Origin: Terriglobia bacterium | GTDB lineage: Bacteria; Acidobacteriota; UBA6911 | Direction: 5' to 3' | NCBI GenBank assembly: GCA_020072565.1 | Contig: JAIQGI010000018.1 | Span: forward strand, 1 to 64,000 | Length of the DNA stretch: 64,000 bases | Part shown: one piece after another, positions 1-64,000 of the stretch | Numbering within the stretch: position 1 is the first letter of the stretch | Layout: every line of letters begins with the position of its first letter | Notes under the pieces: generated by a model | Told to the model about the DNA's origin: nothing | The model's database searches: none | What the model saw: only the letters and a program-made list of their open reading frames with translations | Program-made: the position numbers and the translations under genes

Positions 1-129
1 GTGTCGAGTCGATCGCGGCGTAATCCGCGCGGCATCAAGCGAAAGATGAGTAATTACAAACTCAGGCCACGGAAGCGGTCTGGCACGGAAAGGCTGAGGA
101 TCGAGGATCATATCCAAATCATTAAGTGA
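1..129 (+). mobile_element. C-terminal end of a DDE transposase (IS4-like), cut by window edge
   Basis: The first 42 codons are open from base 1 and end at TGA 127-129. The peptide contains NPRGIKRKMSNYKL, a basic tail I recognise from the C-terminus of IS4-like DDE transposases (family form PRxxKRKMSN). The catalytic core would lie before the window, so family and integrity cannot be judged. A 25-base motif shared with two intergenic repeats elsewhere in the window begins about 10 bases after the stop. Assignment rests on a short tail only. Confidence 0.5.
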
Positions 130-580
130 ACAGTATTGCGCTTAGTCCGGATTATTCATCAATATGCTATTAGCGGATCGATTTGCCGGGCTCGCTGGAA
201 CTCGGTCCTCGGCCCTCTCCTCGAGATGCATTTAAAAGCACGCTGCGGGGTCCCGGATTTCCGGGTAAAAGCTGGCCTCAGCCTCCGCAGAGGAAGCACG
301 GCGATCGCCCAGAGCCTCATGAAGGATCTCAGCCTGTTTGAATTCCTTCATTACGCCCAAGGGCTTTGATTTATTGGCAATTCTTAATGAAAACAGCTGG
401 CAGGGCAGGTGAATTCGGGCGTCTCTGCCCGGCACTGGAACGGCAGGATGACGCCGATTGTCGAAAGGATTTTCCGTGCGATCGCCCGGGGCCAAACCGG
501 AGGCGAGGAACGACCAAGTCGAGATTGTCATTATTGACTGACGCGGCCCGGGACAAAGCAAAGCAGATCAGAATGTCTTT
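130..580. other. Intergenic stretch downstream of the transposase tail
   Basis: No convincing gene. The open frames here have no Shine-Dalgarno sequence and no recognisable family. Apart from the repeat motif at 139-166 and AT-rich patches near 360-400, I see only unstructured DNA, probably decayed sequence flanking an insertion element. Confidence 0.4.
139..166 (+). repeat. Short motif shared with the repeats at 41.8 kb and 25.5 kb
   Basis: The sequence CTTAGTCCGGATTATTCAT and the following CAATATG closely match the beginning of the repeat at 41788 (same strand) and the end of the repeat at 25591 (opposite strand). It lies just after a transposase stop codon, so it may be part of an insertion-sequence end. 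The other end is outside the window. Confidence 0.4.
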
Positions 581-1339
581 TTAAAGGATCAGGCTGCAGC
601 AGGTGACTCCTCCCTCGGCCTTGGCCAGCTCCGAGGCATCGACGACGCGGACCTGAATTCCGCGTGCCTCCAAACGCCTCCGCGTGGCCGGATACGCCGA
701 AGGGAACACCACGCTGTCGCCGATCATGAGCGCGTTGGCTGCGGACGGCTCGTTGGGATCTACCTCGATCAACTGCATCGAATTGAATGCGCTACCGTCA
801 ACCCAATGAGGATTGATCAGCACCACGTTCTCGGCGACCTGCGTCACGGCAGACTTCAGGTGCAGGCAGCCCTTCACCTGCACACCGGTCACGGCGTAGC
901 CGTAGCCCTGCAGCATTTCGTGCAATTGCCGGGTGGCCGCCTCGTTGCTTCTTTGCGAGAGGCCAACGAACAGGTTCCTGCCGAGGCGCAGCACATCTCC
1001 CCCATCAAGGACTCCCGGGGCTTCAACGCAGACCAGGTGCCGGTAGGGGCGCAGGGCATCTGCGACAGATCGAGTCTCCTGCCTTCGTATGACGGCTCCC
1101 GGCCGTGTGATCACCGCCAACTCATCCAACACGACAGCGGCATCCTCTACGAACACGGAGTCCGGGAGATCGGGTTCCTCGGGAAGGCGGTGCACCGAAC
1201 AGCCTGCGGCACGCAGGCATTCCTCATAAAGACGATGCTGTATCCTGGCCAGGTCGATGTTGATCGGCTGGCGGGCCTGATAGGTGAGCTCGCACAATCC
1301 AATCTGCCGGCTGACCTCACGGGTGATCGCGAGACGCAT
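581..1339 (-). CDS. Dimethylargininase (DDAH) / amidinotransferase family
   Basis: A 252-residue protein of the pentein fold and usual DDAH length, predicted to hydrolyse N-methylated arginines to citrulline and methylamine or dimethylamine in the cytoplasm. Visible family signatures in order: FVEDAAVV (substrate-binding acidic residue), GVLDGGDVLRLG, GLSQRSN, the catalytic histidine region CLHLKSAVT, and the C-terminal GGVTCC carrying the nucleophilic cysteine. The start at 1339 follows a GGAG about ten bases upstream. The upstream frame on the same strand is a thioredoxin-like remnant ending eight bases before this start. Arginine deiminase and ornithine-producing relatives share the fold, but short length and C-terminal cysteine context favour DDAH. 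Confidence 0.85.
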   Translation of the reverse strand: MRLAITREVSRQIGLCELTYQARQPINIDLARIQHRLYEECLRAAGCSVHRLPEEPDLPDSVFVEDAAVVLDELAVITRPGAVIRRQETRSVADALRPYRHLVCVEAPGVLDGGDVLRLGRNLFVGLSQRSNEAATRQLHEMLQGYGYAVTGVQVKGCLHLKSAVTQVAENVVLINPHWVDGSAFNSMQLIEVDPNEPSAANALMIGDSVVFPSAYPATRRRLEARGIQVRVVDASELAKAEGGVTCCSLIL

Positions 1340-1346
1340 ATCTCAG

Positions 1347-1544
1347 CTACTCCATCGAATGAAACTGATCTCCTGTCGGAATGGCGGGCGCGGGGATCCC
1401 CTCATGGGTCCTTTGCCCGCCGCTGCCGCATCCGATGCTCTTGAATTGGATCATCCCTTTCCCGTCGATGATGAACTTCATTGGGATGCCTTCGACCGCA
1501 TATGGACCAGGGTAAGGAGAGCGCGCAGATGTTAGTTCCCATTT
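1347..1544 (-). pseudogene. Remnant of a TlpA/redoxin-like thioredoxin-fold C-terminus
   Basis: This 65-codon frame has no start codon in good context and is closed upstream by TGA. It contains VEGIPMKFIIDGKGMIQFKS, which matches the cis-proline region (VxGxPTxFxID) of TlpA/redoxin proteins. The CxxC active-site half is missing. It is best read as the 3' fragment of an exported thioredoxin-like gene whose 5' part was lost. Its stop (1347-1349) almost touches the start of the dimethylargininase gene. Confidence 0.5.
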
Positions 1545-1675
1545 TCAAGCCGAGGCAAGGATAATGTTGGGGCGCGCGGCCACAAAGGAATTGTCAAACG
1601 GTTGCGGCTCGGGTATTTTGACAACCTGCAGCGGCCGTGCTTTCCTATGCATGGAAAAGAGGAGAGGAGTCGCAC

Positions 1676-2269
1676 ATGGAACTTTTGGATGTGAACCGCA
1701 GCGTCGTGCTCATCATCGATCTTCAGGGCAAATTGATGGAAATGATTGAGCGGCCCGGCCTGGTTATTGCAGCGACAAAGAGGCTCCTGAAGCTGGCAGA
1801 ACTGTTCAAAGTGCCTATCGTGATGACAGAGCAGTACCCGCAAGGCCTGGGAGGAACTCATTCCGAGATTCGCGCCGCTTTCGATGCGGTGAAAACACCC
1901 AAGTGGTATCTGGATAAAACGAGTTTCGGCTGTTGCGGCGATCCCGGTTTCGAAAACCTGTTCCGAGAGGCGAGGCCGGGTCTTGGAAGTGCGCAGCAGC
2001 AGATTGTCGTGGCGGGGATCGAGGCCCACATCTGCGTGATGCAGACGGTCATAGAGCTCCTGAGGCAGGGCAGCCAGGTCTATCTCTGCTGGGAGTGCAT
2101 CAGCGGCCGCGGCGCGGAGTATCGCCGGCATGCGCTCGACCGCATGACCCAGGCGGGCGCCGTGCTCACCAACCATGAATCTGTCGCCTTCGAATGGGCG
2201 CAGGACAAAAATCATCCGCAGTTCAAGGCCATGAACGCCTTGTTCAAGGAGGGGCAACTGCTCGCATAA
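1676..2269 (+). CDS. Isochorismatase-family cysteine hydrolase
   Basis: A 197-residue cytoplasmic hydrolase with the family triad visible: Asp in LIIDLQGKLM near the N-terminus, a lysine in the DKTSFGCC segment, and the nucleophilic cysteine in GIEAHICVMQT. Such enzymes hydrolyse amides or vinyl ethers (nicotinamidase, isochorismatase and ycaC-like groups); the substrate cannot be told from sequence. The length and the short loop after the cysteine resemble the YcaC/SnnR-like group more than true isochorismatases. The start at 1676 has GGAGAGGAG seven bases upstream, better than the alternative GTG at 1637. The adenosine deaminase gene follows 53 bases downstream on the same strand. Confidence 0.85.
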   Translation: MELLDVNRSVVLIIDLQGKLMEMIERPGLVIAATKRLLKLAELFKVPIVMTEQYPQGLGGTHSEIRAAFDAVKTPKWYLDKTSFGCCGDPGFENLFREARPGLGSAQQQIVVAGIEAHICVMQTVIELLRQGSQVYLCWECISGRGAEYRRHALDRMTQAGAVLTNHESVAFEWAQDKNHPQFKAMNALFKEGQLLA

Positions 2270-2322
2270 TCGAAAATGGGGTTCAGCCTTGCTGCGGAGA
2301 GCATCAGAACCTGAAGGACGCG

Positions 2323-3426
2323 ATGAGCACGAGAGACGATCGGGAAAAGTTTGATTCGGTGAAACCATCCGAAGGGTCCGGCGAAGTTCCTTCCGAGGAC
2401 TTCATCCGCTCGCTGCCCAAGGTGGAGCTGCATTGCCATCTGGATGGATCCCTGCGCCTGGAGACAATATGGGAATTGGCGCAGAGCCGGGGCGTGTCGC
2501 TGCCGGCGAATTCGCTCGATGAATTGCATTCACTCTTCCTGCTGCCGAAGAAAACGCCGCGCAGTCTGGTTGAGTATCTGAAGCGCTTTGACTACACCCT
2601 CGCCGTGTTGCAGGACGCGGAAGCGCTGACCCGCGCCGCCTACGAACTGGCTCTGGATAATGCGGCGGAAAACATCCTTTACCTGGAAGTGCGCTATTCG
2701 CCCATTCTGCACACGCGCAAGGGAATGAAGTTGACCCAGGTGATGAACGCGGTCCTGGATGGGCTTGCCAGGGCGGAGCGGGAAGTCGACATCAAGACCG
2801 GCGTCATCGTTTGCGGCATTCGCAACATTTCGCCCGAGACTTCACTGCGCCTGGCTGAGCTGACTGTCGCCTACAAGCACCAGGGGGTTGTCGGATTCGA
2901 CCTTGCCGGATTCGAAGACCAGTACCCGGCGAAAGACCACAACGAAGCTTTCTACCTGATCCGCAAAAACAACATCAACTGCACGGTGCATGCCGGGGAA
3001 GCTTACGGCCCGGATTCCATCAAACAGGCCCTCCACAACCTGAACACTCACCGCATCGGCCACGGTACGCGGTTGAAGGAAGACGGAGATCTGTTGAACT
3101 ATGTCAACGATCACCGCATACCGTTGGAGATCTGCCTGACTTCGAATGTCCACACCGGGGCGGTCAAGTCACTGCAAGAGCACCCTCTGCGCCTGTATTA
3201 CGATTGGGGATTGCGCCTCACGCTGAACACGGACAACAGGTTGATGTCCGAAACCACGCTCACGAAGGAGTACCTGACCGCCTGCCGCACCTTTGGCTTG
3301 ACCGAGCAAGATCTGAAGAGCATCACCATCATGGGATTCAAGAGCGCGTTCATGTCCCATAAGAGCAAGGTCAGTCTTCTCGATCGGGTGCTGAGGATTC
3401 TGAACAAGAAACAAACACCTTTTTAG
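2323..3426 (+). CDS. add: Adenosine deaminase family protein
   Basis: A 367-residue zinc amidohydrolase predicted to deaminate adenosine or deoxyadenosine to the inosine form in purine salvage. Metal and catalytic motifs are complete: VELHCHLDG (His37 and His39), the Gly-rich FDLAGFE segment, VHAGEAYG (zinc histidine and catalytic glutamate), HRIGHGTRL and LNTDNRLMSETTL (Asp pair position). The Asp-Asn in place of the usual Asp-Asp of LNTDDP is a small deviation seen in some family members, so adenine or N6-methyladenine-type substrates remain possible. The N-terminal 30 residues are polar and without a signal peptide. The ATG at 2323 was preferred because the frame before it is not conserved in character. 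Confidence 0.85.
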   Translation: MSTRDDREKFDSVKPSEGSGEVPSEDFIRSLPKVELHCHLDGSLRLETIWELAQSRGVSLPANSLDELHSLFLLPKKTPRSLVEYLKRFDYTLAVLQDAEALTRAAYELALDNAAENILYLEVRYSPILHTRKGMKLTQVMNAVLDGLARAEREVDIKTGVIVCGIRNISPETSLRLAELTVAYKHQGVVGFDLAGFEDQYPAKDHNEAFYLIRKNNINCTVHAGEAYGPDSIKQALHNLNTHRIGHGTRLKEDGDLLNYVNDHRIPLEICLTSNVHTGAVKSLQEHPLRLYYDWGLRLTLNTDNRLMSETTLTKEYLTACRTFGLTEQDLKSITIMGFKSAFMSHKSKVSLLDRVLRILNKKQTPF

Positions 3427-3497
3427 ACGATCCCCATGAGTGAGGAAGTGCCGTAAAACAGAGACTTTGTCCGAAATGCCGAAAGGATGGTGGCAGG

Positions 3498-3596
3498 ATG
3501 AGCAGGGAACGCCGGGAAACCATGCTTCGATTTCTGATGATCATCTCTCTCATAATATCGATCTTCGTCTTCAGTGCTTTCGCCTGGACACACTAG
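3498..3596 (+). pseudogene. Signal-peptide leader of the ThuA-like gene, ending at an in-frame TAG
   Basis: ATG at 3498 (or 3522) starts a leader with a hydrophobic stretch MLRFLMIISLIISIFVFSAF and a signal-peptidase-like end. AGGATGGTGGCAGG upstream can serve as ribosome binding site. Codon 33 is TAG at 3594-3596. The same reading frame then continues without a gap into the ThuA-like domain (codons for [14 protein letters not shown]). The simplest reading is one exported ThuA-like protein interrupted by a nonsense mutation exactly at the leader/mature boundary, or a base-calling error there. Confidence 0.65.
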
Positions 3597-3623
3597 ACCC
3601 CCGCCGCCAAGAAGCGCGTCCTC

Positions 3624-4310
3624 ATGGTTTGGGGCGGGGCTATGCACGAACCCAGGCAGTGTGTGGATATTTTCGCCCCCTGGCTCATCGAACAGGGTTT
3701 TGACGTCGAGATTTCCCAGACGCTCGATTCCTATCTGGACGCCGAAAAGATGAAATCATTATCGCTCGTTGTCCAGTCCATCACCGCAGGCAAGATCACT
3801 GCGCAGCAGGAAAAAGGGCTTCTTGATGCGCTCAAGAACGGTGTGGGCATGGCCGGCTGGCACGGTGGCATGGCGGACTCCTTCCGGGGGGAGACGGAGT
3901 ACGAGTTTATGGTCGGCGGCATCTGGGTGGCCCATCCGGGTGGCATCATCGATTACGAGGTCAGCATCACCAACCATGACGATCCCATCACCAGGGATCT
4001 GACCGATTTCAAGATGCATTCGGAGCAGTATTACCTGCTCGTCGATCCCAGTGTCGAGGTCCTGGCCACCACCGTGTTTTCAGGACAGGATGCCCCCTGG
4101 ATCCAGGGCTCGGTCATGCCGGTCGTGTGGAAGAAGATGTACGGCAAGGGCCGGATTTTCTACTCATCGCTCGGCCACTCCGCAGCGGATTTCAACGTGC
4201 CGCAGGCGCGCGAGATCGTCAAGCGCGGCATGCTGTGGGCCGCGCGCGTTCCCGCTTCAGGCGACGATCCCAAAACGACCAATCCTTACCTGCCACTCCT
4301 CAAGAAATGA
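3624..4310 (+). CDS. ThuA-like domain protein (trehalose-utilisation type)
   Basis: A 228-residue glutamine-amidotransferase-like fold of the ThuA family. It begins [12 protein letters not shown] and shows the family landmarks [24 protein letters not shown], the [15 protein letters not shown] segment, [21 protein letters not shown] and [18 protein letters not shown]. ThuA proteins are linked to uptake or oxidation of disaccharides and often sit with Gfo/Idh/MocA and DUF1080 genes, both abundant 6-16 kb downstream. ATG 3624 has no ribosome binding site; the natural start probably lies at 3498/3522, but an amber codon at 3594 separates leader and body. Without the leader the product would stay in the cytoplasm or not be made. 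No alternative frame bridges the stop. Confidence 0.8.
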
Positions 4311-4481
4311 AGCGGCGGTTGTACATGGTGCACCGCAGCCGCGACGCAGAGGTCGGCGAGTGCCAGGGTAACCGATCGAACCGCCGTGTACGGACCCGTA
4401 TGCACAGTGGTGTGGCAGGAGCTGGCGGGTGACCGTCGCCCCAATGCCGATCAACGATCGGCCCTGAGCCGCGGCGCTGCG

Positions 4482-5048
4482 TTATTTCAATCCAAGCTTC
4501 TTGCCCGCGGCGAGCAGGCCGATGGCCTCCTGCAGCCGCCTCATCTTCGTTTCTTGTTGCTTGGCGGAATCGATCCAAGCGATGTACATGCGCCGATATG
4601 ATGGCGCGAGGCCCTCGAAATAGTTCCACGCTGTTGGGTGCCTTCTAAGTGCTTCTTGAATGTACTGTGGGACCATCGACGGCGACGGCCTTGGCGCATC
4701 ACCGCTTCGATCAGTTGGAGCTCGGTTCAACCCAGCCGGCATCAACCGTCCGCTTGCCTTAAGCTGCGCATACCGTTTGCGATTGGCGGTCGACCACCTG
4801 CTGTCAGGCTTCCGAGGCGTGAACTTGCGGGCATACCGCCCCTCATCGAGACGCTTGATCAGGCTGTCGATCCAGCCGAAGCACAGGGCCTCATCGACGG
4901 CATCATCGTAGGCGATGGATGGCTGCCCGGTCTCACGCTTGTGGAATACAAGCCACACCTCCGATTCCAAATCGTGATGCTCGGCGAGCCACTTCCGCCA
5001 TTCTTCGCAGCTCCGCACATCAAGGGTCTTCAAGGTCTTGAAGAGCAT
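4482..5048 (-). CDS. YdeI/OmpD-associated (bacteriocin-protection) family protein
   Basis: A 188-residue cytoplasmic protein of the YdeI/OmpD-associated family. Visible landmarks are the N-terminal WLAEHHDLESEVWLVFHK, then AYDDAVDEALCFGWIDS, RYARKFTPRKPDSRWS, and the C-terminal helical part beginning HPTAWNYFEGL and ending RRLQEAIGLLAAGKKLGLK. The family is widespread; the protective role comes from limited work on relatives and the molecular function is unknown. ATG 5048 has GAAGG upstream; a GTG at 5072 would add eight residues. It stands alone on the minus strand in front of the NUDIX gene, 148 bases apart. Confidence 0.8.
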   Translation of the reverse strand: MLFKTLKTLDVRSCEEWRKWLAEHHDLESEVWLVFHKRETGQPSIAYDDAVDEALCFGWIDSLIKRLDEGRYARKFTPRKPDSRWSTANRKRYAQLKASGRLMPAGLNRAPTDRSGDAPRPSPSMVPQYIQEALRRHPTAWNYFEGLAPSYRRMYIAWIDSAKQQETKMRRLQEAIGLLAAGKKLGLK

Positions 5049-5196
5049 CTTTGCCTTCGATTGCCTGTCCACCCAACGCCGCGGCTAAGCTGCGGGGCGG
5101 CTTGGCGCGGACCGTGCGCAAGCACGGGCGGTTACGGGACGCACGGGCAGCTTCAACCGCTTGTCGGGCAGTCCTTGCATTACTTACACCGAGCCC

Positions 5197-5688
5197 TCAG
5201 CCTTCGGTCCCGGCGAGAGATCCGAAGGAACGAGGCGCGCGAAGACTATCGGATGGCCGCAGACCACGGAGGTATTCGCAGAGGTCCTCGGGAAAGACTC
5301 GCTCGGACGTCGTTTCGAGCTCCGCGAGCGACCACCAGCGCGCGGCGATGATGCCCTCGCGGCGATGCGCCTCTTGCACGGTTTCGGCGAGTGCGACGTC
5401 ATGCCGTGATATTCGCATGAGGAAATAGCGCTCGACTTGCCGGACCGACTGGCCGCGGAATGTGAACTCCACGGTCCGGCACCAAAGCGGCGTGAGTGTC
5501 CCACCAGTGAGAGAGAGTTCTTCAGCCGCCTCCCGAGCAGCGGCCTCCTCGAAGGTTTCCTCGCCTTCGAGCCCACCGCCGGGCGTCGCCCACCACTTGA
5601 GCCGATCATCTTCGTACTGGAAGAGAAGGACACTGTTCTCGGGATCAATGACGAGCAGTCTAGCGGCTCGCCGTTGCAACGGATCCAT
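5197..5688 (-). CDS. NUDIX hydrolase
   Basis: A 163-residue protein with a complete Nudix box, GGGLEGEETFEEAAAREAAEEL, at about residues 37-58 (Gly, then Glu, then the REAAEEL metal-binding helix). It begins with RRAARLLVIDPENSVLLFQ, a typical Nudix first strand. The family hydrolyses nucleoside diphosphates linked to another moiety; the substrate (for example oxidised nucleotides, ADP-ribose or coenzymes) cannot be assigned. The C-terminus past about residue 145 is Ser/Arg-rich and unlike the core. GAGGAGGGGG precedes ATG 5688. Confidence 0.85.
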   Translation of the reverse strand: MDPLQRRAARLLVIDPENSVLLFQYEDDRLKWWATPGGGLEGEETFEEAAAREAAEELSLTGGTLTPLWCRTVEFTFRGQSVRQVERYFLMRISRHDVALAETVQEAHRREGIIAARWWSLAELETTSERVFPEDLCEYLRGLRPSDSLRAPRSFGSLAGTEG

Positions 5689-5775
5689 CGCCCCCTCCTC
5701 GGTTGCCTAACATATAGCCGCTAACCTGCGAAGTCGGCCGCGAAGTGGGCCGGCTTCATCAGGTTCATCGGCAGG

Positions 5776-6309
5776 TTAGCCGGCCGCCTCCACCAGTTCG
5801 ACGGCTGTCATTTGCACAGTCCCATCGCTGAGCTGTTTCGGTTCACATCTATGGATTGCTCCCGCGGGAAACTGCCAGGTTTCGTCGGTGACGTCCGCGT
5901 CCACACCCACGATTCTGAAAACTCCAGGTCCGAGTGGCCGGGCCTGGACCGGACGCCAAACATCCACGCCTTCGTTCAGAAGCGCCCCGAAGATCGTTAC
6001 CGGTTCCGCCAGGTCTCGCCAATTTCGGTTGAACCAGCTTTGGACGCGCGACGCTACAGCTAGAAAATCGTAGTGCTTGGGCGATAGTCCGAAATGATCC
6101 CTGACCTCATCACGAAGATAGTCCGCGATGTTAGATGTAGATGCGCCGGCTTGGAGCTTTGTCAGAACCGGACCGACGAGGCAGTCATATTCGTCGCGCG
6201 GCCACCCGGGATCGTCCATCACTCCGATTGGATCCCACTCACACATCAGCGCGCGAAGCTCAGCGGTACGTTGCCTCAATTCGCGCTTGCTCAAGCTGGT
6301 GGTCGACAT
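5776..6309 (-). CDS. Hypothetical two-part protein with a WDPIGV N-terminal domain
   Basis: A 177-residue soluble protein. The first half contains RALMCEWDPIGVMDDPGWPRDEYDCL followed by a helix, a pattern I associate with small uncharacterised proteins (DUF1871-like). The second half, from VDVWRPVQARPLGPGVF to WQFPAGAIHRCEP, looks like a compact beta-rich domain that also occurs alone in many bacteria. The combination suggests a fusion of two small domains. ATG 6309 is chosen because the 15 preceding codons look like non-coding sequence; no strong ribosome binding site is visible. No function is assigned. Confidence 0.6.
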   Translation of the reverse strand: MSTTSLSKRELRQRTAELRALMCEWDPIGVMDDPGWPRDEYDCLVGPVLTKLQAGASTSNIADYLRDEVRDHFGLSPKHYDFLAVASRVQSWFNRNWRDLAEPVTIFGALLNEGVDVWRPVQARPLGPGVFRIVGVDADVTDETWQFPAGAIHRCEPKQLSDGTVQMTAVELVEAAG

Positions 6310-6857
6310 GTCCAAGGTCTTGCTAACTTGTAAGTAGGCTGACCAGCCTGGCACGCGGGGGGAAAAGCGAGGAACACAGCCGTGGCTGCCGGTCTTTTGG
6401 CGAATATAGATCTTGGGGATGAGGTTTGCAACGCCTTTTGTGTGCTCGATTTATCCCTGATATGCCCTGATTGGCTCAGCGATCAAAGGCCTCGGTTCCG
6501 GGCAGTGTAGCAGTTGCGAGAGACATCTCCCAAAACCTCAAAGCGCATCCGCCGGACTCCGGACTGCCCGAGACCCCCTTTGATGCAGTTCGCGGGTCCT
6601 CTCCGGATGCGCGCGCAAGGCATCCCTGGCACTGCTTGAGTGCATGGTCACGCGATACTTGCAGCCCTTGCCGTCCAGCACCGTAATCTCATTGCGCGCG
6701 AAGTCCACACTTTTCGCTCGCATTAGATAGTGTTTTCAAGCACTTGCCAAGCCCTCTTTATATGGTTCCGGAGGTCGCAGAGAGATACTTCGCAAAACAG
6801 GAATCTGCGTGTTCGCGGGGCAGATAAATGCCGGTTGCCATCTGCGGCTATCCACGA
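6310..6857. other. Gene-poor stretch holding only a recombinase remnant
   Basis: About 550 bases between the hypothetical gene and the GT-C gene. The only recognisable content is the tyrosine-recombinase fragment at 6538-6723 on the minus strand. The rest shows no open frame with start signals and no obvious palindrome. Confidence 0.4.
6538..6723 (-). pseudogene. Decayed tyrosine recombinase (XerC/IntI-like) fragment
   Basis: The 61-codon frame reads VDFARNEITVLDGKG followed by YRVTM and, later, ERTRELHQRG. This corresponds to the stretch of integron-type or phage-type tyrosine recombinases that reads VDFxxxEITVRDGKGxKDRVTML and then HLxxVRxLHxxD. The catalytic His-x-x-Arg and Tyr regions are absent and the flanks do not continue the domain in any frame. 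It is a remnant of a former mobile element, not a working gene. Confidence 0.55.
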
Positions 6858-8453
6858 TCATTTGCGGTTCAGGAATCGTTCCCAGAGAGGACGGTCGATG
6901 TATAGGGTCAGGAGAATATCGGGCCGGAGGCCATAGGTCTCGGTTTGGGCATGATCGCCCAGGATGCTCTCCAGTTTTTGCACATTTTCTTGCGAGGCGA
7001 TGACAACCGGCACATGGTCGAACCCGCCCGCATCTGCCGGACTGGTCCAATATCCGACGTGCCGCAAGTCCCTCAAGTACCAGGGGAGGGGCCATTGCTC
7101 ATAAGGGCCGGCGACAACCTTGACAAGCATATCCTTCCCATCCCCGTGAACGGCAGTCAGGTCGTGCACTCGTTTGACCAGGCGCAGGAAGTCGGAGCTC
7201 GTCTGAACGTAGGCATAGGGATTGCGCGGATCGGCGGGATAGGAATAATTCGCGCGCCAGTTCTCGAGGCCCAAATGACAGGATCCGGCCAGCAGCAGGA
7301 TGAGCAAGAGGCTGCGCGCGAGGGGTGACCTGAGACTTTTCAGCAGAGCCGCCGCACCGCTTCCGGCCAGCAGAATCAGACCGGCATAGAAAGCCAGCAG
7401 GTTCCATGGCGTCTTGTAACTGAAGATGGAGAAGGCTGCGGCCGTGAAAAGAGAATACAGAAAGAAGTAGCGTGGCCAGAAACACTCTTCGGCATACGAT
7501 ATTTGGGCCGGCTCGATCTGATCCGGATCGCCAGCCGTGCGCGTTCGCCCGAAGGCGATGACCGTCCCCACCAGAGCAAGAACCAGTATCAGACCCTCCG
7601 TCCAGACCAGCCCGCCTGATGAGGAGTACACCAGCATTTGGAAATAATAGAACCAGGGATGCACATGGAGTCCCGGTTCTGTCCCGCGGGCGAAATAGTC
7701 TTTGAATGCCCGTACGGACTCGACGGTACTGCCTGGAGTCCGGAAGAAAGAGGAGTAAAAGACAAACGCGATGGACACAGCCACGCCCAGTCCTGCCAGG
7801 ATGTGGACGATTCTGATACGGCGCGGATCGGCGTATGGATTTGAGAGGCGCGGGATTCCTATTGTCGAAATCATGGCAACAACGAAGGCCGCGCCTGCCG
7901 CCGCGAACATGACGACTGACGTTTCCTTCGTGGCGTAGGCCAGCCCGGCGCATGCGCCCGCAGCCAGTGCCGAGCCGGCTGCCGGGTGGAAGGCGTATCT
8001 CCCGAGCGCGATCAGGAATCCCAGAGAGAAGAAAACGAAGAGAGACTCCTGGATGTAGAACCGGCTGTAATAAGTAAGGGCCGGGGAGAGAGCCGCGAAA
8101 AACGCACTCAGGACGACCGCTTCCCGTCCCAGCTTCCTGGTCAGGAGACCGAAAAGCAAGAGCAGGCCGACGCCGAAAGCCGCGGGCACGGCTCTCAGCG
8201 TCCATTCATCCAATGCGCTCAGGGTCTTCTGGCCGCGGACCCAGGCAGCCGGCAGCGTCAGGTAGTATAGCGTCGGTCCGTGGTGGTCGTTCCTGTCGTA
8301 TCGATACTCGCCGGTTTCCAGCAGTGTACCGAACTTGACTGCCTGGTTGGCCTCGTCATGGTGCATGGGCCGGCTGTCCAGGCGCCAGAGACGGAAGGCG
8401 AGCCCGACGAACAGGGCGGCCAGAAAAAATCTTAAGAAAGCGGCCTTGCTCAT
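6858..8453 (-). CDS. Polytopic GT-C glycosyltransferase-like protein (TIGR03663/Agl23-like)
   Basis: A 531-residue membrane protein. It starts with a transmembrane helix followed by RLDSRPMHHDEANQAVKFG, the Asp-Glu containing first loop typical of GT-C enzymes, then HHGPTLYYLTLPAAW and about ten further hydrophobic segments, ending in a soluble domain after residue 400. It matches the flippase-associated TIGR03663 family, related to dolichyl-phosphate-mannose mannosyltransferases. Such proteins move sugars from polyprenyl-phosphate donors onto lipids or proteins on the outer face of the inner membrane; neither donor nor acceptor is known here. Its ATG overlaps the stop of the upstream discoidin-like gene by four bases, implying translational coupling. 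Confidence 0.75.
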   Translation of the reverse strand: MSKAAFLRFFLAALFVGLAFRLWRLDSRPMHHDEANQAVKFGTLLETGEYRYDRNDHHGPTLYYLTLPAAWVRGQKTLSALDEWTLRAVPAAFGVGLLLLFGLLTRKLGREAVVLSAFFAALSPALTYYSRFYIQESLFVFFSLGFLIALGRYAFHPAAGSALAAGACAGLAYATKETSVVMFAAAGAAFVVAMISTIGIPRLSNPYADPRRIRIVHILAGLGVAVSIAFVFYSSFFRTPGSTVESVRAFKDYFARGTEPGLHVHPWFYYFQMLVYSSSGGLVWTEGLILVLALVGTVIAFGRTRTAGDPDQIEPAQISYAEECFWPRYFFLYSLFTAAAFSIFSYKTPWNLLAFYAGLILLAGSGAAALLKSLRSPLARSLLLILLLAGSCHLGLENWRANYSYPADPRNPYAYVQTSSDFLRLVKRVHDLTAVHGDGKDMLVKVVAGPYEQWPLPWYLRDLRHVGYWTSPADAGGFDHVPVVIASQENVQKLESILGDHAQTETYGLRPDILLTLYIDRPLWERFLNRK

Positions 8454-9139
8454 TTGATCGGCGTGCCGTAGATCTCCACTTCGACGTAGTGGTTCAGGTC
8501 GTTCGAGGTGTTCCCGTCAGAGTAGAGCCGGACGTAACGCCCCCTGATCCCTCTGGGATCGATGAGGCGCCCCTCGCTCACTTCGATGTATTCCTTGTCT
8601 TTGCCGATGCCGAGGCCGGAAGAGTTGTCGTGGTCGTTGTTGAAGGCTATGACCACCCCTTTGAGGAAGTCCTTGTCGTCCGAAACCTGGGCAATGACAT
8701 CGCGGTAGACGCGGGCCTGGCTGTGATAGTGCCAAACCAGGATGGCGTTGAGTGCATAGGAAGCGCCAAGGTCAATCTGGATCCATTGCTTGCCGGGGCC
8801 GAGCTCTACGAAATAGCCGTCCCCCCCGGACTTCTCGCCATCTGTGACGAAGTTCAGCTCGCCGATGACCGGCTGCATGTCGCTCGATGTGACCGGCCGG
8901 TTCAGCGACAGGAGCCTGGTCCCCTTCGGTACGAAGAAAGGGCCACGAGGCTTGCCCGTGATGGGTTCGAGGTTCGGGCTCTTGATGTTGCTCGGCGTTC
9001 CGATGAACATCGGCTTGGGCAGTTGGAGCTTAAGCTCTTCCTTGGTAGGGTCTTGCTGGGAAAGTACCCAGGTCCCGGTAGCGGCGCCCAGCATCAAAAC
9101 GAGGGGGATAACGAATTTTCCTGAACTGGTCTTCTTCAT
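8450..9139 (-). CDS. Exported discoidin (F5/8 type C)-like protein
   Basis: A 229-residue protein with an N-terminal hydrophobic anchor or signal (FVIPLVLMLGAATGTWVLS, residues 9-27). The C-terminal 130 residues look like a discoidin/F5-8C carbohydrate-binding fold: WIQIDLGASYALNAILVWH, then VIAQVSDDKDFLKGVV and IRGRYVRLYSDGN ending VEVEIYG. These domains bind glycans or galactose-like sugars outside the membrane. The gene overlaps the downstream GT-C gene (ATGA), so the two products probably act together on a cell-surface glycan (inference). The upstream ribosome binding site is weak (AAGAGCG). Confidence 0.7.
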   Translation of the reverse strand: MKKTSSGKFVIPLVLMLGAATGTWVLSQQDPTKEELKLQLPKPMFIGTPSNIKSPNLEPITGKPRGPFFVPKGTRLLSLNRPVTSSDMQPVIGELNFVTDGEKSGGDGYFVELGPGKQWIQIDLGASYALNAILVWHYHSQARVYRDVIAQVSDDKDFLKGVVIAFNNDHDNSSGLGIGKDKEYIEVSEGRLIDPRGIRGRYVRLYSDGNTSNDLNHYVEVEIYGTPIK

Positions 9140-9214
9140 AACGCTCTTATCAAACCATGAAACCTACGAAATACGGGAAGGTTTTTTTGAGTGTTTCGTG
9201 CATTTCCCGGCCTG

Positions 9215-10204
9215 CTATTTTTTCATGTCCTTATCGAAGCGGACATCGGACGGGGAGAAGTTGATGTTACGGACGAACTCGAGGGATTCCTGCGCGCCAG
9301 ACTCTCGGTCCATACCGTTGTCCTCCCATTCGACCGATAACGGCCCGGAGTAACCGGCCACGTTCAGCTCGCGGATGATCTCCTCGAAGTTCACGTCGCC
9401 GTGGCCAAGCGAGCGGAAATTCCAGCCGCGACGCAGGTCGCCGAAGGGGAGGTGTGAGCCCAGGATCCCGGATCTGCCGTCCAGGGTCACCCCCGCGTCT
9501 TTCATGTGGACATGGTAGATCCTCTTCGAGAACTCGCGGACAAACAGATGCGGCTCGAGCCCTTGCCAGATGAGATGGCTGGGATCGAAGTTGAAGCCGA
9601 GCGCCTGGCGGTCCTTGAACTTGGCCAGGAGCCGCTGCGCAGTGTAGAAGTCGAAGGCGATCTCCGTTGGATGAACCTCCAGGCCGAATCGGATGCCGCA
9701 CCTGTCGAACTCGTCCAGGATGGGTGTCCAGAGTTTGACGATCCTGTCGAAACCGGCTTCGACCATTTCCTCCGTCGTGGACGGAAACGAGTACCACGCC
9801 TTCCAGATCGGCGAGCCCATGAATCCGTTGACAACATCACATCCCATGGATTTGGCGGCCCGCGCCGTGGCCTTCATTTCCTCGATCGCCCATTGACGCA
9901 GCTCCTCGGGCTTGCCCCTGACCCCGGCCGGGGCGAATCCGTCCAGGCGTTCATCGTATAAGTCCCCCACGCACTGGCCGGCAAGGTGGGCGCCGAGGGC
10001 CCAGCAGCCCAGCTTGTATTTCTGGAGCGTCTGCCGTTTCCTTTTCGCGTAGGCGGGGTCGTTTGCCGCTTTGCGAACATCCATGTGATCGCCCCAGCAG
10101 GCGATTTCGAGCCCGTCATAGCCCCAGGCGGATGCCTTTCTGCAGATCTCCTCGAATGGGAGGTCCGCCCATTGGCCGGTAAACAGGGTGACCGGTCTGC
10201 TCAT
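9215..10204 (-). CDS. Sugar phosphate isomerase/epimerase (xylose-isomerase-like TIM barrel)
   Basis: A 329-residue TIM barrel of the AP-endonuclease-2/xylose-isomerase-like group. Metal-ligand regions are visible: GLEVHPTEIAFDF, LGFNFDPSHLIWQG, IYHVHMKDAGV and, after GHGDVNFEEI, SVEWEDNG. The beginning MSRPVTLFTGQWADLPFEEICRK is normal for cytoplasmic members; there is no signal peptide. GAGGAGAG precedes ATG 10204. Members interconvert keto-sugars or inositol derivatives, and in acidobacterial clusters they accompany Gfo/Idh/MocA oxidoreductases, as here (the next gene upstream on the same strand). A recently described role of some relatives is C-glycoside or 3-keto-sugar processing; I cannot distinguish these by eye. 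Confidence 0.8.
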   Translation of the reverse strand: MSRPVTLFTGQWADLPFEEICRKASAWGYDGLEIACWGDHMDVRKAANDPAYAKRKRQTLQKYKLGCWALGAHLAGQCVGDLYDERLDGFAPAGVRGKPEELRQWAIEEMKATARAAKSMGCDVVNGFMGSPIWKAWYSFPSTTEEMVEAGFDRIVKLWTPILDEFDRCGIRFGLEVHPTEIAFDFYTAQRLLAKFKDRQALGFNFDPSHLIWQGLEPHLFVREFSKRIYHVHMKDAGVTLDGRSGILGSHLPFGDLRRGWNFRSLGHGDVNFEEIIRELNVAGYSGPLSVEWEDNGMDRESGAQESLEFVRNINFSPSDVRFDKDMKK

Positions 10205-10330
10205 CTCACTCTCCTCATGGGTGGAATGAAGAACCGCCGATTTTCCGGCGGGTGCACCCCAAACCTTACCATCGTGACGCCCACTTTCTTCAGCTCACCA
10301 CAAAAGCACAACATTTTTTCTTCGTCGAAA

Positions 10331-11503
10331 TTAAAACTTTACCCATACAGCTCCTTTTTGGGAGCTGTTGACGCACTTCTCGATGAATTTCACGCCCCGG
10401 ATACCATCGTCGATGCCCGGGAAGTCGAGGTCGTCTTTAGTCAGGCTTTCCCCGGCCTTTTTCTTCTGGAGGGCCGTGAGGTACGTCGAGTAGATGTTGG
10501 CAAAGCACTCGAAGTAGCCTTCGGGATGTCCGGAGGGGAGGCGCGACCATTTCTGTGCTGCAGGGCACATCTTGTCCCGGCCGCGCGACAAACGGGCCGT
10601 GGGCTGGTCGACGTAGGCAACCCTGCAATAGTTGGGATTTTCCTGGGCCCATTCGAGCGAGGCCCTGGTTCCGTAGATCCGGACGCGAAATCCGTTGTCG
10701 TGGCCTACAGCGATCTGCGAGCTCCAATACAGGCCCTTCGCGCCGCCTGTGTACTCGATGAGGATCGAGGCATTGTCATCGAGGACGCGAGCCTCACCCA
10801 CGTGATCGAGGCGAGCCAGAAGCGAACGGATCTCGAGACCCGTGAGGTGCGACACCATGTTCTCGATGTGGCTCCCGATGTCGCCGACGCAGTTGGAGAT
10901 GCCGGCCCGCCTTGGGTCGGTCCGCCAGGCGGCCTGCTTCTGGCCGGTTTTTTCCAGGGGAGTAGCCAGCCAGTCCTGGGGATACTCAGCCGCAACGAAC
11001 CGAATCGTTCCCAACTCACCCCTGGCGATCATCTCGCGCATGTGCCGCACGATCGGATACCCGGTGTAGGCGTAGGTGACACCGAATAGCAACCCTTTTT
11101 TTCTGGCCAGGACTCCGAGCGCCCGGGCATCGCGGCTCGAGGTGGCCAGCGGTTTCTCGCAAACGACGTGAATGCCGTTTTCGAGTGCGAGCCTGGCGAT
11201 GGGGTAATGAGTATCATTGGGGGTGACGATGACGAGAAAATCGATCTTGTCGGGTCGTCTGGCCTCGGCTCTCATCATCTTCCGATAATCCTCATAGAGC
11301 CGGTCAGCCGGGAGGCCCCAGGATTCGCCTGTTTTGCGCGTGTTTTCAAAGTCGGTGGAAAAACATCCCGCAACCAGTTCGGCCAGTCCGTCCATGGCGA
11401 TGGCTTTGCGGTGAACGCCGCCGATGAAGGCGCCCTTGCCCCCGCCGACCATTCCGTATTTGAGGCGAAAAGCCTTCGCCGCTGATTCCTGTCCTTCAAT
11501 CAT
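10331..11503 (-). CDS. Gfo/Idh/MocA family oxidoreductase, cytoplasmic
   Basis: A 390-residue NAD(P)-dependent sugar or inositol dehydrogenase. The Rossmann motif is GMVGGGKGAFIGGVH near the N-terminus, followed by DFLVIVTPNDTHYPIARLAL and the hallmark VCEKPLA (catalytic lysine). The C-terminal half contains the substrate domain with GDIGSHIENMVSH. AAGGAGG sits nine bases before ATG 11503, so the 42 upstream in-frame codons are excluded. Unlike the two relatives at 13.6 and 15.2 kb it has no twin-arginine leader. It lies directly upstream of the sugar isomerase/epimerase gene on the same strand, a common operon pair for converting a keto-sugar. Confidence 0.88.
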   Translation of the reverse strand: MIEGQESAAKAFRLKYGMVGGGKGAFIGGVHRKAIAMDGLAELVAGCFSTDFENTRKTGESWGLPADRLYEDYRKMMRAEARRPDKIDFLVIVTPNDTHYPIARLALENGIHVVCEKPLATSSRDARALGVLARKKGLLFGVTYAYTGYPIVRHMREMIARGELGTIRFVAAEYPQDWLATPLEKTGQKQAAWRTDPRRAGISNCVGDIGSHIENMVSHLTGLEIRSLLARLDHVGEARVLDDNASILIEYTGGAKGLYWSSQIAVGHDNGFRVRIYGTRASLEWAQENPNYCRVAYVDQPTARLSRGRDKMCPAAQKWSRLPSGHPEGYFECFANIYSTYLTALQKKKAGESLTKDDLDFPGIDDGIRGVKFIEKCVNSSQKGAVWVKF

Positions 11504-11594
11504 GCTCGACCTCCTTGCCGGCCGATTCGTATCTACAAGAGTCAGGATTTCAGGCGAGTTTTTGACTGTTGCAGATACAACTCCATGAAACAGG

Positions 11595-13607
11595 TCATTT
11601 GTTTGTGAGCCTGGGCTTGATTTTCTCAATCGCGGCTTGAGCTTCCGCCTTTACGGACGGATCTCCGAGGAGAATTCCCGCCAGATCGAGCGCTTCCGGA
11701 CAAGCGAAGTTCGGCAGAACACCCAGGATGAGTTTCTTCTCCTCGGTGCGGGAGGACAGGACATAGACCTGCCTGAGGTCGGCGACGGCAGCTTCCGGCC
11801 TGCGGTATCTTGCCTGGCGGATCATCCTCAGCATTCCTTGAAGGGCCAGCAGTCGATGGGTTTCGTTCCTGGACTTCTGGGCAAGCTGGACGGCGTCGTC
11901 GAGCGCGCCCGTCGTCGGCCAGGCAGCGATGGCCCGGGCGGCCGCGTCCACGATCTCCTCGTTCTGGTCGTTGAGCGCCTGGCGCAGCAGCGGAAGAGCG
12001 CTGTCGTCGCCGATCCGGCTGAGAACGCGGTAGAGACGGGCACGAGCCTTCGGGTCTTGCTCGAAGATCAACTGGCCATTCGCATCCTTCTCACCGGCCA
12101 GCCGCGCCTTGACTGAGTTGGAGCGGCCGTCGGGATTGGCGATCTTCTGAGCCAGTGCGGCCGTTGTTGTCATGGCTTCCATTTGCTCCGATTCTTCGTC
12201 GCTCTTCACGAGAAGTGCCAGAACCGACGGCATATCCGAGGGTGTGCCGATCGCGCGCAGCGTTCTCAGGGCCTGGAGACGTACCCTCGGGGAGGCTGAA
12301 CTCAGGAGCCCGGCGACTGTGCTTTTCGCCGTAAAGATGCGCCGTTCGGCAACCGCCAGAAGGATCTCTCCTTGAACATCATCCGACGGTCTTTGTGCCA
12401 ACAAGGCGAGCAGGGTGTCGTCTGCCTGACGCCCTTTGAGCAGGCCGAGAGCATTGCGTGCTGCACCCTGCTCGGCCCCGCGGGCCTTGCTCGCCGACTC
12501 GAGCAGGAACGGTACGGTGGACGAATTTCCCACCGATTCAAGAGCTTTCAATGCCGCGATCCGGACTGCCGGCGCGCCGCTCCGTGCAGCCAGGAGCACA
12601 GCAGAAAGTACTCGTTCTTTCGGATACAGGGAGAGTACCGCCAGGAGCTTGATCTGGGCCGTTTCCTGCAAGCCGGGGAGAAGGCTGCAGACCGGACCGA
12701 TGGCCTCGGGCTTGAAAACGTCCTTGATCTTGACGATGGCTGCTTCCTGCATGCTCACGTCGGAGCCCTTGAGCTGATCCATCAGAACCGCCGCGGACCG
12801 ATCTCCCGCTACCGAAATCTTGCCGATCATGGCCGCCCTGCGAATTGGAACGGGAAGGGTCGGATCTCCCAGGAGCTTGTCATAGAGGCCGCTCGCGGCA
12901 CGTTCGTTCTTCACCGCCATGAGCCCTTCGGCACACTTCATTATCGATGCGGCGACGATGGGCTTGAGGTTTGCCTGTGCTGCTGCGAGGTGCGTGACGA
13001 GCGGCCTGGCGGCCGTCTCGCCGCCGATCTCGCCCAGGGCGAGGGCCGCAGCGCCGGCATATTCGCCGTTGGGCTTGAGCAGGGAGACGAGGACTGCCAC
13101 AGCCTCGTTGCATTTGCGGTCACCCAGGGCCGCGATGACGGCGGTCTTCATGGCGCCTTCGGTTTTCGACACGGTTTGAATGAGGACCTTGTCCGCGGCC
13201 GTTCCGGGGATTTTTTGCAGAGCATAGAGGGCCATGTCCGACGTATTCGGATCCAGAAGCATGGCTTGGAGGACAGGCACCGACTTATCGCTTCCGATCA
13301 CGCGGAGCTGGCGGCAGACTGCCATTTTGGCGACCGGCGTCGCACTGGTCCCGAGGAATTCCAGGAGCCTTGTCTCACATTCGGCCCGTGCTGCCGGCGT
13401 ATCCTTGCGGGCATAGACATAGTCGCGGAGCTTCCAGAACGGAGCCGAGTCGATGCCCCCGTCGAAGGACGAGATCTCTTTGAGGATCTGGTCCAGCGAG
13501 GCGGCGGCCGCCGGGATCTGTGCCCGCAAAGAAAATCCGGTTCCGGCGATGATGGCCAGGGCGGCGACGGCAGTTCCGATTTTGCTCATCCTTTTGTGGT
13601 ATCGCAT
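11595..13607 (-). CDS. Exported HEAT-repeat protein
   Basis: A 670-residue protein with a signal peptide (SKIGTAVAALAIIAGTGFSLRA, cleaved near residue 30) followed by an almost continuous array of HEAT-like alpha-alpha repeats of 35-40 residues, such as PVLQAMLLDPNTSDMALYAL and PSVLALLVKSDEESEQMEAM. No catalytic domain is visible. HEAT arrays scaffold protein or glycan partners; here the protein is probably periplasmic. ATG 13607 has GAAAGG upstream; ATG 13589 is an alternative. It sits 14 bases downstream of the twin-arginine Gfo/Idh/MocA gene on the same strand, and its repeats resemble those of the HEAT-DUF1080 protein at 16.5 kb, so it may be the scaffold for the same exported oxidoreductases. 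Confidence 0.75.
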   Translation of the reverse strand: MRYHKRMSKIGTAVAALAIIAGTGFSLRAQIPAAAASLDQILKEISSFDGGIDSAPFWKLRDYVYARKDTPAARAECETRLLEFLGTSATPVAKMAVCRQLRVIGSDKSVPVLQAMLLDPNTSDMALYALQKIPGTAADKVLIQTVSKTEGAMKTAVIAALGDRKCNEAVAVLVSLLKPNGEYAGAAALALGEIGGETAARPLVTHLAAAQANLKPIVAASIMKCAEGLMAVKNERAASGLYDKLLGDPTLPVPIRRAAMIGKISVAGDRSAAVLMDQLKGSDVSMQEAAIVKIKDVFKPEAIGPVCSLLPGLQETAQIKLLAVLSLYPKERVLSAVLLAARSGAPAVRIAALKALESVGNSSTVPFLLESASKARGAEQGAARNALGLLKGRQADDTLLALLAQRPSDDVQGEILLAVAERRIFTAKSTVAGLLSSASPRVRLQALRTLRAIGTPSDMPSVLALLVKSDEESEQMEAMTTTAALAQKIANPDGRSNSVKARLAGEKDANGQLIFEQDPKARARLYRVLSRIGDDSALPLLRQALNDQNEEIVDAAARAIAAWPTTGALDDAVQLAQKSRNETHRLLALQGMLRMIRQARYRRPEAAVADLRQVYVLSSRTEEKKLILGVLPNFACPEALDLAGILLGDPSVKAEAQAAIEKIKPRLTNK

Positions 13608-13621
13608 GGTCGCACCTTTCC

Positions 13622-14944
13622 TCACGCTGGGATCTGCCAAGGCTTCCTGTAGGAATGGCTGAGCAGTCGCTCCGCCTCCGGGTCGCCGATGATGGTTTCC
13701 GTCGCCGGGTTCCACTTTATCTTCCGGCCGGTTTCGATCGCGATGACGCCGAGATGGCCGACACTGGCAGAGCGGTGGGCAACCTCGGCTGGAGCGATAG
13801 TGGCCGCCCGGCTCCGGACGCAGTCGAGGAAGTTTTGGTAGTGGTCGCGGCTCCTGTAGAGCTTGATCTCGTTGGGGCCGATGACCTCGTTGACCAAGTG
13901 GGCGGGCTGGCTCTCGAATCCGCCGCGGTCGACCCACACCCAACCGTACTCGCCGATCCATTTCGTGCCGCTCTGGATTTCCGGGTAGCCCCCGGCAATG
14001 ATGATGGGTGTGCCATCGCCGTAGAGCGTTTCAACCCAATAGCGGGTGGGGCTGTTGTAAATGCCGGTCGTGGGGAATTCGCCTTTGCCCCAAACCTCGA
14101 CGGGCCCGGTGAGGTCGAACCCAAGGCCCCAATGAGCGATATCGAGGTGGTGGCCGATCCAGTCCATGAGCTGGCCACCGCCGAAGTCCATGTTCCAGCG
14201 CCAGTTCATGTGGACGCGGGCCTTGCAGTAAGGTGCAACCGGGGCCGGGCCGAGCCAGGTCTCGTAGTCTAGCTCAGGAGGTGGTGGTTCGATCTTTTCC
14301 TGTCCGAAGGTGCCGGCGAAGTCGTGATGGCCGTAAGGAAGGCCGACCTCGACGCGCTGGATTTTGCCGATACGGCCGTTTCGTACGATTTCACACGCCC
14401 GGTAAAAGTTGTCGGTGGATCGCTGCCAGCTTCCTGTCTGCCAGACGCGGCCGTAGCGCTTCACCGCGTTGCAGAGTGCGCGGCCCTCGCGCAGGCTGTG
14501 GGTGAAGGGCTTTTCGCCGTAGACATCCAGTCCGTTCCGGACCGCGGTGATGGACAAAATGGCATGCCAGTGATCGGGAATGGCCAGAGACACGGCGTTC
14601 AGATCGGCCCGGGCGAAAAGCTCGCGAAAGTCCTTGTAAGTGGCGCAGTCCTTGTTGCCGTACTTTTTGTTGACGGTGTCACGGGCCTCGGCCATGTGGA
14701 TATCGTCCAGGTCACAGACTGCCACCCATTGGACCTCGTTCTTTCCCAGGAAATTTTGCATATTCCCAGGGCCCTGCATCCCGAAGCCGATGCCCGCCAT
14801 GACGATCCGGTCGCTCGGCGGGACCGCACCATTCAAACCCAGCGCCGACGCCTTGATGATGGCCGGGAAGGCGGCCGCCCCGGCTGCAGCCAGGGGAACC
14901 TTGGTAAGGAAATCCCGGCGGCGCATCGATCGTTGCTTTTCCAT
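13622..14944 (-). CDS. Twin-arginine-exported Gfo/Idh/MocA oxidoreductase
   Basis: A 440-residue oxidoreductase with an N-terminal twin-arginine leader (MRRRDFLTKVPLAAAGAAAF, from residue 7), so it is folded with its nicotinamide cofactor before export. The Rossmann part includes MAGIGFGMQGPGNM, then ALAIPDHWHAI and the family motif YGEKPFTHSLREG (catalytic lysine). The C-terminal domain has WNMDFGGGQLMDWIGHHLDIAHW, typical of the secreted subgroup. AAGGAAGG precedes ATG 14944. Exported members can oxidise glycosides to 3-keto forms for cleavage by DUF1080-type hydrolases; the DUF1080 protein encoded at 16.5 kb fits that scheme (inference). It is transcribed with the HEAT gene downstream. Confidence 0.88.
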   Translation of the reverse strand: MEKQRSMRRRDFLTKVPLAAAGAAAFPAIIKASALGLNGAVPPSDRIVMAGIGFGMQGPGNMQNFLGKNEVQWVAVCDLDDIHMAEARDTVNKKYGNKDCATYKDFRELFARADLNAVSLAIPDHWHAILSITAVRNGLDVYGEKPFTHSLREGRALCNAVKRYGRVWQTGSWQRSTDNFYRACEIVRNGRIGKIQRVEVGLPYGHHDFAGTFGQEKIEPPPPELDYETWLGPAPVAPYCKARVHMNWRWNMDFGGGQLMDWIGHHLDIAHWGLGFDLTGPVEVWGKGEFPTTGIYNSPTRYWVETLYGDGTPIIIAGGYPEIQSGTKWIGEYGWVWVDRGGFESQPAHLVNEVIGPNEIKLYRSRDHYQNFLDCVRSRAATIAPAEVAHRSASVGHLGVIAIETGRKIKWNPATETIIGDPEAERLLSHSYRKPWQIPA

Positions 14945-15099
14945 TGTTTCCTTCCTTTTAGATAACAGGAGCAGAACCGAGAGGCATCATTTGCACTATC
15001 CCTTGGATTCCGGCGATTATAATCCGATGAAGCTGCATTCTCATCGACATTCTCATCGCATTCTTCGGTCGTTTTCGATTATCATGGCAGCCACGAGGC

Positions 15100-15172
15100 A
15101 AGGCCACAGAGAGCAAGCCGCAGATACACGCTGATGAACGCGGATGAGAATCGGCGTTTATCTGTGCCCATC
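15100..15172 (+). repeat. Generic intergenic repeat (CGCAGATACACGCTGATGAACGC type)
   Basis: The sequence GCAAGCCGCAGATACACGCTG and its continuation GATGAACGCGGATGAGAATCG, then CGTTTATCTGTG, form an imperfect dyad. This type of repeat is familiar to me from intergenic DNA of Acidobacteria and Deltaproteobacteria. It lies between divergent Gfo/Idh/MocA genes (14944 and 15198). The other 15 kb intergenic sequence, 15000-15100, holds short TTCTCATCG repetitions and nothing else. Confidence 0.4.
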
Positions 15173-15197
15173 CCCAGTTTCAATACAGGAAATGCGT

Positions 15198-16463
15198 ATG
15201 AAACACACGACTGATCGAAGACAGTTCATCAAGAAGGCGGTGTGGGCTTCCGCCGGGCTCATGATTGTTCCGAGGCACGTGCTGGGCGGCACGGGCTATA
15301 GGGCACCGAGCGACCAACTCACCAAGGCGATCATCGGTGTAGGCGGCATGGGACGGGGGCACATACCTTACGAAGGGACCCGCCTGCTGGCCGTCTGCGA
15401 TGTGGATCGGAATCACCTGAGGGAAGTGCTCGACAAGGCCGGTAAGGATGCAAGAGGGTACAGCGACTACCGCGAAGTTCTGGCGCGAAAAGACGTCGAT
15501 ATCGTGCACATCGCCACCCCGCCTCATTGGCATGCCCTGATGTCTGTCGAGGCCGTAAGGGCAGGGAAGGATGTATGGTGCGAAAAGCCGATGACCCGCA
15601 CCATTGGAGAAGGCATCCGCGTCACCGATGAAGTGAACAAATACGGGCGGATGTTCCGGCTGAACACATGGTTTCGTTTCAAGGATACATTTTACGGCCT
15701 GGGCACGGATGTCAAGCCGCTGAAGAAGGTGGTTCAAAGCGGTGTATTGGGGTGGCCGCTGAAGGTCACTGTGAGTGGGGTTACCGGATATGACTGGAAG
15801 TTCTACTGGAGTGGCAGGACCGATCTTGTCCCCATGCCGGTGCCCCCCGAACTCGACTATGACATGTGGCTGGGCCCCGCTCCCTACAAGCCCTACAACC
15901 CGGAACGGGTGCATGCCAAATTCCGCGGTTATTGGGACTACGATGGGGGCGGCCTGGGCGACATGGGACAACATTATCTTGATCCCGTTCAATATTTGCT
16001 CGGCAAAGATGATACCAGCCCCGTTCGTGTGGATGTGGATGCGCCGCAACAGCATTACGACGCTGCCGGTTCCTGGAGGCGCATTGAGTACACATATGCC
16101 GACGGCTGCAAGATCATCCTGGACGGGGAAAATCGCGACACCGACGCTGCCTACATTGAAGGGCCCAACGGCAGGATCTATCGCGGGTTCAGGTCTGATA
16201 TCCCCGATCTTCCCAGGCTGCTCGAAACCCTTCCGGATCCCGAACCCCAGATTGGAACCTTCTCCGATTCCGTGCGCACCCGCAAAAAATTCGCGCTGAA
16301 CGAAATGAACGCCCATCGTTCCTGCACACTGGTCAATCTGGGCGTCATCGTCGTACGCTTGGGCCGGACGTTGCACTACGATCCTGTCGCCCAACGCTTC
16401 CGGGATGACGAAGTCGCCAACCGGCTTATTCATCAACCCATGCGAGCTCCTTGGGTCCTGTAG
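15198..16463 (+). CDS. Twin-arginine-exported Gfo/Idh/MocA oxidoreductase
   Basis: A 421-residue relative of the divergent gene at 14.9 kb. The leader MKHTTDRRQFIKKAVWASAG carries a consensus twin-arginine motif (DRRQFIKKA), so the protein is exported folded. Family landmarks are AIIGVGGMGRGHI (Rossmann), HIATPPHWHALMSV, VWCEKPMTRTIGEG (catalytic lysine) and GGGLGDMGQHYLDPVQYLLG. Start choice between ATG 15192 and 15198 is open; AGGA lies before both. Sixty-three bases after its stop begins the HEAT-DUF1080 gene on the same strand, so the two are probably one transcript: oxidation of a glycoside followed by hydrolysis of the keto product (inference from family knowledge). Confidence 0.88.
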   Translation: MKHTTDRRQFIKKAVWASAGLMIVPRHVLGGTGYRAPSDQLTKAIIGVGGMGRGHIPYEGTRLLAVCDVDRNHLREVLDKAGKDARGYSDYREVLARKDVDIVHIATPPHWHALMSVEAVRAGKDVWCEKPMTRTIGEGIRVTDEVNKYGRMFRLNTWFRFKDTFYGLGTDVKPLKKVVQSGVLGWPLKVTVSGVTGYDWKFYWSGRTDLVPMPVPPELDYDMWLGPAPYKPYNPERVHAKFRGYWDYDGGGLGDMGQHYLDPVQYLLGKDDTSPVRVDVDAPQQHYDAAGSWRRIEYTYADGCKIILDGENRDTDAAYIEGPNGRIYRGFRSDIPDLPRLLETLPDPEPQIGTFSDSVRTRKKFALNEMNAHRSCTLVNLGVIVVRLGRTLHYDPVAQRFRDDEVANRLIHQPMRAPWVL

Positions 16464-16526
16464 GTGCATTGGAGTCTGGAGACAGTTGAGCGCGCCGAAA
16501 TCGGCGCGAACAAGGAAACGACGGCG

Positions 16527-19500
16527 ATGGAAAAAACAAAGATCCGAATGCTCTCCCTTTCGCTCTTGCTTGTTTGTTTATTCGCGGCAGTGACGGCCTC
16601 ACCCCAGGACAGGAGGACGCTTGCCACGAAGGTGGCCGACATCCTGGCGCAATTCCCTGCGACGAGTTCGACGCACCGCGACCGGCTCGCCGACGAGATT
16701 CTCAGTCTTGGCGAAACCGGTATCGCCGAATTCACGCGTCAACTGATTCCTGCCGGGTCGGGCAACGACACCGCCGTTCGCTTTGCCTTGAACTGCATGG
16801 CGGTCCATGCCGGCGAATTTGGGGCGGAACCGAAGCGGGCACTGGCGGAGAAAGCACTGATCGGAGCGCTTGCTACCGCCCCCGATCCCGAAGTGAAGAC
16901 ATTTCTCTTGAGCCAGCTGAGGCTCGTGGGTGGTGAGGAAGCTGTTAAAGCTGCGGCACCGTATCTGCTGGACGCTTCCTTGTTCGAACCTGCGACCCAG
17001 CTGATGCTTTCCGCGGGAAATGCTGCTGCCCGGCAAGCGCTTCGCAACGCGCTCAAAAAGGCGAAGGACGCCAACCAAGTCACTATTGTGAAAGCGCTGG
17101 GCGAGCTGAGGGTGGAGGAAGCGAACGACGCCATTCTTTCCCTGGCCGATGCCTCCGGTGTGCCCATGAGGAAAGCCGCCCTCGCCGCGCTGGCGCAGAT
17201 CGCCAGTCCGAATTCCTTCAGCGCCTTGACGAAGGCCGCGCGCAAGGCCGGCTATCGCTATGATCCTGCGAACGCCACGAGCGCCCTGCTCAGTTACGCG
17301 AGAAACCTGGGCGAAAAAGGAAACATTGCACTCTGTGAAAAGGTTTGCCGGTTAATCCTGAAGAATTGTGCCGATGCGGAGCGCCTCCCCAACAGCTCCG
17401 CGGCCCTCGGGATTCTGGTGGAAAATCGCGGATACGAGGCGCTTCCGGATCTTCTCCGGGCAGTGGACAACAAAGACAAAGCTTATCGCAATGCGGCGCT
17501 GAACCTTGCAGAAGAAATCACCGGCGTGGCTGCCACGCGTCAGTGGCTTGCCAAGGCGCAAAGAGCGAACCCCCAGCTGCGTGCTGAAATCATCGGCATG
17601 CTCGGGCGCCAAGGGGACAGTCGGGCGCTGGGATTCATCCAATCATCCTTGAATGCGGCCGAACCGCAGGTCAGCCTGGCGGCCGCGGAATCGCTCGCCC
17701 GGATGAAGAAAGCAGATGCCGCAGCGGACCTCCTCCCCCTGCTCAAAACCAGGCAGGGAGAAGACGCCCGCCGCATTGCCGACATTCTGCTTTGGATCCT
17801 GGACGAACGGCATCTCGACCCGCTCGTCTCCATGATGGACACGCTGCCGCCCGCCGCGAAAGCAGGCGCGATCGGTGTGGTTGCAGCCAAAGGTGGAAAG
17901 CGATACTTTGAAAAAATCTTCGCGCTGACCTCAGATCAAAATGCTGAAATCAGAGCGGCTGCCTTTGCGGCGCTTAAGAGTCTGGCAGGCGCGAACGATC
18001 TCCCTGTCCTCCTCCGCTTGCTCGATTCCACCAGCGAACCTGCTCTGATCAAGGAAGTTCAGCCGGCCCTGGTCAGAGCCGTCAACCAGGCGGAACCTGC
18101 ACAGACACGGTCCCGGGCATTGCTCGAGGCAATGAAAACATCTCCACGCCCGGAGTTGATTCTGGAAATCCTGCCGCAGATTGGAGGAGCGGAATCCTTG
18201 CGTGCCGTGGCCGAACAATTTGATCAACCCGACACCAGACGCAAAGACGTTGCCTTCCGTGCTCTCGTACAATGGAAGGATCCGGAGGCCGCACAACGGT
18301 TATATGCCGTCGTTGCCGGCGGGAACGCAAAATATCGCGACCAGGCGTTCACCGGCTTCTTGCGGCAAATCGGTTCTTCCTCTCTGACGGCAGATCAAAA
18401 ACTGCTTCAATTCCGCAAGATTCTCCCCTTTGCATCCAGGACCAGCGAGCGCCGATCGCTCATCCGAGCGATGGAAGGGACAAAGACCTTTCAGAGCCTC
18501 CTGGTTGTGGCTCGTTACCTGGACGATCCGGATCTCGCCAACGATGCAGCCGGAGCCGCCATGCGAATTGCCTTGCCCTCCTCCGGAGGCCGGGACGGAT
18601 TGAGGGGGACCGTAGTCCGTGGGATTCTGAGCAAGGTGGTGCAGATTTTGAGCGGTCCGGAGAGCGAGTACGATAAAGAGAACATTCGCGGCTATCTGGC
18701 TGCCATGCCGCAGGACGAAGGCTTTGTGCCTCTTTTCAACGGCAAGGATCTCGCCGGATGGAAAGGGCTTGTGGAAAATCCGATTGCCCGAGCCAAAATG
18801 AGCCCTCAAGAGCTGGCGGTAAAACAAGCGGAAGCCGATCAAAAAATGCGCTCCAACTGGGGTACGCGCGACGGCACTATCGTCTTCAACGGCAGCGGAG
18901 ACAACCTCTGCTCCGTCAAAGACTATGGTGACTTCGAGATGCTGGTGGATTGGAGAATCACCAAAGACGGCGACAGCGGAATCTATCTGCGCGGCTCGCC
19001 GCAGGTGCAAATATGGGATCCGGCCCGCGTCGATGTCGGCGCGCAAGTCGGCTCAGGCGGGCTGTATAACAATCAGAAGAATCCCGGCAAGCCCTTGCTG
19101 CGAGCCGATAATCCCGTCGGGGAGTGGAACACGTTCCGCATCGCCATGATTGGGGAAAAGGTGACTGTGTACCTCAACGGCATCAAGGTGGTCGACAGCG
19201 TGGTCCTGGAAAATTACTGGGATCGGAAGCAAGCCATTTTCCCTCGCGGCCCGATCGAACTTCAAGCCCACGGCACGGATCTGGCATTCCGCGATGTGTA
19301 TGTGCGTGAGATTTCAGACACCGAGTACAGTTTGACCGACGAGGAAAGGACCGACGGATTCGCCTCTCTTTTCAACGGACGCGACTTGGGGGGCTGGGTC
19401 GGCAACAAAGGCGGCTACAAGGTGGAAGAGGGTATCATGGTCTACCAGCCGACAGCTGAGAATCGCGGCAACCTGTATACGGAAAGAGAGTACGGAGATT

Positions 19501-19943
19501 TTCAGCTCCGGTTTGAATTCCAGCTGACTCCCGGTGCCAACAACGGTGTGGGCATTCGCGCGCCGCTCGAAGGCGATGCCGCGTACGTGGGAATGGAAAT
19601 CCAGATTCTCGATGACACTGCGCCGGTCTATGCCGATCTTCAAGCGTATCAATATCACGGTTCAGTGTATGGGGTGATACCCGCCAAGCGCGGCTTTTTG
19701 AAGCCGGTGGGCGAGTGGAACTCCGAACAGATCATCGCGAAAGGCTCCAGGATTCAGGTGATATTGAACGGCACGGCAATAGTCGACGGTGATATTCTGG
19801 AGGCCAGTAAAAACGGCACGATCGACCACCAACAGCACCCTGGTTTGCAGCGCCTTTCCGGACACATCGGCTGGTTGAGCCACGACTCCGTTGTCCGCTT
19901 CCGAAACATTCGGGTGAAAGATCTGTCACCCGCGAAGCGATAG
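16527..19943 (+). CDS. Exported HEAT-repeat protein with two DUF1080 (3-keto-disaccharide hydrolase) domains
   Basis: A 1,138-residue secreted protein: signal peptide LSLSLLLVCLFAAVTAS at about residues 10-26, HEAT-type repeats to about residue 715, then two tandem concanavalin-like DUF1080 domains. The first runs about 730-930 (FVPLFNGKDLAGWKG ... DSGIYLRGSPQVQIWDP ... GEWNTFRIAMIGEKVTVYLNG). The second runs about 942-1137 (FASLFNGRDLGGWVG ... NNGVGIRAP ... GMEIQILDD ... GEWNSEQIIAKGS). DUF1080 family members have been described as 3-keto-glycoside hydrolases or lyases, and the preceding gene encodes an exported Gfo/Idh/MocA enzyme. AAGGAAACG lies before ATG 16527. Tandem DUF1080 domains with a HEAT array of this length are uncommon; the two differ enough in sequence to suggest different substrates or one binding-only domain. 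Confidence 0.85.
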   Translation: MEKTKIRMLSLSLLLVCLFAAVTASPQDRRTLATKVADILAQFPATSSTHRDRLADEILSLGETGIAEFTRQLIPAGSGNDTAVRFALNCMAVHAGEFGAEPKRALAEKALIGALATAPDPEVKTFLLSQLRLVGGEEAVKAAAPYLLDASLFEPATQLMLSAGNAAARQALRNALKKAKDANQVTIVKALGELRVEEANDAILSLADASGVPMRKAALAALAQIASPNSFSALTKAARKAGYRYDPANATSALLSYARNLGEKGNIALCEKVCRLILKNCADAERLPNSSAALGILVENRGYEALPDLLRAVDNKDKAYRNAALNLAEEITGVAATRQWLAKAQRANPQLRAEIIGMLGRQGDSRALGFIQSSLNAAEPQVSLAAAESLARMKKADAAADLLPLLKTRQGEDARRIADILLWILDERHLDPLVSMMDTLPPAAKAGAIGVVAAKGGKRYFEKIFALTSDQNAEIRAAAFAALKSLAGANDLPVLLRLLDSTSEPALIKEVQPALVRAVNQAEPAQTRSRALLEAMKTSPRPELILEILPQIGGAESLRAVAEQFDQPDTRRKDVAFRALVQWKDPEAAQRLYAVVAGGNAKYRDQAFTGFLRQIGSSSLTADQKLLQFRKILPFASRTSERRSLIRAMEGTKTFQSLLVVARYLDDPDLANDAAGAAMRIALPSSGGRDGLRGTVVRGILSKVVQILSGPESEYDKENIRGYLAAMPQDEGFVPLFNGKDLAGWKGLVENPIARAKMSPQELAVKQAEADQKMRSNWGTRDGTIVFNGSGDNLCSVKDYGDFEMLVDWRITKDGDSGIYLRGSPQVQIWDPARVDVGAQVGSGGLYNNQKNPGKPLLRADNPVGEWNTFRIAMIGEKVTVYLNGIKVVDSVVLENYWDRKQAIFPRGPIELQAHGTDLAFRDVYVREISDTEYSLTDEERTDGFASLFNGRDLGGWVGNKGGYKVEEGIMVYQPTAENRGNLYTEREYGDFQLRFEFQLTPGANNGVGIRAPLEGDAAYVGMEIQILDDTAPVYADLQAYQYHGSVYGVIPAKRGFLKPVGEWNSEQIIAKGSRIQVILNGTAIVDGDILEASKNGTIDHQQHPGLQRLSGHIGWLSHDSVVRFRNIRVKDLSPAKR

Positions 19944-19972
19944 CCGCCTGGCGTATCTGCAGCTCCCGGCGC

Positions 19973-20021
19973 CCTGGGGTCCTGGTGGTTCATGAGGCTT
20001 CATAACCGCCAGGACTCCAGG
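19973..20021. terminator. Bidirectional hairpin between convergent genes
   Basis: CCTGGGGTCCTGGTGGTT (19973-19990) pairs with AACCGCCAGGACTCCAGG (20004-20021), 16 of 18 positions, with a 13-base loop. It lies between the stop of the DUF1080 gene (19943) and that of the M16 gene on the other strand (20070). No strong T-run follows, so it may act as a terminator or an mRNA 3' stabiliser. Confidence 0.5.
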
Positions 20022-20069
20022 AAAAGCGGTTGCGGCAACGCCGCTCCAATTCATTCGCGGCTGGACTCT

Positions 20070-21461
20070 TCAGAAATCGGGATCGGTGATTTTCTTTTCC
20101 GTCCAGGTTCCGTATTTTTCGAGCTGTTTCTTGATGTCGGCGGCCTTGCCGACCACGACCAGGACGAAATCGGTTTCAGGAATAAGCTTCGCGGCGGCAT
20201 CCCGGGCTGCCGCCTGCGATACCTTTTGAATGTTCGCAAGGTATTTATCGTAGTAGTCAAATCCCAGATTATAGAACACGAGCCTGACATAGGCCGTGGC
20301 CTTGCTGGCGTTGGCTTCGAGGGTCGGGGGAAACTGGCCCTGAATATAGTTACGCGCGCTCTCGATCTCCTCCGGTGCGAAACCATCCTTGCGCACCTTC
20401 TTCAGCAGGTCAAAGGTGATATCGAGCATCTCCCCGATCTTCTCGTTCCGGGTATACGAGTTCGCGGTGAAAAGACCGCCGATGGTCCACGTCTGGAAAC
20501 TGCTGCCTGCACCGTAGGTCAATCCTCGCTTGATGCGGAGTTCGGTGCTCAGCCAGGATGTGAAACGGCCCCCGAACAGCGTGTTCATGACCGCAGCCTG
20601 GGGTGTAACTGCATCGCCCATGGGGTAACCGGGGGCGCCCAGCATCCAGTACGCCTGCGTGGCATCGGGCTTGTCGATCAGGAGAAGTTTAGGCCCCTTC
20701 GGCTTGGGCAAGGCAGGAATCGTCGTCAGCGGGGCCGCGGCGCCCGTGCCGTTCCATGCTCCGACCGTCGCGTTTAAAAGCTCGAGGAGTTTCTCTTTGT
20801 CGATATCACCGACTACCGCAACGACGCCTCTCTCAGGACGGAGATATCTCTGGTAATAGCTTCTGACGTCGGCCACGGTAATTCGCTTGAGCGAGGTTTC
20901 CGTGCCTGAAGCCAGATGTCCCATCGGGTGGGAGCCGAAGTAGGCTTTCTGGAAATAATATCGAACGGCGGCGCCGGGATTGTCCTTGACGGATTTGAGG
21001 CTGTCGATCCGCGTTTTGCGCTCCTTGGTGAATTCCTCCTCCTTGAACGAGGGATTTCTGAGACAGTCCGCCGCGATTTCCAGCAGCTTCGGAAAATGCT
21101 CGGCGATGCTTTCGCCGCTGACAGCGGCATACTCATCCCCCCCGGAGATGCTGAACCTGGCGCCCATGAAATCAACCGCTTCTGCGATGGCATCCGCATC
21201 GCGGCTGGTCGTGCCTTTGAGCATGAGAGTGGCCGTGAGACTGGCCACACCCTCGAGCTCGGCCGGCTCATCCGCATAGCCGGCACCTTTAATCCACATC
21301 CGGAAGCTGATCAGAGGGAGATCCGTGTTTTTCAGATAGTAGACCGTGATGCCGTTTTTGAGGATCAGCTTCTCAGGAGAAGCGAGAAAAGCGCCCCGGG
21401 CAAAGCTGGCCGCCATCATCAAAAGGGCCGCGCATATCGTTATCTTGGCCGCGGTCTTCAT
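20070..21461 (-). CDS. M16-family peptidase-like protein lacking the zinc motif
   Basis: A 463-residue exported protein (signal peptide ITICAALLMMAASFARGAF) with the two-lobed M16 fold: LILKNGITVYYLKNTDLPLISFR, ATLMLKGTTSRDADAI, later ERGVVAVVGDIDKEKL and PQAAVMNTLFGGRFTSWLSTELR. Where active members carry HxxEH this one reads GVASLTATLML, so it cannot bind zinc in the usual way. It is the expected inactive partner of the HFIEH-containing gene just upstream, forming a heterodimer. Its ATG overlaps the stop of that gene by four bases and is preceded by GAAGGAGG. The pair degrades small peptides in the periplasm (family knowledge). Confidence 0.88.
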   Translation of the reverse strand: MKTAAKITICAALLMMAASFARGAFLASPEKLILKNGITVYYLKNTDLPLISFRMWIKGAGYADEPAELEGVASLTATLMLKGTTSRDADAIAEAVDFMGARFSISGGDEYAAVSGESIAEHFPKLLEIAADCLRNPSFKEEEFTKERKTRIDSLKSVKDNPGAAVRYYFQKAYFGSHPMGHLASGTETSLKRITVADVRSYYQRYLRPERGVVAVVGDIDKEKLLELLNATVGAWNGTGAAAPLTTIPALPKPKGPKLLLIDKPDATQAYWMLGAPGYPMGDAVTPQAAVMNTLFGGRFTSWLSTELRIKRGLTYGAGSSFQTWTIGGLFTANSYTRNEKIGEMLDITFDLLKKVRKDGFAPEEIESARNYIQGQFPPTLEANASKATAYVRLVFYNLGFDYYDKYLANIQKVSQAAARDAAAKLIPETDFVLVVVGKAADIKKQLEKYGTWTEKKITDPDF

Positions 21462-22783
21462 TTCGCACCTCCTTCGGGGATGAGCTTCCCGACGGTTTTG
21501 TTGTTTTCCGTGAGATATTTTCTGGTCGCTTCCCGGATCTGGTCCCGTTGGACTGCCACATATTTGTCCATCTGCGTGAAGAGCGCTTCGAAGCTCCCGT
21601 AAAGGATTTCTGCCTCACCCAGTTGATTGGCTTTGCCCGAGATCGTTTGCAGCCCGAAGTAGAATTGGCTGCGGACCATATTCAAGGCTTTCTGATACTC
21701 CTGCTCCGTAATCCCTGCGCTTTTTACCTTGCCCAGTTCTTCTTCAATCACGGCCTCGATCCTGTTCAGGTCGGCGCCGGGACGGGGCTTGACGCTGATG
21801 GTGAACAGTTGCGGATCGATCGTTTCACTGATCCCACCTCCCACGCTGATGGCCAGCTGTTCATCGCGAACGAGACGTTTGTAGAGACGGCTGCTTTGGC
21901 CGTTCATCAGAACCAGATCCAATATCGAGAGCGGATAAAAATCTGTGGAAGTACAGTTCGGCGCGTGGAAGACCATTTCGAAAGACGGGGCCTGTGCCTC
22001 TTTGCGAATCAGGACGGTCTTGGGTCCCATCTGCGGTGGCTCGACCGTCGTCACCGCAGGTGGCGGCGGTCCGGCCGGGATGCCGCTGTAATATTTCCTG
22101 ATGAGTTCCAGAGCCCTGGTGCTGTTGATATCGCCCACTACTATGAGCACGGCATTGTTGGGGGAATAATACGTGCGATAGTAATTCATGATGTCGTCGC
22201 GCTTCCAGCTCTGGATGTCGCTCATCCAGCCGATGACGTCCCAGTGGTAGGGATGGGCCATGATGGCCGTGGCCCGCACATTCTCAGAGAGGATGGAGTC
22301 GTTGTTGTTTTCGACGCTCATGCGTCGCTCGGAGGCGACAACGCCCCGCTCCGACTCGAGGACCTGCGGATCCAGGAGTAAGCCCTGCATGCGGTCGGAC
22401 TCCATTTCGATCATGGGCTCGAGCGCCGCAGCCGGGAACCAGTCGGTATAGCCCGTCATGTCATCGCCGGTGAAGGCGTTGTTGGAGCCGCCGGAGAACT
22501 CCATTTTCCGGTCGAACTCGCCTGGGCCGAACTTCTTGGTCCCGTTAAACATCATGTGCTCGATAAAATGGGATACTCCTGTGATTCCCGGGCGCTCGTT
22601 GCGGGATCCGACATGGAAGAAGGTGTATAGAGCCACGTTGGGGATGTCGTGATCTTCCAGAAGCAGGATCTTTAAACCGTTGTCCAGCTTGTAGACTTTT
22701 ACGTCCTCCTTGCGGAATGCCGCCGGAAGCAGCAGCGCACAAGACAGGATCATAAAAGGAACCAGAATCAGCCTCTTTCTCAT
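21458..22783 (-). CDS. M16-family zinc metallopeptidase (active subunit)
   Basis: A 441-residue exported peptidase. The inverted zinc motif HxxEH is intact at HFIEH (residues 72-76), and the downstream glutamate lies in the LESERGVVASERRMS segment. The rest follows the pattern VYKLDNGLKILLLEDHDIPN at the start and PNNAVLIVVGDINS in the middle. A signal peptide (MRKRLILVPFMILSCALLLPAAF) directs it to the periplasm. AAGGAGGTC precedes ATG 22783. The following gene, overlapping by four bases, is the zinc-less partner. Such pairs resemble pitrilysin-like oligopeptidases and processing peptidases; substrate preference cannot be predicted. Confidence 0.9.
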   Translation of the reverse strand: MRKRLILVPFMILSCALLLPAAFRKEDVKVYKLDNGLKILLLEDHDIPNVALYTFFHVGSRNERPGITGVSHFIEHMMFNGTKKFGPGEFDRKMEFSGGSNNAFTGDDMTGYTDWFPAAALEPMIEMESDRMQGLLLDPQVLESERGVVASERRMSVENNNDSILSENVRATAIMAHPYHWDVIGWMSDIQSWKRDDIMNYYRTYYSPNNAVLIVVGDINSTRALELIRKYYSGIPAGPPPPAVTTVEPPQMGPKTVLIRKEAQAPSFEMVFHAPNCTSTDFYPLSILDLVLMNGQSSRLYKRLVRDEQLAISVGGGISETIDPQLFTISVKPRPGADLNRIEAVIEEELGKVKSAGITEQEYQKALNMVRSQFYFGLQTISGKANQLGEAEILYGSFEALFTQMDKYVAVQRDQIREATRKYLTENNKTVGKLIPEGGAK

Positions 22784-22869
22784 TCCAGACCTCCTTATGA
22801 CAGTCGCGACAAGTTATCAAAACTGGAGGTTTCCGCAACCCCAAAATCCCGGCGCCAGGCAGCATTGAG

Positions 22870-24288
22870 TCACTTGGACGATGAGAGGGCTTTGACTAGG
22901 CGGTACATGAATTCCAGCCCGTCGAAAAACTCCTTTACTCCCATCCGCTCATCCTTGCCATGCGCCCGCACATCATCGATATCATCGAATAAGCCGGAGA
23001 CGCCATAAGTCGGGATTCCCGCCAGGCGGAGTCTCGACCCGTCCGTGGCTCCGGTGGACATGATAGGAACGACGGGTGTACCGTGCCAGAGTTCTTCCGT
23101 GATTCGTTCGATCGGTTCCACTACCTCGGGAAGGAGCGGAGAGAGCGGGCCGGGTTTGGGCTTTTGCAGTGGAGTGATCGTGATCTTGTCGTCCGCCAGC
23201 ACTCTTGTGAGCGTCTGCTGGACATTGGCCGGGGTGTCTTCCGGAAGCAAGCGGCAGTTGACAATCGCGCGCGCCCGCTGCGGCAGAGCATTTTCAGCGT
23301 GACCGGCATCCAGTTTCGTAGCCACGCAGGTGGTTCGCATGAAGGCGTTGTAAATGGGTGTCGCCGCCAGGCGCTCGGCGGCCTGCGGATCGGGAGGGAT
23401 TTTGGCAATCGCCGTCATATCGAGCGCTGTCCGGCCGCTTTCGATTTTGGACATTTTCTGGAAATAAGTCCTGGTAGTTTCGTTCAGCCTTACCGGGAAT
23501 TCAAACTTGGCGAGACGCGTAAGCCCTTCAGCGAGGTGATAGATCGCGTTATCCTTCTCCGGCAGCGAACTGTGGCCGCCACGGTTCTGCACCTCGAGGC
23601 TGAAGCTCAAATAGACCTTCTCGCTTGTCTGCACCTCGTTGAGCATGCGCTTGCCGCTTTTGAGTTCACCGCCGCCGCCGTCGGTATTCAGGCAATAGGC
23701 CGCGTCAATCAAGTCGCGGTGATTGTTGAGCAGCCAGTCCACTCCGTTGAATCCGCCTCCTTCCTCGTCGGCCGTGAGGGCAACGATGATGTCGCGGTCC
23801 GGCGTTTCACCCTCCTGTTTTAGCCGGATGAGATTGGCAACCAGAACCGCATCCCCCGATTTGATGTCGTTCGTGCCGCGGCCGTAAAAGTATCCGTCAC
23901 GTTCAATGAACTTGAAGGGGTCGAACGACCAGTCTTCGCGCCGCGCCTCAACCACATCCAGATGTGCCAAAAGCAGAATGGGCTTGCGTGCGCCGGTGCC
24001 ACGGAGACGAGCGACCAGGTTCTCCTTGCGGGGATTCGGGCCCAGCACCTGGACATCTGCCGGAGCGAATCCCGCAGCCTTAAGCCGCGCCGCCATCGCC
24101 TCAGCGGCTTTCGTGGTGCTGCCGACGGAGTCCGTGGTGTTGATCTCGATCAGTTCCTTGAAAATGTCGCGGGCAAGCTGCTTGATCGGGGAGCCTGCGA
24201 CAGCCTGCTCTTCCTGTGCCGCAGGCTTGGCTTGAACCCCTGAAAGTAGGAGACAGAGCGCAATCAGAGACGTCCCGGTCAGATTCAT
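22870..24288 (-). CDS. Exported M20-family peptidase
   Basis: A 472-residue di-zinc peptidase with a signal peptide (MNLTGTSLIALCLLLSGVQA). Metal-ligand and catalytic motifs are in order: LLAHLDVVEA (His and the base-neighbour Asp), GRGTNDIKSGDA (bridging Asp), TADEEGGG (catalytic Glu and ligand Glu), NTDGGGG, and a C-terminal GATDGSRL followed by GVSGLF. The dimerisation lid lies between about residues 220 and 340. GGGAGGAAC precedes ATG 24288; the 48 upstream in-frame codons lack these signals. It is likely to cleave dipeptides or N-acyl amino acids outside the inner membrane, complementing the M16 pair 80 bases downstream on the same strand. Confidence 0.9.
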   Translation of the reverse strand: MNLTGTSLIALCLLLSGVQAKPAAQEEQAVAGSPIKQLARDIFKELIEINTTDSVGSTTKAAEAMAARLKAAGFAPADVQVLGPNPRKENLVARLRGTGARKPILLLAHLDVVEARREDWSFDPFKFIERDGYFYGRGTNDIKSGDAVLVANLIRLKQEGETPDRDIIVALTADEEGGGFNGVDWLLNNHRDLIDAAYCLNTDGGGGELKSGKRMLNEVQTSEKVYLSFSLEVQNRGGHSSLPEKDNAIYHLAEGLTRLAKFEFPVRLNETTRTYFQKMSKIESGRTALDMTAIAKIPPDPQAAERLAATPIYNAFMRTTCVATKLDAGHAENALPQRARAIVNCRLLPEDTPANVQQTLTRVLADDKITITPLQKPKPGPLSPLLPEVVEPIERITEELWHGTPVVPIMSTGATDGSRLRLAGIPTYGVSGLFDDIDDVRAHGKDERMGVKEFFDGLEFMYRLVKALSSSK

Positions 24289-24341
24289 GTGTTCCTCCCG
24301 TCTTGAGTTCTTCCAATCATACCTGCGGTAGCGGAACGAGA

Positions 24342-24389
24342 CTACGAAATAGACAAAGAACATGAAACGGGTTTTTGGGTATTTCGTGG
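24342..24389. repeat. CACGAAAT-type dyad repeat
   Basis: CTACGAAATA (24342-24351) faces TATTTCGTGG (24380-24389), with GTTTTTGGG in the loop side. The same dyad type recurs at 41732 and 60057, and weaker forms occur at 9143-9200 and 53438. It lies between divergent genes (24288 minus, 24509 plus). Role unknown; such repeats often form mRNA 3' ends in these genomes. Confidence 0.4.
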
Positions 24390-24508
24390 CAGCCCTTTCA
24401 TACCTGTAGTATCGTATATGAGCGTGTTTCATGGTGAGAGACGACGAAGCCCTGCATTACGGCAATCTGCGTGACGACCCTAAGAGGATGAGCCCAAGGA
24501 GGTTCGTA

Positions 24509-25399
24509 ATGATATCGATCAGATCTTTGTGGAACGGCCTGAAGGTCGTGTCCCTTCTTCTGGCTTTCTGCGCTTTGGCCGGACAGGCGATGCAAAAAAC
24601 CGAGGCCGGGAAGAGCAGCGATACGCCTGTGACCCTTACTTACCAGTTCCCCGAGGGCAAGGCGCTGGCCTACCGGCAATCCGGCACCGAGACTCAAAAC
24701 CTGGAGATGATGGGTCAATCCATGACGAGCCAAACCCAATCCAGCATCGAGTTCACGGCGAAGCAAAAGGGTTTGAAAGACGGCCAGTTCACCCTGGGCA
24801 TAACGATCAACGCTCTCAAGATCGACTCATCGAGCCCGCAGGGGGATGTATCTGCGGACACGAGTTCAGTCCTGAGTAAGAGCTTCGACATGATTCTCTC
24901 GCGTCTGGGCAAAGAGATCGACACTTCGGGTGCGGCGGCAATTAAGTACGAGTTTGGCTCCACCGGCACGAGGGATCTATCCGGGAGGTTTCAGTCGTTT
25001 TTTCCTGACCTGCCCGACCGGCCGGTCAAGACAGGCGACACATGGCCCAGCGAAGATGCGGTTACCCAGAAAGTCGGCAGCGGCGAACTCCGCATCACCA
25101 CTAAGAATGTGCATACCCTGGACGGATTCGAGACCGTCGATGGATTCGAGTGTGCGCGCATCAAGACTGCTGTCAAGGGCACGCTGACGGGAAACCTGGA
25201 GCAGGGCGGCGTCGGATTGTCACTCGATTGCACGATGGAGGGCTCGGAAACCTGGTATTTCGCCATCAAGGAAGGGATGCTCATCAAGTCCGACTCAAAG
25301 GGGAGCATCGGGGGCAACCTTGCGCTCGGAGATCCGGTGAATTCAACCATCCCGATTGGGGGCGAAACCCATGAAGAAACGCGCCTGATCCAGAAGTGA
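24509..25399 (+). CDS. Secreted protein of unknown function (DUF6263-like)
   Basis: A 296-residue protein with a signal peptide (SLWNGLKVVSLLLAFCALAGQAM). The mature part is a beta-rich domain with alternating polar and hydrophobic segments: LTYQFPEGKALAYRQSGTET, SSIEFTAKQKGLKDGQF, LPDRPVKTGDTWPSED, HTLDGFETVDGFECARIKT, and ETWYFAIKEGMLIKSDS. This order resembles DUF6263-type proteins, which have no assigned function. AAGGAGG ends seven bases before ATG 24509, deciding the start against the ATG 21 bases upstream (24488). It is divergent from the M20 peptidase gene. Confidence 0.6.
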   Translation: MISIRSLWNGLKVVSLLLAFCALAGQAMQKTEAGKSSDTPVTLTYQFPEGKALAYRQSGTETQNLEMMGQSMTSQTQSSIEFTAKQKGLKDGQFTLGITINALKIDSSSPQGDVSADTSSVLSKSFDMILSRLGKEIDTSGAAAIKYEFGSTGTRDLSGRFQSFFPDLPDRPVKTGDTWPSEDAVTQKVGSGELRITTKNVHTLDGFETVDGFECARIKTAVKGTLTGNLEQGGVGLSLDCTMEGSETWYFAIKEGMLIKSDSKGSIGGNLALGDPVNSTIPIGGETHEETRLIQK

Positions 25400-25486
25400 G
25401 GCTTTCAGGGCAGGGAGACATCGTCCCCCCGGCCGGCAGCGCCGGTCACGAAAGCCTGGCGGCTTTCATTCGACCTCGTGATTCGT

Positions 25487-25591
25487 CAAAAGCTCCTGCA
25501 CGCCGACCAAGACCGAACGGTCGTCGCCGGTCAGCGTTTTTCCGCCTCCCAAAGTTTCTTTTGTTCGCATATTCATGAGTAATCCGGGCTA
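25487..25591 (-). repeat. Dispersed repeat, inverted copy of the one at 41788-41897
   Basis: On the minus strand it reads from CTAGCCCGGATTACTCATGA through ATATGCGAACAAAAGAAACT to GCGGAAAAACGCTGACC and on to GACCGAACGGTC-type dyads, ending AGGAGCTTTTG. The copy at 41788 reads the same order on the plus strand with scattered differences. Both lie in intergenic DNA. Confidence 0.6.
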
Positions 25592-25665
25592 GGGAGCCGG
25601 TTTTGCGGTTTTTGAAGTGCGCGACAGGGCCATTCGGACAGGGTCGGCAACAGCGATGGAAAGTC

Positions 25666-25696
25666 GAGGGAGCCGGCTTTGCGTGCCGGCTCCCTC
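25666..25696 (-). terminator. Strong hairpin downstream of the VPS10-like gene
   Basis: GAGGGAGCCGGC (25666-25677) and GCCGGCTCCCTC (25685-25696) form a perfect 12-base-pair stem with a seven-base loop, starting 16 bases after the stop of the minus-strand gene at 25712. The following minus-strand bases are only mildly T-rich (GACTTTCC). Likely a terminator for that gene. Confidence 0.6.
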
Positions 25697-25711
25697 CTGG
25701 GGAAAATAACA

Positions 25712-28700
25712 CTATTTGAACATAGGGTCGGGGAGGATCGTCATTTTCTTGGTCTCAATATCCTTCCCATCCACAGTCAAAGTAACCTTGTAGACACCGT
25801 TCTCGATCTGGCCGCCGCCGAAGCCGCCGCGACCGCCGCCACCTCCACCACCGCCACCTCCGCCGCGGCCGCCGCCGGGACCTCCGGGGCCTCCTTGGCC
25901 GGCTGTCACCCTATTCAGGCCCCAGAAGATCTTCTGAAGGCCTTTTTTGCTGCTGGGCGTCAGTTCCGCGATGGTTGTGCCTTCCAGGTCTTTGATGGTG
26001 ACCTTCACGTTCTGGGCGTCCGCCTTCAGGTAGTAGTAAATGTTTGCACCGACGAGTGGATTATCGGCCTTGGCCAATTCGCCCAGAGTATCGCCGCGCT
26101 GCTCGTACCGGTTCCAGCGGATCGTGTTTTTGATGTCGAACAGGTGAGAGGCTTCCTGGAAAATCTCAGGCGTGAACTCCTTGATCGGGCCGATGTCGCA
26201 GACATAAATGCCGCGCCCATAGGTGCCGATCGCCATCTCCCGATCCCGTTTCTGGATGGCCAGGCTTCGGATGGTAACGTTGGGGGCTGTGTTTGAAAAA
26301 TTGGTCCAGGTCTTGCCCTGATCAATCGTTACATAGATGCCGAAATCCGTGGCCAGGTAGATGACATTCCGGTTGTCGGGATCTTCCTTGACCTCGAAGA
26401 TCGGATTGTTCATCCCGCCGGAAATGTCGGTCCAGGTTTCGCCGGAATCATGGGTCACATACAGCCAGGTCTTGTCCTCATTGTGGGTGCGATAGCCGCT
26501 GAAGCCGACGTAGCAGGTCTTCTCCTCGAACGCCGAGGGGACCACGGCTTTGACCCAACGGTCATAGGGAATGAGGTCGCCCTTGATCCCCGGCTTGGGC
26601 TTGCCGTTCGCGTCATAGAACTTGTTGGTGATGTTGACCCAGGTCACTCCGCCATCGGGAGACATCTGCACGTTGCCGTCGTCGGTGCCGGCCCAGTAAA
26701 GGCCAGGCTTCTTCACGGATTCGGCGAATGAGTAGATCGTCGCCCACTGGAGGTTGGTCTTTTTGGAGAGATCGATCTTATCCTTGCTGGCCTTGGTCAG
26801 GTCGGGACTGACGGTGACGAACGTCCCTTGATCTCCGTGGCTCAGCGAACGATGCACGTACTGAGAGCAGACGTAAACGATGCCCGGGTTATGCGGGGAA
26901 AGTACGATGGGGGCATTCCACTGGAATCGCAGCGGGGCTGCGCCGGCCGCGATCTGCTCCTGTGTGAGACGCGGGGCCAGGTTGCTGGTCTCGCCGGTAT
27001 TGAGGTTCATCCGGCTCGATCCGCCGAACTGGCTCTCGAAGTAGATCCATTCGGGATTCCACCAGTCGCGAACGGCGTAAAATCCGTCGCCCGTGGGCAG
27101 GTAGCGCCAATCGGCTCCGAAGATACCACGGCGATTCCGGGTCTGAGACGGTCCCATCCAGCAGCCGTTGTCCTGAGTCCCGCCCATGACGTTGTAGGGT
27201 TGCTCGTTGTCCACGGCCACGTCGAAGAACTGCTGGGCACTGATGGTGCTCTTCTGGCTGAAGTGTTTGCCGCCGTCCCAGGTTTCGCAGAGGCCGCCGT
27301 CATTGCCGTCCAGGATATGATTAGGGTTGACCGGGTCGATCCAGATGCCGCGATGGTCGACGTGCGTCGGCATCGGGATGCCCCGATCCCACGTGGTGTT
27401 CTGGAAAGTCTTGCCGCCATCGCGGGATATGGTGGCGGTGGTATCACCGCAAATCACCACCTGGTCGTTGGTCTGGTCCACAATGATCCGGCCGTAATAG
27501 CCGCCCTCGGTCTGATTGATCTGAGCGCTGCCGCCGGTCTGCTTGTATTCCGTCATCAGCTTCCAGGTTTCGCCCTGGTCGTCCGTTCGATAGATAGCGC
27601 CATTCCTCCTGATCGGCTGCAGGGCGGTGAGCGCGTTGGCGTACAGGAGCTCGAGAGCATGGCGGTTGATGATCTGAGCCCGGCCTTTCGCTTCGGTGGA
27701 GTCAGGGGCCGCCGGCTCCTTCTTCATGAGCTTGTCGACCTCATTGATGGACTCGATGATGTCGCTGTCTTTCGCGTAAACTTTCCGCGCTGCCTGATCG
27801 AACCTGGCGATATCGATGCCGTTCTTCGTCAGGAAGTCCTTGTCCTGAATCATCTCGTTGAGCTTGGTTACCAACTCGGCTTCATTGGCCGCTGAGATCG
27901 GGGTGAACTTGGGCGCAAGCTTGGCTATATCCGGATTGATTTTGTAGGACTTGAACTGGTCGAAAGTGTAATTTTCCGGAAAGAGGACGGTCCCGCCGGC
28001 CCCACCGCCCCTGCCTCCGCCGCCTCCGCCGCCTCTGCCACCTCCACCCGCGCGGAAGTTTGCGGCGCCATCACGCTCGGTGAAGCCGAGGCTCACGCCC
28101 TGGTCGAGCCGGGCGTAGATGATGCTTGGATTCTTCTCAAAAAGAGCCATGCCGGTGCGACCCAATTCGGCGCCTGCGGGCAAACCGCTGCTGAGCTTTT
28201 TCCAGGTCTTGCCGCCATCCACAGATTTGTACAAGTCGTTGCCCGGCCACCGGTCCAGGTAGGTCCAGGCCCGGCGGAAGGTCTTGTAAGCCGCGGCGAT
28301 GATGATATTGGAGTTCCGCGGATCAATGACGAAATCGGCGATGCCCCGGTCTTTCATGGGGCCCATGTTTGTCCAGGTCTTGCCGCCATCGGTGCTCTTG
28401 TAGAGGCCGCGCTCGCAGTCCATCTCATTGTCGTAGAGCTTGCCTTCGGCCGCCACGTAAACGATGTCGGGGTTTTTGAAATCAACCTCGACCTTGGGAA
28501 TGAAATAGCTCTTCTCCAGGCCGATGTGCGTCCACGTCTTGCCTGCGTCGGTCGATTTCCACATCCCGTTGCCATGGGTGCTGGCACGGGCGTGCATCGG
28601 CTCACCGGTTCCCAGATAGAGGATGTCCGGGTTGGAAGGCGCGATCGCCATAAAGCCCATGCTCAAGGTCCCGTAATTGTCGAAGATAGGATCAAAGTGG

Positions 28701-28954
28701 GTGCCGGCGTCCATGGTCTTCCACAGACCACCGCTGGCAGTGAGGACATAGTAGGTTGTGGTTTGTCCTCTGGGCACAGCAAAATTGGTGATGCGTCCTG
28801 AGAATGTCTGCGGACCCACCCACCGCCAGGTGAACTGGTTAAAGTCATCGGTAGTGACCGGGCTCTGAGCATTCTGGCCAAAGCTCAGTACGCCCAGAAG
28901 GCACACCAATGCCATAAAAAAGGCGAAGTATGACTTCCGCGTAGATTTAAGCAC
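25712..28954 (-). CDS. Large exported VPS10/BNR beta-propeller protein (sortilin-like glycosyl-hydrolase family)
   Basis: About 1,080 residues. The N-terminus has a signal peptide (SYFAFFMALVCLLGVLSFGQ) and then many BNR/Asp-box repeats, visible as SxDGGKTW-type motifs (STDAGKTW, STDGGKTW, SVDGGKTW, SPDGGVTW, THDSGETW, TIDQGKTW). These build one or two ten-bladed beta-propellers of the VPS10/sortilin type, usually annotated as glycosyl hydrolase but with unproven activity. Two Gly/Arg-rich tracts interrupt it, near residues 305-330 and 1030-1055. ATG 28981 has no ribosome binding site, whereas AAAGGAGG stands four bases before GTG 28954 in the same frame; GTG is therefore the better start. 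Confidence 0.8.
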   Translation of the reverse strand: MLKSTRKSYFAFFMALVCLLGVLSFGQNAQSPVTTDDFNQFTWRWVGPQTFSGRITNFAVPRGQTTTYYVLTASGGLWKTMDAGTHFDPIFDNYGTLSMGFMAIAPSNPDILYLGTGEPMHARASTHGNGMWKSTDAGKTWTHIGLEKSYFIPKVEVDFKNPDIVYVAAEGKLYDNEMDCERGLYKSTDGGKTWTNMGPMKDRGIADFVIDPRNSNIIIAAAYKTFRRAWTYLDRWPGNDLYKSVDGGKTWKKLSSGLPAGAELGRTGMALFEKNPSIIYARLDQGVSLGFTERDGAANFRAGGGGRGGGGGGGRGGGAGGTVLFPENYTFDQFKSYKINPDIAKLAPKFTPISAANEAELVTKLNEMIQDKDFLTKNGIDIARFDQAARKVYAKDSDIIESINEVDKLMKKEPAAPDSTEAKGRAQIINRHALELLYANALTALQPIRRNGAIYRTDDQGETWKLMTEYKQTGGSAQINQTEGGYYGRIIVDQTNDQVVICGDTTATISRDGGKTFQNTTWDRGIPMPTHVDHRGIWIDPVNPNHILDGNDGGLCETWDGGKHFSQKSTISAQQFFDVAVDNEQPYNVMGGTQDNGCWMGPSQTRNRRGIFGADWRYLPTGDGFYAVRDWWNPEWIYFESQFGGSSRMNLNTGETSNLAPRLTQEQIAAGAAPLRFQWNAPIVLSPHNPGIVYVCSQYVHRSLSHGDQGTFVTVSPDLTKASKDKIDLSKKTNLQWATIYSFAESVKKPGLYWAGTDDGNVQMSPDGGVTWVNITNKFYDANGKPKPGIKGDLIPYDRWVKAVVPSAFEEKTCYVGFSGYRTHNEDKTWLYVTHDSGETWTDISGGMNNPIFEVKEDPDNRNVIYLATDFGIYVTIDQGKTWTNFSNTAPNVTIRSLAIQKRDREMAIGTYGRGIYVCDIGPIKEFTPEIFQEASHLFDIKNTIRWNRYEQRGDTLGELAKADNPLVGANIYYYLKADAQNVKVTIKDLEGTTIAELTPSSKKGLQKIFWGLNRVTAGQGGPGGPGGGRGGGGGGGGGGGRGGFGGGQIENGVYKVTLTVDGKDIETKKMTILPDPMFK

Positions 28955-29413
28955 TGCTCCTCCTTTGGATAAAGAAATCAAGCCTTATTCTTCTTTTCAA
29001 AGCAGCCCCCCATGCGCCGTGGCGCACCCTGTGACGCATGAAAAGCTCATGTTATCCGGTTTGTGATCGTCGGTATCGGGATCGCAATCGCTATCGGAAC
29101 TCTTAGCCGGCAAAAGCCGATAGCGACCGCGATAGCGATTGCGATCCCGATACCGGTTGTCTATTTTCAGAACAGCGAAACCAGATTATATCCGTGCTCG
29201 CTCTTCGGCAGATATAAAATTCGCACTGCAGGCCGTATTAGATCTTTATTAGCTTTGGCCTTCTCGTCACGGGCATGACGCCGCACTCCGGGAACCTCTC
29301 ACTGAAATCGCTGCCGTTGTCCATACTATGGTTGTGTCGCGGTATTTCGTCGGCTATCATTTCTGAAAGCCGCGACAGGAAGAGTGCCTGGTCGGCTTCT
29401 GAGGAGTCTGATC
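28955..29413. other. Intergenic stretch containing the first long palindromic repeat
   Basis: About 460 bases between the divergent VPS10-like and permease genes. It holds the repeat at 29009-29173 and AT-rich sequence (TATAAAATTCGC near 29212) that could carry promoter elements for either side. No coding frame with start signals. Confidence 0.4.
29009..29173 (+). repeat. Long palindromic repeat, copy 1 (core inverted)
   Basis: The left flank reads CCATGCGCCGTGGCGCACCC, then GCATGAAAAGCTCATGTTAT; the right flank is GTCTATTTTCAGAAC. In between two arms built of degenerate TCGNNA hexamers (29070-29097 and 29117-29154) face each other around the centre CTTAGCCGGCAAAAGCCG. Related copies lie at 38537-38687 (minus) and 53243-53410 (plus). 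Relative to the flanks the centre of this copy is inverted compared with the other two. Folding would give a stem of more than 25 base pairs. Confidence 0.75.
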
Positions 29414-30565
29414 ATGACCCTGACTCGCTTTGTTGCGAAGAACGCGTTTCGAAACAAACGCCGCAGCATATTGACAGTGCTCAGCATCGCGTTTTCCCTG
29501 CTGCTGCTGACCTTGATGATGACCATATGGCGGGTCTTCTTCATCGACCAGGGCGACCCTCAATCGGCGCAGCGCCTGATCACGCGCCACAAGGTTTCGC
29601 TGGTCTTTTTCCTGCCGGGCTATTATCGCGAAAAGATCCGGGCCCTCCCGGGGGTCAAGCAGGTAGTCAATGAAACCTGGTTCGGCGGACAATACAAGGA
29701 CGATAGGCCGGAAAACTTTTTTGCTCAGTTTGGCACGGACCCGCAGGAACTGCTGCAGGTATATCCGGAGTTGCAGATTCCGGCGGATCAGGTCGCTGCC
29801 TGGCAACGAGACCGGGCCGGCTGCATTGTGGACAGGGATCTGGCGCAGAAATATGGCTGGAAGCCGGGTGACCGCCTGTACATCAAGGGGACCATTTTCC
29901 CGGCGAACCTCGAACTCAACATCCGGGGTATATTCAGCGCGCCGCAGCCTACACAATCCATCTACTTCAACAACGTCTATCTCGAGGAAGCCTATCCGGA
30001 TGTCAAAGGCCACGTGGGCTTCTTTGGTGTCCTGGCGGAGTCGCCGGCGGCAGTCCCGCGCGTGGCCCGGGAGGTTGATGGGGAATTCCGCAATGCTCCG
30101 CGTCCGACCAAGACGGAGAGCGAGAAGGCGTTCCAGTTGGATTGGATTGCTATGCTGGGGAACGTCAAGGCGTTCATAATGAGCATCTGCATGGCGGTCG
30201 TGTTCGCCACCCTGCTGGTGTCCGCCAACACCATTGCCATGTCGATAAGGGAACGCACTCGCGAGGTGGCGGTGTTAAGAACCCTGGGTTTCACCCGCGC
30301 GACGATTCTGGGATTGTTTGTAGGCGAAGCCGCAACTTTGGCTCTGGCAGGCGGATTGCTCGGGGCTTTGGCGGCTTCAGGCCTGATCAGTGCCATGGCC
30401 CACTCGCCGCAGGGCAGCCTGTTTCTGACTGGAATGAAGGTCACCACTCCTACGCTGCTGGCGGCACTGCTGGTGGCGGTCGCCGTAGGCTTGGTGAGCG
30501 CGTTGTTGCCGGCTTATAATGCCTCGCGCCGAAACATCGTGGCCGGTTTGCGCCACATCGGGTGA
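29414..30565 (+). CDS. MacB/FtsX-type ABC transporter permease
   Basis: A 383-residue inner-membrane protein: an N-terminal transmembrane helix (RSILTVLSIAFSLLLLTLMM, about 17-36), a periplasmic domain of the MacB core type to about residue 245, then three C-terminal helices, the FtsX module, starting at FIMSICMAVVFATLLVSANTI. The linker SIRERTREVAVLRTLGF is the coupling-helix signature of the family. GAGGAG lies before ATG 29414, so the ten codons upstream are not used. It forms an operon with a second permease, an adaptor and an ATPase. Such systems push substrates from the periplasm or outer leaflet of the inner membrane outward (antibiotics, lipoproteins, peptides); the cargo is unknown. 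Confidence 0.88.
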   Translation: MTLTRFVAKNAFRNKRRSILTVLSIAFSLLLLTLMMTIWRVFFIDQGDPQSAQRLITRHKVSLVFFLPGYYREKIRALPGVKQVVNETWFGGQYKDDRPENFFAQFGTDPQELLQVYPELQIPADQVAAWQRDRAGCIVDRDLAQKYGWKPGDRLYIKGTIFPANLELNIRGIFSAPQPTQSIYFNNVYLEEAYPDVKGHVGFFGVLAESPAAVPRVAREVDGEFRNAPRPTKTESEKAFQLDWIAMLGNVKAFIMSICMAVVFATLLVSANTIAMSIRERTREVAVLRTLGFTRATILGLFVGEAATLALAGGLLGALAASGLISAMAHSPQGSLFLTGMKVTTPTLLAALLVAVAVGLVSALLPAYNASRRNIVAGLRHIG

Positions 30566-30578
30566 GCGGAGGAGAGTC

Positions 30579-31742
30579 ATGGCGATTCCCATTCGCTACA
30601 ACCTTCGGAATCTTCGGCTACGCAAAGGCGCTACGGTGATGACCGCGCTGGGCATCGCGCTGACCGTCACCATCGCAATTTTCATCATGGCCTTGCTTGC
30701 CGGCTTGAACGACGCTTTTCCCACCACAGGCGATCCGCGCAACGTTCTGGTACTTCGCAAGGGATCCGACTCCGAACTGGCTGCGGGAGGCATCCAGCGG
30801 GATGCCATGCAGGTCTTCAAGGACTTGCCCGGAATTGCGCGCAACCGCCAGGGCACGCCCCTGGTTTCAGGCGAAGACATCCTGGTCATTGTACTGCCGA
30901 GGCGGGACGGCACCGGGGAAGTCAACGTCACGGTCAGGTTCCTGACGCCCCTGGGCATCGAGATGCGTCCCAAGGTGAAGCTGATCGCCGGACGGTGGTT
31001 CACGCCCGGGCAGCGGGAAGTCGTGGTGAGCAGCGCGGTCAACAAGAGATTCGCCCGGGCAGGCATCGGCGACGCGATCGGGATCGGCAGTGGGAGCTGG
31101 AACGTCGTGGGCATCTCTGATGCCGGCGGGACGGCTCACGAATCCGAGATCTGGGGCGACATTAATCAACTCGCCACCGAGTTTGAGCGCACCGTCTACT
31201 CTTCGGTTCTGATTCGCGCGGCCGATCCTGCGGCCGCCGAAGCCCTGAAAAACCGCGTCAATGATGATCAGAGGCTGAAGCTCAACGGCATGCTGGAGCC
31301 GGCCTACTACGCCTCGCAGACGCGGTCGGGCGCGCCGATTGCCTTCGTCGGCATGATTGTCGCCGTTATCATGGCGATCGGCTCATGCTTTGCTGCCATG
31401 AACACGATGTATGCGGCAGTTGCCTATCGCGGTCGTGAAATTGCCACGCTGCGGATCATGGGATTTTCGCGGCCCAGCATCCTCACTTCGTTTGTCCTGG
31501 AATCACTGCTGCTTTCATTGCTGGGGGCACTGGCAGGCATCGTGCTCATGCTGCCGTTCAACGGTATGACCACTGGAACCTCGAACGCGGTCACTTTCAG
31601 CGAGGTGGTGTTCGCCTTGCGCATGACCCCGCGGGTGGTCGCAGTGGCGGTCGTTTTTGCCGTAGTGATGGGATTGTTCGGGGGGCTGGCGCCGGCGTGG
31701 CATGCGTCACGCCAAAACGTGGTCGCCGCCCTGCGCGACTAA
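30579..31742 (+). CDS. MacB/FtsX-type ABC transporter permease
   Basis: A 387-residue permease following the first after 13 bases. Architecture is the same: helix 1 (TVMTALGIALTVTIAIFIMALLAGL), MacB periplasmic domain, three C-terminal helices starting at APIAFVGMIVAVIMAIGSCFAAMNT, and the coupling motif YRGREIATLRIMGF. GGAGGAG precedes ATG 30579. The two permeases are diverged enough to suggest a heterodimer in which each contributes one half of the channel, as in LolCE. Confidence 0.88.
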   Translation: MAIPIRYNLRNLRLRKGATVMTALGIALTVTIAIFIMALLAGLNDAFPTTGDPRNVLVLRKGSDSELAAGGIQRDAMQVFKDLPGIARNRQGTPLVSGEDILVIVLPRRDGTGEVNVTVRFLTPLGIEMRPKVKLIAGRWFTPGQREVVVSSAVNKRFARAGIGDAIGIGSGSWNVVGISDAGGTAHESEIWGDINQLATEFERTVYSSVLIRAADPAAAEALKNRVNDDQRLKLNGMLEPAYYASQTRSGAPIAFVGMIVAVIMAIGSCFAAMNTMYAAVAYRGREIATLRIMGFSRPSILTSFVLESLLLSLLGALAGIVLMLPFNGMTTGTSNAVTFSEVVFALRMTPRVVAVAVVFAVVMGLFGGLAPAWHASRQNVVAALRD

Positions 31743-31850
31743 ACCTCGAAGTGAGGATTCCTGCAGTGTCAGAGTCTTTGAGTCTTCGCGGTGGTTGTCA
31801 CCCTGTGCCGCCGCGACGCCAGGACGCTGGACTCTTACTATTGGATGCAT

Positions 31851-33215
31851 ATGCCCGGCGACGATAAACACGAACAGCTTCAGAACCTGCGTATCGACCG
31901 GTCCCAGCGCAGCGATGCGGGGGCACCGCCTGCGTGGGCGCGTCGCACCATCCTCGGCGGCATAATCGTGGTGGCGCTGCTGGGAATGGCGGCAATGGCC
32001 TACCGCTGGCTTGCGCCGGATGTGCTGGAGGTGGAGGTCGTTCGCGCCTCCGCGGAAAACGCCAACCTGCCCGGCGTCGTGCTCAGCGCCAGCGGTTATA
32101 TCGTGGCTCACCACAAAATCAACGTAAACTCCAAGGTGACAGGCCGTGTCGCCTGGATCGGAGTGGAAAAAGGCGACAAGGTGAAGCAGGGGCAGGTCCT
32201 GGTTCGCCTGGAAGACGACGAATTCCGCGCCCAGGTGCAGCAAGCCAAAGGCGCGGTTCAGAACGCAAAGGCCTATCTGCAGGAGTTGGAGAACGGCTCC
32301 CGGCCGGAAGAGGTCCTGCAGGCGCGGCACAACCTTGACGAGGCCCGCGCAACTCTGGCCGTTGACAGGATCACGATGGACCGCACCAAAGAGTTGGTGG
32401 CGAAAGGAGTCCTGTCCAAACAACTGCTCGACGACACCAGCGCCAAGTTCGAGGCCGATCAGCAACGTGCGAACTCGCTCGAGCAGGCCTACCGTCTCGC
32501 GCAGATCGGACCACGCCCGGAAGAAATCGCGCGTGCGAAGGGTTTGCTGCAGCAGACTGAAGGGCAACTGGCCTTTGCGGAGTCGCAACTGGAGGCGACC
32601 ATCATTCGCGCTCCCGTGAGCGGCACCATCCTCGAGCGCACGGCCGAAAAGGGGGAACTCATAACCGCCCAATTTGCCAGCGCCGCCGAAGGTGGTCCTG
32701 TAGGGTCTGTCGTTGCGCTGGCCGATTTGACCGACCTCCAGGTGGAACTTGACATTGCCCAGGACGACTTCTCTAAACTGGGAGCCAAGCAGAAGGGAAT
32801 CGTCACGACCGATGCCTATCCGGACCGCAAGTATGACGGTGTCATAGCGGAGATCTCGCCGGAAGCAAACCGCCAGAAGGCAACGGTCCAGGTAAAAGTC
32901 CAGATTCTCAATCCGGACGAATATCTGCGCCCGGAAATGAACGCTTCGGTCAAGTTTCTGGCTGACGAGGGCAGGAATGCGGGCACGCGACCCTCAGGAG
33001 TTCTCGTGCCGAAGGCGGCAGTGCGCGATCGCAACGGCAAGAAGATCGTCCTCATTGCTTATGACGGCAGAACGAAAGCCCGCGAAGTCCGCATCACAGC
33101 CACGCGGAGCAACGGCTACCTGGTCGAAGGGCTCACCGGTGGCGAGGATGTAATCACAGTCAGCCCTGCGAAGTTGCAGGATGGCGACAAAATCAAGATC
33201 AAGGGGCAAACATGA
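31851..33215 (+). CDS. Periplasmic adaptor (HlyD/MacA-like) of the ABC exporter
   Basis: A 454-residue membrane-fusion protein. After a cytoplasmic stretch it has one inner-membrane helix ([18 protein letters not shown]), then the beta-barrel/lipoyl/hairpin order: [21 protein letters not shown] (lipoyl half), [25 protein letters not shown], a long alpha-helical hairpin to about residue 240 with [20 protein letters not shown], and the second lipoyl half [20 protein letters not shown]. The C-terminus is a beta-barrel with a VPKAAV-type motif. ATG 31845 and 31851 are both possible; no strong ribosome binding site. Links the permeases to an outer-membrane channel not encoded here. The ATPase gene overlaps its stop by four bases. 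Confidence 0.85.
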
Positions 33216-33919
33216 GCACGGCAACCGCAAAAGTCGATCCGAACTCCGAGGTGGTGAAAGCGCATAACGTCAGCAAGGTGTACAAGCGCGATTCCTTCGA
33301 GGTCAGGGCTCTCGACGACGTCTCGATCGAGATTGACTCGGGGGAATTTCTCGCCCTCATGGGGCCCTCCGGGTCGGGCAAGACCACCCTGCTGAACATG
33401 ATTGCCGGCATCGATCCCCCCACTTCGGGCCAGCTGCTCGTCACGGGCGAAAATGTCTTCGGCTTCAGCGACCGGCAAGCTGCCCGCTGGCGCAACGAGC
33501 ACGTCGGCTATGTCTTCCAGACTTTCAACCTGATCCCGGTGCTGACCGCATTCGAGAACGTGGAGTTGCCTCTCCTTTTGACCAGGCTCCCGGCGCCGCA
33601 ACGTCGTGATCACGTCATGACCGCGCTCAAGCTGGTCGGATTGGAGGATCGCGTCAACCATCTTCCCAAGCAGCTTTCCGGCGGACAGGAGCAGCGCGTT
33701 GCCATCGCGCGCGCAATCGTTTGCGACCCGACCCTGGTGCTGGCCGACGAACCCACGGGTGACCTCGACAGCCACTCCGCCACGGAGGTATTGGAAATCC
33801 TCGCTCTCCTCAATAAAGATTTCCGCAAAACGATTGTCATGGTGACGCACGATCCCCATGCTGCCGCTTTTGCACACGCCATCCGGCACCTGGAAAAGGG
33901 CAGCCTGCTCCCCGGCTGA
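33212..33919 (+). CDS. ABC transporter ATP-binding protein (MacB/LolD type)
   Basis: A 235-residue ATPase with Walker [10 protein letters not shown]-loop in [25 protein letters not shown] signature [15 protein letters not shown], Walker [13 protein letters not shown] and switch histidine in VMVTHDPH. The length and the [16 protein letters not shown] sequence place it in the LolD/MacB group that pairs with FtsX-type permeases. It begins at ATG overlapping the adaptor stop (ATGA). Together with the two permeases and adaptor it completes a tripartite exporter except for the outer-membrane channel. A terminator-like hairpin lies only beyond the next gene. Confidence 0.93.
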
Positions 33920-34013
33920 GGCGCAGCCACCTCCCGGGACCCTTTTGCCAAGTGGTTCAAGACACGATATGATTCTCTCTGAGGAATGATCGTGTTCTCA
34001 GGGAGGGGTCACC

Positions 34014-34520
34014 ATGAAAAAGACGGCCGGAATCGGGCTCTGGATCCTGACTCTCAGCCTCGTATCGGGAATGTCGCGGGCGCGTGGCGATGCGAATCCC
34101 GGATTTGATAAACTCAGGATGCTGGTGGGTGAGTGGGAAGGCAAAGATGCCCAGGAGAAACCGGTTCGCGTATCCTACAAGATGGTATCTGCCGGAACCG
34201 CGCTGCTGGAGACTCTGAGCCCGGGTGGCGAATCCGAGATGGTCACGATCTATACCATGGATGGAGATGCGGTGGCGCTCACGCATTACTGCAGCGCAAA
34301 CAACCAGCCGCGGATGCGCACCGTGCCCAACGCCGGGGATCCAAACGAATTGGATTTTACATTTGTTGGAGCCACCAATCTCGCCGATCCGGGGGTAGGA
34401 CACATGCATCGGCTGGCAATCACGATCCAGGATGGGGACCACTTCACCCAGGAATGGACGTGGCGCGAGCGGGGCAAGGCAGACACAATCGAGATTTTCC
34501 GCTTCACGCGCAAGAAGTAG
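34014..34520 (+). CDS. Small secreted protein of unknown function
   Basis: A 168-residue protein with a signal peptide (TAGIGLWILTLSLVSGMSRA). The mature domain has the order FDKLRMLVGEWEGKDAQEKP, SYKMVSAGTALLETL, GGESEMVTIYTMDGDAVALT, HYCSANNQPRMR, DFTFVGATNL and FTQEWTWRERGKADTIEIFRF. This resembles lipocalin-like DUF1579-type domains: a Gly-Glu-Trp near the beginning and alternating beta strands. Ligand unknown. GGGAGGGG precedes ATG 34014. It follows the ABC exporter by 94 bases on the same strand and may share its transcript. Confidence 0.6.
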   Translation: MKKTAGIGLWILTLSLVSGMSRARGDANPGFDKLRMLVGEWEGKDAQEKPVRVSYKMVSAGTALLETLSPGGESEMVTIYTMDGDAVALTHYCSANNQPRMRTVPNAGDPNELDFTFVGATNLADPGVGHMHRLAITIQDGDHFTQEWTWRERGKADTIEIFRFTRKK

Positions 34521-34670
34521 CTTTTGGTCTTCTGCGCACTCCCAGGATTGCTCTCCCAACCATGCTGTCCGCATTTCCATGACAAGGCTGCTCGGGAGCG
34601 AGGCAGCTCACTGTCGCCTTTGAGAATGGGAATGCAGAAACCGGCCCACTAATGATCATCAGATAATGTT

Positions 34671-34726
34671 GTGACAAACACTCTGAGTCAGATGTGCCGC
34701 CCCTTCGGGGCTCAGTTTTTTGTCAC
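34671..34726 (+). terminator. Rho-independent terminator with nested stems
   Basis: A GC hairpin GCCCC-TTC-GGGGC (34699-34711) is followed by CTCAG and six Ts (34716-34721). It is nested inside outer complementary arms GTGACAAA and TTTTGTCAC and CTGAG/CTCAG. It should stop transcripts leaving the small secreted protein gene at 34520, and it may also shield the convergent MFS gene that ends at 34802. The 34521-34801 stretch holds nothing else I can name. Confidence 0.7.
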
Positions 34727-34801
34727 TATATTCGCTGTTCCTCCATAGACGCAAGAGAGCTTGCGCGCTCGACGGACTTCTTCGCCAATCGGCTGCAGCA
34801 A

Positions 34802-36232
34802 TCACGAGGCCGTGCCGCCCAGCCGTGACGGCGCGAGCGCTGTGTCCTTCTGCAGATAGCGCGTGCCGAGCAGCCAGAGCACGCCGGCGGCAAGAAACAT
34901 CAAGCCGACCACGAGGAAGGACTTGTTCATGTCCTGGAACCAGTCATTCAGGAACCCGACGATGACGGGTGAGATCACGTCTCCGAGCGCGTGAATAACG
35001 AAGATATTGAGCGCAAAAGCCACCCCCCGCATGGATGGATGCGTGACGTTGGCCAGGATGGTATTGCTGGGACCGGTGTTGAAAAACAGGCAAAAGCAGG
35101 TCAGAAAAATCAGCGGCCAAATCCACGGATAAGGTGCTCTTAACACCAGGAGGAAGATGGGAAATCCCGCAAGCATTGCGGAGCCGGATACCAGAAAGTA
35201 GGAGCCTGGAAAGCGCGCGCGCAACTTGTCCCCGGCGATGCCACCCAGGAGAGTGGCGGCCAGGCCGGCCACCGCCGTGATCCCCCCAAAGATCGTCGTT
35301 GTCGTTGAATATGCGGGCGCGCCGGGGCGCTTCGACAGGTAATACGGCATCCAGAAGGCAATGCCGCCGATCGCAAAGGTCATAGCCGCCATGCCGAGCG
35401 TGCACAGGATGTAAGAGGGTGTGCGAAACAGAATCAGATAGTCACGCCAGGGAACGGCGGCAGGCTTGGCAGCGGATGCGAGATCCGCCTGCCCACGAGG
35501 GGGTTCCCGCATGAAGCAGCTCCACAGCCCGAGCACAATCCCCGGCAACGTGACGAGGAAAAAAGCCCAGCGCCAGCTCTCGGGTTTGAAACCGAAAGCG
35601 GCAGCACCCCAGGCACCAATGCCGGAGCCTGCGATCAGGCCGCCGAGAACGTAACCCAGGGCGCTCCCCACGGGGATGGCGACGTAAAACCACGCCAGCA
35701 CCTGGCCGCGGATTTTCACCGGATACAAATCGGAAATCATCGTCGGAGCCACCGGTCCGTAGGCCGCCTCGCCGATGCCGACACAGCAGCGGGTAATCAG
35801 GAGCATCAGGAATGTCGTTGCCAATCCTGAGGCACCACTCGCCAGGCTCCACAGGATCACGCCTATGCCAATCAGTACCCAACGTGGTTTCCGTTCTGCC
35901 AGCCGCGCGAACACGGGTGACCCCGCCATGTAAATCAGCATGAAAGCTGTCCCCAACAAGCCGATCAGGGCGTCCTCGGGCTTAAACCCGAGCCGGGTCT
36001 GGGACCAACTGAGGATGGCGGTCAACAGATCATTCCTGGTAGCGGCGGCGGTAGCGTTGCCCTGATCGAAGAAGGTTTCCTTGATGGGGCCGACCACGGC
36101 AGAAAGGACCTGGCGGTCGATATAGTTGAAGAGGTTTATCAACAACAGCAGCGCGAGCGCCGATCTGGCGCCCGGGAACGGGGTGTCGCGATCAACCGGG
36201 GCGGAGGATGCGGAGAATGCGACGGGCTTCAT
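34802..36232 (-). CDS. MFS transporter (spinster-like)
   Basis: A 476-residue membrane protein with about 12 transmembrane helices. The first helix reads ALALLLLINLFNYIDRQVLSAVVGP, characteristic of spinster-type and anion-symporter MFS members. The loop motif GSPVFARLAERKPRWVLIGIGV (related to GxxxDRxxRR) follows helix 2 and TRCCVGIGEAAYGPVAPTMISDLYP is the helix 4 signature. A long insertion between helices 1 and 2 (about residues 50-85) is less usual. Substrates of the family include sugars, organic acids and lipids; none can be assigned. TACAGGAAA precedes ATG 36232. It stands alone. Confidence 0.85.
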   Translation of the reverse strand: MKPVAFSASSAPVDRDTPFPGARSALALLLLINLFNYIDRQVLSAVVGPIKETFFDQGNATAAATRNDLLTAILSWSQTRLGFKPEDALIGLLGTAFMLIYMAGSPVFARLAERKPRWVLIGIGVILWSLASGASGLATTFLMLLITRCCVGIGEAAYGPVAPTMISDLYPVKIRGQVLAWFYVAIPVGSALGYVLGGLIAGSGIGAWGAAAFGFKPESWRWAFFLVTLPGIVLGLWSCFMREPPRGQADLASAAKPAAVPWRDYLILFRTPSYILCTLGMAAMTFAIGGIAFWMPYYLSKRPGAPAYSTTTTIFGGITAVAGLAATLLGGIAGDKLRARFPGSYFLVSGSAMLAGFPIFLLVLRAPYPWIWPLIFLTCFCLFFNTGPSNTILANVTHPSMRGVAFALNIFVIHALGDVISPVIVGFLNDWFQDMNKSFLVVGLMFLAAGVLWLLGTRYLQKDTALAPSRLGGTAS

Positions 36233-37066
36233 GGGATTTTCCTGTACATGGACAGTTCCTGGAATCTAAAAACAAGCAGGAGCCGGGAATTCATGCTTTG
36301 CATCGCCGTACTTGTATCCTTCATCGGTTGTCGCTCCCGGCCCCCTGGACCTAAGACTGCGGTGCCTCCGGAAACTGGACACTCGCCTGATAATATTGGA
36401 GAAGACGCCTGTGAATCGAGTCACAAGTTGCATGAGATGACCGGAAAGCGATCCTGGCGCATGAGAGGAGGTTCCTAAAACCACGCCTCAAAAGACGGAA
36501 AGCGGCTCCGAATGTCCCGGTGCGGAATATCCGCAATCTAAACCCTCAACGCACAGGGCGCAGAGGCCGCAGCGGATTTCCGCCTCCGCATGACTTTTCT
36601 CCGCGATCTCTGCGACCTCTGCGCTGATCTTTTATTTTTCTTGCCTAAACAGCAAGGATCTGTAAGTAAGCAGTACGAATGGCGCATTGGCGAAATTGTG
36701 CCACTCGTGGCTGCTTCGTCAATAACCTGGGAAGCCGCAGTCCAGCACTAACTCAACCACGAACGTCCCACGAAGACAACCCGATGGGCGCGCTATTGTG
36801 GCGTCCGTCGCTTTTGTGATATGAAGCTTTACCCATGCATTCTATGCCACGGGGCATCCGGCATCGGCCATCGATTCTTGCCTGCTTGAAGGGAGGCGAG
36901 CGGGCGACGATCCGCAAAATGCCCGGGACAGATTGACACAAGGAGTCATTAAACCTGAAGTGCGTGGCACGGCATCGCCGCGAGCCCAAAGACCTCAACG
37001 CAGGGAACCCGGAGACCACGGAGAAAGGCAGAGGATTCTCGTGGCAGCTGAACAGGTGTAACAGAA
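36233..37066. other. Long intergenic region with repeats
   Basis: About 830 bases without a convincing gene. It contains the dispersed repeat at 36519-36668, a stretch reading AACCACGAACGTCCCACGAAG (36755) of the CACGAA type, and another generic repeat around 36985-37040 (CCTCAACGCAGGGAACCCGG). A small frame from 36248 to 36478 with a lipobox-like FIGC is discussed under rejected items. Confidence 0.5.
36519..36668 (+). repeat. Dispersed 145-base repeat, copy 1
   Basis: Runs from CGGTGCGGAATATCCGCA through GCATGACTTTTCTCCGCG to TTTTTCTTGCCTAAAC and CAAGGATCTGTAAGTAAG. The same order occurs in reverse orientation at 60098-60237 with substitutions and small length changes. Both copies are intergenic. 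The starting TGCGGAATATCCGCA is itself a perfect palindrome. Confidence 0.65.
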
Positions 37067-38524
37067 TTGTCCAAATCGGCCGGAACTACTGAGGGCACAG
37101 AATTCATCAAGGCGCTGGGGCTGCGTGATGTCGCCGCCATGACGCTCGTGGGAGTGGTGTCGCTCCGATGGATTTCGCGCGCCGCACGCATGGGAGCGCC
37201 GTCGGTGACGCTCTGGTTTTTTGCGTGGATCTCGTTTTTTTTGCCGCTTGCTGCGGCCGTCTGCGAGTTGTCGAGCCGCTATCCGGAGCAGGGCGGGCTC
37301 TACGCCTGGGCGCGGCGCGCGTTCGGCCCGGCACACGGATTCGTCTGCGGCTGGTGCCTGTGGGTCAATAACCTCTTCTGGTATCCCTCGCTCCTGCTGT
37401 TTGCAGCTGCTAATGCGCTGCTTGTCTTTGGAGGGAGCCTTTCCTGGCTGGCCGACTCGCGCCTCTACTCGGTTGCCTTCGTCATAGTCATGCTCTGGTT
37501 TTCGGTCGGCCTGAATATTCTAGGACTGTCGAGGTCGAAATGGCTCCAGAACATCGGCAGCATCGGCATCTGGCTGCCCGCCGGCCTGCTCATTATTTTC
37601 GGAGCGATTGCCTTTACATGGTTTGGATCCGCGACTTCCTTCGCGCCACGCGAACTTCTGCCGAGACACGACATATTGACCACGATCAGCTTGTGGTCGG
37701 CGATCTGCTTCGCTTTTTCCGGTCTCGAGTTGACCTCTCTTGTGGGGCAGGAGGTGAAGAATCCGAAACGGAACCTGCCGCGCGGCGTGATGATCGCCGG
37801 ACTGGCTGCGACGCTCATCTATGTGGCAGGTTCGGTGTCGGTGCTTGTGGCAGTGCCGTCGAAGGCGCTGCTGGAACGAAGCGGTATCGCGGATGCCATC
37901 GAACTGGCATCCGGACGGATCGGGCTGGGAGGATTTGGCCCGCTGACCGGGGCTCTGCTGGCACTGGGAGCCGTTGCCATGAACAACTCGTGGTTTGCCG
38001 GGGCGGCACGCGTACCGTTCGCGGCGGGAGTCGACCGGGCGCTTCCGGCTGTGTTCGCGCGGATTCACCCCCGGTATCGCACGCCCCATGTAGTGCTCGT
38101 CTTCCAGGGTCTTGCCGCTTCGCTGATTTTCCTGGTCAGCCTGTTCTTCACCGTGGGCGGCGCCCGGACGTCGATCCAGGAAGCATACGACATCATGGTA
38201 AACCTGACGATTCTGATTTACTTTCTCCCCTATCTCTATCTTTTCATTTCACTGGTGCGGTTGCGTGCGCGGGATTCCAGGGAAAATAATGCGGCACAGT
38301 ATCGCGTGCCCGGCGGGCGGGTGGGATTATGGTTTGTCGCCGGTGCCGGCGGCATCGCGACCGCCGTCTCCCTCGGTCTTGTGTTTGTTCCACCCCCGGG
38401 AACGGGGAATGTGCTGAACTACGAGACCAACCTCATCGGCCAGGCTCTGATCATACTTGCCATTGGCTTCATACTGTACCGCAGGAAATCTTCGATACCG
38501 GCGGCGCAGGGTAGAATCCCCTGA
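37067..38524 (+). CDS. Amino acid permease (APC superfamily)
   Basis: A 485-residue permease with about 12-13 transmembrane helices. It begins with FIKALGLRDVAAMTLVGVVSLRW and contains CELSSRYPEQGGLYAWARRAFGP, the family motif around helix 2/3, then AICFAFSGLELTSLVGQEVKNPKRNLPRG, the conserved segment after helix 6. These place it with amino-acid or polyamine permeases. The start is TTG 37067, since no ATG lies before the first conserved segment; there is little ribosome-binding sequence and the start is uncertain. The gene converges on the corrinoid-protein and MttB-type methyltransferase genes, making an N-methylated amino acid a plausible substrate (inference). Confidence 0.85.
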   Translation: MSKSAGTTEGTEFIKALGLRDVAAMTLVGVVSLRWISRAARMGAPSVTLWFFAWISFFLPLAAAVCELSSRYPEQGGLYAWARRAFGPAHGFVCGWCLWVNNLFWYPSLLLFAAANALLVFGGSLSWLADSRLYSVAFVIVMLWFSVGLNILGLSRSKWLQNIGSIGIWLPAGLLIIFGAIAFTWFGSATSFAPRELLPRHDILTTISLWSAICFAFSGLELTSLVGQEVKNPKRNLPRGVMIAGLAATLIYVAGSVSVLVAVPSKALLERSGIADAIELASGRIGLGGFGPLTGALLALGAVAMNNSWFAGAARVPFAAGVDRALPAVFARIHPRYRTPHVVLVFQGLAASLIFLVSLFFTVGGARTSIQEAYDIMVNLTILIYFLPYLYLFISLVRLRARDSRENNAAQYRVPGGRVGLWFVAGAGGIATAVSLGLVFVPPPGTGNVLNYETNLIGQALIILAIGFILYRRKSSIPAAQGRIP

Positions 38525-38536
38525 TGCCTCAGCGCC

Positions 38537-38687
38537 CTGCTTCGAAAATAGACAAATCGGCATCGGAATCGGGATCGCTATCGCAATCGGAACTCTTGGC
38601 CGGCAAAAGCCGATAGCGATACCGATACCGACGTTCGCCAACGATAGATGAACGAGTTTTTCATGCGTGTGGGTGCGCCCCGGCACA
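38537..38687 (-). repeat. Long palindromic repeat, copy 2
   Basis: On the minus strand it has the same flanks as the copy at 53243: GCGCACCC and GCATGAAAA on the left, GTCTATTTTCGAAGCAGG on the right. TCGNNA-hexamer arms enclose the centre CGGCTTTTGCCGGCCAAGAG in the same orientation as copy 3 and opposite to copy 1. It lies between the convergent APC permease and corrinoid-protein genes. Confidence 0.7.
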
Positions 38688-38712
38688 CGAACACTTCCCC
38701 TGCGTTGAAGCT

Positions 38713-39360
38713 TTATGAGGCCGCAAGTTTCATGGCCAGATCGACGGCGTCGACGGCGTCTTCGGCATAACCGTCAGCCCCGATTTCTTCGGCCCACTTG
38801 CGGGACACCGGAGCACCTCCTACCATCACTTTCACCTGCCGGCGCAATCCGGCGCCCCCGAGCGCCTCGACCACCTTTTTCTGCATGACCATCGTGGTCG
38901 TCAGCAACGAAGAGAGCCCGACGAGTTCAGCGCCGGTCTCCCTGACGGTGCCGACGAATCTATCGACCGGCACATCGACGCCCAGATCGTGCACCTCGAA
39001 CCCATTCGCAGCCAGCATCGTGGCTACCAGTGATTTGCCGATTTCGTGGATGTCGCCTTGCACAGTTCCGATCACAACGGTGCCGGGGGATTTGAGAGCC
39101 TGGCGGCGGGCGCGCAACTCCGGCTCCAGAAGCTGCATCGCCTGCTTCATGCCGTTGGCTGCCACGATCAGATTGGGAAGGAAGTATTCACCGCAAGAAA
39201 ATTTCTCGCCCACGATCCGCATGCCTGGGACCAGGCTGCGGTCGATGATGGCCAGCGGCTCGATACCCGCTGCGAGTGCCTCTCTGGTTGCCGCCACGGT
39301 CAGATCGGGGTCGCCGTCGACGAGGCTTGCGGTGATCTTTGAATAGAGATGATTGGACAT
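38713..39360 (-). CDS. Methyltransferase cognate corrinoid protein
   Basis: A 215-residue cobalamin-binding protein. The N-terminal helical cap runs to about residue 85; the Rossmann B12 domain follows with the axial-histidine motif GDIHEIGKSL, then GLSSLLTTTMV and VMVGGAPV. It carries methyl groups on cobalt between a substrate-specific methyltransferase and an acceptor. It lies 44 bases downstream of the MttB-family gene on the same strand, the standard arrangement for a methyltransferase and its corrinoid partner. AAGGAG precedes ATG 39360. The acceptor methyltransferase and the corrinoid-reactivating protein (RamA-type) are not in the window and must be elsewhere. Confidence 0.9.
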   Translation of the reverse strand: MSNHLYSKITASLVDGDPDLTVAATREALAAGIEPLAIIDRSLVPGMRIVGEKFSCGEYFLPNLIVAANGMKQAMQLLEPELRARRQALKSPGTVVIGTVQGDIHEIGKSLVATMLAANGFEVHDLGVDVPVDRFVGTVRETGAELVGLSSLLTTTMVMQKKVVEALGGAGLRRQVKVMVGGAPVSRKWAEEIGADGYAEDAVDAVDLAMKLAAS

Positions 39361-39404
39361 AACCAGGCTCCTTGGAGTGCGGCAGCTTGCTGCCGCTTGA
39401 TGTT

Positions 39405-40871
39405 TCAACGATCTTCGGTAAGCGGCGGCAGATGTTCCAAACCGAACTTGCGCGCCGCGGCTGTGGTGATGGCCCGAATCTCGGCGCAGAGTTCGGATGA
39501 AAACGGCGGCTGCTCGTATTTTGCCACCAGCTGATCGACGCGCTCGGCCGCCCGCTGGCATGCCGATTTCGCGCCTTTTCGTTTCCAGGCGTCGAGCGAG
39601 CCGCGGTCGATGGTTTCCGACGGCAGATAGAGTTCCTTGCTGAACCACTTCAAGGTGTGCGTTTGCGCCAGGTAATCGGCCCGGTGCCCGATCTTGCGCA
39701 TCAGAGTGAGCGCGATCGGGTCTTCGCGTGCATCGATGCCGCCAATGAGCCGTTTCGCCATGCCGATGATTTCGGCGTCAATCACGAGCTTTTCGAAGCT
39801 CTGGCAGCTCTCGAAATCCAGCATGCCCGCTCCGGAGACCATGTTCACGCCTGCGAGGGCAGCAAGCATCGTGCCGCCCGCCGATTCCAGTCCGCACTGC
39901 GCATCGATGATCTTGGCGTCACTCATCCCGAGGTAGGCGTGGGTCGGGAGCCGGAGCGCCTTGCCGACCTGCGAATAGGCGCAGTCGATCAGCCACGTGC
40001 CGACGTCGCCCATCGGTGTCGTGCCTTCGCGCATGTCGAAGGCCGCCGGGGAGCCGCCCCAGACAATGGGCGAGCCGGGCCTGGCAAGCTGGCCGATCGT
40101 GACTCCGCTCAGATTCTCGGCGGCATGCTGGATAACCGCGGCCGCCAGTGTCACCGGTGCCGTCGCGCCTGCCAGCGGCATGGATACCAGCTCCGCAGGG
40201 ATGCTGTTACGTGCGCAATCGATCAGGTTCTGGCAGGTCAGATCGCTCCAGAGCAGCGGAGGCGACGGGCACACATCGAAGACCGCGATCGGTTTTTCGG
40301 CCAGCTCAGCCGATCCTCCCGCCACGGCAACCAGCATTTCGCGCATGGTCCACCAGGTGTCCTTGCGAAACGCACCGGTAATGACCGGCTTGCGCATGAA
40401 GTTCAGCGCCAGGTAGAGCCGGTAAAGGTCGCCGATCTCGGCTGGAACGTCCCCGCATATCATCGCGGTGCTCTGCGCATCGATCTGCGGCAGCATCTCG
40501 ACCAGCTTCACGAACTTGACGAAGTCGGCCGTAACCGGCGTGCGCTGTTCCTGGGTGCCGCTGTCGAGAATCGCGAGCGCGGCGGACCCGGGATCGAATT
40601 GCACACTGTCACCGCCGTAACGGACTGCGGGCCGGCCGTCGAGGCCGTAAAGGTGGAACTCAGATGGCGCCGTCTGGAGCGCCTTCCGCACCATCGGCTC
40701 CGGAATATAAGCTACTCCGTTTGCCCGGTCGATCGTGGCGCCAGCCTCGGCCAGGAGTGCGAGCGCTTCTTCGTTGTGCACGCGCACGCCCGGATCTCGA
40801 AGCAGCTCCATCGCCTCGGTGATGATCTGGTCGACCATGGTATCGCTGAGGATCGTGAGCTTCGGTCGCAT
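39405..40871 (-). CDS. MttB-family (trimethylamine methyltransferase-like), non-pyrrolysine type
   Basis: A 488-residue TIM-barrel methyltransferase of the MttB superfamily. Visible landmarks: LRDPGVRVHNEEALALLAEAG near the start, VEMLPQIDAQSTAMICGDVP in the middle, then PLAGATAPVTLAAAVIQHAAE and ESAGGTMLAALAGVNMVSGAG. The frame is uninterrupted, with no in-frame amber codon, so it lacks the pyrrolysine of archaeal trimethylamine enzymes. Non-pyrrolysine relatives (such as MtgB) act on quaternary amines like glycine betaine, proline betaine or carnitine; the real substrate here is unknown. AGGAGG precedes ATG 40871. The cognate corrinoid gene follows after 44 bases. Confidence 0.9.
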   Translation of the reverse strand: MRPKLTILSDTMVDQIITEAMELLRDPGVRVHNEEALALLAEAGATIDRANGVAYIPEPMVRKALQTAPSEFHLYGLDGRPAVRYGGDSVQFDPGSAALAILDSGTQEQRTPVTADFVKFVKLVEMLPQIDAQSTAMICGDVPAEIGDLYRLYLALNFMRKPVITGAFRKDTWWTMREMLVAVAGGSAELAEKPIAVFDVCPSPPLLWSDLTCQNLIDCARNSIPAELVSMPLAGATAPVTLAAAVIQHAAENLSGVTIGQLARPGSPIVWGGSPAAFDMREGTTPMGDVGTWLIDCAYSQVGKALRLPTHAYLGMSDAKIIDAQCGLESAGGTMLAALAGVNMVSGAGMLDFESCQSFEKLVIDAEIIGMAKRLIGGIDAREDPIALTLMRKIGHRADYLAQTHTLKWFSKELYLPSETIDRGSLDAWKRKGAKSACQRAAERVDQLVAKYEQPPFSSELCAEIRAITTAAARKFGLEHLPPLTEDR

Positions 40872-41066
40872 CGTGAGCCTCCTATTGGCGTGACCGCGAC
40901 CGTACCATGACTCCCGGCTGCTGTCAACGCAGGGAAACAACTCGAAAGGTGGCATCATTTAAAAGAACAATCCGTGCGATGCGACGTAACTCTCAGGTGT
41001 CGGCGTCGTATCTTCTAAATGAGTCCTTGGAGTGGATCCGTTGGGATCCCCCAGGAAGGAGGGGAA

Positions 41067-41732
41067 ATGAAACGGAGCTTGATCCTGCTTGCGAGCCTCA
41101 CGTTATTTTTAGGGGCTTTTGCCGAGGCCGCTGAGAAGGCCCAGAAGAAAGTCAACTTCAGCGGGACCTGGATTTTTGAGAAGAACAAAGTCGAGCAGGC
41201 CCCCGGCGCGCAAAGGGGAGGTGCAGGAGGCATGGGACGAGGCGGCGGTCGTGGAGGAAGAACTGGCGGCCAGATCCCTGGCGGAAGGTATCCGGGTGGC
41301 GGGCGCACCGGCGGCGGCCGCGGCGGCAACGACCCAGGCAGCGCCGCCCGGCTGACGGATTCCGCACTGATCATCAGCCAGACGGACACCGAACTGAAGG
41401 TCACTCATAAAGTCAATAATCCCAGCGGGCCTCAGCAGGAGTTGGTACAGGTCTTCAAGCTCGACGGGAGCGAGAGCGTGAATCGGGTGCTTCCTGCAGG
41501 CGGGGAACTCAGATCGAGAACATCGTGGAACAAGGACAAACTCGTGACTCTGGGAACCCAGCAGCCGTCCAGCTCAAGTGACGACGCCGCGCGTCTTGAC
41601 ATCGTGATCAAACAGGAGTTTTCACTGTCGAAGGACGGGAAGATCCTGACACTCAAGACCAGCCGAAGCATGGCGAGAGGACAAATCACGACCACTGAAA
41701 CCTTCACCCGGCAAACCGACACCCAAAAGTGA
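41067..41732 (+). CDS. Secreted Gly/Arg-rich protein of unknown function
   Basis: A 221-residue protein with a signal peptide (SLILLASLTLFLGAFAEA). The mature part begins KVNFSGTWIFEKNK, a segment I associate with acidobacterial secreted proteins, and continues into a Gly/Arg-rich tract (about residues 50-95, repeated GGxxGGRGG units). The second half is beta-rich (ALIISQTDTELKVTHKVN, ELVQVFKLDGSESVNRVL, DIVIKQEFSLSKDGKILTL). AAGGAGGGG precedes ATG 41067. No domain is recognised. A CACGAA dyad directly follows the stop codon. Confidence 0.55.
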   Translation: MKRSLILLASLTLFLGAFAEAAEKAQKKVNFSGTWIFEKNKVEQAPGAQRGGAGGMGRGGGRGGRTGGQIPGGRYPGGGRTGGGRGGNDPGSAARLTDSALIISQTDTELKVTHKVNNPSGPQQELVQVFKLDGSESVNRVLPAGGELRSRTSWNKDKLVTLGTQQPSSSSDDAARLDIVIKQEFSLSKDGKILTLKTSRSMARGQITTTETFTRQTDTQK

Positions 41733-41780
41733 CCACGAAGTGCACAAAGGGCACGAAAGAGTTTTCGTGAATTTCGTGGT
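41732..41780. repeat. CACGAA-type dyad at the end of the Gly/Arg-rich gene
   Basis: ACCACGAA (starting at 41732) pairs with TTCGTGGT (to 41780), and inside CACGAAA faces TTTCGTG. It begins at the last base of the stop codon and probably forms an mRNA 3' hairpin. Related dyads occur at 24342 and 60057. Confidence 0.45.
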
Positions 41781-41787
41781 TGTCGGG

Positions 41788-41897
41788 CGCTTAGCACGGA
41801 TCATTCATGAATATGTGATCAAAAGAAATTTTCGGACGCGGAAAAACGCCGACAGACGCTGACCGTTCGGTCCTGGTCGGCGTGCAAAAGCTCCTGC
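41788..41897 (+). repeat. Dispersed repeat, copy on plus strand
   Basis: Begins GCTTAGCACGGATCATTCAT, GAATATG, continues CAAAAGAAATTTTCGG and GCGGAAAAACGC, then GACCGTTCGGTC and ends near AAAAGCTCCTGC. The same order is found inverted at 25487-25591. The right-hand neighbourhood (41955-41972) reads CACGGATAATTCGGGTTAG, whose complement resembles the left end, so the full element may extend to about 41972 with imperfect terminal inverted repeats, as in a MITE. Confidence 0.55.
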
Positions 41898-41966
41898 CTG
41901 CGTTTAGCCGCGTCCAATTTTGTTGCCTTTCACCGGCGTTTGGTTCTGCTTCACGGATAATTCGGG

Positions 41967-43022
41967 TTAGAGGGAGCGCAGGGAGAGTTGGCCGTACTTC
42001 AGTTCGTCGTGCACGATGACGTTGCTGTGGAACTTGATTTCGGCGGCGAAATGCGAACGGAAAGCCTTCATGAAGTGGTAGAACTCTTCGTTGGATTCCG
42101 TCAAGAGCTCGAACTCGAAGTCATAGGCGCCGATCGTCTTAACCAGAAAGATCACGCTCTCCTGCCTTCTCAGGTATGCCGCGATGCGACCGATTCTCTC
42201 TTTGGCGGGAGTATTCAGCTTCAACAGCACCTTGCGATACGTCAGCCCCAGGCGTTTGTGGTCGATTTTCAATCCGAAGCCGATAATGACACCGCTTTCC
42301 AGCAGTTCCTGCAGGCGTTTCCTGGCTACCGCGACCGAAATTCCAAGCTTTTTGGCGAGGTCAGCCAATGAGATGCGCCCGTTGTGATTGGTTTCGTAGA
42401 GGATTCGCTTCTCCTGTTCATCCAGGATCCGGTGTTCGTATGTTCCTCCGAAGACCAGGCCGCGGGCGGCACGTGCGTCCGGGTTCAGAAATCGGAGGGG
42501 GAGGTATTCCACGCGCGTGCCTATGGAGAAGTACTTTTCCTGGAAATATCTGCCGAAGCGCGCCAGGATTTCATCGTAGATCTCCTCGAATGCCATGATG
42601 TTGTCCGCCCAGACCACAAACTCCAGATCGAAGTCGCCGTCCAGCAGCGTCAGCCAGGAGATCTCGGGACACCGGCTCAGCTCCCTGACCAGCCCGGCCT
42701 CAGTCTGGCCGTCGAGCTGGTGATACTTGACGAAAACCCTGAAATGGGCTTTGCCCAGGCGGTAGACGTCCGGAATGGCGTGATAGCCGCGAATGATGTT
42801 CATTTTTTCGAGCTGCTTGATGCGATAGCTCACCACCTGTTTCGAAAGGTGTACATTTCGGGCCAGTGCGGTCAGATTCTGTCGGGCATCCAGCCCCAGT
42901 TCGGCCAGGATAGCCTTGTCTTTGGAGGCCAGGTCAAGCATCGATCGCGGCACTCCGTGTGCGCGGGCAAGCCGGTTCTGCCGGAGGCGAACATTGTTTT
43001 CATGGGGATCTTTTTTTGACAT
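41967..43022 (-). CDS. Lrp/AsnC-type regulator with two tandem HTH and ligand modules
   Basis: A 351-residue protein, about double the usual Lrp length. Module 1: helix-turn-helix at about residues 30-75 (AILAELGLDARQNLTALARN, SKQVVSYRIKQLEKM) and an effector domain to about 165. Module 2: a second HTH at about 205-255 (DEQEKRILYETNHNGRISLA, SVAVARKRLQELLESGVI) and a second effector domain. Tandem Lrp proteins can work as monomers equal to dimers. It is divergent to the Fe-S/FAD oxidoreductase gene 150 bases away, the usual arrangement for a regulator sensing the amino acid that the neighbour enzyme consumes (inference). The ATG 43022 was chosen as the first codon; no ribosome binding site stands out in the AT-rich leader. 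Confidence 0.85.
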   Translation of the reverse strand: MSKKDPHENNVRLRQNRLARAHGVPRSMLDLASKDKAILAELGLDARQNLTALARNVHLSKQVVSYRIKQLEKMNIIRGYHAIPDVYRLGKAHFRVFVKYHQLDGQTEAGLVRELSRCPEISWLTLLDGDFDLEFVVWADNIMAFEEIYDEILARFGRYFQEKYFSIGTRVEYLPLRFLNPDARAARGLVFGGTYEHRILDEQEKRILYETNHNGRISLADLAKKLGISVAVARKRLQELLESGVIIGFGLKIDHKRLGLTYRKVLLKLNTPAKERIGRIAAYLRRQESVIFLVKTIGAYDFEFELLTESNEEFYHFMKAFRSHFAAEIKFHSNVIVHDELKYGQLSLRSL

Positions 43023-43171
43023 GATTGCTAAATATTTGCCTTTATAAATAGTTTGTCAAGAAATATGAAACAGAATTTTTACAAATGGTTGACCGAGTCG
43101 GCATTCTTATGGTAATTTAGGGTGCCTGCCATGGGCGGTACACGATCATCGCGTTCGTGCAAGGAGTCGAC
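43023..43171. promoter_or_regulatory. Divergent promoter region for regulator and oxidoreductase genes
   Basis: The 149 bases are AT-rich near the regulator side (43026-43082), including TTTATAAATAG and near-symmetrical A/T runs such as could be bound by an Lrp-type protein. Toward the oxidoreductase lie TTGACC (43089-43094), a 16-base spacer and GGTAAT (43111-43116), four of six matches to the -10 consensus. The ATG at 43172 has AAGGAG upstream. Confidence 0.45.
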
Positions 43172-45265
43172 ATGGAGATTGGCCGTATCAGCGAACACCC
43201 CATCCTGCCGGTCGAACAGAGGCCCGACGTCCTCTTCTACTGGAATAAAAGCCCGCTGACGGCCAAGCCGAACGAGATGATCTCCTCGGCGCTGATCGCC
43301 AATGGAATCAAGGTGTTCGGGCGTCATCACCGCGACGGCACGGCCCAAGGCATTTTCTGCGCCAACGGCCAGTGCTCCAAGTGCACCGTGATGGCGAACG
43401 GGATCCCGGTAAAGTCGTGCATGACTGCCGTCAGGGAAAACATGATTGTCGAGACCGTGGACGGTCTCCCCGAATTGCCGCCGGCCGCCGAAGTGCCCGG
43501 TCTGAAGGATATCGAGCAGATCCGGACCGATGTCCTGGTCATCGGAGGCGGCCCGGCCGGAACATCCGCGGCGATAGAGCTCGGGCAGAGAGGCATCAGG
43601 ACGCTGATCGTCGACGACAAGAATGAACTGGGCGGCAAACTGGTGCTGCAGACCCATAAGTTTTTCGGATCGGTAGAGGACTCCCACGCCGGCACCCGCG
43701 GCAGCCGGATCGGCCGGATGCTCGCCGAGACCGCCGGCAGCGATCCTCACATCACCGTCTGGCTCAACAGCACGGCAATTTTTATTTTTAAAGACAAGAA
43801 GGTCGGAATTCTCAAAGACGGCAGCTACAAGCTGGTCACGCCCAGGATCATTCTCAATGCCGCCGGCGCCCGCGAAAAGTTCCTGAGTTTTTCCGGCAAC
43901 AGCCTGGTCGGGATCTATGGCGCCGGTGCCTTCCAGACGCTTGCCAATCGCGATCTGGTGCGGCCGTCCGAGAAGCTTTTCATCCTGGGCGGTGGCAACG
44001 TGGGCCTGATCGCAGGCTACCACGCCCTCCAGGCGGGGATCGGCGTGGTGGGACTCGCCGAAGTCCTGCCGCAGTGCGGAGGCTACAAGGTGCATGCCGA
44101 CAAGCTGAAGAGGCTCGGTGTGCCCATCTACACCTCCCACACCATTCAAGCGGCGAACGGCCGGGAGAGAGTCGAGTCGGTGACGATCGTCGAGGTCGAC
44201 AGTGATTTCCATCCGGTTCGCGGCACCGAAAAAACGTTTGCCTGCGACACGATCCTGATTGCGGTCGGATTGAATCCAATTGATGAATTCACCCAGGAAG
44301 CCCGCAGCGCCGGCATTCCGGTTTATGGGGCAGGCGACGCCCTCGAAATCGCCGAGGCTTCCTCGGCCATGTTCAACGGCAGGATTGCCGGTCTGACGAT
44401 CGCCCGGGAACTGGGGGCGAATGCGGCCGGGATCCCGGAGAGCTGGCATGCCAAGGCGGAAGTTCTCAAGTCGCATCCCGGGCCGATCCATGAACAGAAG
44501 ATTCCCGAAAGGGAAACCGGCGTGATGCCCATGCTTCACTGCCTGCAGGAAATACCATGCAATCCCTGCACCACCGTCTGCCCGACAGAATCGATCTGCA
44601 TCGAAGGGGACCCTCTGATGGGGCTCCCGATCTACACAGGCGGCGAAGGCGGATGTAGCGGCTGTCTCAAATGCGTCACGATCTGTCCGGGGCTGGCGAT
44701 CACCCTGCTGGATTACCGCAGGGACCAGGAGTTTCCAGAGGTCACGGTGCCGTACGAGGTCTCCAACTTCGTGGTTAGGAAAGGTGACAGAGTCAAAGCG
44801 GTCGACATCAACGGTGATTTTCTCGGCGAAATGGAAGTCAGCGCAGTTCTGAACAACAAAAAGAGCAGGACCCAGCTCGTCAAAATCCGGGTGCCGAGAC
44901 CGCTGGCCAGGAAAGCCGTCTCTTTCCGCATCCAGGACGAGGCGCTGACCACGCCTCTGCCGGCAGGGCTTCGTGCTGAGGAGGACGGGGATGGTGCCAA
45001 GCTTTGCCTGTGTGAACGCGTCACCGTCGGTGAAGTCCGTGACCTGGTGAGAATGGGAATCACCGATATCAACCAGATCAAAGCCGTGACGCGCGCCGGC
45101 ATGGGAGCCTGCGGCAGCAAAACCTGCGAGGCCATCATCAAGACTGTTTTACGGCAAGAGGGTATTCCCATGGAACGCGTGACGGGGAATACCAGACGGC
45201 CCGTCTTTGTGGAAGTGCCGTTCGGCATTCTGGCCGGTGTGGATGAGGGAGAGCGCAATGGCTGA
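43172..45265 (+). CDS. Fused Fe-S/FAD-NAD oxidoreductase, alpha-type subunit of an amine/imino acid dehydrogenase
   Basis: A 697-residue multi-domain flavoprotein. From the N-terminus: a 2Fe-2S domain (Cys63, Cys68, Cys71 in CANGQCSKC and Cys83); an FAD/NAD pyridine-nucleotide disulfide-type domain (VLVIGGGPAGTSAAI, then FILGGGNVGLIAGYHAL); two 4Fe-4S motifs (CNPCTTVCP around residue 463 and CSGCLKCVTICP around 493); and a C-terminal BFD-like 2Fe-2S domain (CLCERVTVGEVRDL, GMGACGSKTC). These parts are usually separate subunits of sarcosine-, octopine- or D-hydroxyproline-type dehydrogenases; here they are joined. AAGGAG precedes ATG 43172. The next gene, which overlaps by eight bases, provides the amine-oxidising flavin subunit. 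The electron acceptor is unknown (a membrane quinone or a soluble ferredoxin are possible). Confidence 0.8.
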   Translation: MEIGRISEHPILPVEQRPDVLFYWNKSPLTAKPNEMISSALIANGIKVFGRHHRDGTAQGIFCANGQCSKCTVMANGIPVKSCMTAVRENMIVETVDGLPELPPAAEVPGLKDIEQIRTDVLVIGGGPAGTSAAIELGQRGIRTLIVDDKNELGGKLVLQTHKFFGSVEDSHAGTRGSRIGRMLAETAGSDPHITVWLNSTAIFIFKDKKVGILKDGSYKLVTPRIILNAAGAREKFLSFSGNSLVGIYGAGAFQTLANRDLVRPSEKLFILGGGNVGLIAGYHALQAGIGVVGLAEVLPQCGGYKVHADKLKRLGVPIYTSHTIQAANGRERVESVTIVEVDSDFHPVRGTEKTFACDTILIAVGLNPIDEFTQEARSAGIPVYGAGDALEIAEASSAMFNGRIAGLTIARELGANAAGIPESWHAKAEVLKSHPGPIHEQKIPERETGVMPMLHCLQEIPCNPCTTVCPTESICIEGDPLMGLPIYTGGEGGCSGCLKCVTICPGLAITLLDYRRDQEFPEVTVPYEVSNFVVRKGDRVKAVDINGDFLGEMEVSAVLNNKKSRTQLVKIRVPRPLARKAVSFRIQDEALTTPLPAGLRAEEDGDGAKLCLCERVTVGEVRDLVRMGITDINQIKAVTRAGMGACGSKTCEAIIKTVLRQEGIPMERVTGNTRRPVFVEVPFGILAGVDEGERNG

Positions 45266-46412
45266 GAGCTATGATGTGATCGTCATTGGGGCAGGTTCCG
45301 TCGGCATCCCCGCGGCGATGGCTCTCGCCGGGAAAAGACTGTCGACGCTGGTGCTCGAACCGTGTCCGTCAACGGGGCAGGGAAACAACAAAAAGGCGAT
45401 CGGCGGCATCCGTGCCACGCACTCCGATTTCGCAAAAATCCGGATCTGCCTCCGCAGCATCGAGATTTTTGCGAATTGGGAGGAGCTTCACGGCCGCCAT
45501 ATCGGATGGCTTCGCAACGGCTACAGTTACCCGGCCTACACCGTAGAGGACGAGAAGAAGCTCAAGGAGCTGATGGAAATCCAGCATTCCCACGGTCTGG
45601 ACATCCGCTGGGTTTCACCCGGGGAATACAACGAACTGGTGCCGGGCATCAACATGGACGGCCTGCGCGGAGCCACCTATTCCCCCGGAGATGGCAGCGC
45701 CTCTCCCCTGATGGCAGTAAATGCCTTCTACTTTAAAAGCCTGGAATGCGGCGCCCGATACCGTTTCAACGAAAAGGTGACGGCCATTCACTCCAGGAAC
45801 GGGAACGGTTTCGAAGTGATCACCGACAAGGGCGCCTATAGCAGCGCCACCGTTGTGAATGCTGCCGGCAATGAAGGTGCCGAAATTGCTTCCCTCGTTG
45901 GACAGGAGTACCTGATCCGGCCCGACTGCCATGAAGCGGCGATCAGTGAACCGGTGCGGCGGTTTTTCGGACCCATGGTTGTAGACATGCGTCCGTCGAT
46001 GGACTCGAAGAATTATTACTTCTACCAGAACTTCGAAGGCCAAGTGGTGTTCTGCATAACCCCGGATCCTGCGATCTACGGTGCGGACAGCGATTCAACG
46101 TCTGAGTTTTTCCCCATGGTGGCCAAGCGGATGGTCAGTCTGTATCCGCGCCTGGCCAACCTGAAGGTGCGCCGGGCCTGGCGCGGCCAGTATCCCAACA
46201 CGCCCGATGGTTTCCCCATCGTCGGCAGCAGCAGGGAGCTGCCTGGCTTTATCCACGCCATCGGCATGTGCGGCCAGGGCTTCATGCTCGGACCCGGGCT
46301 TGGTGAACTGATTGCGCGTATGGTGGCAGGAGAGGTCGACGATGATGACCGGCGCATTCTGAAGAGTTTTGATCCCTATCGGGATTTCTCGGGAATGGAG
46401 GCATTGAAATAG
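45258..46412 (+). CDS. FAD-dependent amine oxidase (DadA/glycine oxidase/sarcosine oxidase-beta type)
   Basis: A 384-residue flavoprotein of the D-amino acid oxidase superfamily. The dinucleotide motif is VIVIGAGSVGIPAAMALAGK near the N-terminus; downstream are NNKKAIGGIRATHSDF, LVPGINMDGLRGATYSPGDG and FYQNFEGQVVF, then GQYPNTPDGFPIVGS and HAIGMCGQGFMLGPGLGELIA, the C-terminal FAD-binding segment. Oxidation of a secondary or primary amine by such subunits gives an imine. It starts inside the end of the alpha-like gene (ATG 45258, eight bases overlap), hence stoichiometric expression. A RidA-family gene follows, consistent with imine or enamine disposal. Possible substrates include sarcosine, D-amino acids, proline betaine-derived N-methylproline or 4-hydroxyproline. 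Confidence 0.8.
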   Translation: MAESYDVIVIGAGSVGIPAAMALAGKRLSTLVLEPCPSTGQGNNKKAIGGIRATHSDFAKIRICLRSIEIFANWEELHGRHIGWLRNGYSYPAYTVEDEKKLKELMEIQHSHGLDIRWVSPGEYNELVPGINMDGLRGATYSPGDGSASPLMAVNAFYFKSLECGARYRFNEKVTAIHSRNGNGFEVITDKGAYSSATVVNAAGNEGAEIASLVGQEYLIRPDCHEAAISEPVRRFFGPMVVDMRPSMDSKNYYFYQNFEGQVVFCITPDPAIYGADSDSTSEFFPMVAKRMVSLYPRLANLKVRRAWRGQYPNTPDGFPIVGSSRELPGFIHAIGMCGQGFMLGPGLGELIARMVAGEVDDDDRRILKSFDPYRDFSGMEALK

Positions 46413-46612
46413 ATAAATACAGGATTCATATCGCGGGACCACTAGTCGTGCGCATAAACTTGTGGCGCCCTCTATAAAATTCATACCCAATCTGATGGAA
46501 TATAATTAATATCAACGAACAGTTAATGCCAGTTGACATTCAGACCTCCGGTGGTGGACCTTCTTGATGACAGGGATCTGAGAGGTGATCTCTAGGCGAG
46601 GAGAGGTGAGCC

Positions 46613-47026
46613 ATGGCAAGAGTAATGGCAGTGAGCACTGTCGCGGGAAGACGGGTTGTGTCGACGGGCACGCGCTGGGAACCGATAGTCGGGTACAGCA
46701 GGGCTGTCCGGGCGGGAAATTGGATCGCAGTCACAGGCACGATCGGTTTGAGGCCTGACGGCACCTGCCCGCCGGCCGCCTCGGAACAGATGCGCCTGGC
46801 GCTGGGGATCGTGTGCGCGGCGATAGAAGCGTTGGGTGGCAGCCGGACCGACATCATCCGCACCCGGATCTATATCACCGATATCCAACTCTGGGAAGAG
46901 GTTGGCCGTGTCCATGCCGAGAAGCTCGGTGATGTCAGGCCGGCCACGACAATGGTTGAGGTTTCGGCACTCGCGGATCCTGCCGCAATCGTGGAACTCG
47001 AAGCGGATGCCGTCGTCGCTTCTTGA
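46613..47026 (+). CDS. RidA-family (YjgF/YER057c) imine/enamine deaminase
   Basis: A 137-residue Rid protein. Landmarks: AVRAGNWIAVTGTIGLRPDG, EQMRLALGIVCAAIEALGGSRTDIIRTRIYITDI, then RPATTMVEVSAL near the C-terminus with the conserved Arg and the terminal acidic strand IVELEADAVV. The catalytic arginine RPATT is present. Rid proteins hydrolyse reactive 2-aminoacrylate or imines. Its position directly after an amine-oxidising flavoprotein suggests it clears imine product. GGAGAGG precedes ATG 46613. Confidence 0.85.
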   Translation: MARVMAVSTVAGRRVVSTGTRWEPIVGYSRAVRAGNWIAVTGTIGLRPDGTCPPAASEQMRLALGIVCAAIEALGGSRTDIIRTRIYITDIQLWEEVGRVHAEKLGDVRPATTMVEVSALADPAAIVELEADAVVAS

Positions 47027-47042
47027 TGGAATCTGCGCAGAA

Positions 47043-47536
47043 ATGAAAGTCGCCATTCCCAAGGAAACATGGCCCGGCGAACGTCGCGTGGCTCTGGTTC
47101 CGGGCTCCTGCAAGAAGTTGATCCAGGCAGGCATGGAGGTTTGGGTCGAGATCGGGGCGGGACTTGAAGCGTATTTCCCCGATGCAGCCTTTAAGGAAGC
47201 AGGTGCCATTTTGATGCCGGATGCCGGCACTCTGTTAGCCGGCGCCGATATGATATTGAAAGTCCATCCGCCGGGAATGAATACGGCCGCCGGCCGTCCT
47301 GAAGTCGATTTGATGAGAAACGGCGCCGTGCTGGTCACGACGCTCGTTCCCGCGCGAAATCTCGAGGCCGTCCGTGCTCTGGCGGCCAGGAAGATCACAG
47401 CCTTTGCCACCGCTGGAAAAACCATGCGTTCCAGCTCGATTGGAGCGATGCAATTCTGAGTGGCGCCGTAATCACCCACGATGGGGAAGTGCGCCACGGC
47501 CCGACGCGGGAGGCGCTGCTGAAGATCGGCAGCTGA
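47043..47536 (+). pseudogene. pntA: Internally deleted NAD(P) transhydrogenase alpha subunit
   Basis: Residues 1-115 correspond to the N-terminal NAD(P)-binding domain of PntA or alanine dehydrogenase type (MKVAIPKETWPGERRVALVPG, VEIGAGLEAYFPDAAFKEAGA, ARNLEAVRALAARKITAFA). The frame then closes at TGA 47457. From about 47419 the frame two bases on reads FQLDWSDAILSGAVITHDGE to a TGA at 47534-47536, which resembles the C-terminal end of the same family. The central two-thirds are missing and the reading frame has shifted between the two parts, so this is a deletion remnant. No pntB is next to it. Confidence 0.6.
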
Positions 47537-48022
47537 CGCCATGCGATCAGCAAGGGTGGATGCCCTCATCGTCTCCGACACCGCAGTGATTCCCATCGAC
47601 TGCTCACGCTTTGCCCTGCCTGGTACGAATCAGTTACTCAAGACCATCGCCGCCATCAATCGGTTCCCAGCATCGCAAGTCGCCACCGTGGCACCACATG
47701 CCAACGTGGCGTCACCTGCCGACGTGGAACGATATGTGGTATAATTATGGCATTTTAATAAAGTGTTTGCTCAAGCGGCCATTTTGTTCTCGGGTTGCGG
47801 TCATTCAGTATGCGCGCTCATTTTTCCGATGCCAGGTGCTCGCAAAGGCCATCTTTGCTTGCCCCACGGGATCGCCAACCGGCCATGTCAGCTGAAAACT
47901 TCAGAACATAGATAGGCTGCAGCATTTTTTTAAGTCCATGAACGAGTGCAGGCAAACCAAAGCGGACCATAAGAGGATGAATCCTCTCCGTCGAGCCAAC
48001 TTACACAAAATTGGGGGGAATC
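47537..48022. other. Stretch between the PntA remnant and the radical SAM genes
   Basis: About 490 bases. A short frame from 47541 to 47744 (67 codons, MRSARVDALIVSDTAV) is not recognised and may be chance. The sequence becomes AT-richer from about 47740, and holds an extended -10 element at 47737-47745 and a 32-codon frame at 47938-48036 overlapping the next gene. No strong repeat. Confidence 0.35.
47737..47745 (+). promoter_or_regulatory. Extended -10 promoter element
   Basis: TGGTATAAT is an ideal TATAAT with the extended TGn motif. The -35 candidate TGCCGA (47717-47722) is poor, which is tolerated with extended -10 promoters. It lies 278 bases before the first radical SAM gene and may drive it. 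Confidence 0.4.
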
Positions 48023-49540
48023 ATGCCACCTTTTGATCGTCAATTCAGAAAGGCTGCACCGCACGTTATCAACTTCATATTGGGAAACAGCGTGCTGAGA
48101 AGGCGTGCAGTCAACTATGCGCGAAAGTATATTTATGCGAAGATAGTTGAAGAAGACGATTCGTACACGAGTAACATCAGATACGAGAGGTATTCCATAT
48201 TGTTTAATTTGGTTCGCTCGCTCGAAAAGGCATTAACCAACCGGAACATCTCTGCATCAGTGAGGAAAAAGCTCGTCGATGTTTTTGTCGGTAGAGTCTT
48301 TCTTGAAAACAAAAATTCCCGCGAAGAGAAAAGTAAAAGAGACTTTTTGAAAGAATTTGGCTATGAGCCACCCGGATGGATAACCATCAGCCCCGGTAAG
48401 AAATGCAACTTGACATGTACAGGATGCTACGCTGCCAGCGCGGGACAGTCCGCTGAAAAGCTCGACTATGAAACGGTCAGCAGAATAGTGAACGAGAAGA
48501 CGGAGCTGTGGACCTCGTTCTTCACCGCCATATCCGGAGGCGAGCCGCTGCTCTGGAAGTCGGACGGCAAAGGCATCCTCGACTTATGTCGTGATCATCC
48601 TGACAATTATTTCATGATGTACACGAACGGTACGCTGATCGACAAAGACATGGCAAAAAACATGGCTGACGTCGGCAACCTTACTCCAGCAATTTCCGTG
48701 GAGGGATTTGAAGCCGAAACGGACGAAAGACGTGGTAAGGGCGTCTACCTCAAAATCCTCCAGGCGATGGCCAATCTGAGAGAGGTAGGCGTACCTTTCG
48801 GCATCTCGGTCACTGCCACGAGAGACAATGCCGAGAAAATATTGGCGGATGAATTTGTGGATTTTTATTTTGACGACCAGGGTGCCATATATGGTTGGAT
48901 TTTCCAGTATATGCCTATCGGTCGGCATCAGAATCTCGATTTAATGGTGACTCCTGGCCAGAGGAAGTGGATGTTTGAAAGAGAAAAACATTTCATCCAC
49001 GAGAAGCATGTGTTTTTCCCTGACTTCTGGAACGGCGGCGTGTACTCTGAAGGATGTATGGCAGCAGGCCGCGCGCGCGGCTATGTTTATGTCGATTGGA
49101 ACGGAAATGTGCCGCCCTGCGTGTTTTTCCCGTATGCGGTGAATAATATAAAGGAAATCTATGCGCGGGGAGGGAATGTGAATGACGCGCTGAAGTCCGA
49201 CTTGATGGTCAGAATAAGAGCCTGGCAGCGCGAGTATGGTTTGGCGAAGCGTGGCAAAGAAGTCGGTAATTTCATTATGCCTTGCATTATCAGGGACCAT
49301 TATGAGTTTACCCACAACCTCCTCGAAGAGACCAAACCGTCGGCTGTGGATCCCAACGCCGCGATAGCTCTGGAAGATCCAGCTTACTATGAAGGATTGG
49401 TAAAGTACGACCGAGATTTTTGCGAACTAGTTGATGACATTTGGCAGAAAGAATTCATTGGTGACAACCATTGTGGTAATAGAGGGCTCGAGCGGGATGG
49501 TGGAAGCCGCAAGGTCGAGAGCAAAAGAAATGGACCTTGA
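48023..49540 (+). CDS. Radical SAM protein with SPASM-like C-terminus
   Basis: A 505-residue protein. The first 120 residues are helical and basic (FILGNSVLRRRAVNYARKYI); then WITISPGKKCNLTCTGCYAAS holds the CxxxCxxC cluster motif, followed by AISGGEPLLWKSDG (SAM-binding GGEP). A second cysteine block EGCMAAGRARGYVYVDWNGN and VPPCVFFPY plus MPCII looks like a SPASM-type auxiliary cluster region, found in peptide- and amine-modifying enzymes. The specific reaction cannot be told. GGGGGG lies before ATG 48023. Base composition is visibly more AT-rich than flanks, together with the next gene, suggesting acquisition. A second radical SAM gene follows after 88 bases. Confidence 0.75.
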   Translation: MPPFDRQFRKAAPHVINFILGNSVLRRRAVNYARKYIYAKIVEEDDSYTSNIRYERYSILFNLVRSLEKALTNRNISASVRKKLVDVFVGRVFLENKNSREEKSKRDFLKEFGYEPPGWITISPGKKCNLTCTGCYAASAGQSAEKLDYETVSRIVNEKTELWTSFFTAISGGEPLLWKSDGKGILDLCRDHPDNYFMMYTNGTLIDKDMAKNMADVGNLTPAISVEGFEAETDERRGKGVYLKILQAMANLREVGVPFGISVTATRDNAEKILADEFVDFYFDDQGAIYGWIFQYMPIGRHQNLDLMVTPGQRKWMFEREKHFIHEKHVFFPDFWNGGVYSEGCMAAGRARGYVYVDWNGNVPPCVFFPYAVNNIKEIYARGGNVNDALKSDLMVRIRAWQREYGLAKRGKEVGNFIMPCIIRDHYEFTHNLLEETKPSAVDPNAAIALEDPAYYEGLVKYDRDFCELVDDIWQKEFIGDNHCGNRGLERDGGSRKVESKRNGP

Positions 49541-49628
49541 GAGGTTGCGACCGATTTTATCCTGCTGCAGAACAATTGCCTGGGCAAACGCAACTCCAGG
49601 ACTTTGCCAATGAAAGGACGAATTTGCC

Positions 49629-51041
49629 ATGAACGTCTTGTTGGTTTCTCCTTACAGGGGCGCGATGTTGGAATTAGCCGGCGTGAAAATGCAGCCTCTC
49701 GGAATCTCCTACGTCGGCGCAGCTCTGAAGGGAGCTGGCCACGATGTGAAGATCGTACTCTTGGAGGACCCAACGACACTTCCGGATTTTGCAGGCGCTG
49801 ATGTAGTCGGCATTTCCTGTAATACCGTGCAATTTAACTCGGCATTGACGGTTGCTGAAGTGGCGAAGGGACTGGGGAAGACGGTTGTGATGGGCGGGCC
49901 GCATCCCACAGGCAGTCCGGAAGAAGCATTGAATAGCGGATTTGTGGACTACGTAGTCCGGGGGGAGGGCGAATGGACCTCGGTGGAACTTTTGGAAGGT
50001 TTGAATTCAAATGGACATTTCGACGCAGGCAGGATCCTGGGATTATCCTGGATCGACGAAGGCTCCCATAGAGTGCTTCATAACCCGGACCGCCCGTTTA
50101 TTCAGAACCTTGACGATATCCCGTTTCCGCTCCGTGACGTCAATTGGCAGCGCAGCAATAAGAGCAAAACTAATTCAAACGGGGTAACGGAATATCCGCT
50201 TATCACCTCGCGGGGCTGCCCATACAACTGCAAGTTTTGCGATGTTGGCAATTTAGCCGGCAGGCATTTTCGTACCCGGTCCGTGGAAAATGTCGTAAAG
50301 GAAATAGAAGAAGTGGTTACATGTGGTAATGCTGAAAACATTCTTATAGCCGACGACATAGTCAACTATGATAACAGCAGGCTCGTTGAGTTGTTTGGTG
50401 CCCTTATCGAACATGGGCTGCCGGTGGTTCACTGGGTTATGGGCAGAGGCGACCACCTTATCGAGCATCCGGAAACTGCGGAGATAATGGCTAAGGGAGG
50501 AGTGCGCCAGATGTTCTTGGGAATAGAAAGCCCGACAGAGCGGGTTCTCAAGGCATACAAAAAGGGTGGCAAGGCATCTTCTGATGTCTCAGTGAAGGCC
50601 GTCGAATTGCTTAGACGCAACGATATCGAGACCTGGGGTGCTTTTTTGTTGGGCGAACCTTCGGAGACAATACAGGATATCGAAAGGACGATTCAGTTTG
50701 CAAAATTTCTTAATCCCGGTGTCGCCGAATTTTCAATTTTAACTCCGTATCCCGGCACGGGGCTATGGAATGAGGTCGAGGCGAAAATCACCGATAGAAA
50801 CTGGGACCATTATGATGCGATGCATTCGGTCTTTCAAACTGCGCACATTCCTTCCAAGGAACTCGAAAAGATGCTTGTGAAAGCCTATATGGGTTTCTAC
50901 AGGCAGCCCAAGAGGATTCTCGGAGAGCTTTTCAGGAAGGGTCATTATGGAAAGGCGGACTTAAAGACAATTTTCAAAATCCTGAAAGCATTAAGAACCG
51001 TTTTTCAACACGGTGAGAATCCCAATCAACAAGGGCTGTGA
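49629..51041 (+). CDS. B12-binding-type radical SAM protein
   Basis: A 470-residue protein with an N-terminal cobalamin-binding-like Rossmann domain (MNVLLVSPYRGAMLELAGVK, SYVGAALKGAGHDVKIV, MGGPHPTGSPEEAL) and a radical SAM core with CPYNCKFCD (CxxxCxxC). The core continues NILIADDIVNYD, MFLGIESPTERVLKAYKKGG, LLGEPSETIQD, SILTPYPGTGLWNEV. The family includes methyl transferases and ring-forming enzymes (BchE and methylthiotransferase relatives); the typical DxHxxG axial histidine is not visible in the B12 domain, so cobalamin may bind base-off without His or not at all. It shares low GC and strand with the SPASM gene upstream and may act on the same substrate. The start at 49629 lies near GAAAGGACG. 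Confidence 0.78.
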   Translation: MNVLLVSPYRGAMLELAGVKMQPLGISYVGAALKGAGHDVKIVLLEDPTTLPDFAGADVVGISCNTVQFNSALTVAEVAKGLGKTVVMGGPHPTGSPEEALNSGFVDYVVRGEGEWTSVELLEGLNSNGHFDAGRILGLSWIDEGSHRVLHNPDRPFIQNLDDIPFPLRDVNWQRSNKSKTNSNGVTEYPLITSRGCPYNCKFCDVGNLAGRHFRTRSVENVVKEIEEVVTCGNAENILIADDIVNYDNSRLVELFGALIEHGLPVVHWVMGRGDHLIEHPETAEIMAKGGVRQMFLGIESPTERVLKAYKKGGKASSDVSVKAVELLRRNDIETWGAFLLGEPSETIQDIERTIQFAKFLNPGVAEFSILTPYPGTGLWNEVEAKITDRNWDHYDAMHSVFQTAHIPSKELEKMLVKAYMGFYRQPKRILGELFRKGHYGKADLKTIFKILKALRTVFQHGENPNQQGL

Positions 51042-51132
51042 CGAAAAGATGCACTTTCACGCCAGAAGAGCCACCAAACCCGGCGAGATAACTTCTTATT
51101 AATCACCGGATTAGGGGATGACGGAGAAGGAT

Positions 51133-51206
51133 TGGCTGGGAGACAGGGATTCGAACCCCGATTAAGTGGTCCAGAGCCACCCGTCCTACCGTTGAACGAT
51201 CTCCCA
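51133..51206 (-). tRNA. tRNA-Gln (anticodon CUG), CCA encoded
   Basis: On the minus strand the sequence begins TGGGAGATCGTTCAACGG and ends TCTCCCAGCCA. The acceptor stem TGGGAGA pairs with TCTCCCA; the T-arm is GGGGTTCGAATCCC. The anticodon stem GGTGG/CCACT (one G-T pair) encloses loop CTCTGGA, anticodon CTG, thus glutamine. The discriminator base is G73 and CCA is encoded. It lies 232 bases downstream of glnS on the same strand. Confidence 0.93.
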
Positions 51207-51438
51207 ATAGGCACTAATGCTAAGAAAACGGCGCCGGAATTGCAAGCGCTGAGTGACGAAAAAGGGAACATTCCTCTTGCGCGATGGCGCACCCAAGCGC
51301 CTGAAAATGGAGGCTTTCAAAGGCGGCCACGGCTGGGGCGAGTTTCACGAATGGCTGCTTTCCGTTTTTCAGGCGCTGTTTTCGGAGCAGGCAGACTCGG
51401 CGCAAGGGTCGCCGGCAGTTTCCGGTGCGCACATAGTC

Positions 51439-53172
51439 CTAACGCTGCGCGCCCGCGGTCTGCTGCGCTTGCCGGATGCGGGCCCAGGTGTCCTTCAACG
51501 TTACCGTGCGATTGAATACCAAAGGTCCGGAACTGGAATCGGGATCAACGCAAAAGTAACCCATCCGTTCAAACTGGAACCTGGCTCCAGGTTGAGCACC
51601 GGCGAGGGACGGTTCGGCTTGGCACCCCGCGAGCACTTCCAACGAGTCGGGATTGAGGTGGGATTTCCAGTCGCGTCCGTCCTGTTCGTCAGTGGGGTCC
51701 TCCACCGAAAACAGCCGCTCGTAGAGGCGCGCCTCGACCCCGATGGCGTGGGGCGCTGAAACCCAGTGTATTGCAGCCTTGGCCTTTGGGAGACCCTCGG
51801 CATTCGGATTCAGGGATTCCGGGTGATAGGTACAGTGGACCTCCGCGACCTCGCCCTTGCCGTCCCTCACCACGGCTGTGCAGGTGACCAGATAAGAATA
51901 GCGCAAGCGCACCGTGCGTCCCGGAGCCAGGCGGTGATATTTCGGAGGCGGATTCTCGCTGAAGTCCTCCCGCTCGATATACAGTACCCTGGAAAACGGC
52001 ACCCTGCGCTTCCCCGCGGCCGGATCCTCGGGATTGTTGACCGCTTCCATTTCCTCGGCTCTGCCCTCCGGGTAGTTGTCGATGACCAGGCTGAGCGGTC
52101 GCAGGACGCACATGGCCCGGGGGACACGCCGATTGAGGTCCTCGCGCACAGCATGTTCCAGCAGGGCGACATCGATCACGTTCTCTTTTTTTGCTACTCC
52201 TACCCGATCGCAAAAGTCGCGAATGGATTCGGGCGTGTATCCGCGGCGCCGCATTCCCCCGATGGTCGGCATGCGCGGATCGTCCCAGCCTTTGACATAG
52301 CCCTCCTCAACCAGTTCAAGCAGCTTGCGCTTGCTCATGACTGTGTAGTTGAGGTTGAGGCGCGCGAACTCGATCTGTTGCGGATGGCAGGGCACCTCCA
52401 GATTATCGAGGAACCAGTCGTAGAGCGGGCGATGGTCCTCGAACTCCAGCGTGCAGATCGAATGTGTGATTCCTTCGATGGCGTCCGATAAGCCGTGGGC
52501 AAAGTCGTACATCGGGTAAATGCACCATTCGTCGCCCGTCCGGTGATGGGCCGCGTGACGGATGCGATAGATGATGGGATCACGCATGTTGAGGTTCGGG
52601 GAAGCCATGTCAATTTTGGCGCGCAGCACGTGCGCCCCATCCGGAAATTCTCCGGCCCGCATGCGCTCGAAAAGGTCGAAGTTCTCCTCGATCGAGCGGT
52701 CGCGATAGGGACTGTCCTTGCCTGGTTCGGTCAGGGTGCCGCGATGCTCGCGGATTTCGTCCGCGCTGAGACTGTCCACATACGCTTTGCCCTTTTTGAT
52801 GAGTTCGACCGCGTACCGGCAGAGCTGCTCGAAATAGTCGGAGGCGTAGAAGCGGCGGCCACCCCAGTCAAAACCAAGCCAGTGAACGTCTGCCTGGATG
52901 GCATCGACGTACTCCACCTCTTCCTTGGTGGGATTGGTGTCGTCGTACCGAAGATTGCAGGTGCCCCCGTACCGGGCGGCAATGCCGAAGTTCAGGCAGA
53001 TGGATTTGGCATGGCCGATGTGCAGGTAGCCGTTCGGCTCCGGAGGGAATCGTGTGGCGACGCGGCCATTGTTCTTGCCGGCCTTCAGGTCCGCTTCGAT
53101 GATAATCCGGATAAAGTCCAAAGATTTTTCGTTCGGCTTGCCGTCATTCTCTTCGATATTCCTCGTTTCCAT
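51439..53172 (-). CDS. glnS: Glutaminyl-tRNA synthetase
   Basis: A 577-residue class I synthetase close in length to E. coli GlnRS. Signatures: [19 protein letters not shown] (HIGH), [58 protein letters not shown] (KMSKS form MSKRK), [21 protein letters not shown] and a C-terminal beta-barrel anticodon domain with [20 protein letters not shown] and FQFERMGYF. It charges tRNA-Gln directly, so the host need not rely on the GatCAB transamidation route. ATG 53172 matches the family N-terminus position; an upstream ATG at 53190 is less likely. The nearby gene on the same strand is tRNA-Gln(CUG) itself. Confidence 0.95.
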
Positions 53173-53242
53173 GGGATGGGATGATAGCATATGCGGCTCG
53201 TGCCCGCGACCCGGCAGAAACCCGGGGATACCCGGAACAGTT

Positions 53243-53410
53243 CCCCATGCGCCGTGGCGCACCCTGCGATGCATGAAAAGCTCATGTTATCCGGTTGGTG
53301 AACATCGGTATCGCAATCGCTATGGAGGTCGCTATCGGCTTTTGCCGGCTAAGAGTTCCGATTGCGATGGTGATAGCGATTGCGATACCGATTCGTCTAT
53401 TTTCGGAGCA
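53243..53410 (+). repeat. Long palindromic repeat, copy 3
   Basis: Left flank CCCCATGCGCCGTGGCGCAC and ATGCATGAAAAGCTCATG, right flank GTCTATTTTCGGAGCAG. TCGNNA-hexamer arms surround the centre GGCTTTTGCCGGCTAAGAGT, oriented as in copy 2 and opposite to copy 1. It lies between glnS (divergent) and the GH31 gene. The whole stretch 53173-53556 (384 bases) contains only this repeat, a TTCGTGG fragment near 53447 and the GH31 leader. Confidence 0.72.
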
Positions 53411-53556
53411 GAAGGAACGAGCTCATGTGTGGGGTTGGGCGAATTTCGTGGTTTTGGATTTTTCTGCTTGCGCCCCGGGCACTCCCAAGATAGAAATAGC
53501 TCACGCTGACTTTCATTCTCATAAACCCGCAAACCCGGCCAAGGAGTACTTAGAAG

Positions 53557-55908
53557 ATGAATCATAGAAGATTTCTTGTGATCGGCTCGATTTTTATAGG
53601 TCTTCAATTGTCGTGGGCGCAGTCCTCCCAGGAGTCCGGGCAGGGACAGACGGCGCCGCTGCCGGGCCAGCTGGGCGCGGGCGCGCGCCAGGCGCAACCG
53701 CGCGGGAGAAGCATCACGCTCGGAGACGTCACGAACTTTGAAGCCAAGGACAACTTTTTCAATATCGCCGCCGGTTCGGACCAGGTCCGGGTAATCTTCT
53801 ACCGCGACGACATTTTCAGGATCCGGGTGGGGCCGGACGGCACTTTTACCGAAGCGCAGCCGGCGCCGGAAGATGCGCAGATCGTCGTTTATAAAGGACC
53901 CGCGGTGCCGGTGCCGTGGAGGGATGCCGGCGAGTACTACAGGCTGGAGAGCAGGCAGTGCGTGCTGCGTGTTTATAAGAGGCCTTTGAAGTTCGCCCTC
54001 TTCGACCAAGACAATTCAACCGTCATCTGGCAGGAGACCCGCCCGCTGACCTATGGGCCTTCGACCGTCCAAACCCTGAGGCGCGGAGAAAGCGAGAACT
54101 TCTATGGCGGCGGCATGCAGAACGGTTACTTTTCCCACCGGGACACGTCCGTCAACATCCGGCTCAATACCCGCGGCTGGGGCGACGGCACGACCCCGAA
54201 CCCGGCGCCTTTTTACATGAGCACGGCGGGCTACGGCGCTTTCCGCAACACCATGACGCCGGGCAGATATGATTTTCTCTCGCCCCTGAGCCTGTCACAC
54301 GATGAGCCGCGGTTCGATTGCTACTATTTCTATGGACCGTCGCTCAAGAAAATTCTCGACGGTTACACGCTCATCACCGGCCGCCCGTTTTTCCCACCGC
54401 GCTGGGGGCTCGAGTTCGGTGACGCCGACTGTTACAACAAAAAGGGGAAGACGCCGGATGTCATCTCGAAGGTCGCGGACGTCTATCGCGCAAACGACAT
54501 GCCGGGAGGCTGGATCCTGCCCAACGACGGTTACGGCTGCGGCTACGTCGAGCTCGACACCACGATCCAGGAGCTCCACAAGCGCGGGTTCTACACCGGG
54601 CTCTGGACTGAAAAGGGGCTTGATCGCGTCGCCAATGAAGTAGGCGCGCTCGGCTCGCGGGTCATGAAGCTCGACGTGGCGTGGGTCGGGCGTGGGTACC
54701 AGTTCGCCCTCAACGGCATGCGCGATGCTTATGAAGGCATCGAAAAGAACGCCGATGCACGCGGCTTCGTTTGGACAACCTGTGCCTGGTCAGGCGCTCA
54801 GCGCTATGCCACGATCTGGTCGGGCGACCAATCCGGCAACTGGGAATACATCCGCTTCCACATCCCTACCGTGCTCGGCGCGGGCCTGTCGGGATTCAAC
54901 GCGGCGACGGGCGACGTGGACGGGATCTTCGGCGGCAGCGCGCAGACCCAGGTCCGTGACCTGCAGTGGAAGTGCTTTACCCCGGTCCTGATGATCATCA
55001 GCGGCTGGTCGAAGCAAACCAACCTCATGAAACAGCCCTGGATCTTCGGTGAGCCCTACACAACCGCCAACCGCAAATACCTGAAACTCAAGATGCGGCT
55101 CACGCCCTACATCTATACTTACACCCGCGAAGCCCATGATACCGGAGTGCCGGCCGTGCGTGCGATGGTCCTCGAGTTCCCTGACGATCCGGTGACCTGG
55201 TCAAAGCGGACACAATATCAGCTCATGAGCGGCGAATGGCTCCTGGTCGCGCCCGTCTATGAAGACACCATCGTCCGGAACGACATCTATCTGCCCGCGG
55301 GGAAATGGATTGATTATTGGGACGGCACCGAATTCAACGGTCCGGTCGTTCTGAACGGTTATGCCGCGCCTCTCGATAAGCTGCCGCTGTTTGTCAAGGC
55401 CGGGGCGATCATCCCCATGTATCCGGAGATGCTCCACGACCGCGAAAAAGCCAAAGATCCGGTGACGGTTGACGTCTATCCGTCCGGAAAGTCGAGTTTC
55501 AATCTCTACGAGGATGACGGCGCGACGCAGCAATATCGCAACGGAGCGTTTGCCCGAACGCTGATCGAGGTGGAGGCACCGAAATTTCTCGATGCCGCCG
55601 GCGCACAGGTCGCCGTCAAAGTGGGAGCTGCCAAGGGCCAATACAAGGACATGCCGGTGAGCCGCTCCTATGTTGTCGACGTCCACGTCCCGACAAAACC
55701 TGCGGGCGTGAAGCTCGGAGACAGGTCCCTCCCGGGTTTTGAAACCAATGCGGCGGACAGGGCATCCCGTGACAAGGTCAGAGCAGAATTTAACGCCGCC
55801 CCCGAAGGCTGGTTCTTCGACGCCGGAGACCGCCGCGGCGTGCTGCATATCAAAGTAAAGCCGCAACCCCTGACCGCCGGCTTTACGGTACGGGTCACGA
55901 TGCCGTAA
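53557..55908 (+). CDS. Exported glycoside hydrolase family 31 enzyme
   Basis: A 783-residue retaining glycosidase with a signal peptide (FLVIGSIFIGLQLSWAQ). The GH31 barrel shows FYGGGMQNGYFSHRD, PPRWGLEFGDADCYNKKGK, the nucleophile Asp373 in MKLDVAWVG and the acid/base Asp424 in WSGDQSGNWEYI. The C-terminal beta domains include YEDTIVRNDIYLPAGKWIDY, KLPLFVKAGAIIPMYPEM and LYEDDGATQQYRNG. The nucleophile region differs from classic WxDMNE, so it belongs to a divergent GH31 group; alpha-glucoside, xyloside, galactoside and GalNAc substrates are all possible. AAGGAG lies 13 bases before ATG 53557. An intrinsic hairpin follows its stop. Confidence 0.85.
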   Translation: MNHRRFLVIGSIFIGLQLSWAQSSQESGQGQTAPLPGQLGAGARQAQPRGRSITLGDVTNFEAKDNFFNIAAGSDQVRVIFYRDDIFRIRVGPDGTFTEAQPAPEDAQIVVYKGPAVPVPWRDAGEYYRLESRQCVLRVYKRPLKFALFDQDNSTVIWQETRPLTYGPSTVQTLRRGESENFYGGGMQNGYFSHRDTSVNIRLNTRGWGDGTTPNPAPFYMSTAGYGAFRNTMTPGRYDFLSPLSLSHDEPRFDCYYFYGPSLKKILDGYTLITGRPFFPPRWGLEFGDADCYNKKGKTPDVISKVADVYRANDMPGGWILPNDGYGCGYVELDTTIQELHKRGFYTGLWTEKGLDRVANEVGALGSRVMKLDVAWVGRGYQFALNGMRDAYEGIEKNADARGFVWTTCAWSGAQRYATIWSGDQSGNWEYIRFHIPTVLGAGLSGFNAATGDVDGIFGGSAQTQVRDLQWKCFTPVLMIISGWSKQTNLMKQPWIFGEPYTTANRKYLKLKMRLTPYIYTYTREAHDTGVPAVRAMVLEFPDDPVTWSKRTQYQLMSGEWLLVAPVYEDTIVRNDIYLPAGKWIDYWDGTEFNGPVVLNGYAAPLDKLPLFVKAGAIIPMYPEMLHDREKAKDPVTVDVYPSGKSSFNLYEDDGATQQYRNGAFARTLIEVEAPKFLDAAGAQVAVKVGAAKGQYKDMPVSRSYVVDVHVPTKPAGVKLGDRSLPGFETNAADRASRDKVRAEFNAAPEGWFFDAGDRRGVLHIKVKPQPLTAGFTVRVTMP

Positions 55909-55913
55909 CAAAC

Positions 55914-55945
55914 TCGGGGACAGTCACGAATGGCGCTGTCCCCGA
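55914..55945. terminator. Bidirectional hairpin between convergent genes
   Basis: TCGGGGACAG (55914-55923) and CTGTCCCCGA (55936-55945) form a perfect ten-base-pair stem with a 12-base loop. It begins five bases after the GH31 stop and ends six bases before the end of the envelope-protein gene on the other strand. A T-run is lacking. Confidence 0.6.
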
Positions 55946-55951
55946 ATCAGT

Positions 55952-56878
55952 CTAGCGGCGGCGGCCAAATCCCCGGCCGATAAACACCCTGGGGGCCACG
56001 AAGAAGCGCGGCCCAAAACCGTAACCATAGAACCCATAAAATCCGGGATACCCATAAGGCGGATAGTAGCCGTACCAGTCATAGGGCCCGTAATAGTAGG
56101 GCGGGGGAGATGAATAGACACGGGCAGCAGGGTAGCGCTCCGAGGTTTGCGGCCTGCCGTGATCCGGATAGTCCTGGGGTGTTACCGGCCGGAACGCCTG
56201 CTGGCTCTGCTGGGTATCGATGGCGAGCTGCTCCTCCAGGCGGAAGGTCAACACGGTCTCTGGTGGGAGTTCGGTAGCATGCCCGCGTGTGGTCAGGACA
56301 CCGGCTATCCCGGCGGCAGCACCTGCGGCTGCTCCGATCGCGGCTCCCTCTCCCCCTCCGGCTGCGGCACCAATGGCGGCACCGATACCGGTTGTGGCCG
56401 CGATGGCTCCCGCATCCTGTCCGCGCGACGGGCCGGCTGAACTCTGTATCAATTGGGTTCGGATGGGCAACTGCTGACCATCCACCAGGACCAGTTCGTC
56501 CAACTCCACTGCCAGCTGGGAAACACCGGACACCCGGCCGGCCTTCTGGGCCGCGGCAACCCGGCCGATCACGGTCTGTCCTCGCCTTGACACCACCCAA
56601 CCCTGGGCAACGAGCGGCTGCTCCAGCACGGCAGTGAAGCCATCACCCGGCTGGTTTCGATCGCTCGACAATAACTGTGTGGTTCGCACGGTAATCAGGG
56701 TCCCCACCGGCAAGGTCAACGTGGGAGAAACCTGCTGGCTTGAAGGGGGTGTATTCTCTCCGGCCCCCTGCTGAACGGTAGCGGCGGGCTCGCCCGGCTG
56801 TCTCTGCGCCGCCGACAATGGCAAGGCAACGAGGCATGCCGCTAAGGCCAACCCGCAGAATAAGATTTGGCGTTTCAT
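55952..56878 (-). CDS. Envelope protein with Gly/Ala-rich segment and Tyr/Pro-rich tail
   Basis: A 308-residue protein. It has a signal peptide (ILFCGLALAACLVALPLSA), a region with a pilus- or TrbI-like look (LTLPVGTLITVRTTQLLSSD, RGQTVIGRVAAAQKAGRVSG) that suggests a conjugation/pilus-type TrbI/VirB10-like beta domain, then a Gly/Ala-rich glycine-zipper stretch (AAIGAAAGGGEGAAIGAAAG) capable of membrane insertion, and a Tyr/Pro/Gly-rich C-terminus (YYYGPYDWYGYYPPYGYPGF). The zipper and tail resemble outer-membrane lipoprotein-type surface proteins. ATG 56878 has AAGGA at suitable distance, better than ATG 56884. No function assigned. Confidence 0.6.
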   Translation of the reverse strand: MKRQILFCGLALAACLVALPLSAAQRQPGEPAATVQQGAGENTPPSSQQVSPTLTLPVGTLITVRTTQLLSSDRNQPGDGFTAVLEQPLVAQGWVVSRRGQTVIGRVAAAQKAGRVSGVSQLAVELDELVLVDGQQLPIRTQLIQSSAGPSRGQDAGAIAATTGIGAAIGAAAGGGEGAAIGAAAGAAAGIAGVLTTRGHATELPPETVLTFRLEEQLAIDTQQSQQAFRPVTPQDYPDHGRPQTSERYPAARVYSSPPPYYYGPYDWYGYYPPYGYPGFYGFYGYGFGPRFFVAPRVFIGRGFGRRR

Positions 56879-57176
56879 ATTCATTTTCCTTCTATTTACG
56901 AGCAGCCTCAACAGTTCCTGAGGCAGCTTCTTCGGGCTCCGAATAATATGATCCACCGTGGAGGCAAAAGGTTCAATGCATCGAGCACCGACACAATCCC
57001 CTCCAATTCCAAGGGATTACAGAAAACCAGCCGGCAGGCGGAAGCGCCAAACTGAGGCGGTGAGGATGCCGTGCTTTCAGCTTAGCGCCGAGGCGGTCGG
57101 CAATCCCACGTGCCGGCACGACCTGCAAGGAATTATTTCTTTGAGCTATTAGCGGTCTTTGTGTTTTGATTTGTCC

Positions 57177-57767
57177 ATGAAGAGCGACGGGAAGCGGCGC
57201 TGCGCCTGGCTGGGCGATGATGAGCTCATGTTGGAGTATCACGATCGCGAGTGGGGTGTGCCGCTGCACGACGACCGGCAGTTGTTCGAATTCCTGATTC
57301 TGGAAGGAATGCAGGCCGGGTTGAGCTGGAGGACGATCCTGCACAAACGGGAGAACTTCCGCAAAACCTTCCAAAGATTCGATCCGGTAAAGGTCGCTTG
57401 CTATGGCGATCGCGAGGTCGCACGGCTGCTGGCGGATCCTGGCGTCATCCGCAACCGGCTGAAGATTCTGGCTGCCATCCACAACGCGAGACGGTTCCTG
57501 GAAGTGCAGGGAGAATTCAAAACCTTCGATCGCTATATCTGGGGATTTGTCGGCGGCCGGCCGATTCACAACCGATTCCAGAAGCTCTCGGAATTGCCGG
57601 CATGGACGGACCTATCCGATGTCATCAGCGCCGACATGAAGAAACGCGGCTTCAAGTTTGTCGGCTCGACGATTATTTACGCGCACATGCAGGCTACCGG
57701 CATGGTGAATGACCACATCGTCGGGTGCTTCCGTCATGATGAGCTGTGTCATCTCAATGACGAGTAG
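57177..57767 (+). CDS. tag: DNA-3-methyladenine glycosylase I
   Basis: A 196-residue helix-hairpin-helix glycosylase that excises 3-methyladenine in base-excision repair. Zinc ligands of Tag proteins are visible: Cys in RRCAWLG, His in YHDREWGVP, and the C-terminal His and Cys in NDHIVGCF. The core follows E. coli Tag closely (EGMQAGLSWRTILHKRENFR, KKRGFKFVGSTIIYAHMQATG). ATG 57177 is the start; an upstream TTG at 57159 is unlikely. It stands alone, with 57768-57900 non-coding. Confidence 0.92.
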   Translation: MKSDGKRRCAWLGDDELMLEYHDREWGVPLHDDRQLFEFLILEGMQAGLSWRTILHKRENFRKTFQRFDPVKVACYGDREVARLLADPGVIRNRLKILAAIHNARRFLEVQGEFKTFDRYIWGFVGGRPIHNRFQKLSELPAWTDLSDVISADMKKRGFKFVGSTIIYAHMQATGMVNDHIVGCFRHDELCHLNDE

Positions 57768-57900
57768 AGAATCAGACACTCTCGATTTTCATCAAGGCAG
57801 CGGTGACGCAGAACCCGAGATGCGGAAGCACTCTTGTCAGTCAGGGGGTACTACCTAGGTCGAGAAAGCTGTGGAACCGGCGTATTTCCGATCTTGTGTA

Positions 57901-59955
57901 TTATCTGGTTTTCTCGGCGAGAAGTTTGATGAAGATGCCTCCGACGACGGAGCGCGCCTGAAATCCCTGTTTCTTGCCGTCCGAGGTTGCATACCAATCG
58001 GTCAGAGGAACCCGATCGGGAGACTCGATCACCCAGCGGTAGATGGGACCGACAAGGGCAGCGAAGTCCATCGGGTTGTCCGCGAGCGTAGCGGTCCAGA
58101 GTTCCCAATCCAGCTTGGTGTAATCCTTGCGCAGGTCGAGCGGCAAACCGAACTTGTTCAGTCTGGTCTTGTAATAGGAAATCTCCCGGCGGGCGACCTC
58201 AGCCGGAAACAGATTCAGCCCTAACAGCCGGTCCCATACCAGATTGTATTTCTGGCTCCAGGTGTCGGCCCTGTCGAACGTGAGCCGGTAGTGATCTCCG
58301 TCGCTTGCCATCTGCTGCCACCTGGCAGCCATGTCCTCAGCGGTCTTGCGAAACGCGACCGCCTCATCCTTGCGCCCGGCCATATCGCAAAGCGTGGCGT
58401 AACCTCCGAGGGCAAGAATGGCCTTCAACGATAGATTGGTGTTGTGGGCAAGATGTCCTGCAAAATCGTCGGTGCAGAGCTGATTTTCCGGGTCGAGGCC
58501 TTTCTCGCGCAGATAGGTGGCCCACTTGGCAAGCACGGGCCAATACTTGATCGCGAAGTTCGCATTGCCATCTTTTTTCGCAAGGGCAGTGATCATCAAG
58601 AGCATGTTGCCGCTCTCTTCGACCGGCATTTGATTGTCCTCGCTCTGCTCCCGTCCCCCGTACACCTGGCCATTGGCGAGTGGGTAAGTGCCGAGGTCAT
58701 GGGGCGCGAAGGGGAAGCGCCAGCGAGGAAGGCTCGCGTACTCGAGGATCGGTATGAGCTGCCCCTTCAACAACTGTGGGTTAAACACAAGGAAGAACGG
58801 CGAGGATGGATAGGTGACATCCACGGTATCGATGCAGCCGTTGCTGAAATTCTCCTTGGAAAAAAGCAGCGGCGTGCCGTCGATATCGGCGACCAGCTTG
58901 TGGGCGGCTACGGTTTGCCGGTAGGCCAGGGATGCGATGCGGGCGTACTCCTCGCCTCCTGCCTGGCGCAGATCGGCGGCAAGCTGCGCGTCGAGTTTCC
59001 GGCAGCGTTCCGTCAAGCCGGCATAGTCCTGGTGCGCCGCTTGCAGCAAGGCCGCCGCGTCCATCCCGTTCCTGCGCCAGTAGGGGCGGAGCCTGCGGTT
59101 GAAATACTCGATGGAGTAGAGATCGTCATAGGCCACCATCAGGTGGCGTGATACCGGGTTCGCTCCGACTTCTCCCAGATTGAAGGTAAATGCCAGCACC
59201 GGCGTCCGGTCACCGGCGGCCCGGGGCATGTCGAGGTCGTCGGAGCCGGGAAGGGAACTGCTCTTCATAAACTCGGTGCGTGCGGCGCGGTCGCTCGTGA
59301 TCGCCGAACTGCTGACCTCCTGCCGCGCACCCGCCACATAGAGGTAGCCCCAGTCGATGCGGAGATTGTCGCCGGATTTGGCGAGCACCGGTTGTTCGCG
59401 GGACCCCGCTCGAAGCACGTCGAGATCGCCCACCTTGGCACGCGACCAGACCACCTGCTGGTCGGGCATGTTGACGGCGAGCTGAACCGCGCAGTGGAAA
59501 TACAGCGACACTTTGTGATTGCGGCTGTCGGTTGAGCGCACATTCCAGATCAGGTAAGTGACCGGGCGTGAAAGAATCTCCAGGTCATCGGGAAGTGCCG
59601 GCGTCATGAACGTCAGGGTGATGTGGACCCCTTCGGCGTCGAACTGGTAAATCGTGCGTGTCGGCAGCACCTCCATCTCCGTCTGCTTCATCACCGGATT
59701 ACCACGGCCTGCGGCGCCCATGATCTGAAACGGCCTGCCGTCGATGCTGACCATGCCCGACATCGACTGCGCGGTTCCCGTCCAGTGTGTGGTTGGGCCT
59801 TCGGTCAACAGGTTGTAAGGGGACCATATGCTGAAATACGGGTCGTGAGCGACCAGCGGAACCGCGGGCGGCCGGAAGGGCGCCGATGTCTGGACCTGAG
59901 CGCTACCAATGCAGGCGAAGATAAAGAGGATACAAGTGAGAAACGATTCCTTCAT
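57901..59955 (-). CDS. Exported glutaminase-like DUF4965-family protein
   Basis: A 684-residue protein with a signal peptide (FLTCILFIFACIGSAQV). Family segments: VPLVAHDPYFSIWSPYNLLT, GTAQSMSGMVSIDGRPFQIMG, LAYRQTVAAHKLVADIDG, LLFSKENFSNGCIDTVDVTYP, then LALGGYATLCDMAG and the C-terminal all-alpha six-hairpin-like domain ending with RSVVGGIFIKLLAEK. The family is related to fungal secreted glutaminase A (GtaA), but most bacterial members are untested and some may act on glycans. AAGAGGCG precedes ATG 59955. The region 59956-60276 upstream holds repeats and no gene. Confidence 0.75.
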   Translation of the reverse strand: MKESFLTCILFIFACIGSAQVQTSAPFRPPAVPLVAHDPYFSIWSPYNLLTEGPTTHWTGTAQSMSGMVSIDGRPFQIMGAAGRGNPVMKQTEMEVLPTRTIYQFDAEGVHITLTFMTPALPDDLEILSRPVTYLIWNVRSTDSRNHKVSLYFHCAVQLAVNMPDQQVVWSRAKVGDLDVLRAGSREQPVLAKSGDNLRIDWGYLYVAGARQEVSSSAITSDRAARTEFMKSSSLPGSDDLDMPRAAGDRTPVLAFTFNLGEVGANPVSRHLMVAYDDLYSIEYFNRRLRPYWRRNGMDAAALLQAAHQDYAGLTERCRKLDAQLAADLRQAGGEEYARIASLAYRQTVAAHKLVADIDGTPLLFSKENFSNGCIDTVDVTYPSSPFFLVFNPQLLKGQLIPILEYASLPRWRFPFAPHDLGTYPLANGQVYGGREQSEDNQMPVEESGNMLLMITALAKKDGNANFAIKYWPVLAKWATYLREKGLDPENQLCTDDFAGHLAHNTNLSLKAILALGGYATLCDMAGRKDEAVAFRKTAEDMAARWQQMASDGDHYRLTFDRADTWSQKYNLVWDRLLGLNLFPAEVARREISYYKTRLNKFGLPLDLRKDYTKLDWELWTATLADNPMDFAALVGPIYRWVIESPDRVPLTDWYATSDGKKQGFQARSVVGGIFIKLLAEKTR

Positions 59956-60056
59956 TTTGGCGCCTCTTTGAACAATGCGAACCGCACAAGCCAGGTCACG
60001 GGATAACCGCGACCTGAATTCCTCAACGCAGGGCTCGTTGACAAATCGCCTCCCGG

Positions 60057-60093
60057 AACCACGAAACTCACGAAACCGTTTCGTGTGTTTCGT
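60057..60093. repeat. CACGAA-type dyad
   Basis: ACGAAACTCACGAAAC (60061-60076) faces GTTTCGTGTGTTTCGT (60078-60093), almost a perfect palindrome with a one-base centre. Same family as 24342 and 41732. Confidence 0.5.
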
Positions 60094-60097
60094 ACAA

Positions 60098-60237
60098 CTT
60101 AGCTACAGATTCTTGCCATTCAGGCAAGAGAAGCAAAAAAAGATCAACGCAAAGGTCGCGGAGAAAAGTCATGCACACGCGAAAATACTCTGCGCCCCCC
60201 TGGGTTGAGGCTTTAGGCTGCGGATATTCCGCACCGT
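60098..60237 (-). repeat. Dispersed 145-base repeat, copy 2 (inverted)
   Basis: On the minus strand it runs from CGGTGCGGAATATCCGCA through GCATGACTTTTCTCCGCG, TTGATCTTTTTTTGCTTC and CTTGCC to AGAATCTGTAGCTAAG, matching the copy at 36519-36668 with point differences and short indels. The palindrome TGCGGAATATCCGCA is preserved in both. Confidence 0.65.
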
Positions 60238-60276
60238 GCATTTCGGGGTTGCCGGGGGAGAGGCGGCGCGCGGCCG

Positions 60277-62607
60277 CTACTTCTGCGGCGCCATCAGCAG
60301 TTCCGGATGCATGACGAGGTTCTCGATGAAGAACTCCATCATGTGCTGGGTGTTCACGCCGCTGTGACCTTGGTCCGGACCCACTTGCACTTCGAAGCTC
60401 TTTCCGGCCTGCTGCAGGGCGCGGATGAGCTGCATCGAGTTAGTCGGGTGCACGTTGTTGTCTGCCGTTCCGTAATAGAGCAGCAGCCGTCCCCGCAGGT
60501 CCTTCGCGAAATTCATGGCGTTGCCCGCCTCGTAGCCCTGCTTGTTCTCCTGCGGGATCCACATGTACCGCTCGGTATAGATCGAGTCATAGTTGTACCA
60601 TGACGTGGGTGGCGATGAAGCCGAGGCGGCCGTGAAAACGTCCGGGTGCCGCAGGATCTCCAAGGCCGCGGTGTAGCCGCCATAGGACGTGCCGTAGATG
60701 CCGACGCGCGTCTTATCGAAGTACGGCCGGCTCCAGAGCGCCTTAATGCCCTCGGCCATGTCGTCCATCTCGGTGACGCCCAGTTTCAGGTAGATGGAAT
60801 CCAGCGTCCGTTTGCCCATCCCCGGCGCGGCGCGCGACGACAGGTTGACAATCAGGAATCCATACTCCGCCGTCGCGTTCGGCCTGACGAAGTTTTCGCT
60901 CGGTACATTGCTGCCCGAGTCCGGGCCGCCGTACACCGGCACGAGCGTCGGATATTTCTTGCCCGGATCGAAGTTGGACGGGAACGAGATCATCCCGTAC
61001 AGCGTCGTCTTGCCGTCGGCCGCGTTGTAGGTGAACATCTCCGCCTTCTTGAGGCCCAGCTGGTCGAACTTGGACAGGTCGGGCTTGGCCACCTGCGCCA
61101 GAATCTTCCCGCCGGCGTCGAGCAGCTGCGTCGCCGGGGGCTGATCGTGGGTCTGGTAGACGTCGACGACAAAATTGTTGTCCGCGGAGATGCCGCAGCC
61201 GCCGCCTCCTCCTCCGGGCCCGCCCGGTGCGCCGCCGCCGCGGCCTCGTCCTGCGCCCTGGTTGCAGTTGCCGATGCTGTGGTTAAACTGGGGATCTGTC
61301 AACCGGACGTCGCCCCTGCCGTCGAGGCCGACGCGGTGGAGCTGCATCTTCATAGGGTTGTCGCCGTCGCGCGCCAGGTAGAACATGACGTTGGCCGCCT
61401 CGTCGACCTTGACGATATTGCCGGCCTCGAAACCGGTGTGGTTAGTCAGAGTCGCCAGCAGTTTGCCGCTGAGATCGTACAGGTAATAGTTGCGCCAGCC
61501 GTAGCGTTCCGAAGCCCAGATGAAGCGGCGGTTATCCTTTAAGTACTGCATGGTCGGTGTGTTCTCGGTCCATCCCGTCGGCCACTCCTCGCGCACGATC
61601 ACCCGGCAGGAGCCGGTGGACGGATTGCAGGCGATGAACTCCATGATCTGCTGCCGCCGGTTGGTGCGGTTCATGAACAGCTCGGTGCCGTCGGGAGACC
61701 AACGCACGTTATATGCGTAGTGGCCGATCGAGTCATCCGTGAAAGGCCTGCCGTTGCGGACGTCGATTTTGGTGACCTGGCCGGCCGCGGTATCGTAGAC
61801 CAGGATGTCGGCAATCGGATTGGGTGCGCCCGGTTTCGGATAGGCCTCGACGTCCATCGTGTCCTGCACGGCCGTCTGGTTCATCTGCAGGTAGAAGTCC
61901 TTCACCTGGCTTTCATCGAACCGATAGAATCCCACCTTCTTGCTGTCGGGAGCCCACCAGATGGCCGTCGTCTGTCCCAACTCCTCGCCGTATACCCAGC
62001 TTCCGGTGCCGTACTTGATGCGTTCCTTTTCGCTGCCATCGGTGGTCACTGCCTTCTCCCCGGTGCCGTCGAAATTGGCGACCCACATGTTGCGGTTGCG
62101 GTAGAATGCCTTTAGCTTGCCGTCCGGCGAGACCACGCAGAAAGCCTGGCGACCGCGCGCCGCCGCCATCGAGGGACATCCCTCGACTGGAGTCAATGGC
62201 ATCTCCGACTGCGCCTGCTGCATGCCGCCGCCGCGTGCCGGCGGTGTCTGGCCTTGGGTTTGCTGACCCTGCCCTGCCGGCGGCGCGCCCCTTCCGCCCC
62301 GCCCGGCTCCGCCGCCTGCCGCCGGCGCCGGAGCATCTCCCGTTTCCGTAGCCTTCATGGTTGCGAGATCAAACTGGTATGCCTTGCCGGCGTGCGTGTA
62401 GGTGAACGCTTTGCCGTCGTTCGTCCAGGTCACACTAACGTCACCCGACACGATGGCTGCGCCGATAAGGGGCTGCATTTTGGTGTACTGGTCGTACCCG
62501 GGCATGCCGCGAAGTCGATCCTGCGCCAGGCCGAAGGTGACGGCGGCGAGTAGGGCGATGGCGATGAGGATGCCTGCGATGCGGGCGCTGGGTCTACGAT
62601 CTTTCAT
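60277..62607 (-). CDS. Exported S9-family serine peptidase (dipeptidyl-peptidase IV-like)
   Basis: A 776-residue peptidase with a signal peptide (IAGILIAIALLAAVTFGLA), an N-terminal beta-propeller and a C-terminal alpha/beta hydrolase. The catalytic serine is in GIYGTSYGGYTAAL (about residue 640), the Asp in YYGTADNNVHPTNSM and the His in PDQGHSGVN. Landmarks YGMISFPSNFDPGKKYP and VPVYGGPDSG precede them. The protein carries two Gly/Arg-rich inserts, residues about 95-135 and 445-475, within the propeller. GAGGAGAC precedes ATG 62607. It cleaves dipeptides from peptides with penultimate proline or alanine outside the inner membrane, adding to the local peptide-degrading set. Confidence 0.9.
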   Translation of the reverse strand: MKDRRPSARIAGILIAIALLAAVTFGLAQDRLRGMPGYDQYTKMQPLIGAAIVSGDVSVTWTNDGKAFTYTHAGKAYQFDLATMKATETGDAPAPAAGGGAGRGGRGAPPAGQGQQTQGQTPPARGGGMQQAQSEMPLTPVEGCPSMAAARGRQAFCVVSPDGKLKAFYRNRNMWVANFDGTGEKAVTTDGSEKERIKYGTGSWVYGEELGQTTAIWWAPDSKKVGFYRFDESQVKDFYLQMNQTAVQDTMDVEAYPKPGAPNPIADILVYDTAAGQVTKIDVRNGRPFTDDSIGHYAYNVRWSPDGTELFMNRTNRRQQIMEFIACNPSTGSCRVIVREEWPTGWTENTPTMQYLKDNRRFIWASERYGWRNYYLYDLSGKLLATLTNHTGFEAGNIVKVDEAANVMFYLARDGDNPMKMQLHRVGLDGRGDVRLTDPQFNHSIGNCNQGAGRGRGGGAPGGPGGGGGGCGISADNNFVVDVYQTHDQPPATQLLDAGGKILAQVAKPDLSKFDQLGLKKAEMFTYNAADGKTTLYGMISFPSNFDPGKKYPTLVPVYGGPDSGSNVPSENFVRPNATAEYGFLIVNLSSRAAPGMGKRTLDSIYLKLGVTEMDDMAEGIKALWSRPYFDKTRVGIYGTSYGGYTAALEILRHPDVFTAASASSPPTSWYNYDSIYTERYMWIPQENKQGYEAGNAMNFAKDLRGRLLLYYGTADNNVHPTNSMQLIRALQQAGKSFEVQVGPDQGHSGVNTQHMMEFFIENLVMHPELLMAPQK

Positions 62608-62685
62608 TACGGTCTCCTCTCAGGGCAGTTAAGATCGGGTAGTATATCATCGATAGGCAAACGCCCGGCCCACATTCCCTGAATC

Positions 62686-63372
62686 TCAGTCGATCCTGTA
62701 TTCGCTGCCGGGTTTGACCAGGGCGGCCCTGCGGCCGGCGGCCTCGACCTTGCGTACAAACTCCTGCGGGTCGGCCTTGATTACATCGAAGGTGCCGTAG
62801 TGCATCGGTATGTTAATCCTGGCCTTGAGAAAGGCGGTGGCGCGCACGGCGTCGTCAATGCCCATCGTAAAGTTGTCGCCGATGGGCAGAAGAGCGGCGT
62901 CGAGCGGACCCCACGCATCCCCGATCAGCTGCATGTCCAGGAAGAGCCCCGTGTCTCCCGCGTGATAGACCTTCTTCCCCCCCATGGTCAGCACCACGCC
63001 GGCCGGGTTGCCGAGCGCTTCGCCGTTGGGACCGGTAGAGCCGTGGTGCGCGATCGTCAGTTTGACATGCCCGAACGGGAACTGGTGGCCGCCTCCGATA
63101 TGAAGTGGGTGTCCCTGGCAGCCCAGGTTTCCGAGGTAGTTGACAATCTCGTAATTCGACACGATCAGCGCTCCGCTGCACTTGGTGATCGCCACAGCGT
63201 CCCCGATGTGATCCCCGTGACCGTGAGTCACGATGATGGCGTCCAGTTTTGTGAAGGCATCGGCCTTTACGTCGGCAAGCGGATTGCCGCTCAAGAACGG
63301 GTCGATCAGCACGCGATGGCTCCCATCGTCGAACTCCCAGCAATCATGCCCGTGATAGCGCAACGTCAACAT
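62686..63372 (-). CDS. UPF0173-type metallo-beta-lactamase-fold hydrolase
   Basis: A 228-residue metal-dependent hydrolase matching the UPF0173 family. The metal motif is ILVTHGHGDHIGDAV-like (here VTHGHGDHIGDA); other motifs are RYHGHDCWEF, LIDPFLSGNP, VYHAGDTGLFLDM and the C-terminal IPMHYGTFDVI. The function is not proven for the family. AAGGAGG precedes ATG 63372. It lies 78 bases upstream of the S9 peptidase on the same strand. Confidence 0.88.
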   Translation of the reverse strand: MLTLRYHGHDCWEFDDGSHRVLIDPFLSGNPLADVKADAFTKLDAIIVTHGHGDHIGDAVAITKCSGALIVSNYEIVNYLGNLGCQGHPLHIGGGHQFPFGHVKLTIAHHGSTGPNGEALGNPAGVVLTMGGKKVYHAGDTGLFLDMQLIGDAWGPLDAALLPIGDNFTMGIDDAVRATAFLKARINIPMHYGTFDVIKADPQEFVRKVEAAGRRAALVKPGSEYRID

Positions 63373-63764
63373 ATTCGATTCCTCCTTGGGCCGATTATAG
63401 TCCAGGAGCCGGCCGGGGAAACTGCCAAATCAAACCCTCCATTCGACCAGATTCTACAGGAAACGGCTCCGCGCATCAGTACAGGTCGGCGTGTCGGACT
63501 GGGCGCGTGTTTCCCGGAACTGAACCAGCAAATGCAATCCGACCGGGCGCTCGGGGAGAGCCGGCATGATGCCGCCCGGGCGCGGCGTTCAAAGCGGCAT
63601 CGTGCCGTCGCCCTCTAAGTCTCCCGTTTTCGCTTGCCTTTCCGATGCGCTCCGAGATAAATAGTTGCTCACACTACCGACGGGCCGTGGCGGTGCGTTT
63701 CCTCATCTGACGCACTGCAGGCGAATCATTGTCATCCAGGTTCCGGGAAGGAGACACAGTTATC
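63373..63764. other. Non-coding stretch between divergent genes
   Basis: About 390 bases between the UPF0173 gene and the M14 gene. Frames here lack start signals and recognisable domains. No clear repeat or hairpin. AAGGAG at 63748-63753 is the ribosome binding site of the next gene. Confidence 0.4.
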
Positions 63765-64000
63765 ATGAGCACGAGAAGGAATGGACTGGCGCTGGTCTTG
63801 ATACTGGCTTTGTCACTGGCGGCTACGAGCAGCCTCTTCGCCCAGGCCGCGATTTCGCCGCCCAAATTCGGCCAATACACCGCCGGCGATGATTATTTTC
63901 TAGGAAACTATACCCAGCTTGTCGAGTACTGGGGCAAGCTCGCGAAGGAATCCGACCGGATGAAAGTGGTCGAGATCGGCAAGACTTCCGAGGGCAGGAC
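63765..64000 (+). CDS. M14-type zinc carboxypeptidase, 5' part only
   Basis: The visible 78 codons encode a signal peptide (LALVLILALSLAATSSLFAQ) and the beginning of an M14-like domain: FGQYTAGDDYFLGNYTQLVE, WGKLAKESDRMKVVEIGKTSEGR. This beginning is typical for acidobacterial secreted carboxypeptidases of M14. The zinc ligand HxxE lies beyond the window. GGAAGGAG precedes ATG 63765. Truncated by the window edge. Confidence 0.75.
   Translation, partial: MSTRRNGLALVLILALSLAATSSLFAQAAISPPKFGQYTAGDDYFLGNYTQLVEYWGKLAKESDRMKVVEIGKTSEGR

Follow-up and report, generated by a model that had tools for sequence, protein, structure and literature searches.

How can the centre of an intergenic palindrome be reversed in one copy of a repeat and not in its relatives? 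The question arises at position 29009 of the window analysed here, a 64,000-nucleotide part of contig C18 in the 7.46-Mb, 135-contig assembly of an uncultured acidobacterium. The window contains three members of one intergenic family of about 170 bp, at 29009-29173, 38537-38687 (minus strand) and 53243-53410. A sequence-only reading had described three related elements at these places, with arms of degenerate TCGNNA hexamers and a centre reversed only in the first, and had supposed that recombination between the arms could flip that centre. All three elements are present, and their hexamer arms are as described. The family is probably a repeat in which two fixed ends surround an interchangeable interior, with arm-mediated flips occurring as rare incidents and not as a regulated switch; the arm-mediated route and the absence of regulation are, in our judgement, the best account of the data.

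Architecture of the three window copies

The core GCCGGCHAAGAGTTCCGAT, with up to two mismatches, matches three times in the 64 kb (minus strand at 29093 and 38586, plus strand at 53344), with none expected from 100 shuffles of the window. Read in the frame of the flanks (left, ..GGCGCACCC..CGCATGAAAA..GGTTGGTGAACG; right, TTGTCTATTTTC..CAG), the loop is CTTTTGCCGGCYAAGAGTT in copies 2 and 3 and its reverse complement, AACTCTTAGCCGGCAAAAG, in copy 1. In this frame the centre is indeed reversed only in the first copy, and the reversed block is larger than the 18-nt core originally noted: it takes in the arm-specific hexamer GGTCGC as well as the loop, both of them inverted relative to the left and right flanks. 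The left-arm signature GGTCGC-TATCGG, which adjoins CTTTTG in most standard copies, lies on the right-hand side in copy 1, placing the breakpoints of the flip within the arms. The flipped block spans about 87 nt.

Copy 1 opens on the plus strand with GCAG at its left boundary (29002..29005), an RCAG motif that adjoins the left end in most copies. It continues through the left end H, a hairpin CATGCGCCGTGGCGCACCCTGTGACGCATGAAAA with one mismatch to the consensus (29011..29044), the class I linker GCTCATGTTATCCGGTTTGTGATCG (29045..29069) and a left hexamer arm (29070..29097) that corresponds to the standard right arm reversed and pairs perfectly with the right arm over 26 nt. The loop AACTCTTAGCCGGCAAAAG (29098..29116) lies on the minus strand, inverted relative to H and T. 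The right arm (29117..29156, plus strand) bears, in the form GCGACC, the GGTCGC signature found in the left arm of standard copies, and is followed by the right end T, TCTATTTTCAGAACAG (29160..29175, plus strand).

The other two copies have the standard orientation. Copy 2, of subfamily Ib (38537..38688, minus strand), comprises T (38537-38552), right arm (38556-38590), loop (38591-38609), left arm (38610-38631) and H (about 38658-38688). Copy 3, of subfamily Ia (53237..53411, plus strand), comprises ACAG (53237-53240), H (53246-53279), left arm (53305-53338), loop (53339-53357), right arm (53358-53392) and T (53396-53411). Folded as single-stranded DNA, the inner parts of copies 1 to 3 have z-scores of -9.2, -4.2 and -6.7 against shuffles, the first with a folding energy of -37.9 kcal/mol. 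Mechanical open reading frames run over the hexamer arms at 38327-38686 (minus strand) and 53295-53567 (plus strand) and yield repetitive peptides such as VGIGIAIGFC..IAIAIPIP; such frames are a likely source of false gene calls.

Orientation across the genome

A DNA search of the genome with copy 3 as query returned 68 aligned pieces, which were merged, and further stretches were fetched. Thirty-one class I copies, a search-based and perhaps incomplete count, still have a loop together with one or both flanks, by which they can be oriented. Each was aligned to the reference both ways, and the score difference was at least 15 for every copy. The sequence-only reading had proposed counting the two core orientations genome-wide; both occur, 28 standard and three inverted, the latter being the window copy at 29009 (L016), C6:130271 (L024) and C34:57393 (L153). 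The scorable copies sit at unrelated, mostly intergenic places.

That reading had also reasoned that orientation strictly following the phylogeny of the copies, with no population mixture, would indicate ancient rather than active inversion. In a tree of the left flanks (heads), whose support values are limited by their 60-nt length, L016 falls among standard-orientation copies of subfamily Ia with nearly identical heads. L024 and L153 both belong to subfamily Ib and are not mutual nearest relatives. Because the inverted copies are not each other's closest kin, the flips appear to have arisen repeatedly, and we read those of class I as probably two or three independent events. Repetition on different branches is one matter and active switching another; the latter is not supported, because 28 of 31 copies share one orientation and no fixed crossover site is seen. 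Inversion extends to a second interior family, class III, in which four of five scored loops are standard and one, at C1:12384-12517 (L268), is inverted. Hexamer-hairpin copies in G001 and G002 that could be oriented looked standard, by reading and not by alignment score.

A single flip later spread between copies by recombination through the hexamer arms is improbable as a source of this pattern. Hybrid interiors, described below, make exchange between elements plausible, but the three flipped hairpins have arms of different length and are unlike in sequence, they are distributed over subfamilies Ia and Ib, and the class III flip would be left unexplained. It is still harder to credit an assembly artefact, in which the palindrome of this metagenome-derived genome would have been put together the wrong way round. 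Contigs of its relatives often end at such repeats, a sign that assemblers are troubled by them; however, the perfect arms measure just 26 nt and the flipped block about 87 nt, below ordinary read length, and the four flipped copies lie on four contigs, one of them in another interior family, each with private mutations.

The placement of the three window copies between genes of different direction, which had been pointed out earlier, proves to be a coincidence of these three. Among 27 loci whose contexts were called with a home-made gene caller, 15 lie between co-directional genes, seven between divergent and three between convergent genes; one overlaps a weak predicted gene and one could not be scored. 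This bears on a programmed invertible switch, in which a site-specific recombinase would flip the hairpin and so alter expression of a neighbouring gene. Recurrence of flips in two interior families and the divergent genes beside two of the three window copies would suit such a device. The arms, however, vary in length and sequence and offer no constant crossover site, the gene contexts are mixed, and 28 of 31 copies keep a single orientation. A regulated switch is unlikely on the first three of these grounds, and with all of them weighed we regard the recombinase-driven form as very improbable.

Probable inversion through the arms

The reversed hairpins are most simply explained by inversion through their arms. 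The near-identical arms of the inverted repeat would allow the loop and inner arms to flip now and then, either by a polymerase switching template between the arms and rewriting the spacer in the opposite sense or, alternatively, by recombination between the arms that rejoins the spacer in that sense. In either case the flip would be a rare, incidental mutation of an individual copy. Two observations make this the best account: inverted copies recur, and arm pairing is at its best in the window copy. Its 26-nt perfect pairing is the longest among 29 copies. The other two inverted copies, with 11 nt (L153) and 10 nt (L024), do not have unusually good arms today. The earlier proposal that the arms flip the centre is partly supported, by the recurrence and the pairing; ongoing switching is not supported.

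Template switching also causes recurrent homogenisation of arms, and this was looked for separately. Within a copy the two arms match each other no more closely than do arms drawn from separate copies (p 0.15-0.31). Recurrent homogenisation is therefore not seen, which counts against the arm-mediated route; one of six position-anchored variants of the test gave p 0.03, which we do not rely on. For short inverted repeats in yeast, spacer inversion by template switching is reported only where the arms exceeded 9 bp, mostly where they were already perfect (PMC8604942). In both cases a spacer lies between matching arms and is inverted where it stands, an event favoured by long arms. They differ in setting, the yeast work concerning genes with spacers of a few bases and the present case a repeat family with a 19-nt loop plus inner arms. 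The recurrent flips described here document, in nature, the frequency with which long quasi-palindromes undergo inversion on a bacterial chromosome.

Fixed ends and interchangeable interiors

The left end of the element consists of RCAG and the hairpin CATGCGCC..GGCGCACCC..CGCATGAAAA, and the right end of TCTATTTTCGRARCAG, with T finishing in RCAG. Searched alone, H has 24 genome matches against none in the reversed control, and T has 34 against one. These ends enclose interchangeable interiors, among them hexamer hairpins of several kinds as well as unrelated palindromes. The type present in the window, class I, is a long TCGNNA quasi-palindrome with an asymmetric 19-nt loop; class II reads TCGGGGCGATGTTGGGAGACATGAGG..GCGGGCGGCCCGACCGCGCCCGGC; class III is a hairpin of TCGTGR units with loop GGCAGTTTATGGATATCAAAAAAACC; and class IV is a hexamer hairpin with loop CTTTTCAGACTGTGAAG. 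Four further interiors are single cases. A clustering script recovered 36 complete H-T units in several interior classes and merged classes I, III and IV because of shared hexamers and two hybrids, one joining a class III linker to a class I hairpin (L152) and the other a class I linker to a class IV hairpin (L018/L258). These hybrids suggest exchange between hexamer hairpins. Each class has linkers and tails of its own.

Complete units also stack in tandem across a single shared RCAG junction, with class III followed by II at C3:16054-16340, I by III at C7:300418-300781 and II by I at C4:209873-210172. The same H/T ends surround other interiors in G001, of the same genus, and in G002 and G005, of the same family.

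A different reading of the interiors would make the hexamer hairpin a mobile unit in its own right, able to enter the space between H and T, or other sites, in both orientations; the flips would then be insertions in the opposite sense. In favour of this, G001 and other phyla have hexamer hairpins whose flanks are quite unlike these, and the hybrids join the linker of one family to the hairpin of another. Yet 28 of 31 class I copies have one orientation, independent insertion would not preserve class-specific linkers and tails, and the sole insertion border seen is the arms themselves. We therefore consider this unlikely, though less so than the other alternatives, and retain inversion in place through the arms.

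Small bacterial repeats are usually handled as single consensus sequences. One pair of ends, several palindromic interiors, tandem stacking and occurrence in related genera suggest instead that mobility belongs to the ends and that the interior can be swapped. More tentatively, the family may represent a cassette-like class of element, in which universal H/T ends, recognised at RCAG by some enzyme, carry, exchange and stack unrelated palindromes that also flip in place. It is conceivable, at a similarly modest level of confidence, that such a class is undescribed. The element's function, which the sequence-only reading had left as unknown, can be narrowed to that of a non-coding, dispersed, modular intergenic repeat of mobile-looking type, its apparent mobility resting on dispersal and shared ends.

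Comparison with known repeats

In its behaviour the element recalls a modular MITE or the BOX repeats of pneumococcus, and of published designs BOX comes closest (PMC3049150). BOX elements of Streptococcus pneumoniae and S. suis are likewise short intergenic composite repeats with fixed end modules and a variable interior, and in S. suis two sets of ends share one interior module (PMC3049150). The likeness is one of design, drawn without sequence comparison to boxA, boxB or boxC, and both sequence and phylum differ. Moreover, the BOX interior varies mainly in boxB copy number, whereas here a single pair of ends encloses unrelated interiors that also flip.

The MITEs Correia/NEMIS, RUP and YPAL (PMC2229807) resemble the family in being shorter than 200 bp, non-coding, intergenic, dispersed and able to form strong hairpins; YPAL measures 168 bp, is not AT-rich and has internal inverted repeats (PMC2229807). 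As in MITEs, the copies found here are many, short, dispersed, non-coding and mostly intergenic. In contrast to MITEs, the family lacks terminal inverted repeats, the consensus left end RCAGYCYCTCATGCG and the reversed right end CTGYTYCGAAAATAGA being unlike. A matched target duplication and a parent insertion sequence were looked for and not seen. RCAG stands on both sides family-wide, and the bases preceding it differ from side to side within copies when compared by eye. The loci that were fetched, a non-exhaustive sample, show no coding element inside the H-T units.

In layout only, the RCAG motifs at the two ends agree with IS200/IS605 and REP/RAYT elements (TnpA Y1), including class 3 of Acidobacteria (PMC6006769), where guide bases beside hairpins recognise the left flanking motif and the final motif of the right end. 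These systems share with the family a subterminal hairpin, many copies, a short left motif that also ends the right side, and the lack of terminal inverted repeats, and the tandem stacking recalls them as well (PMC6006769). The foot of their class 3 is CnGA, in contrast to RCAG here. A Y1 transposase was considered as a partner, but none of the eight Y1 genes in the genome has H/T ends within about 1.5 kb, and no transposase with H/T ends was found; a distant Y1 gene acting in trans is possible.

The element matches no Rfam family of structured RNA, low-scoring miRNA matches lying far under thresholds, and has no match among viral contigs and plasmids. The exact linker pattern has no match in named genomes, a collection that excludes the source genome. 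Literature searches returned nothing on this repeat, and matches to hexamer strings look incidental by title. At the copy 2 locus, the genus-mate G001 conserves the corrinoid-protein gene, with a different gene next to it and no element, and so provides no clean empty site.

Other repeats in the window and elsewhere

The window contains two more dispersed repeat families with inverted copies 80-84% alike, at 25491-25591 and 41792-41892, and at 36508-36614 and 60148-60246. Pieces of the second family (GCGGATATTCCGC..CTCTGCG) also lie on the flanks of L028 and make up the interior of an H-T unit at L141. Between two genes at 39367-39398 lies a 32-nt palindromic stretch, TTGGAGTGCGGCAGCTTGCTGCCGC, another palindromic repeat, matched at 97% in nine or more places of G004, a genome of the same bacterial family. 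At L144 (C88:12464), 2066-2370, a Y1-transposase gene is followed by copies of GGGCGCAGCCCTGGGACTGAACGCAAA at steps of about 68 nt, an array resembling the REP type. TCGNNA arrays are also present in Syntrophobacteraceae, Thermoanaerobaculales, Holophagales and Hydrogenedentota metagenome-assembled genomes, the same hexamer thus recurring across phyla. Seven loci (L165, L171, L178, L179, L181, L188 and L192, from Syntrophobacteraceae and Hydrogenedentota) are arrays of TCGNNR hexamers, mostly without an opposing arm.
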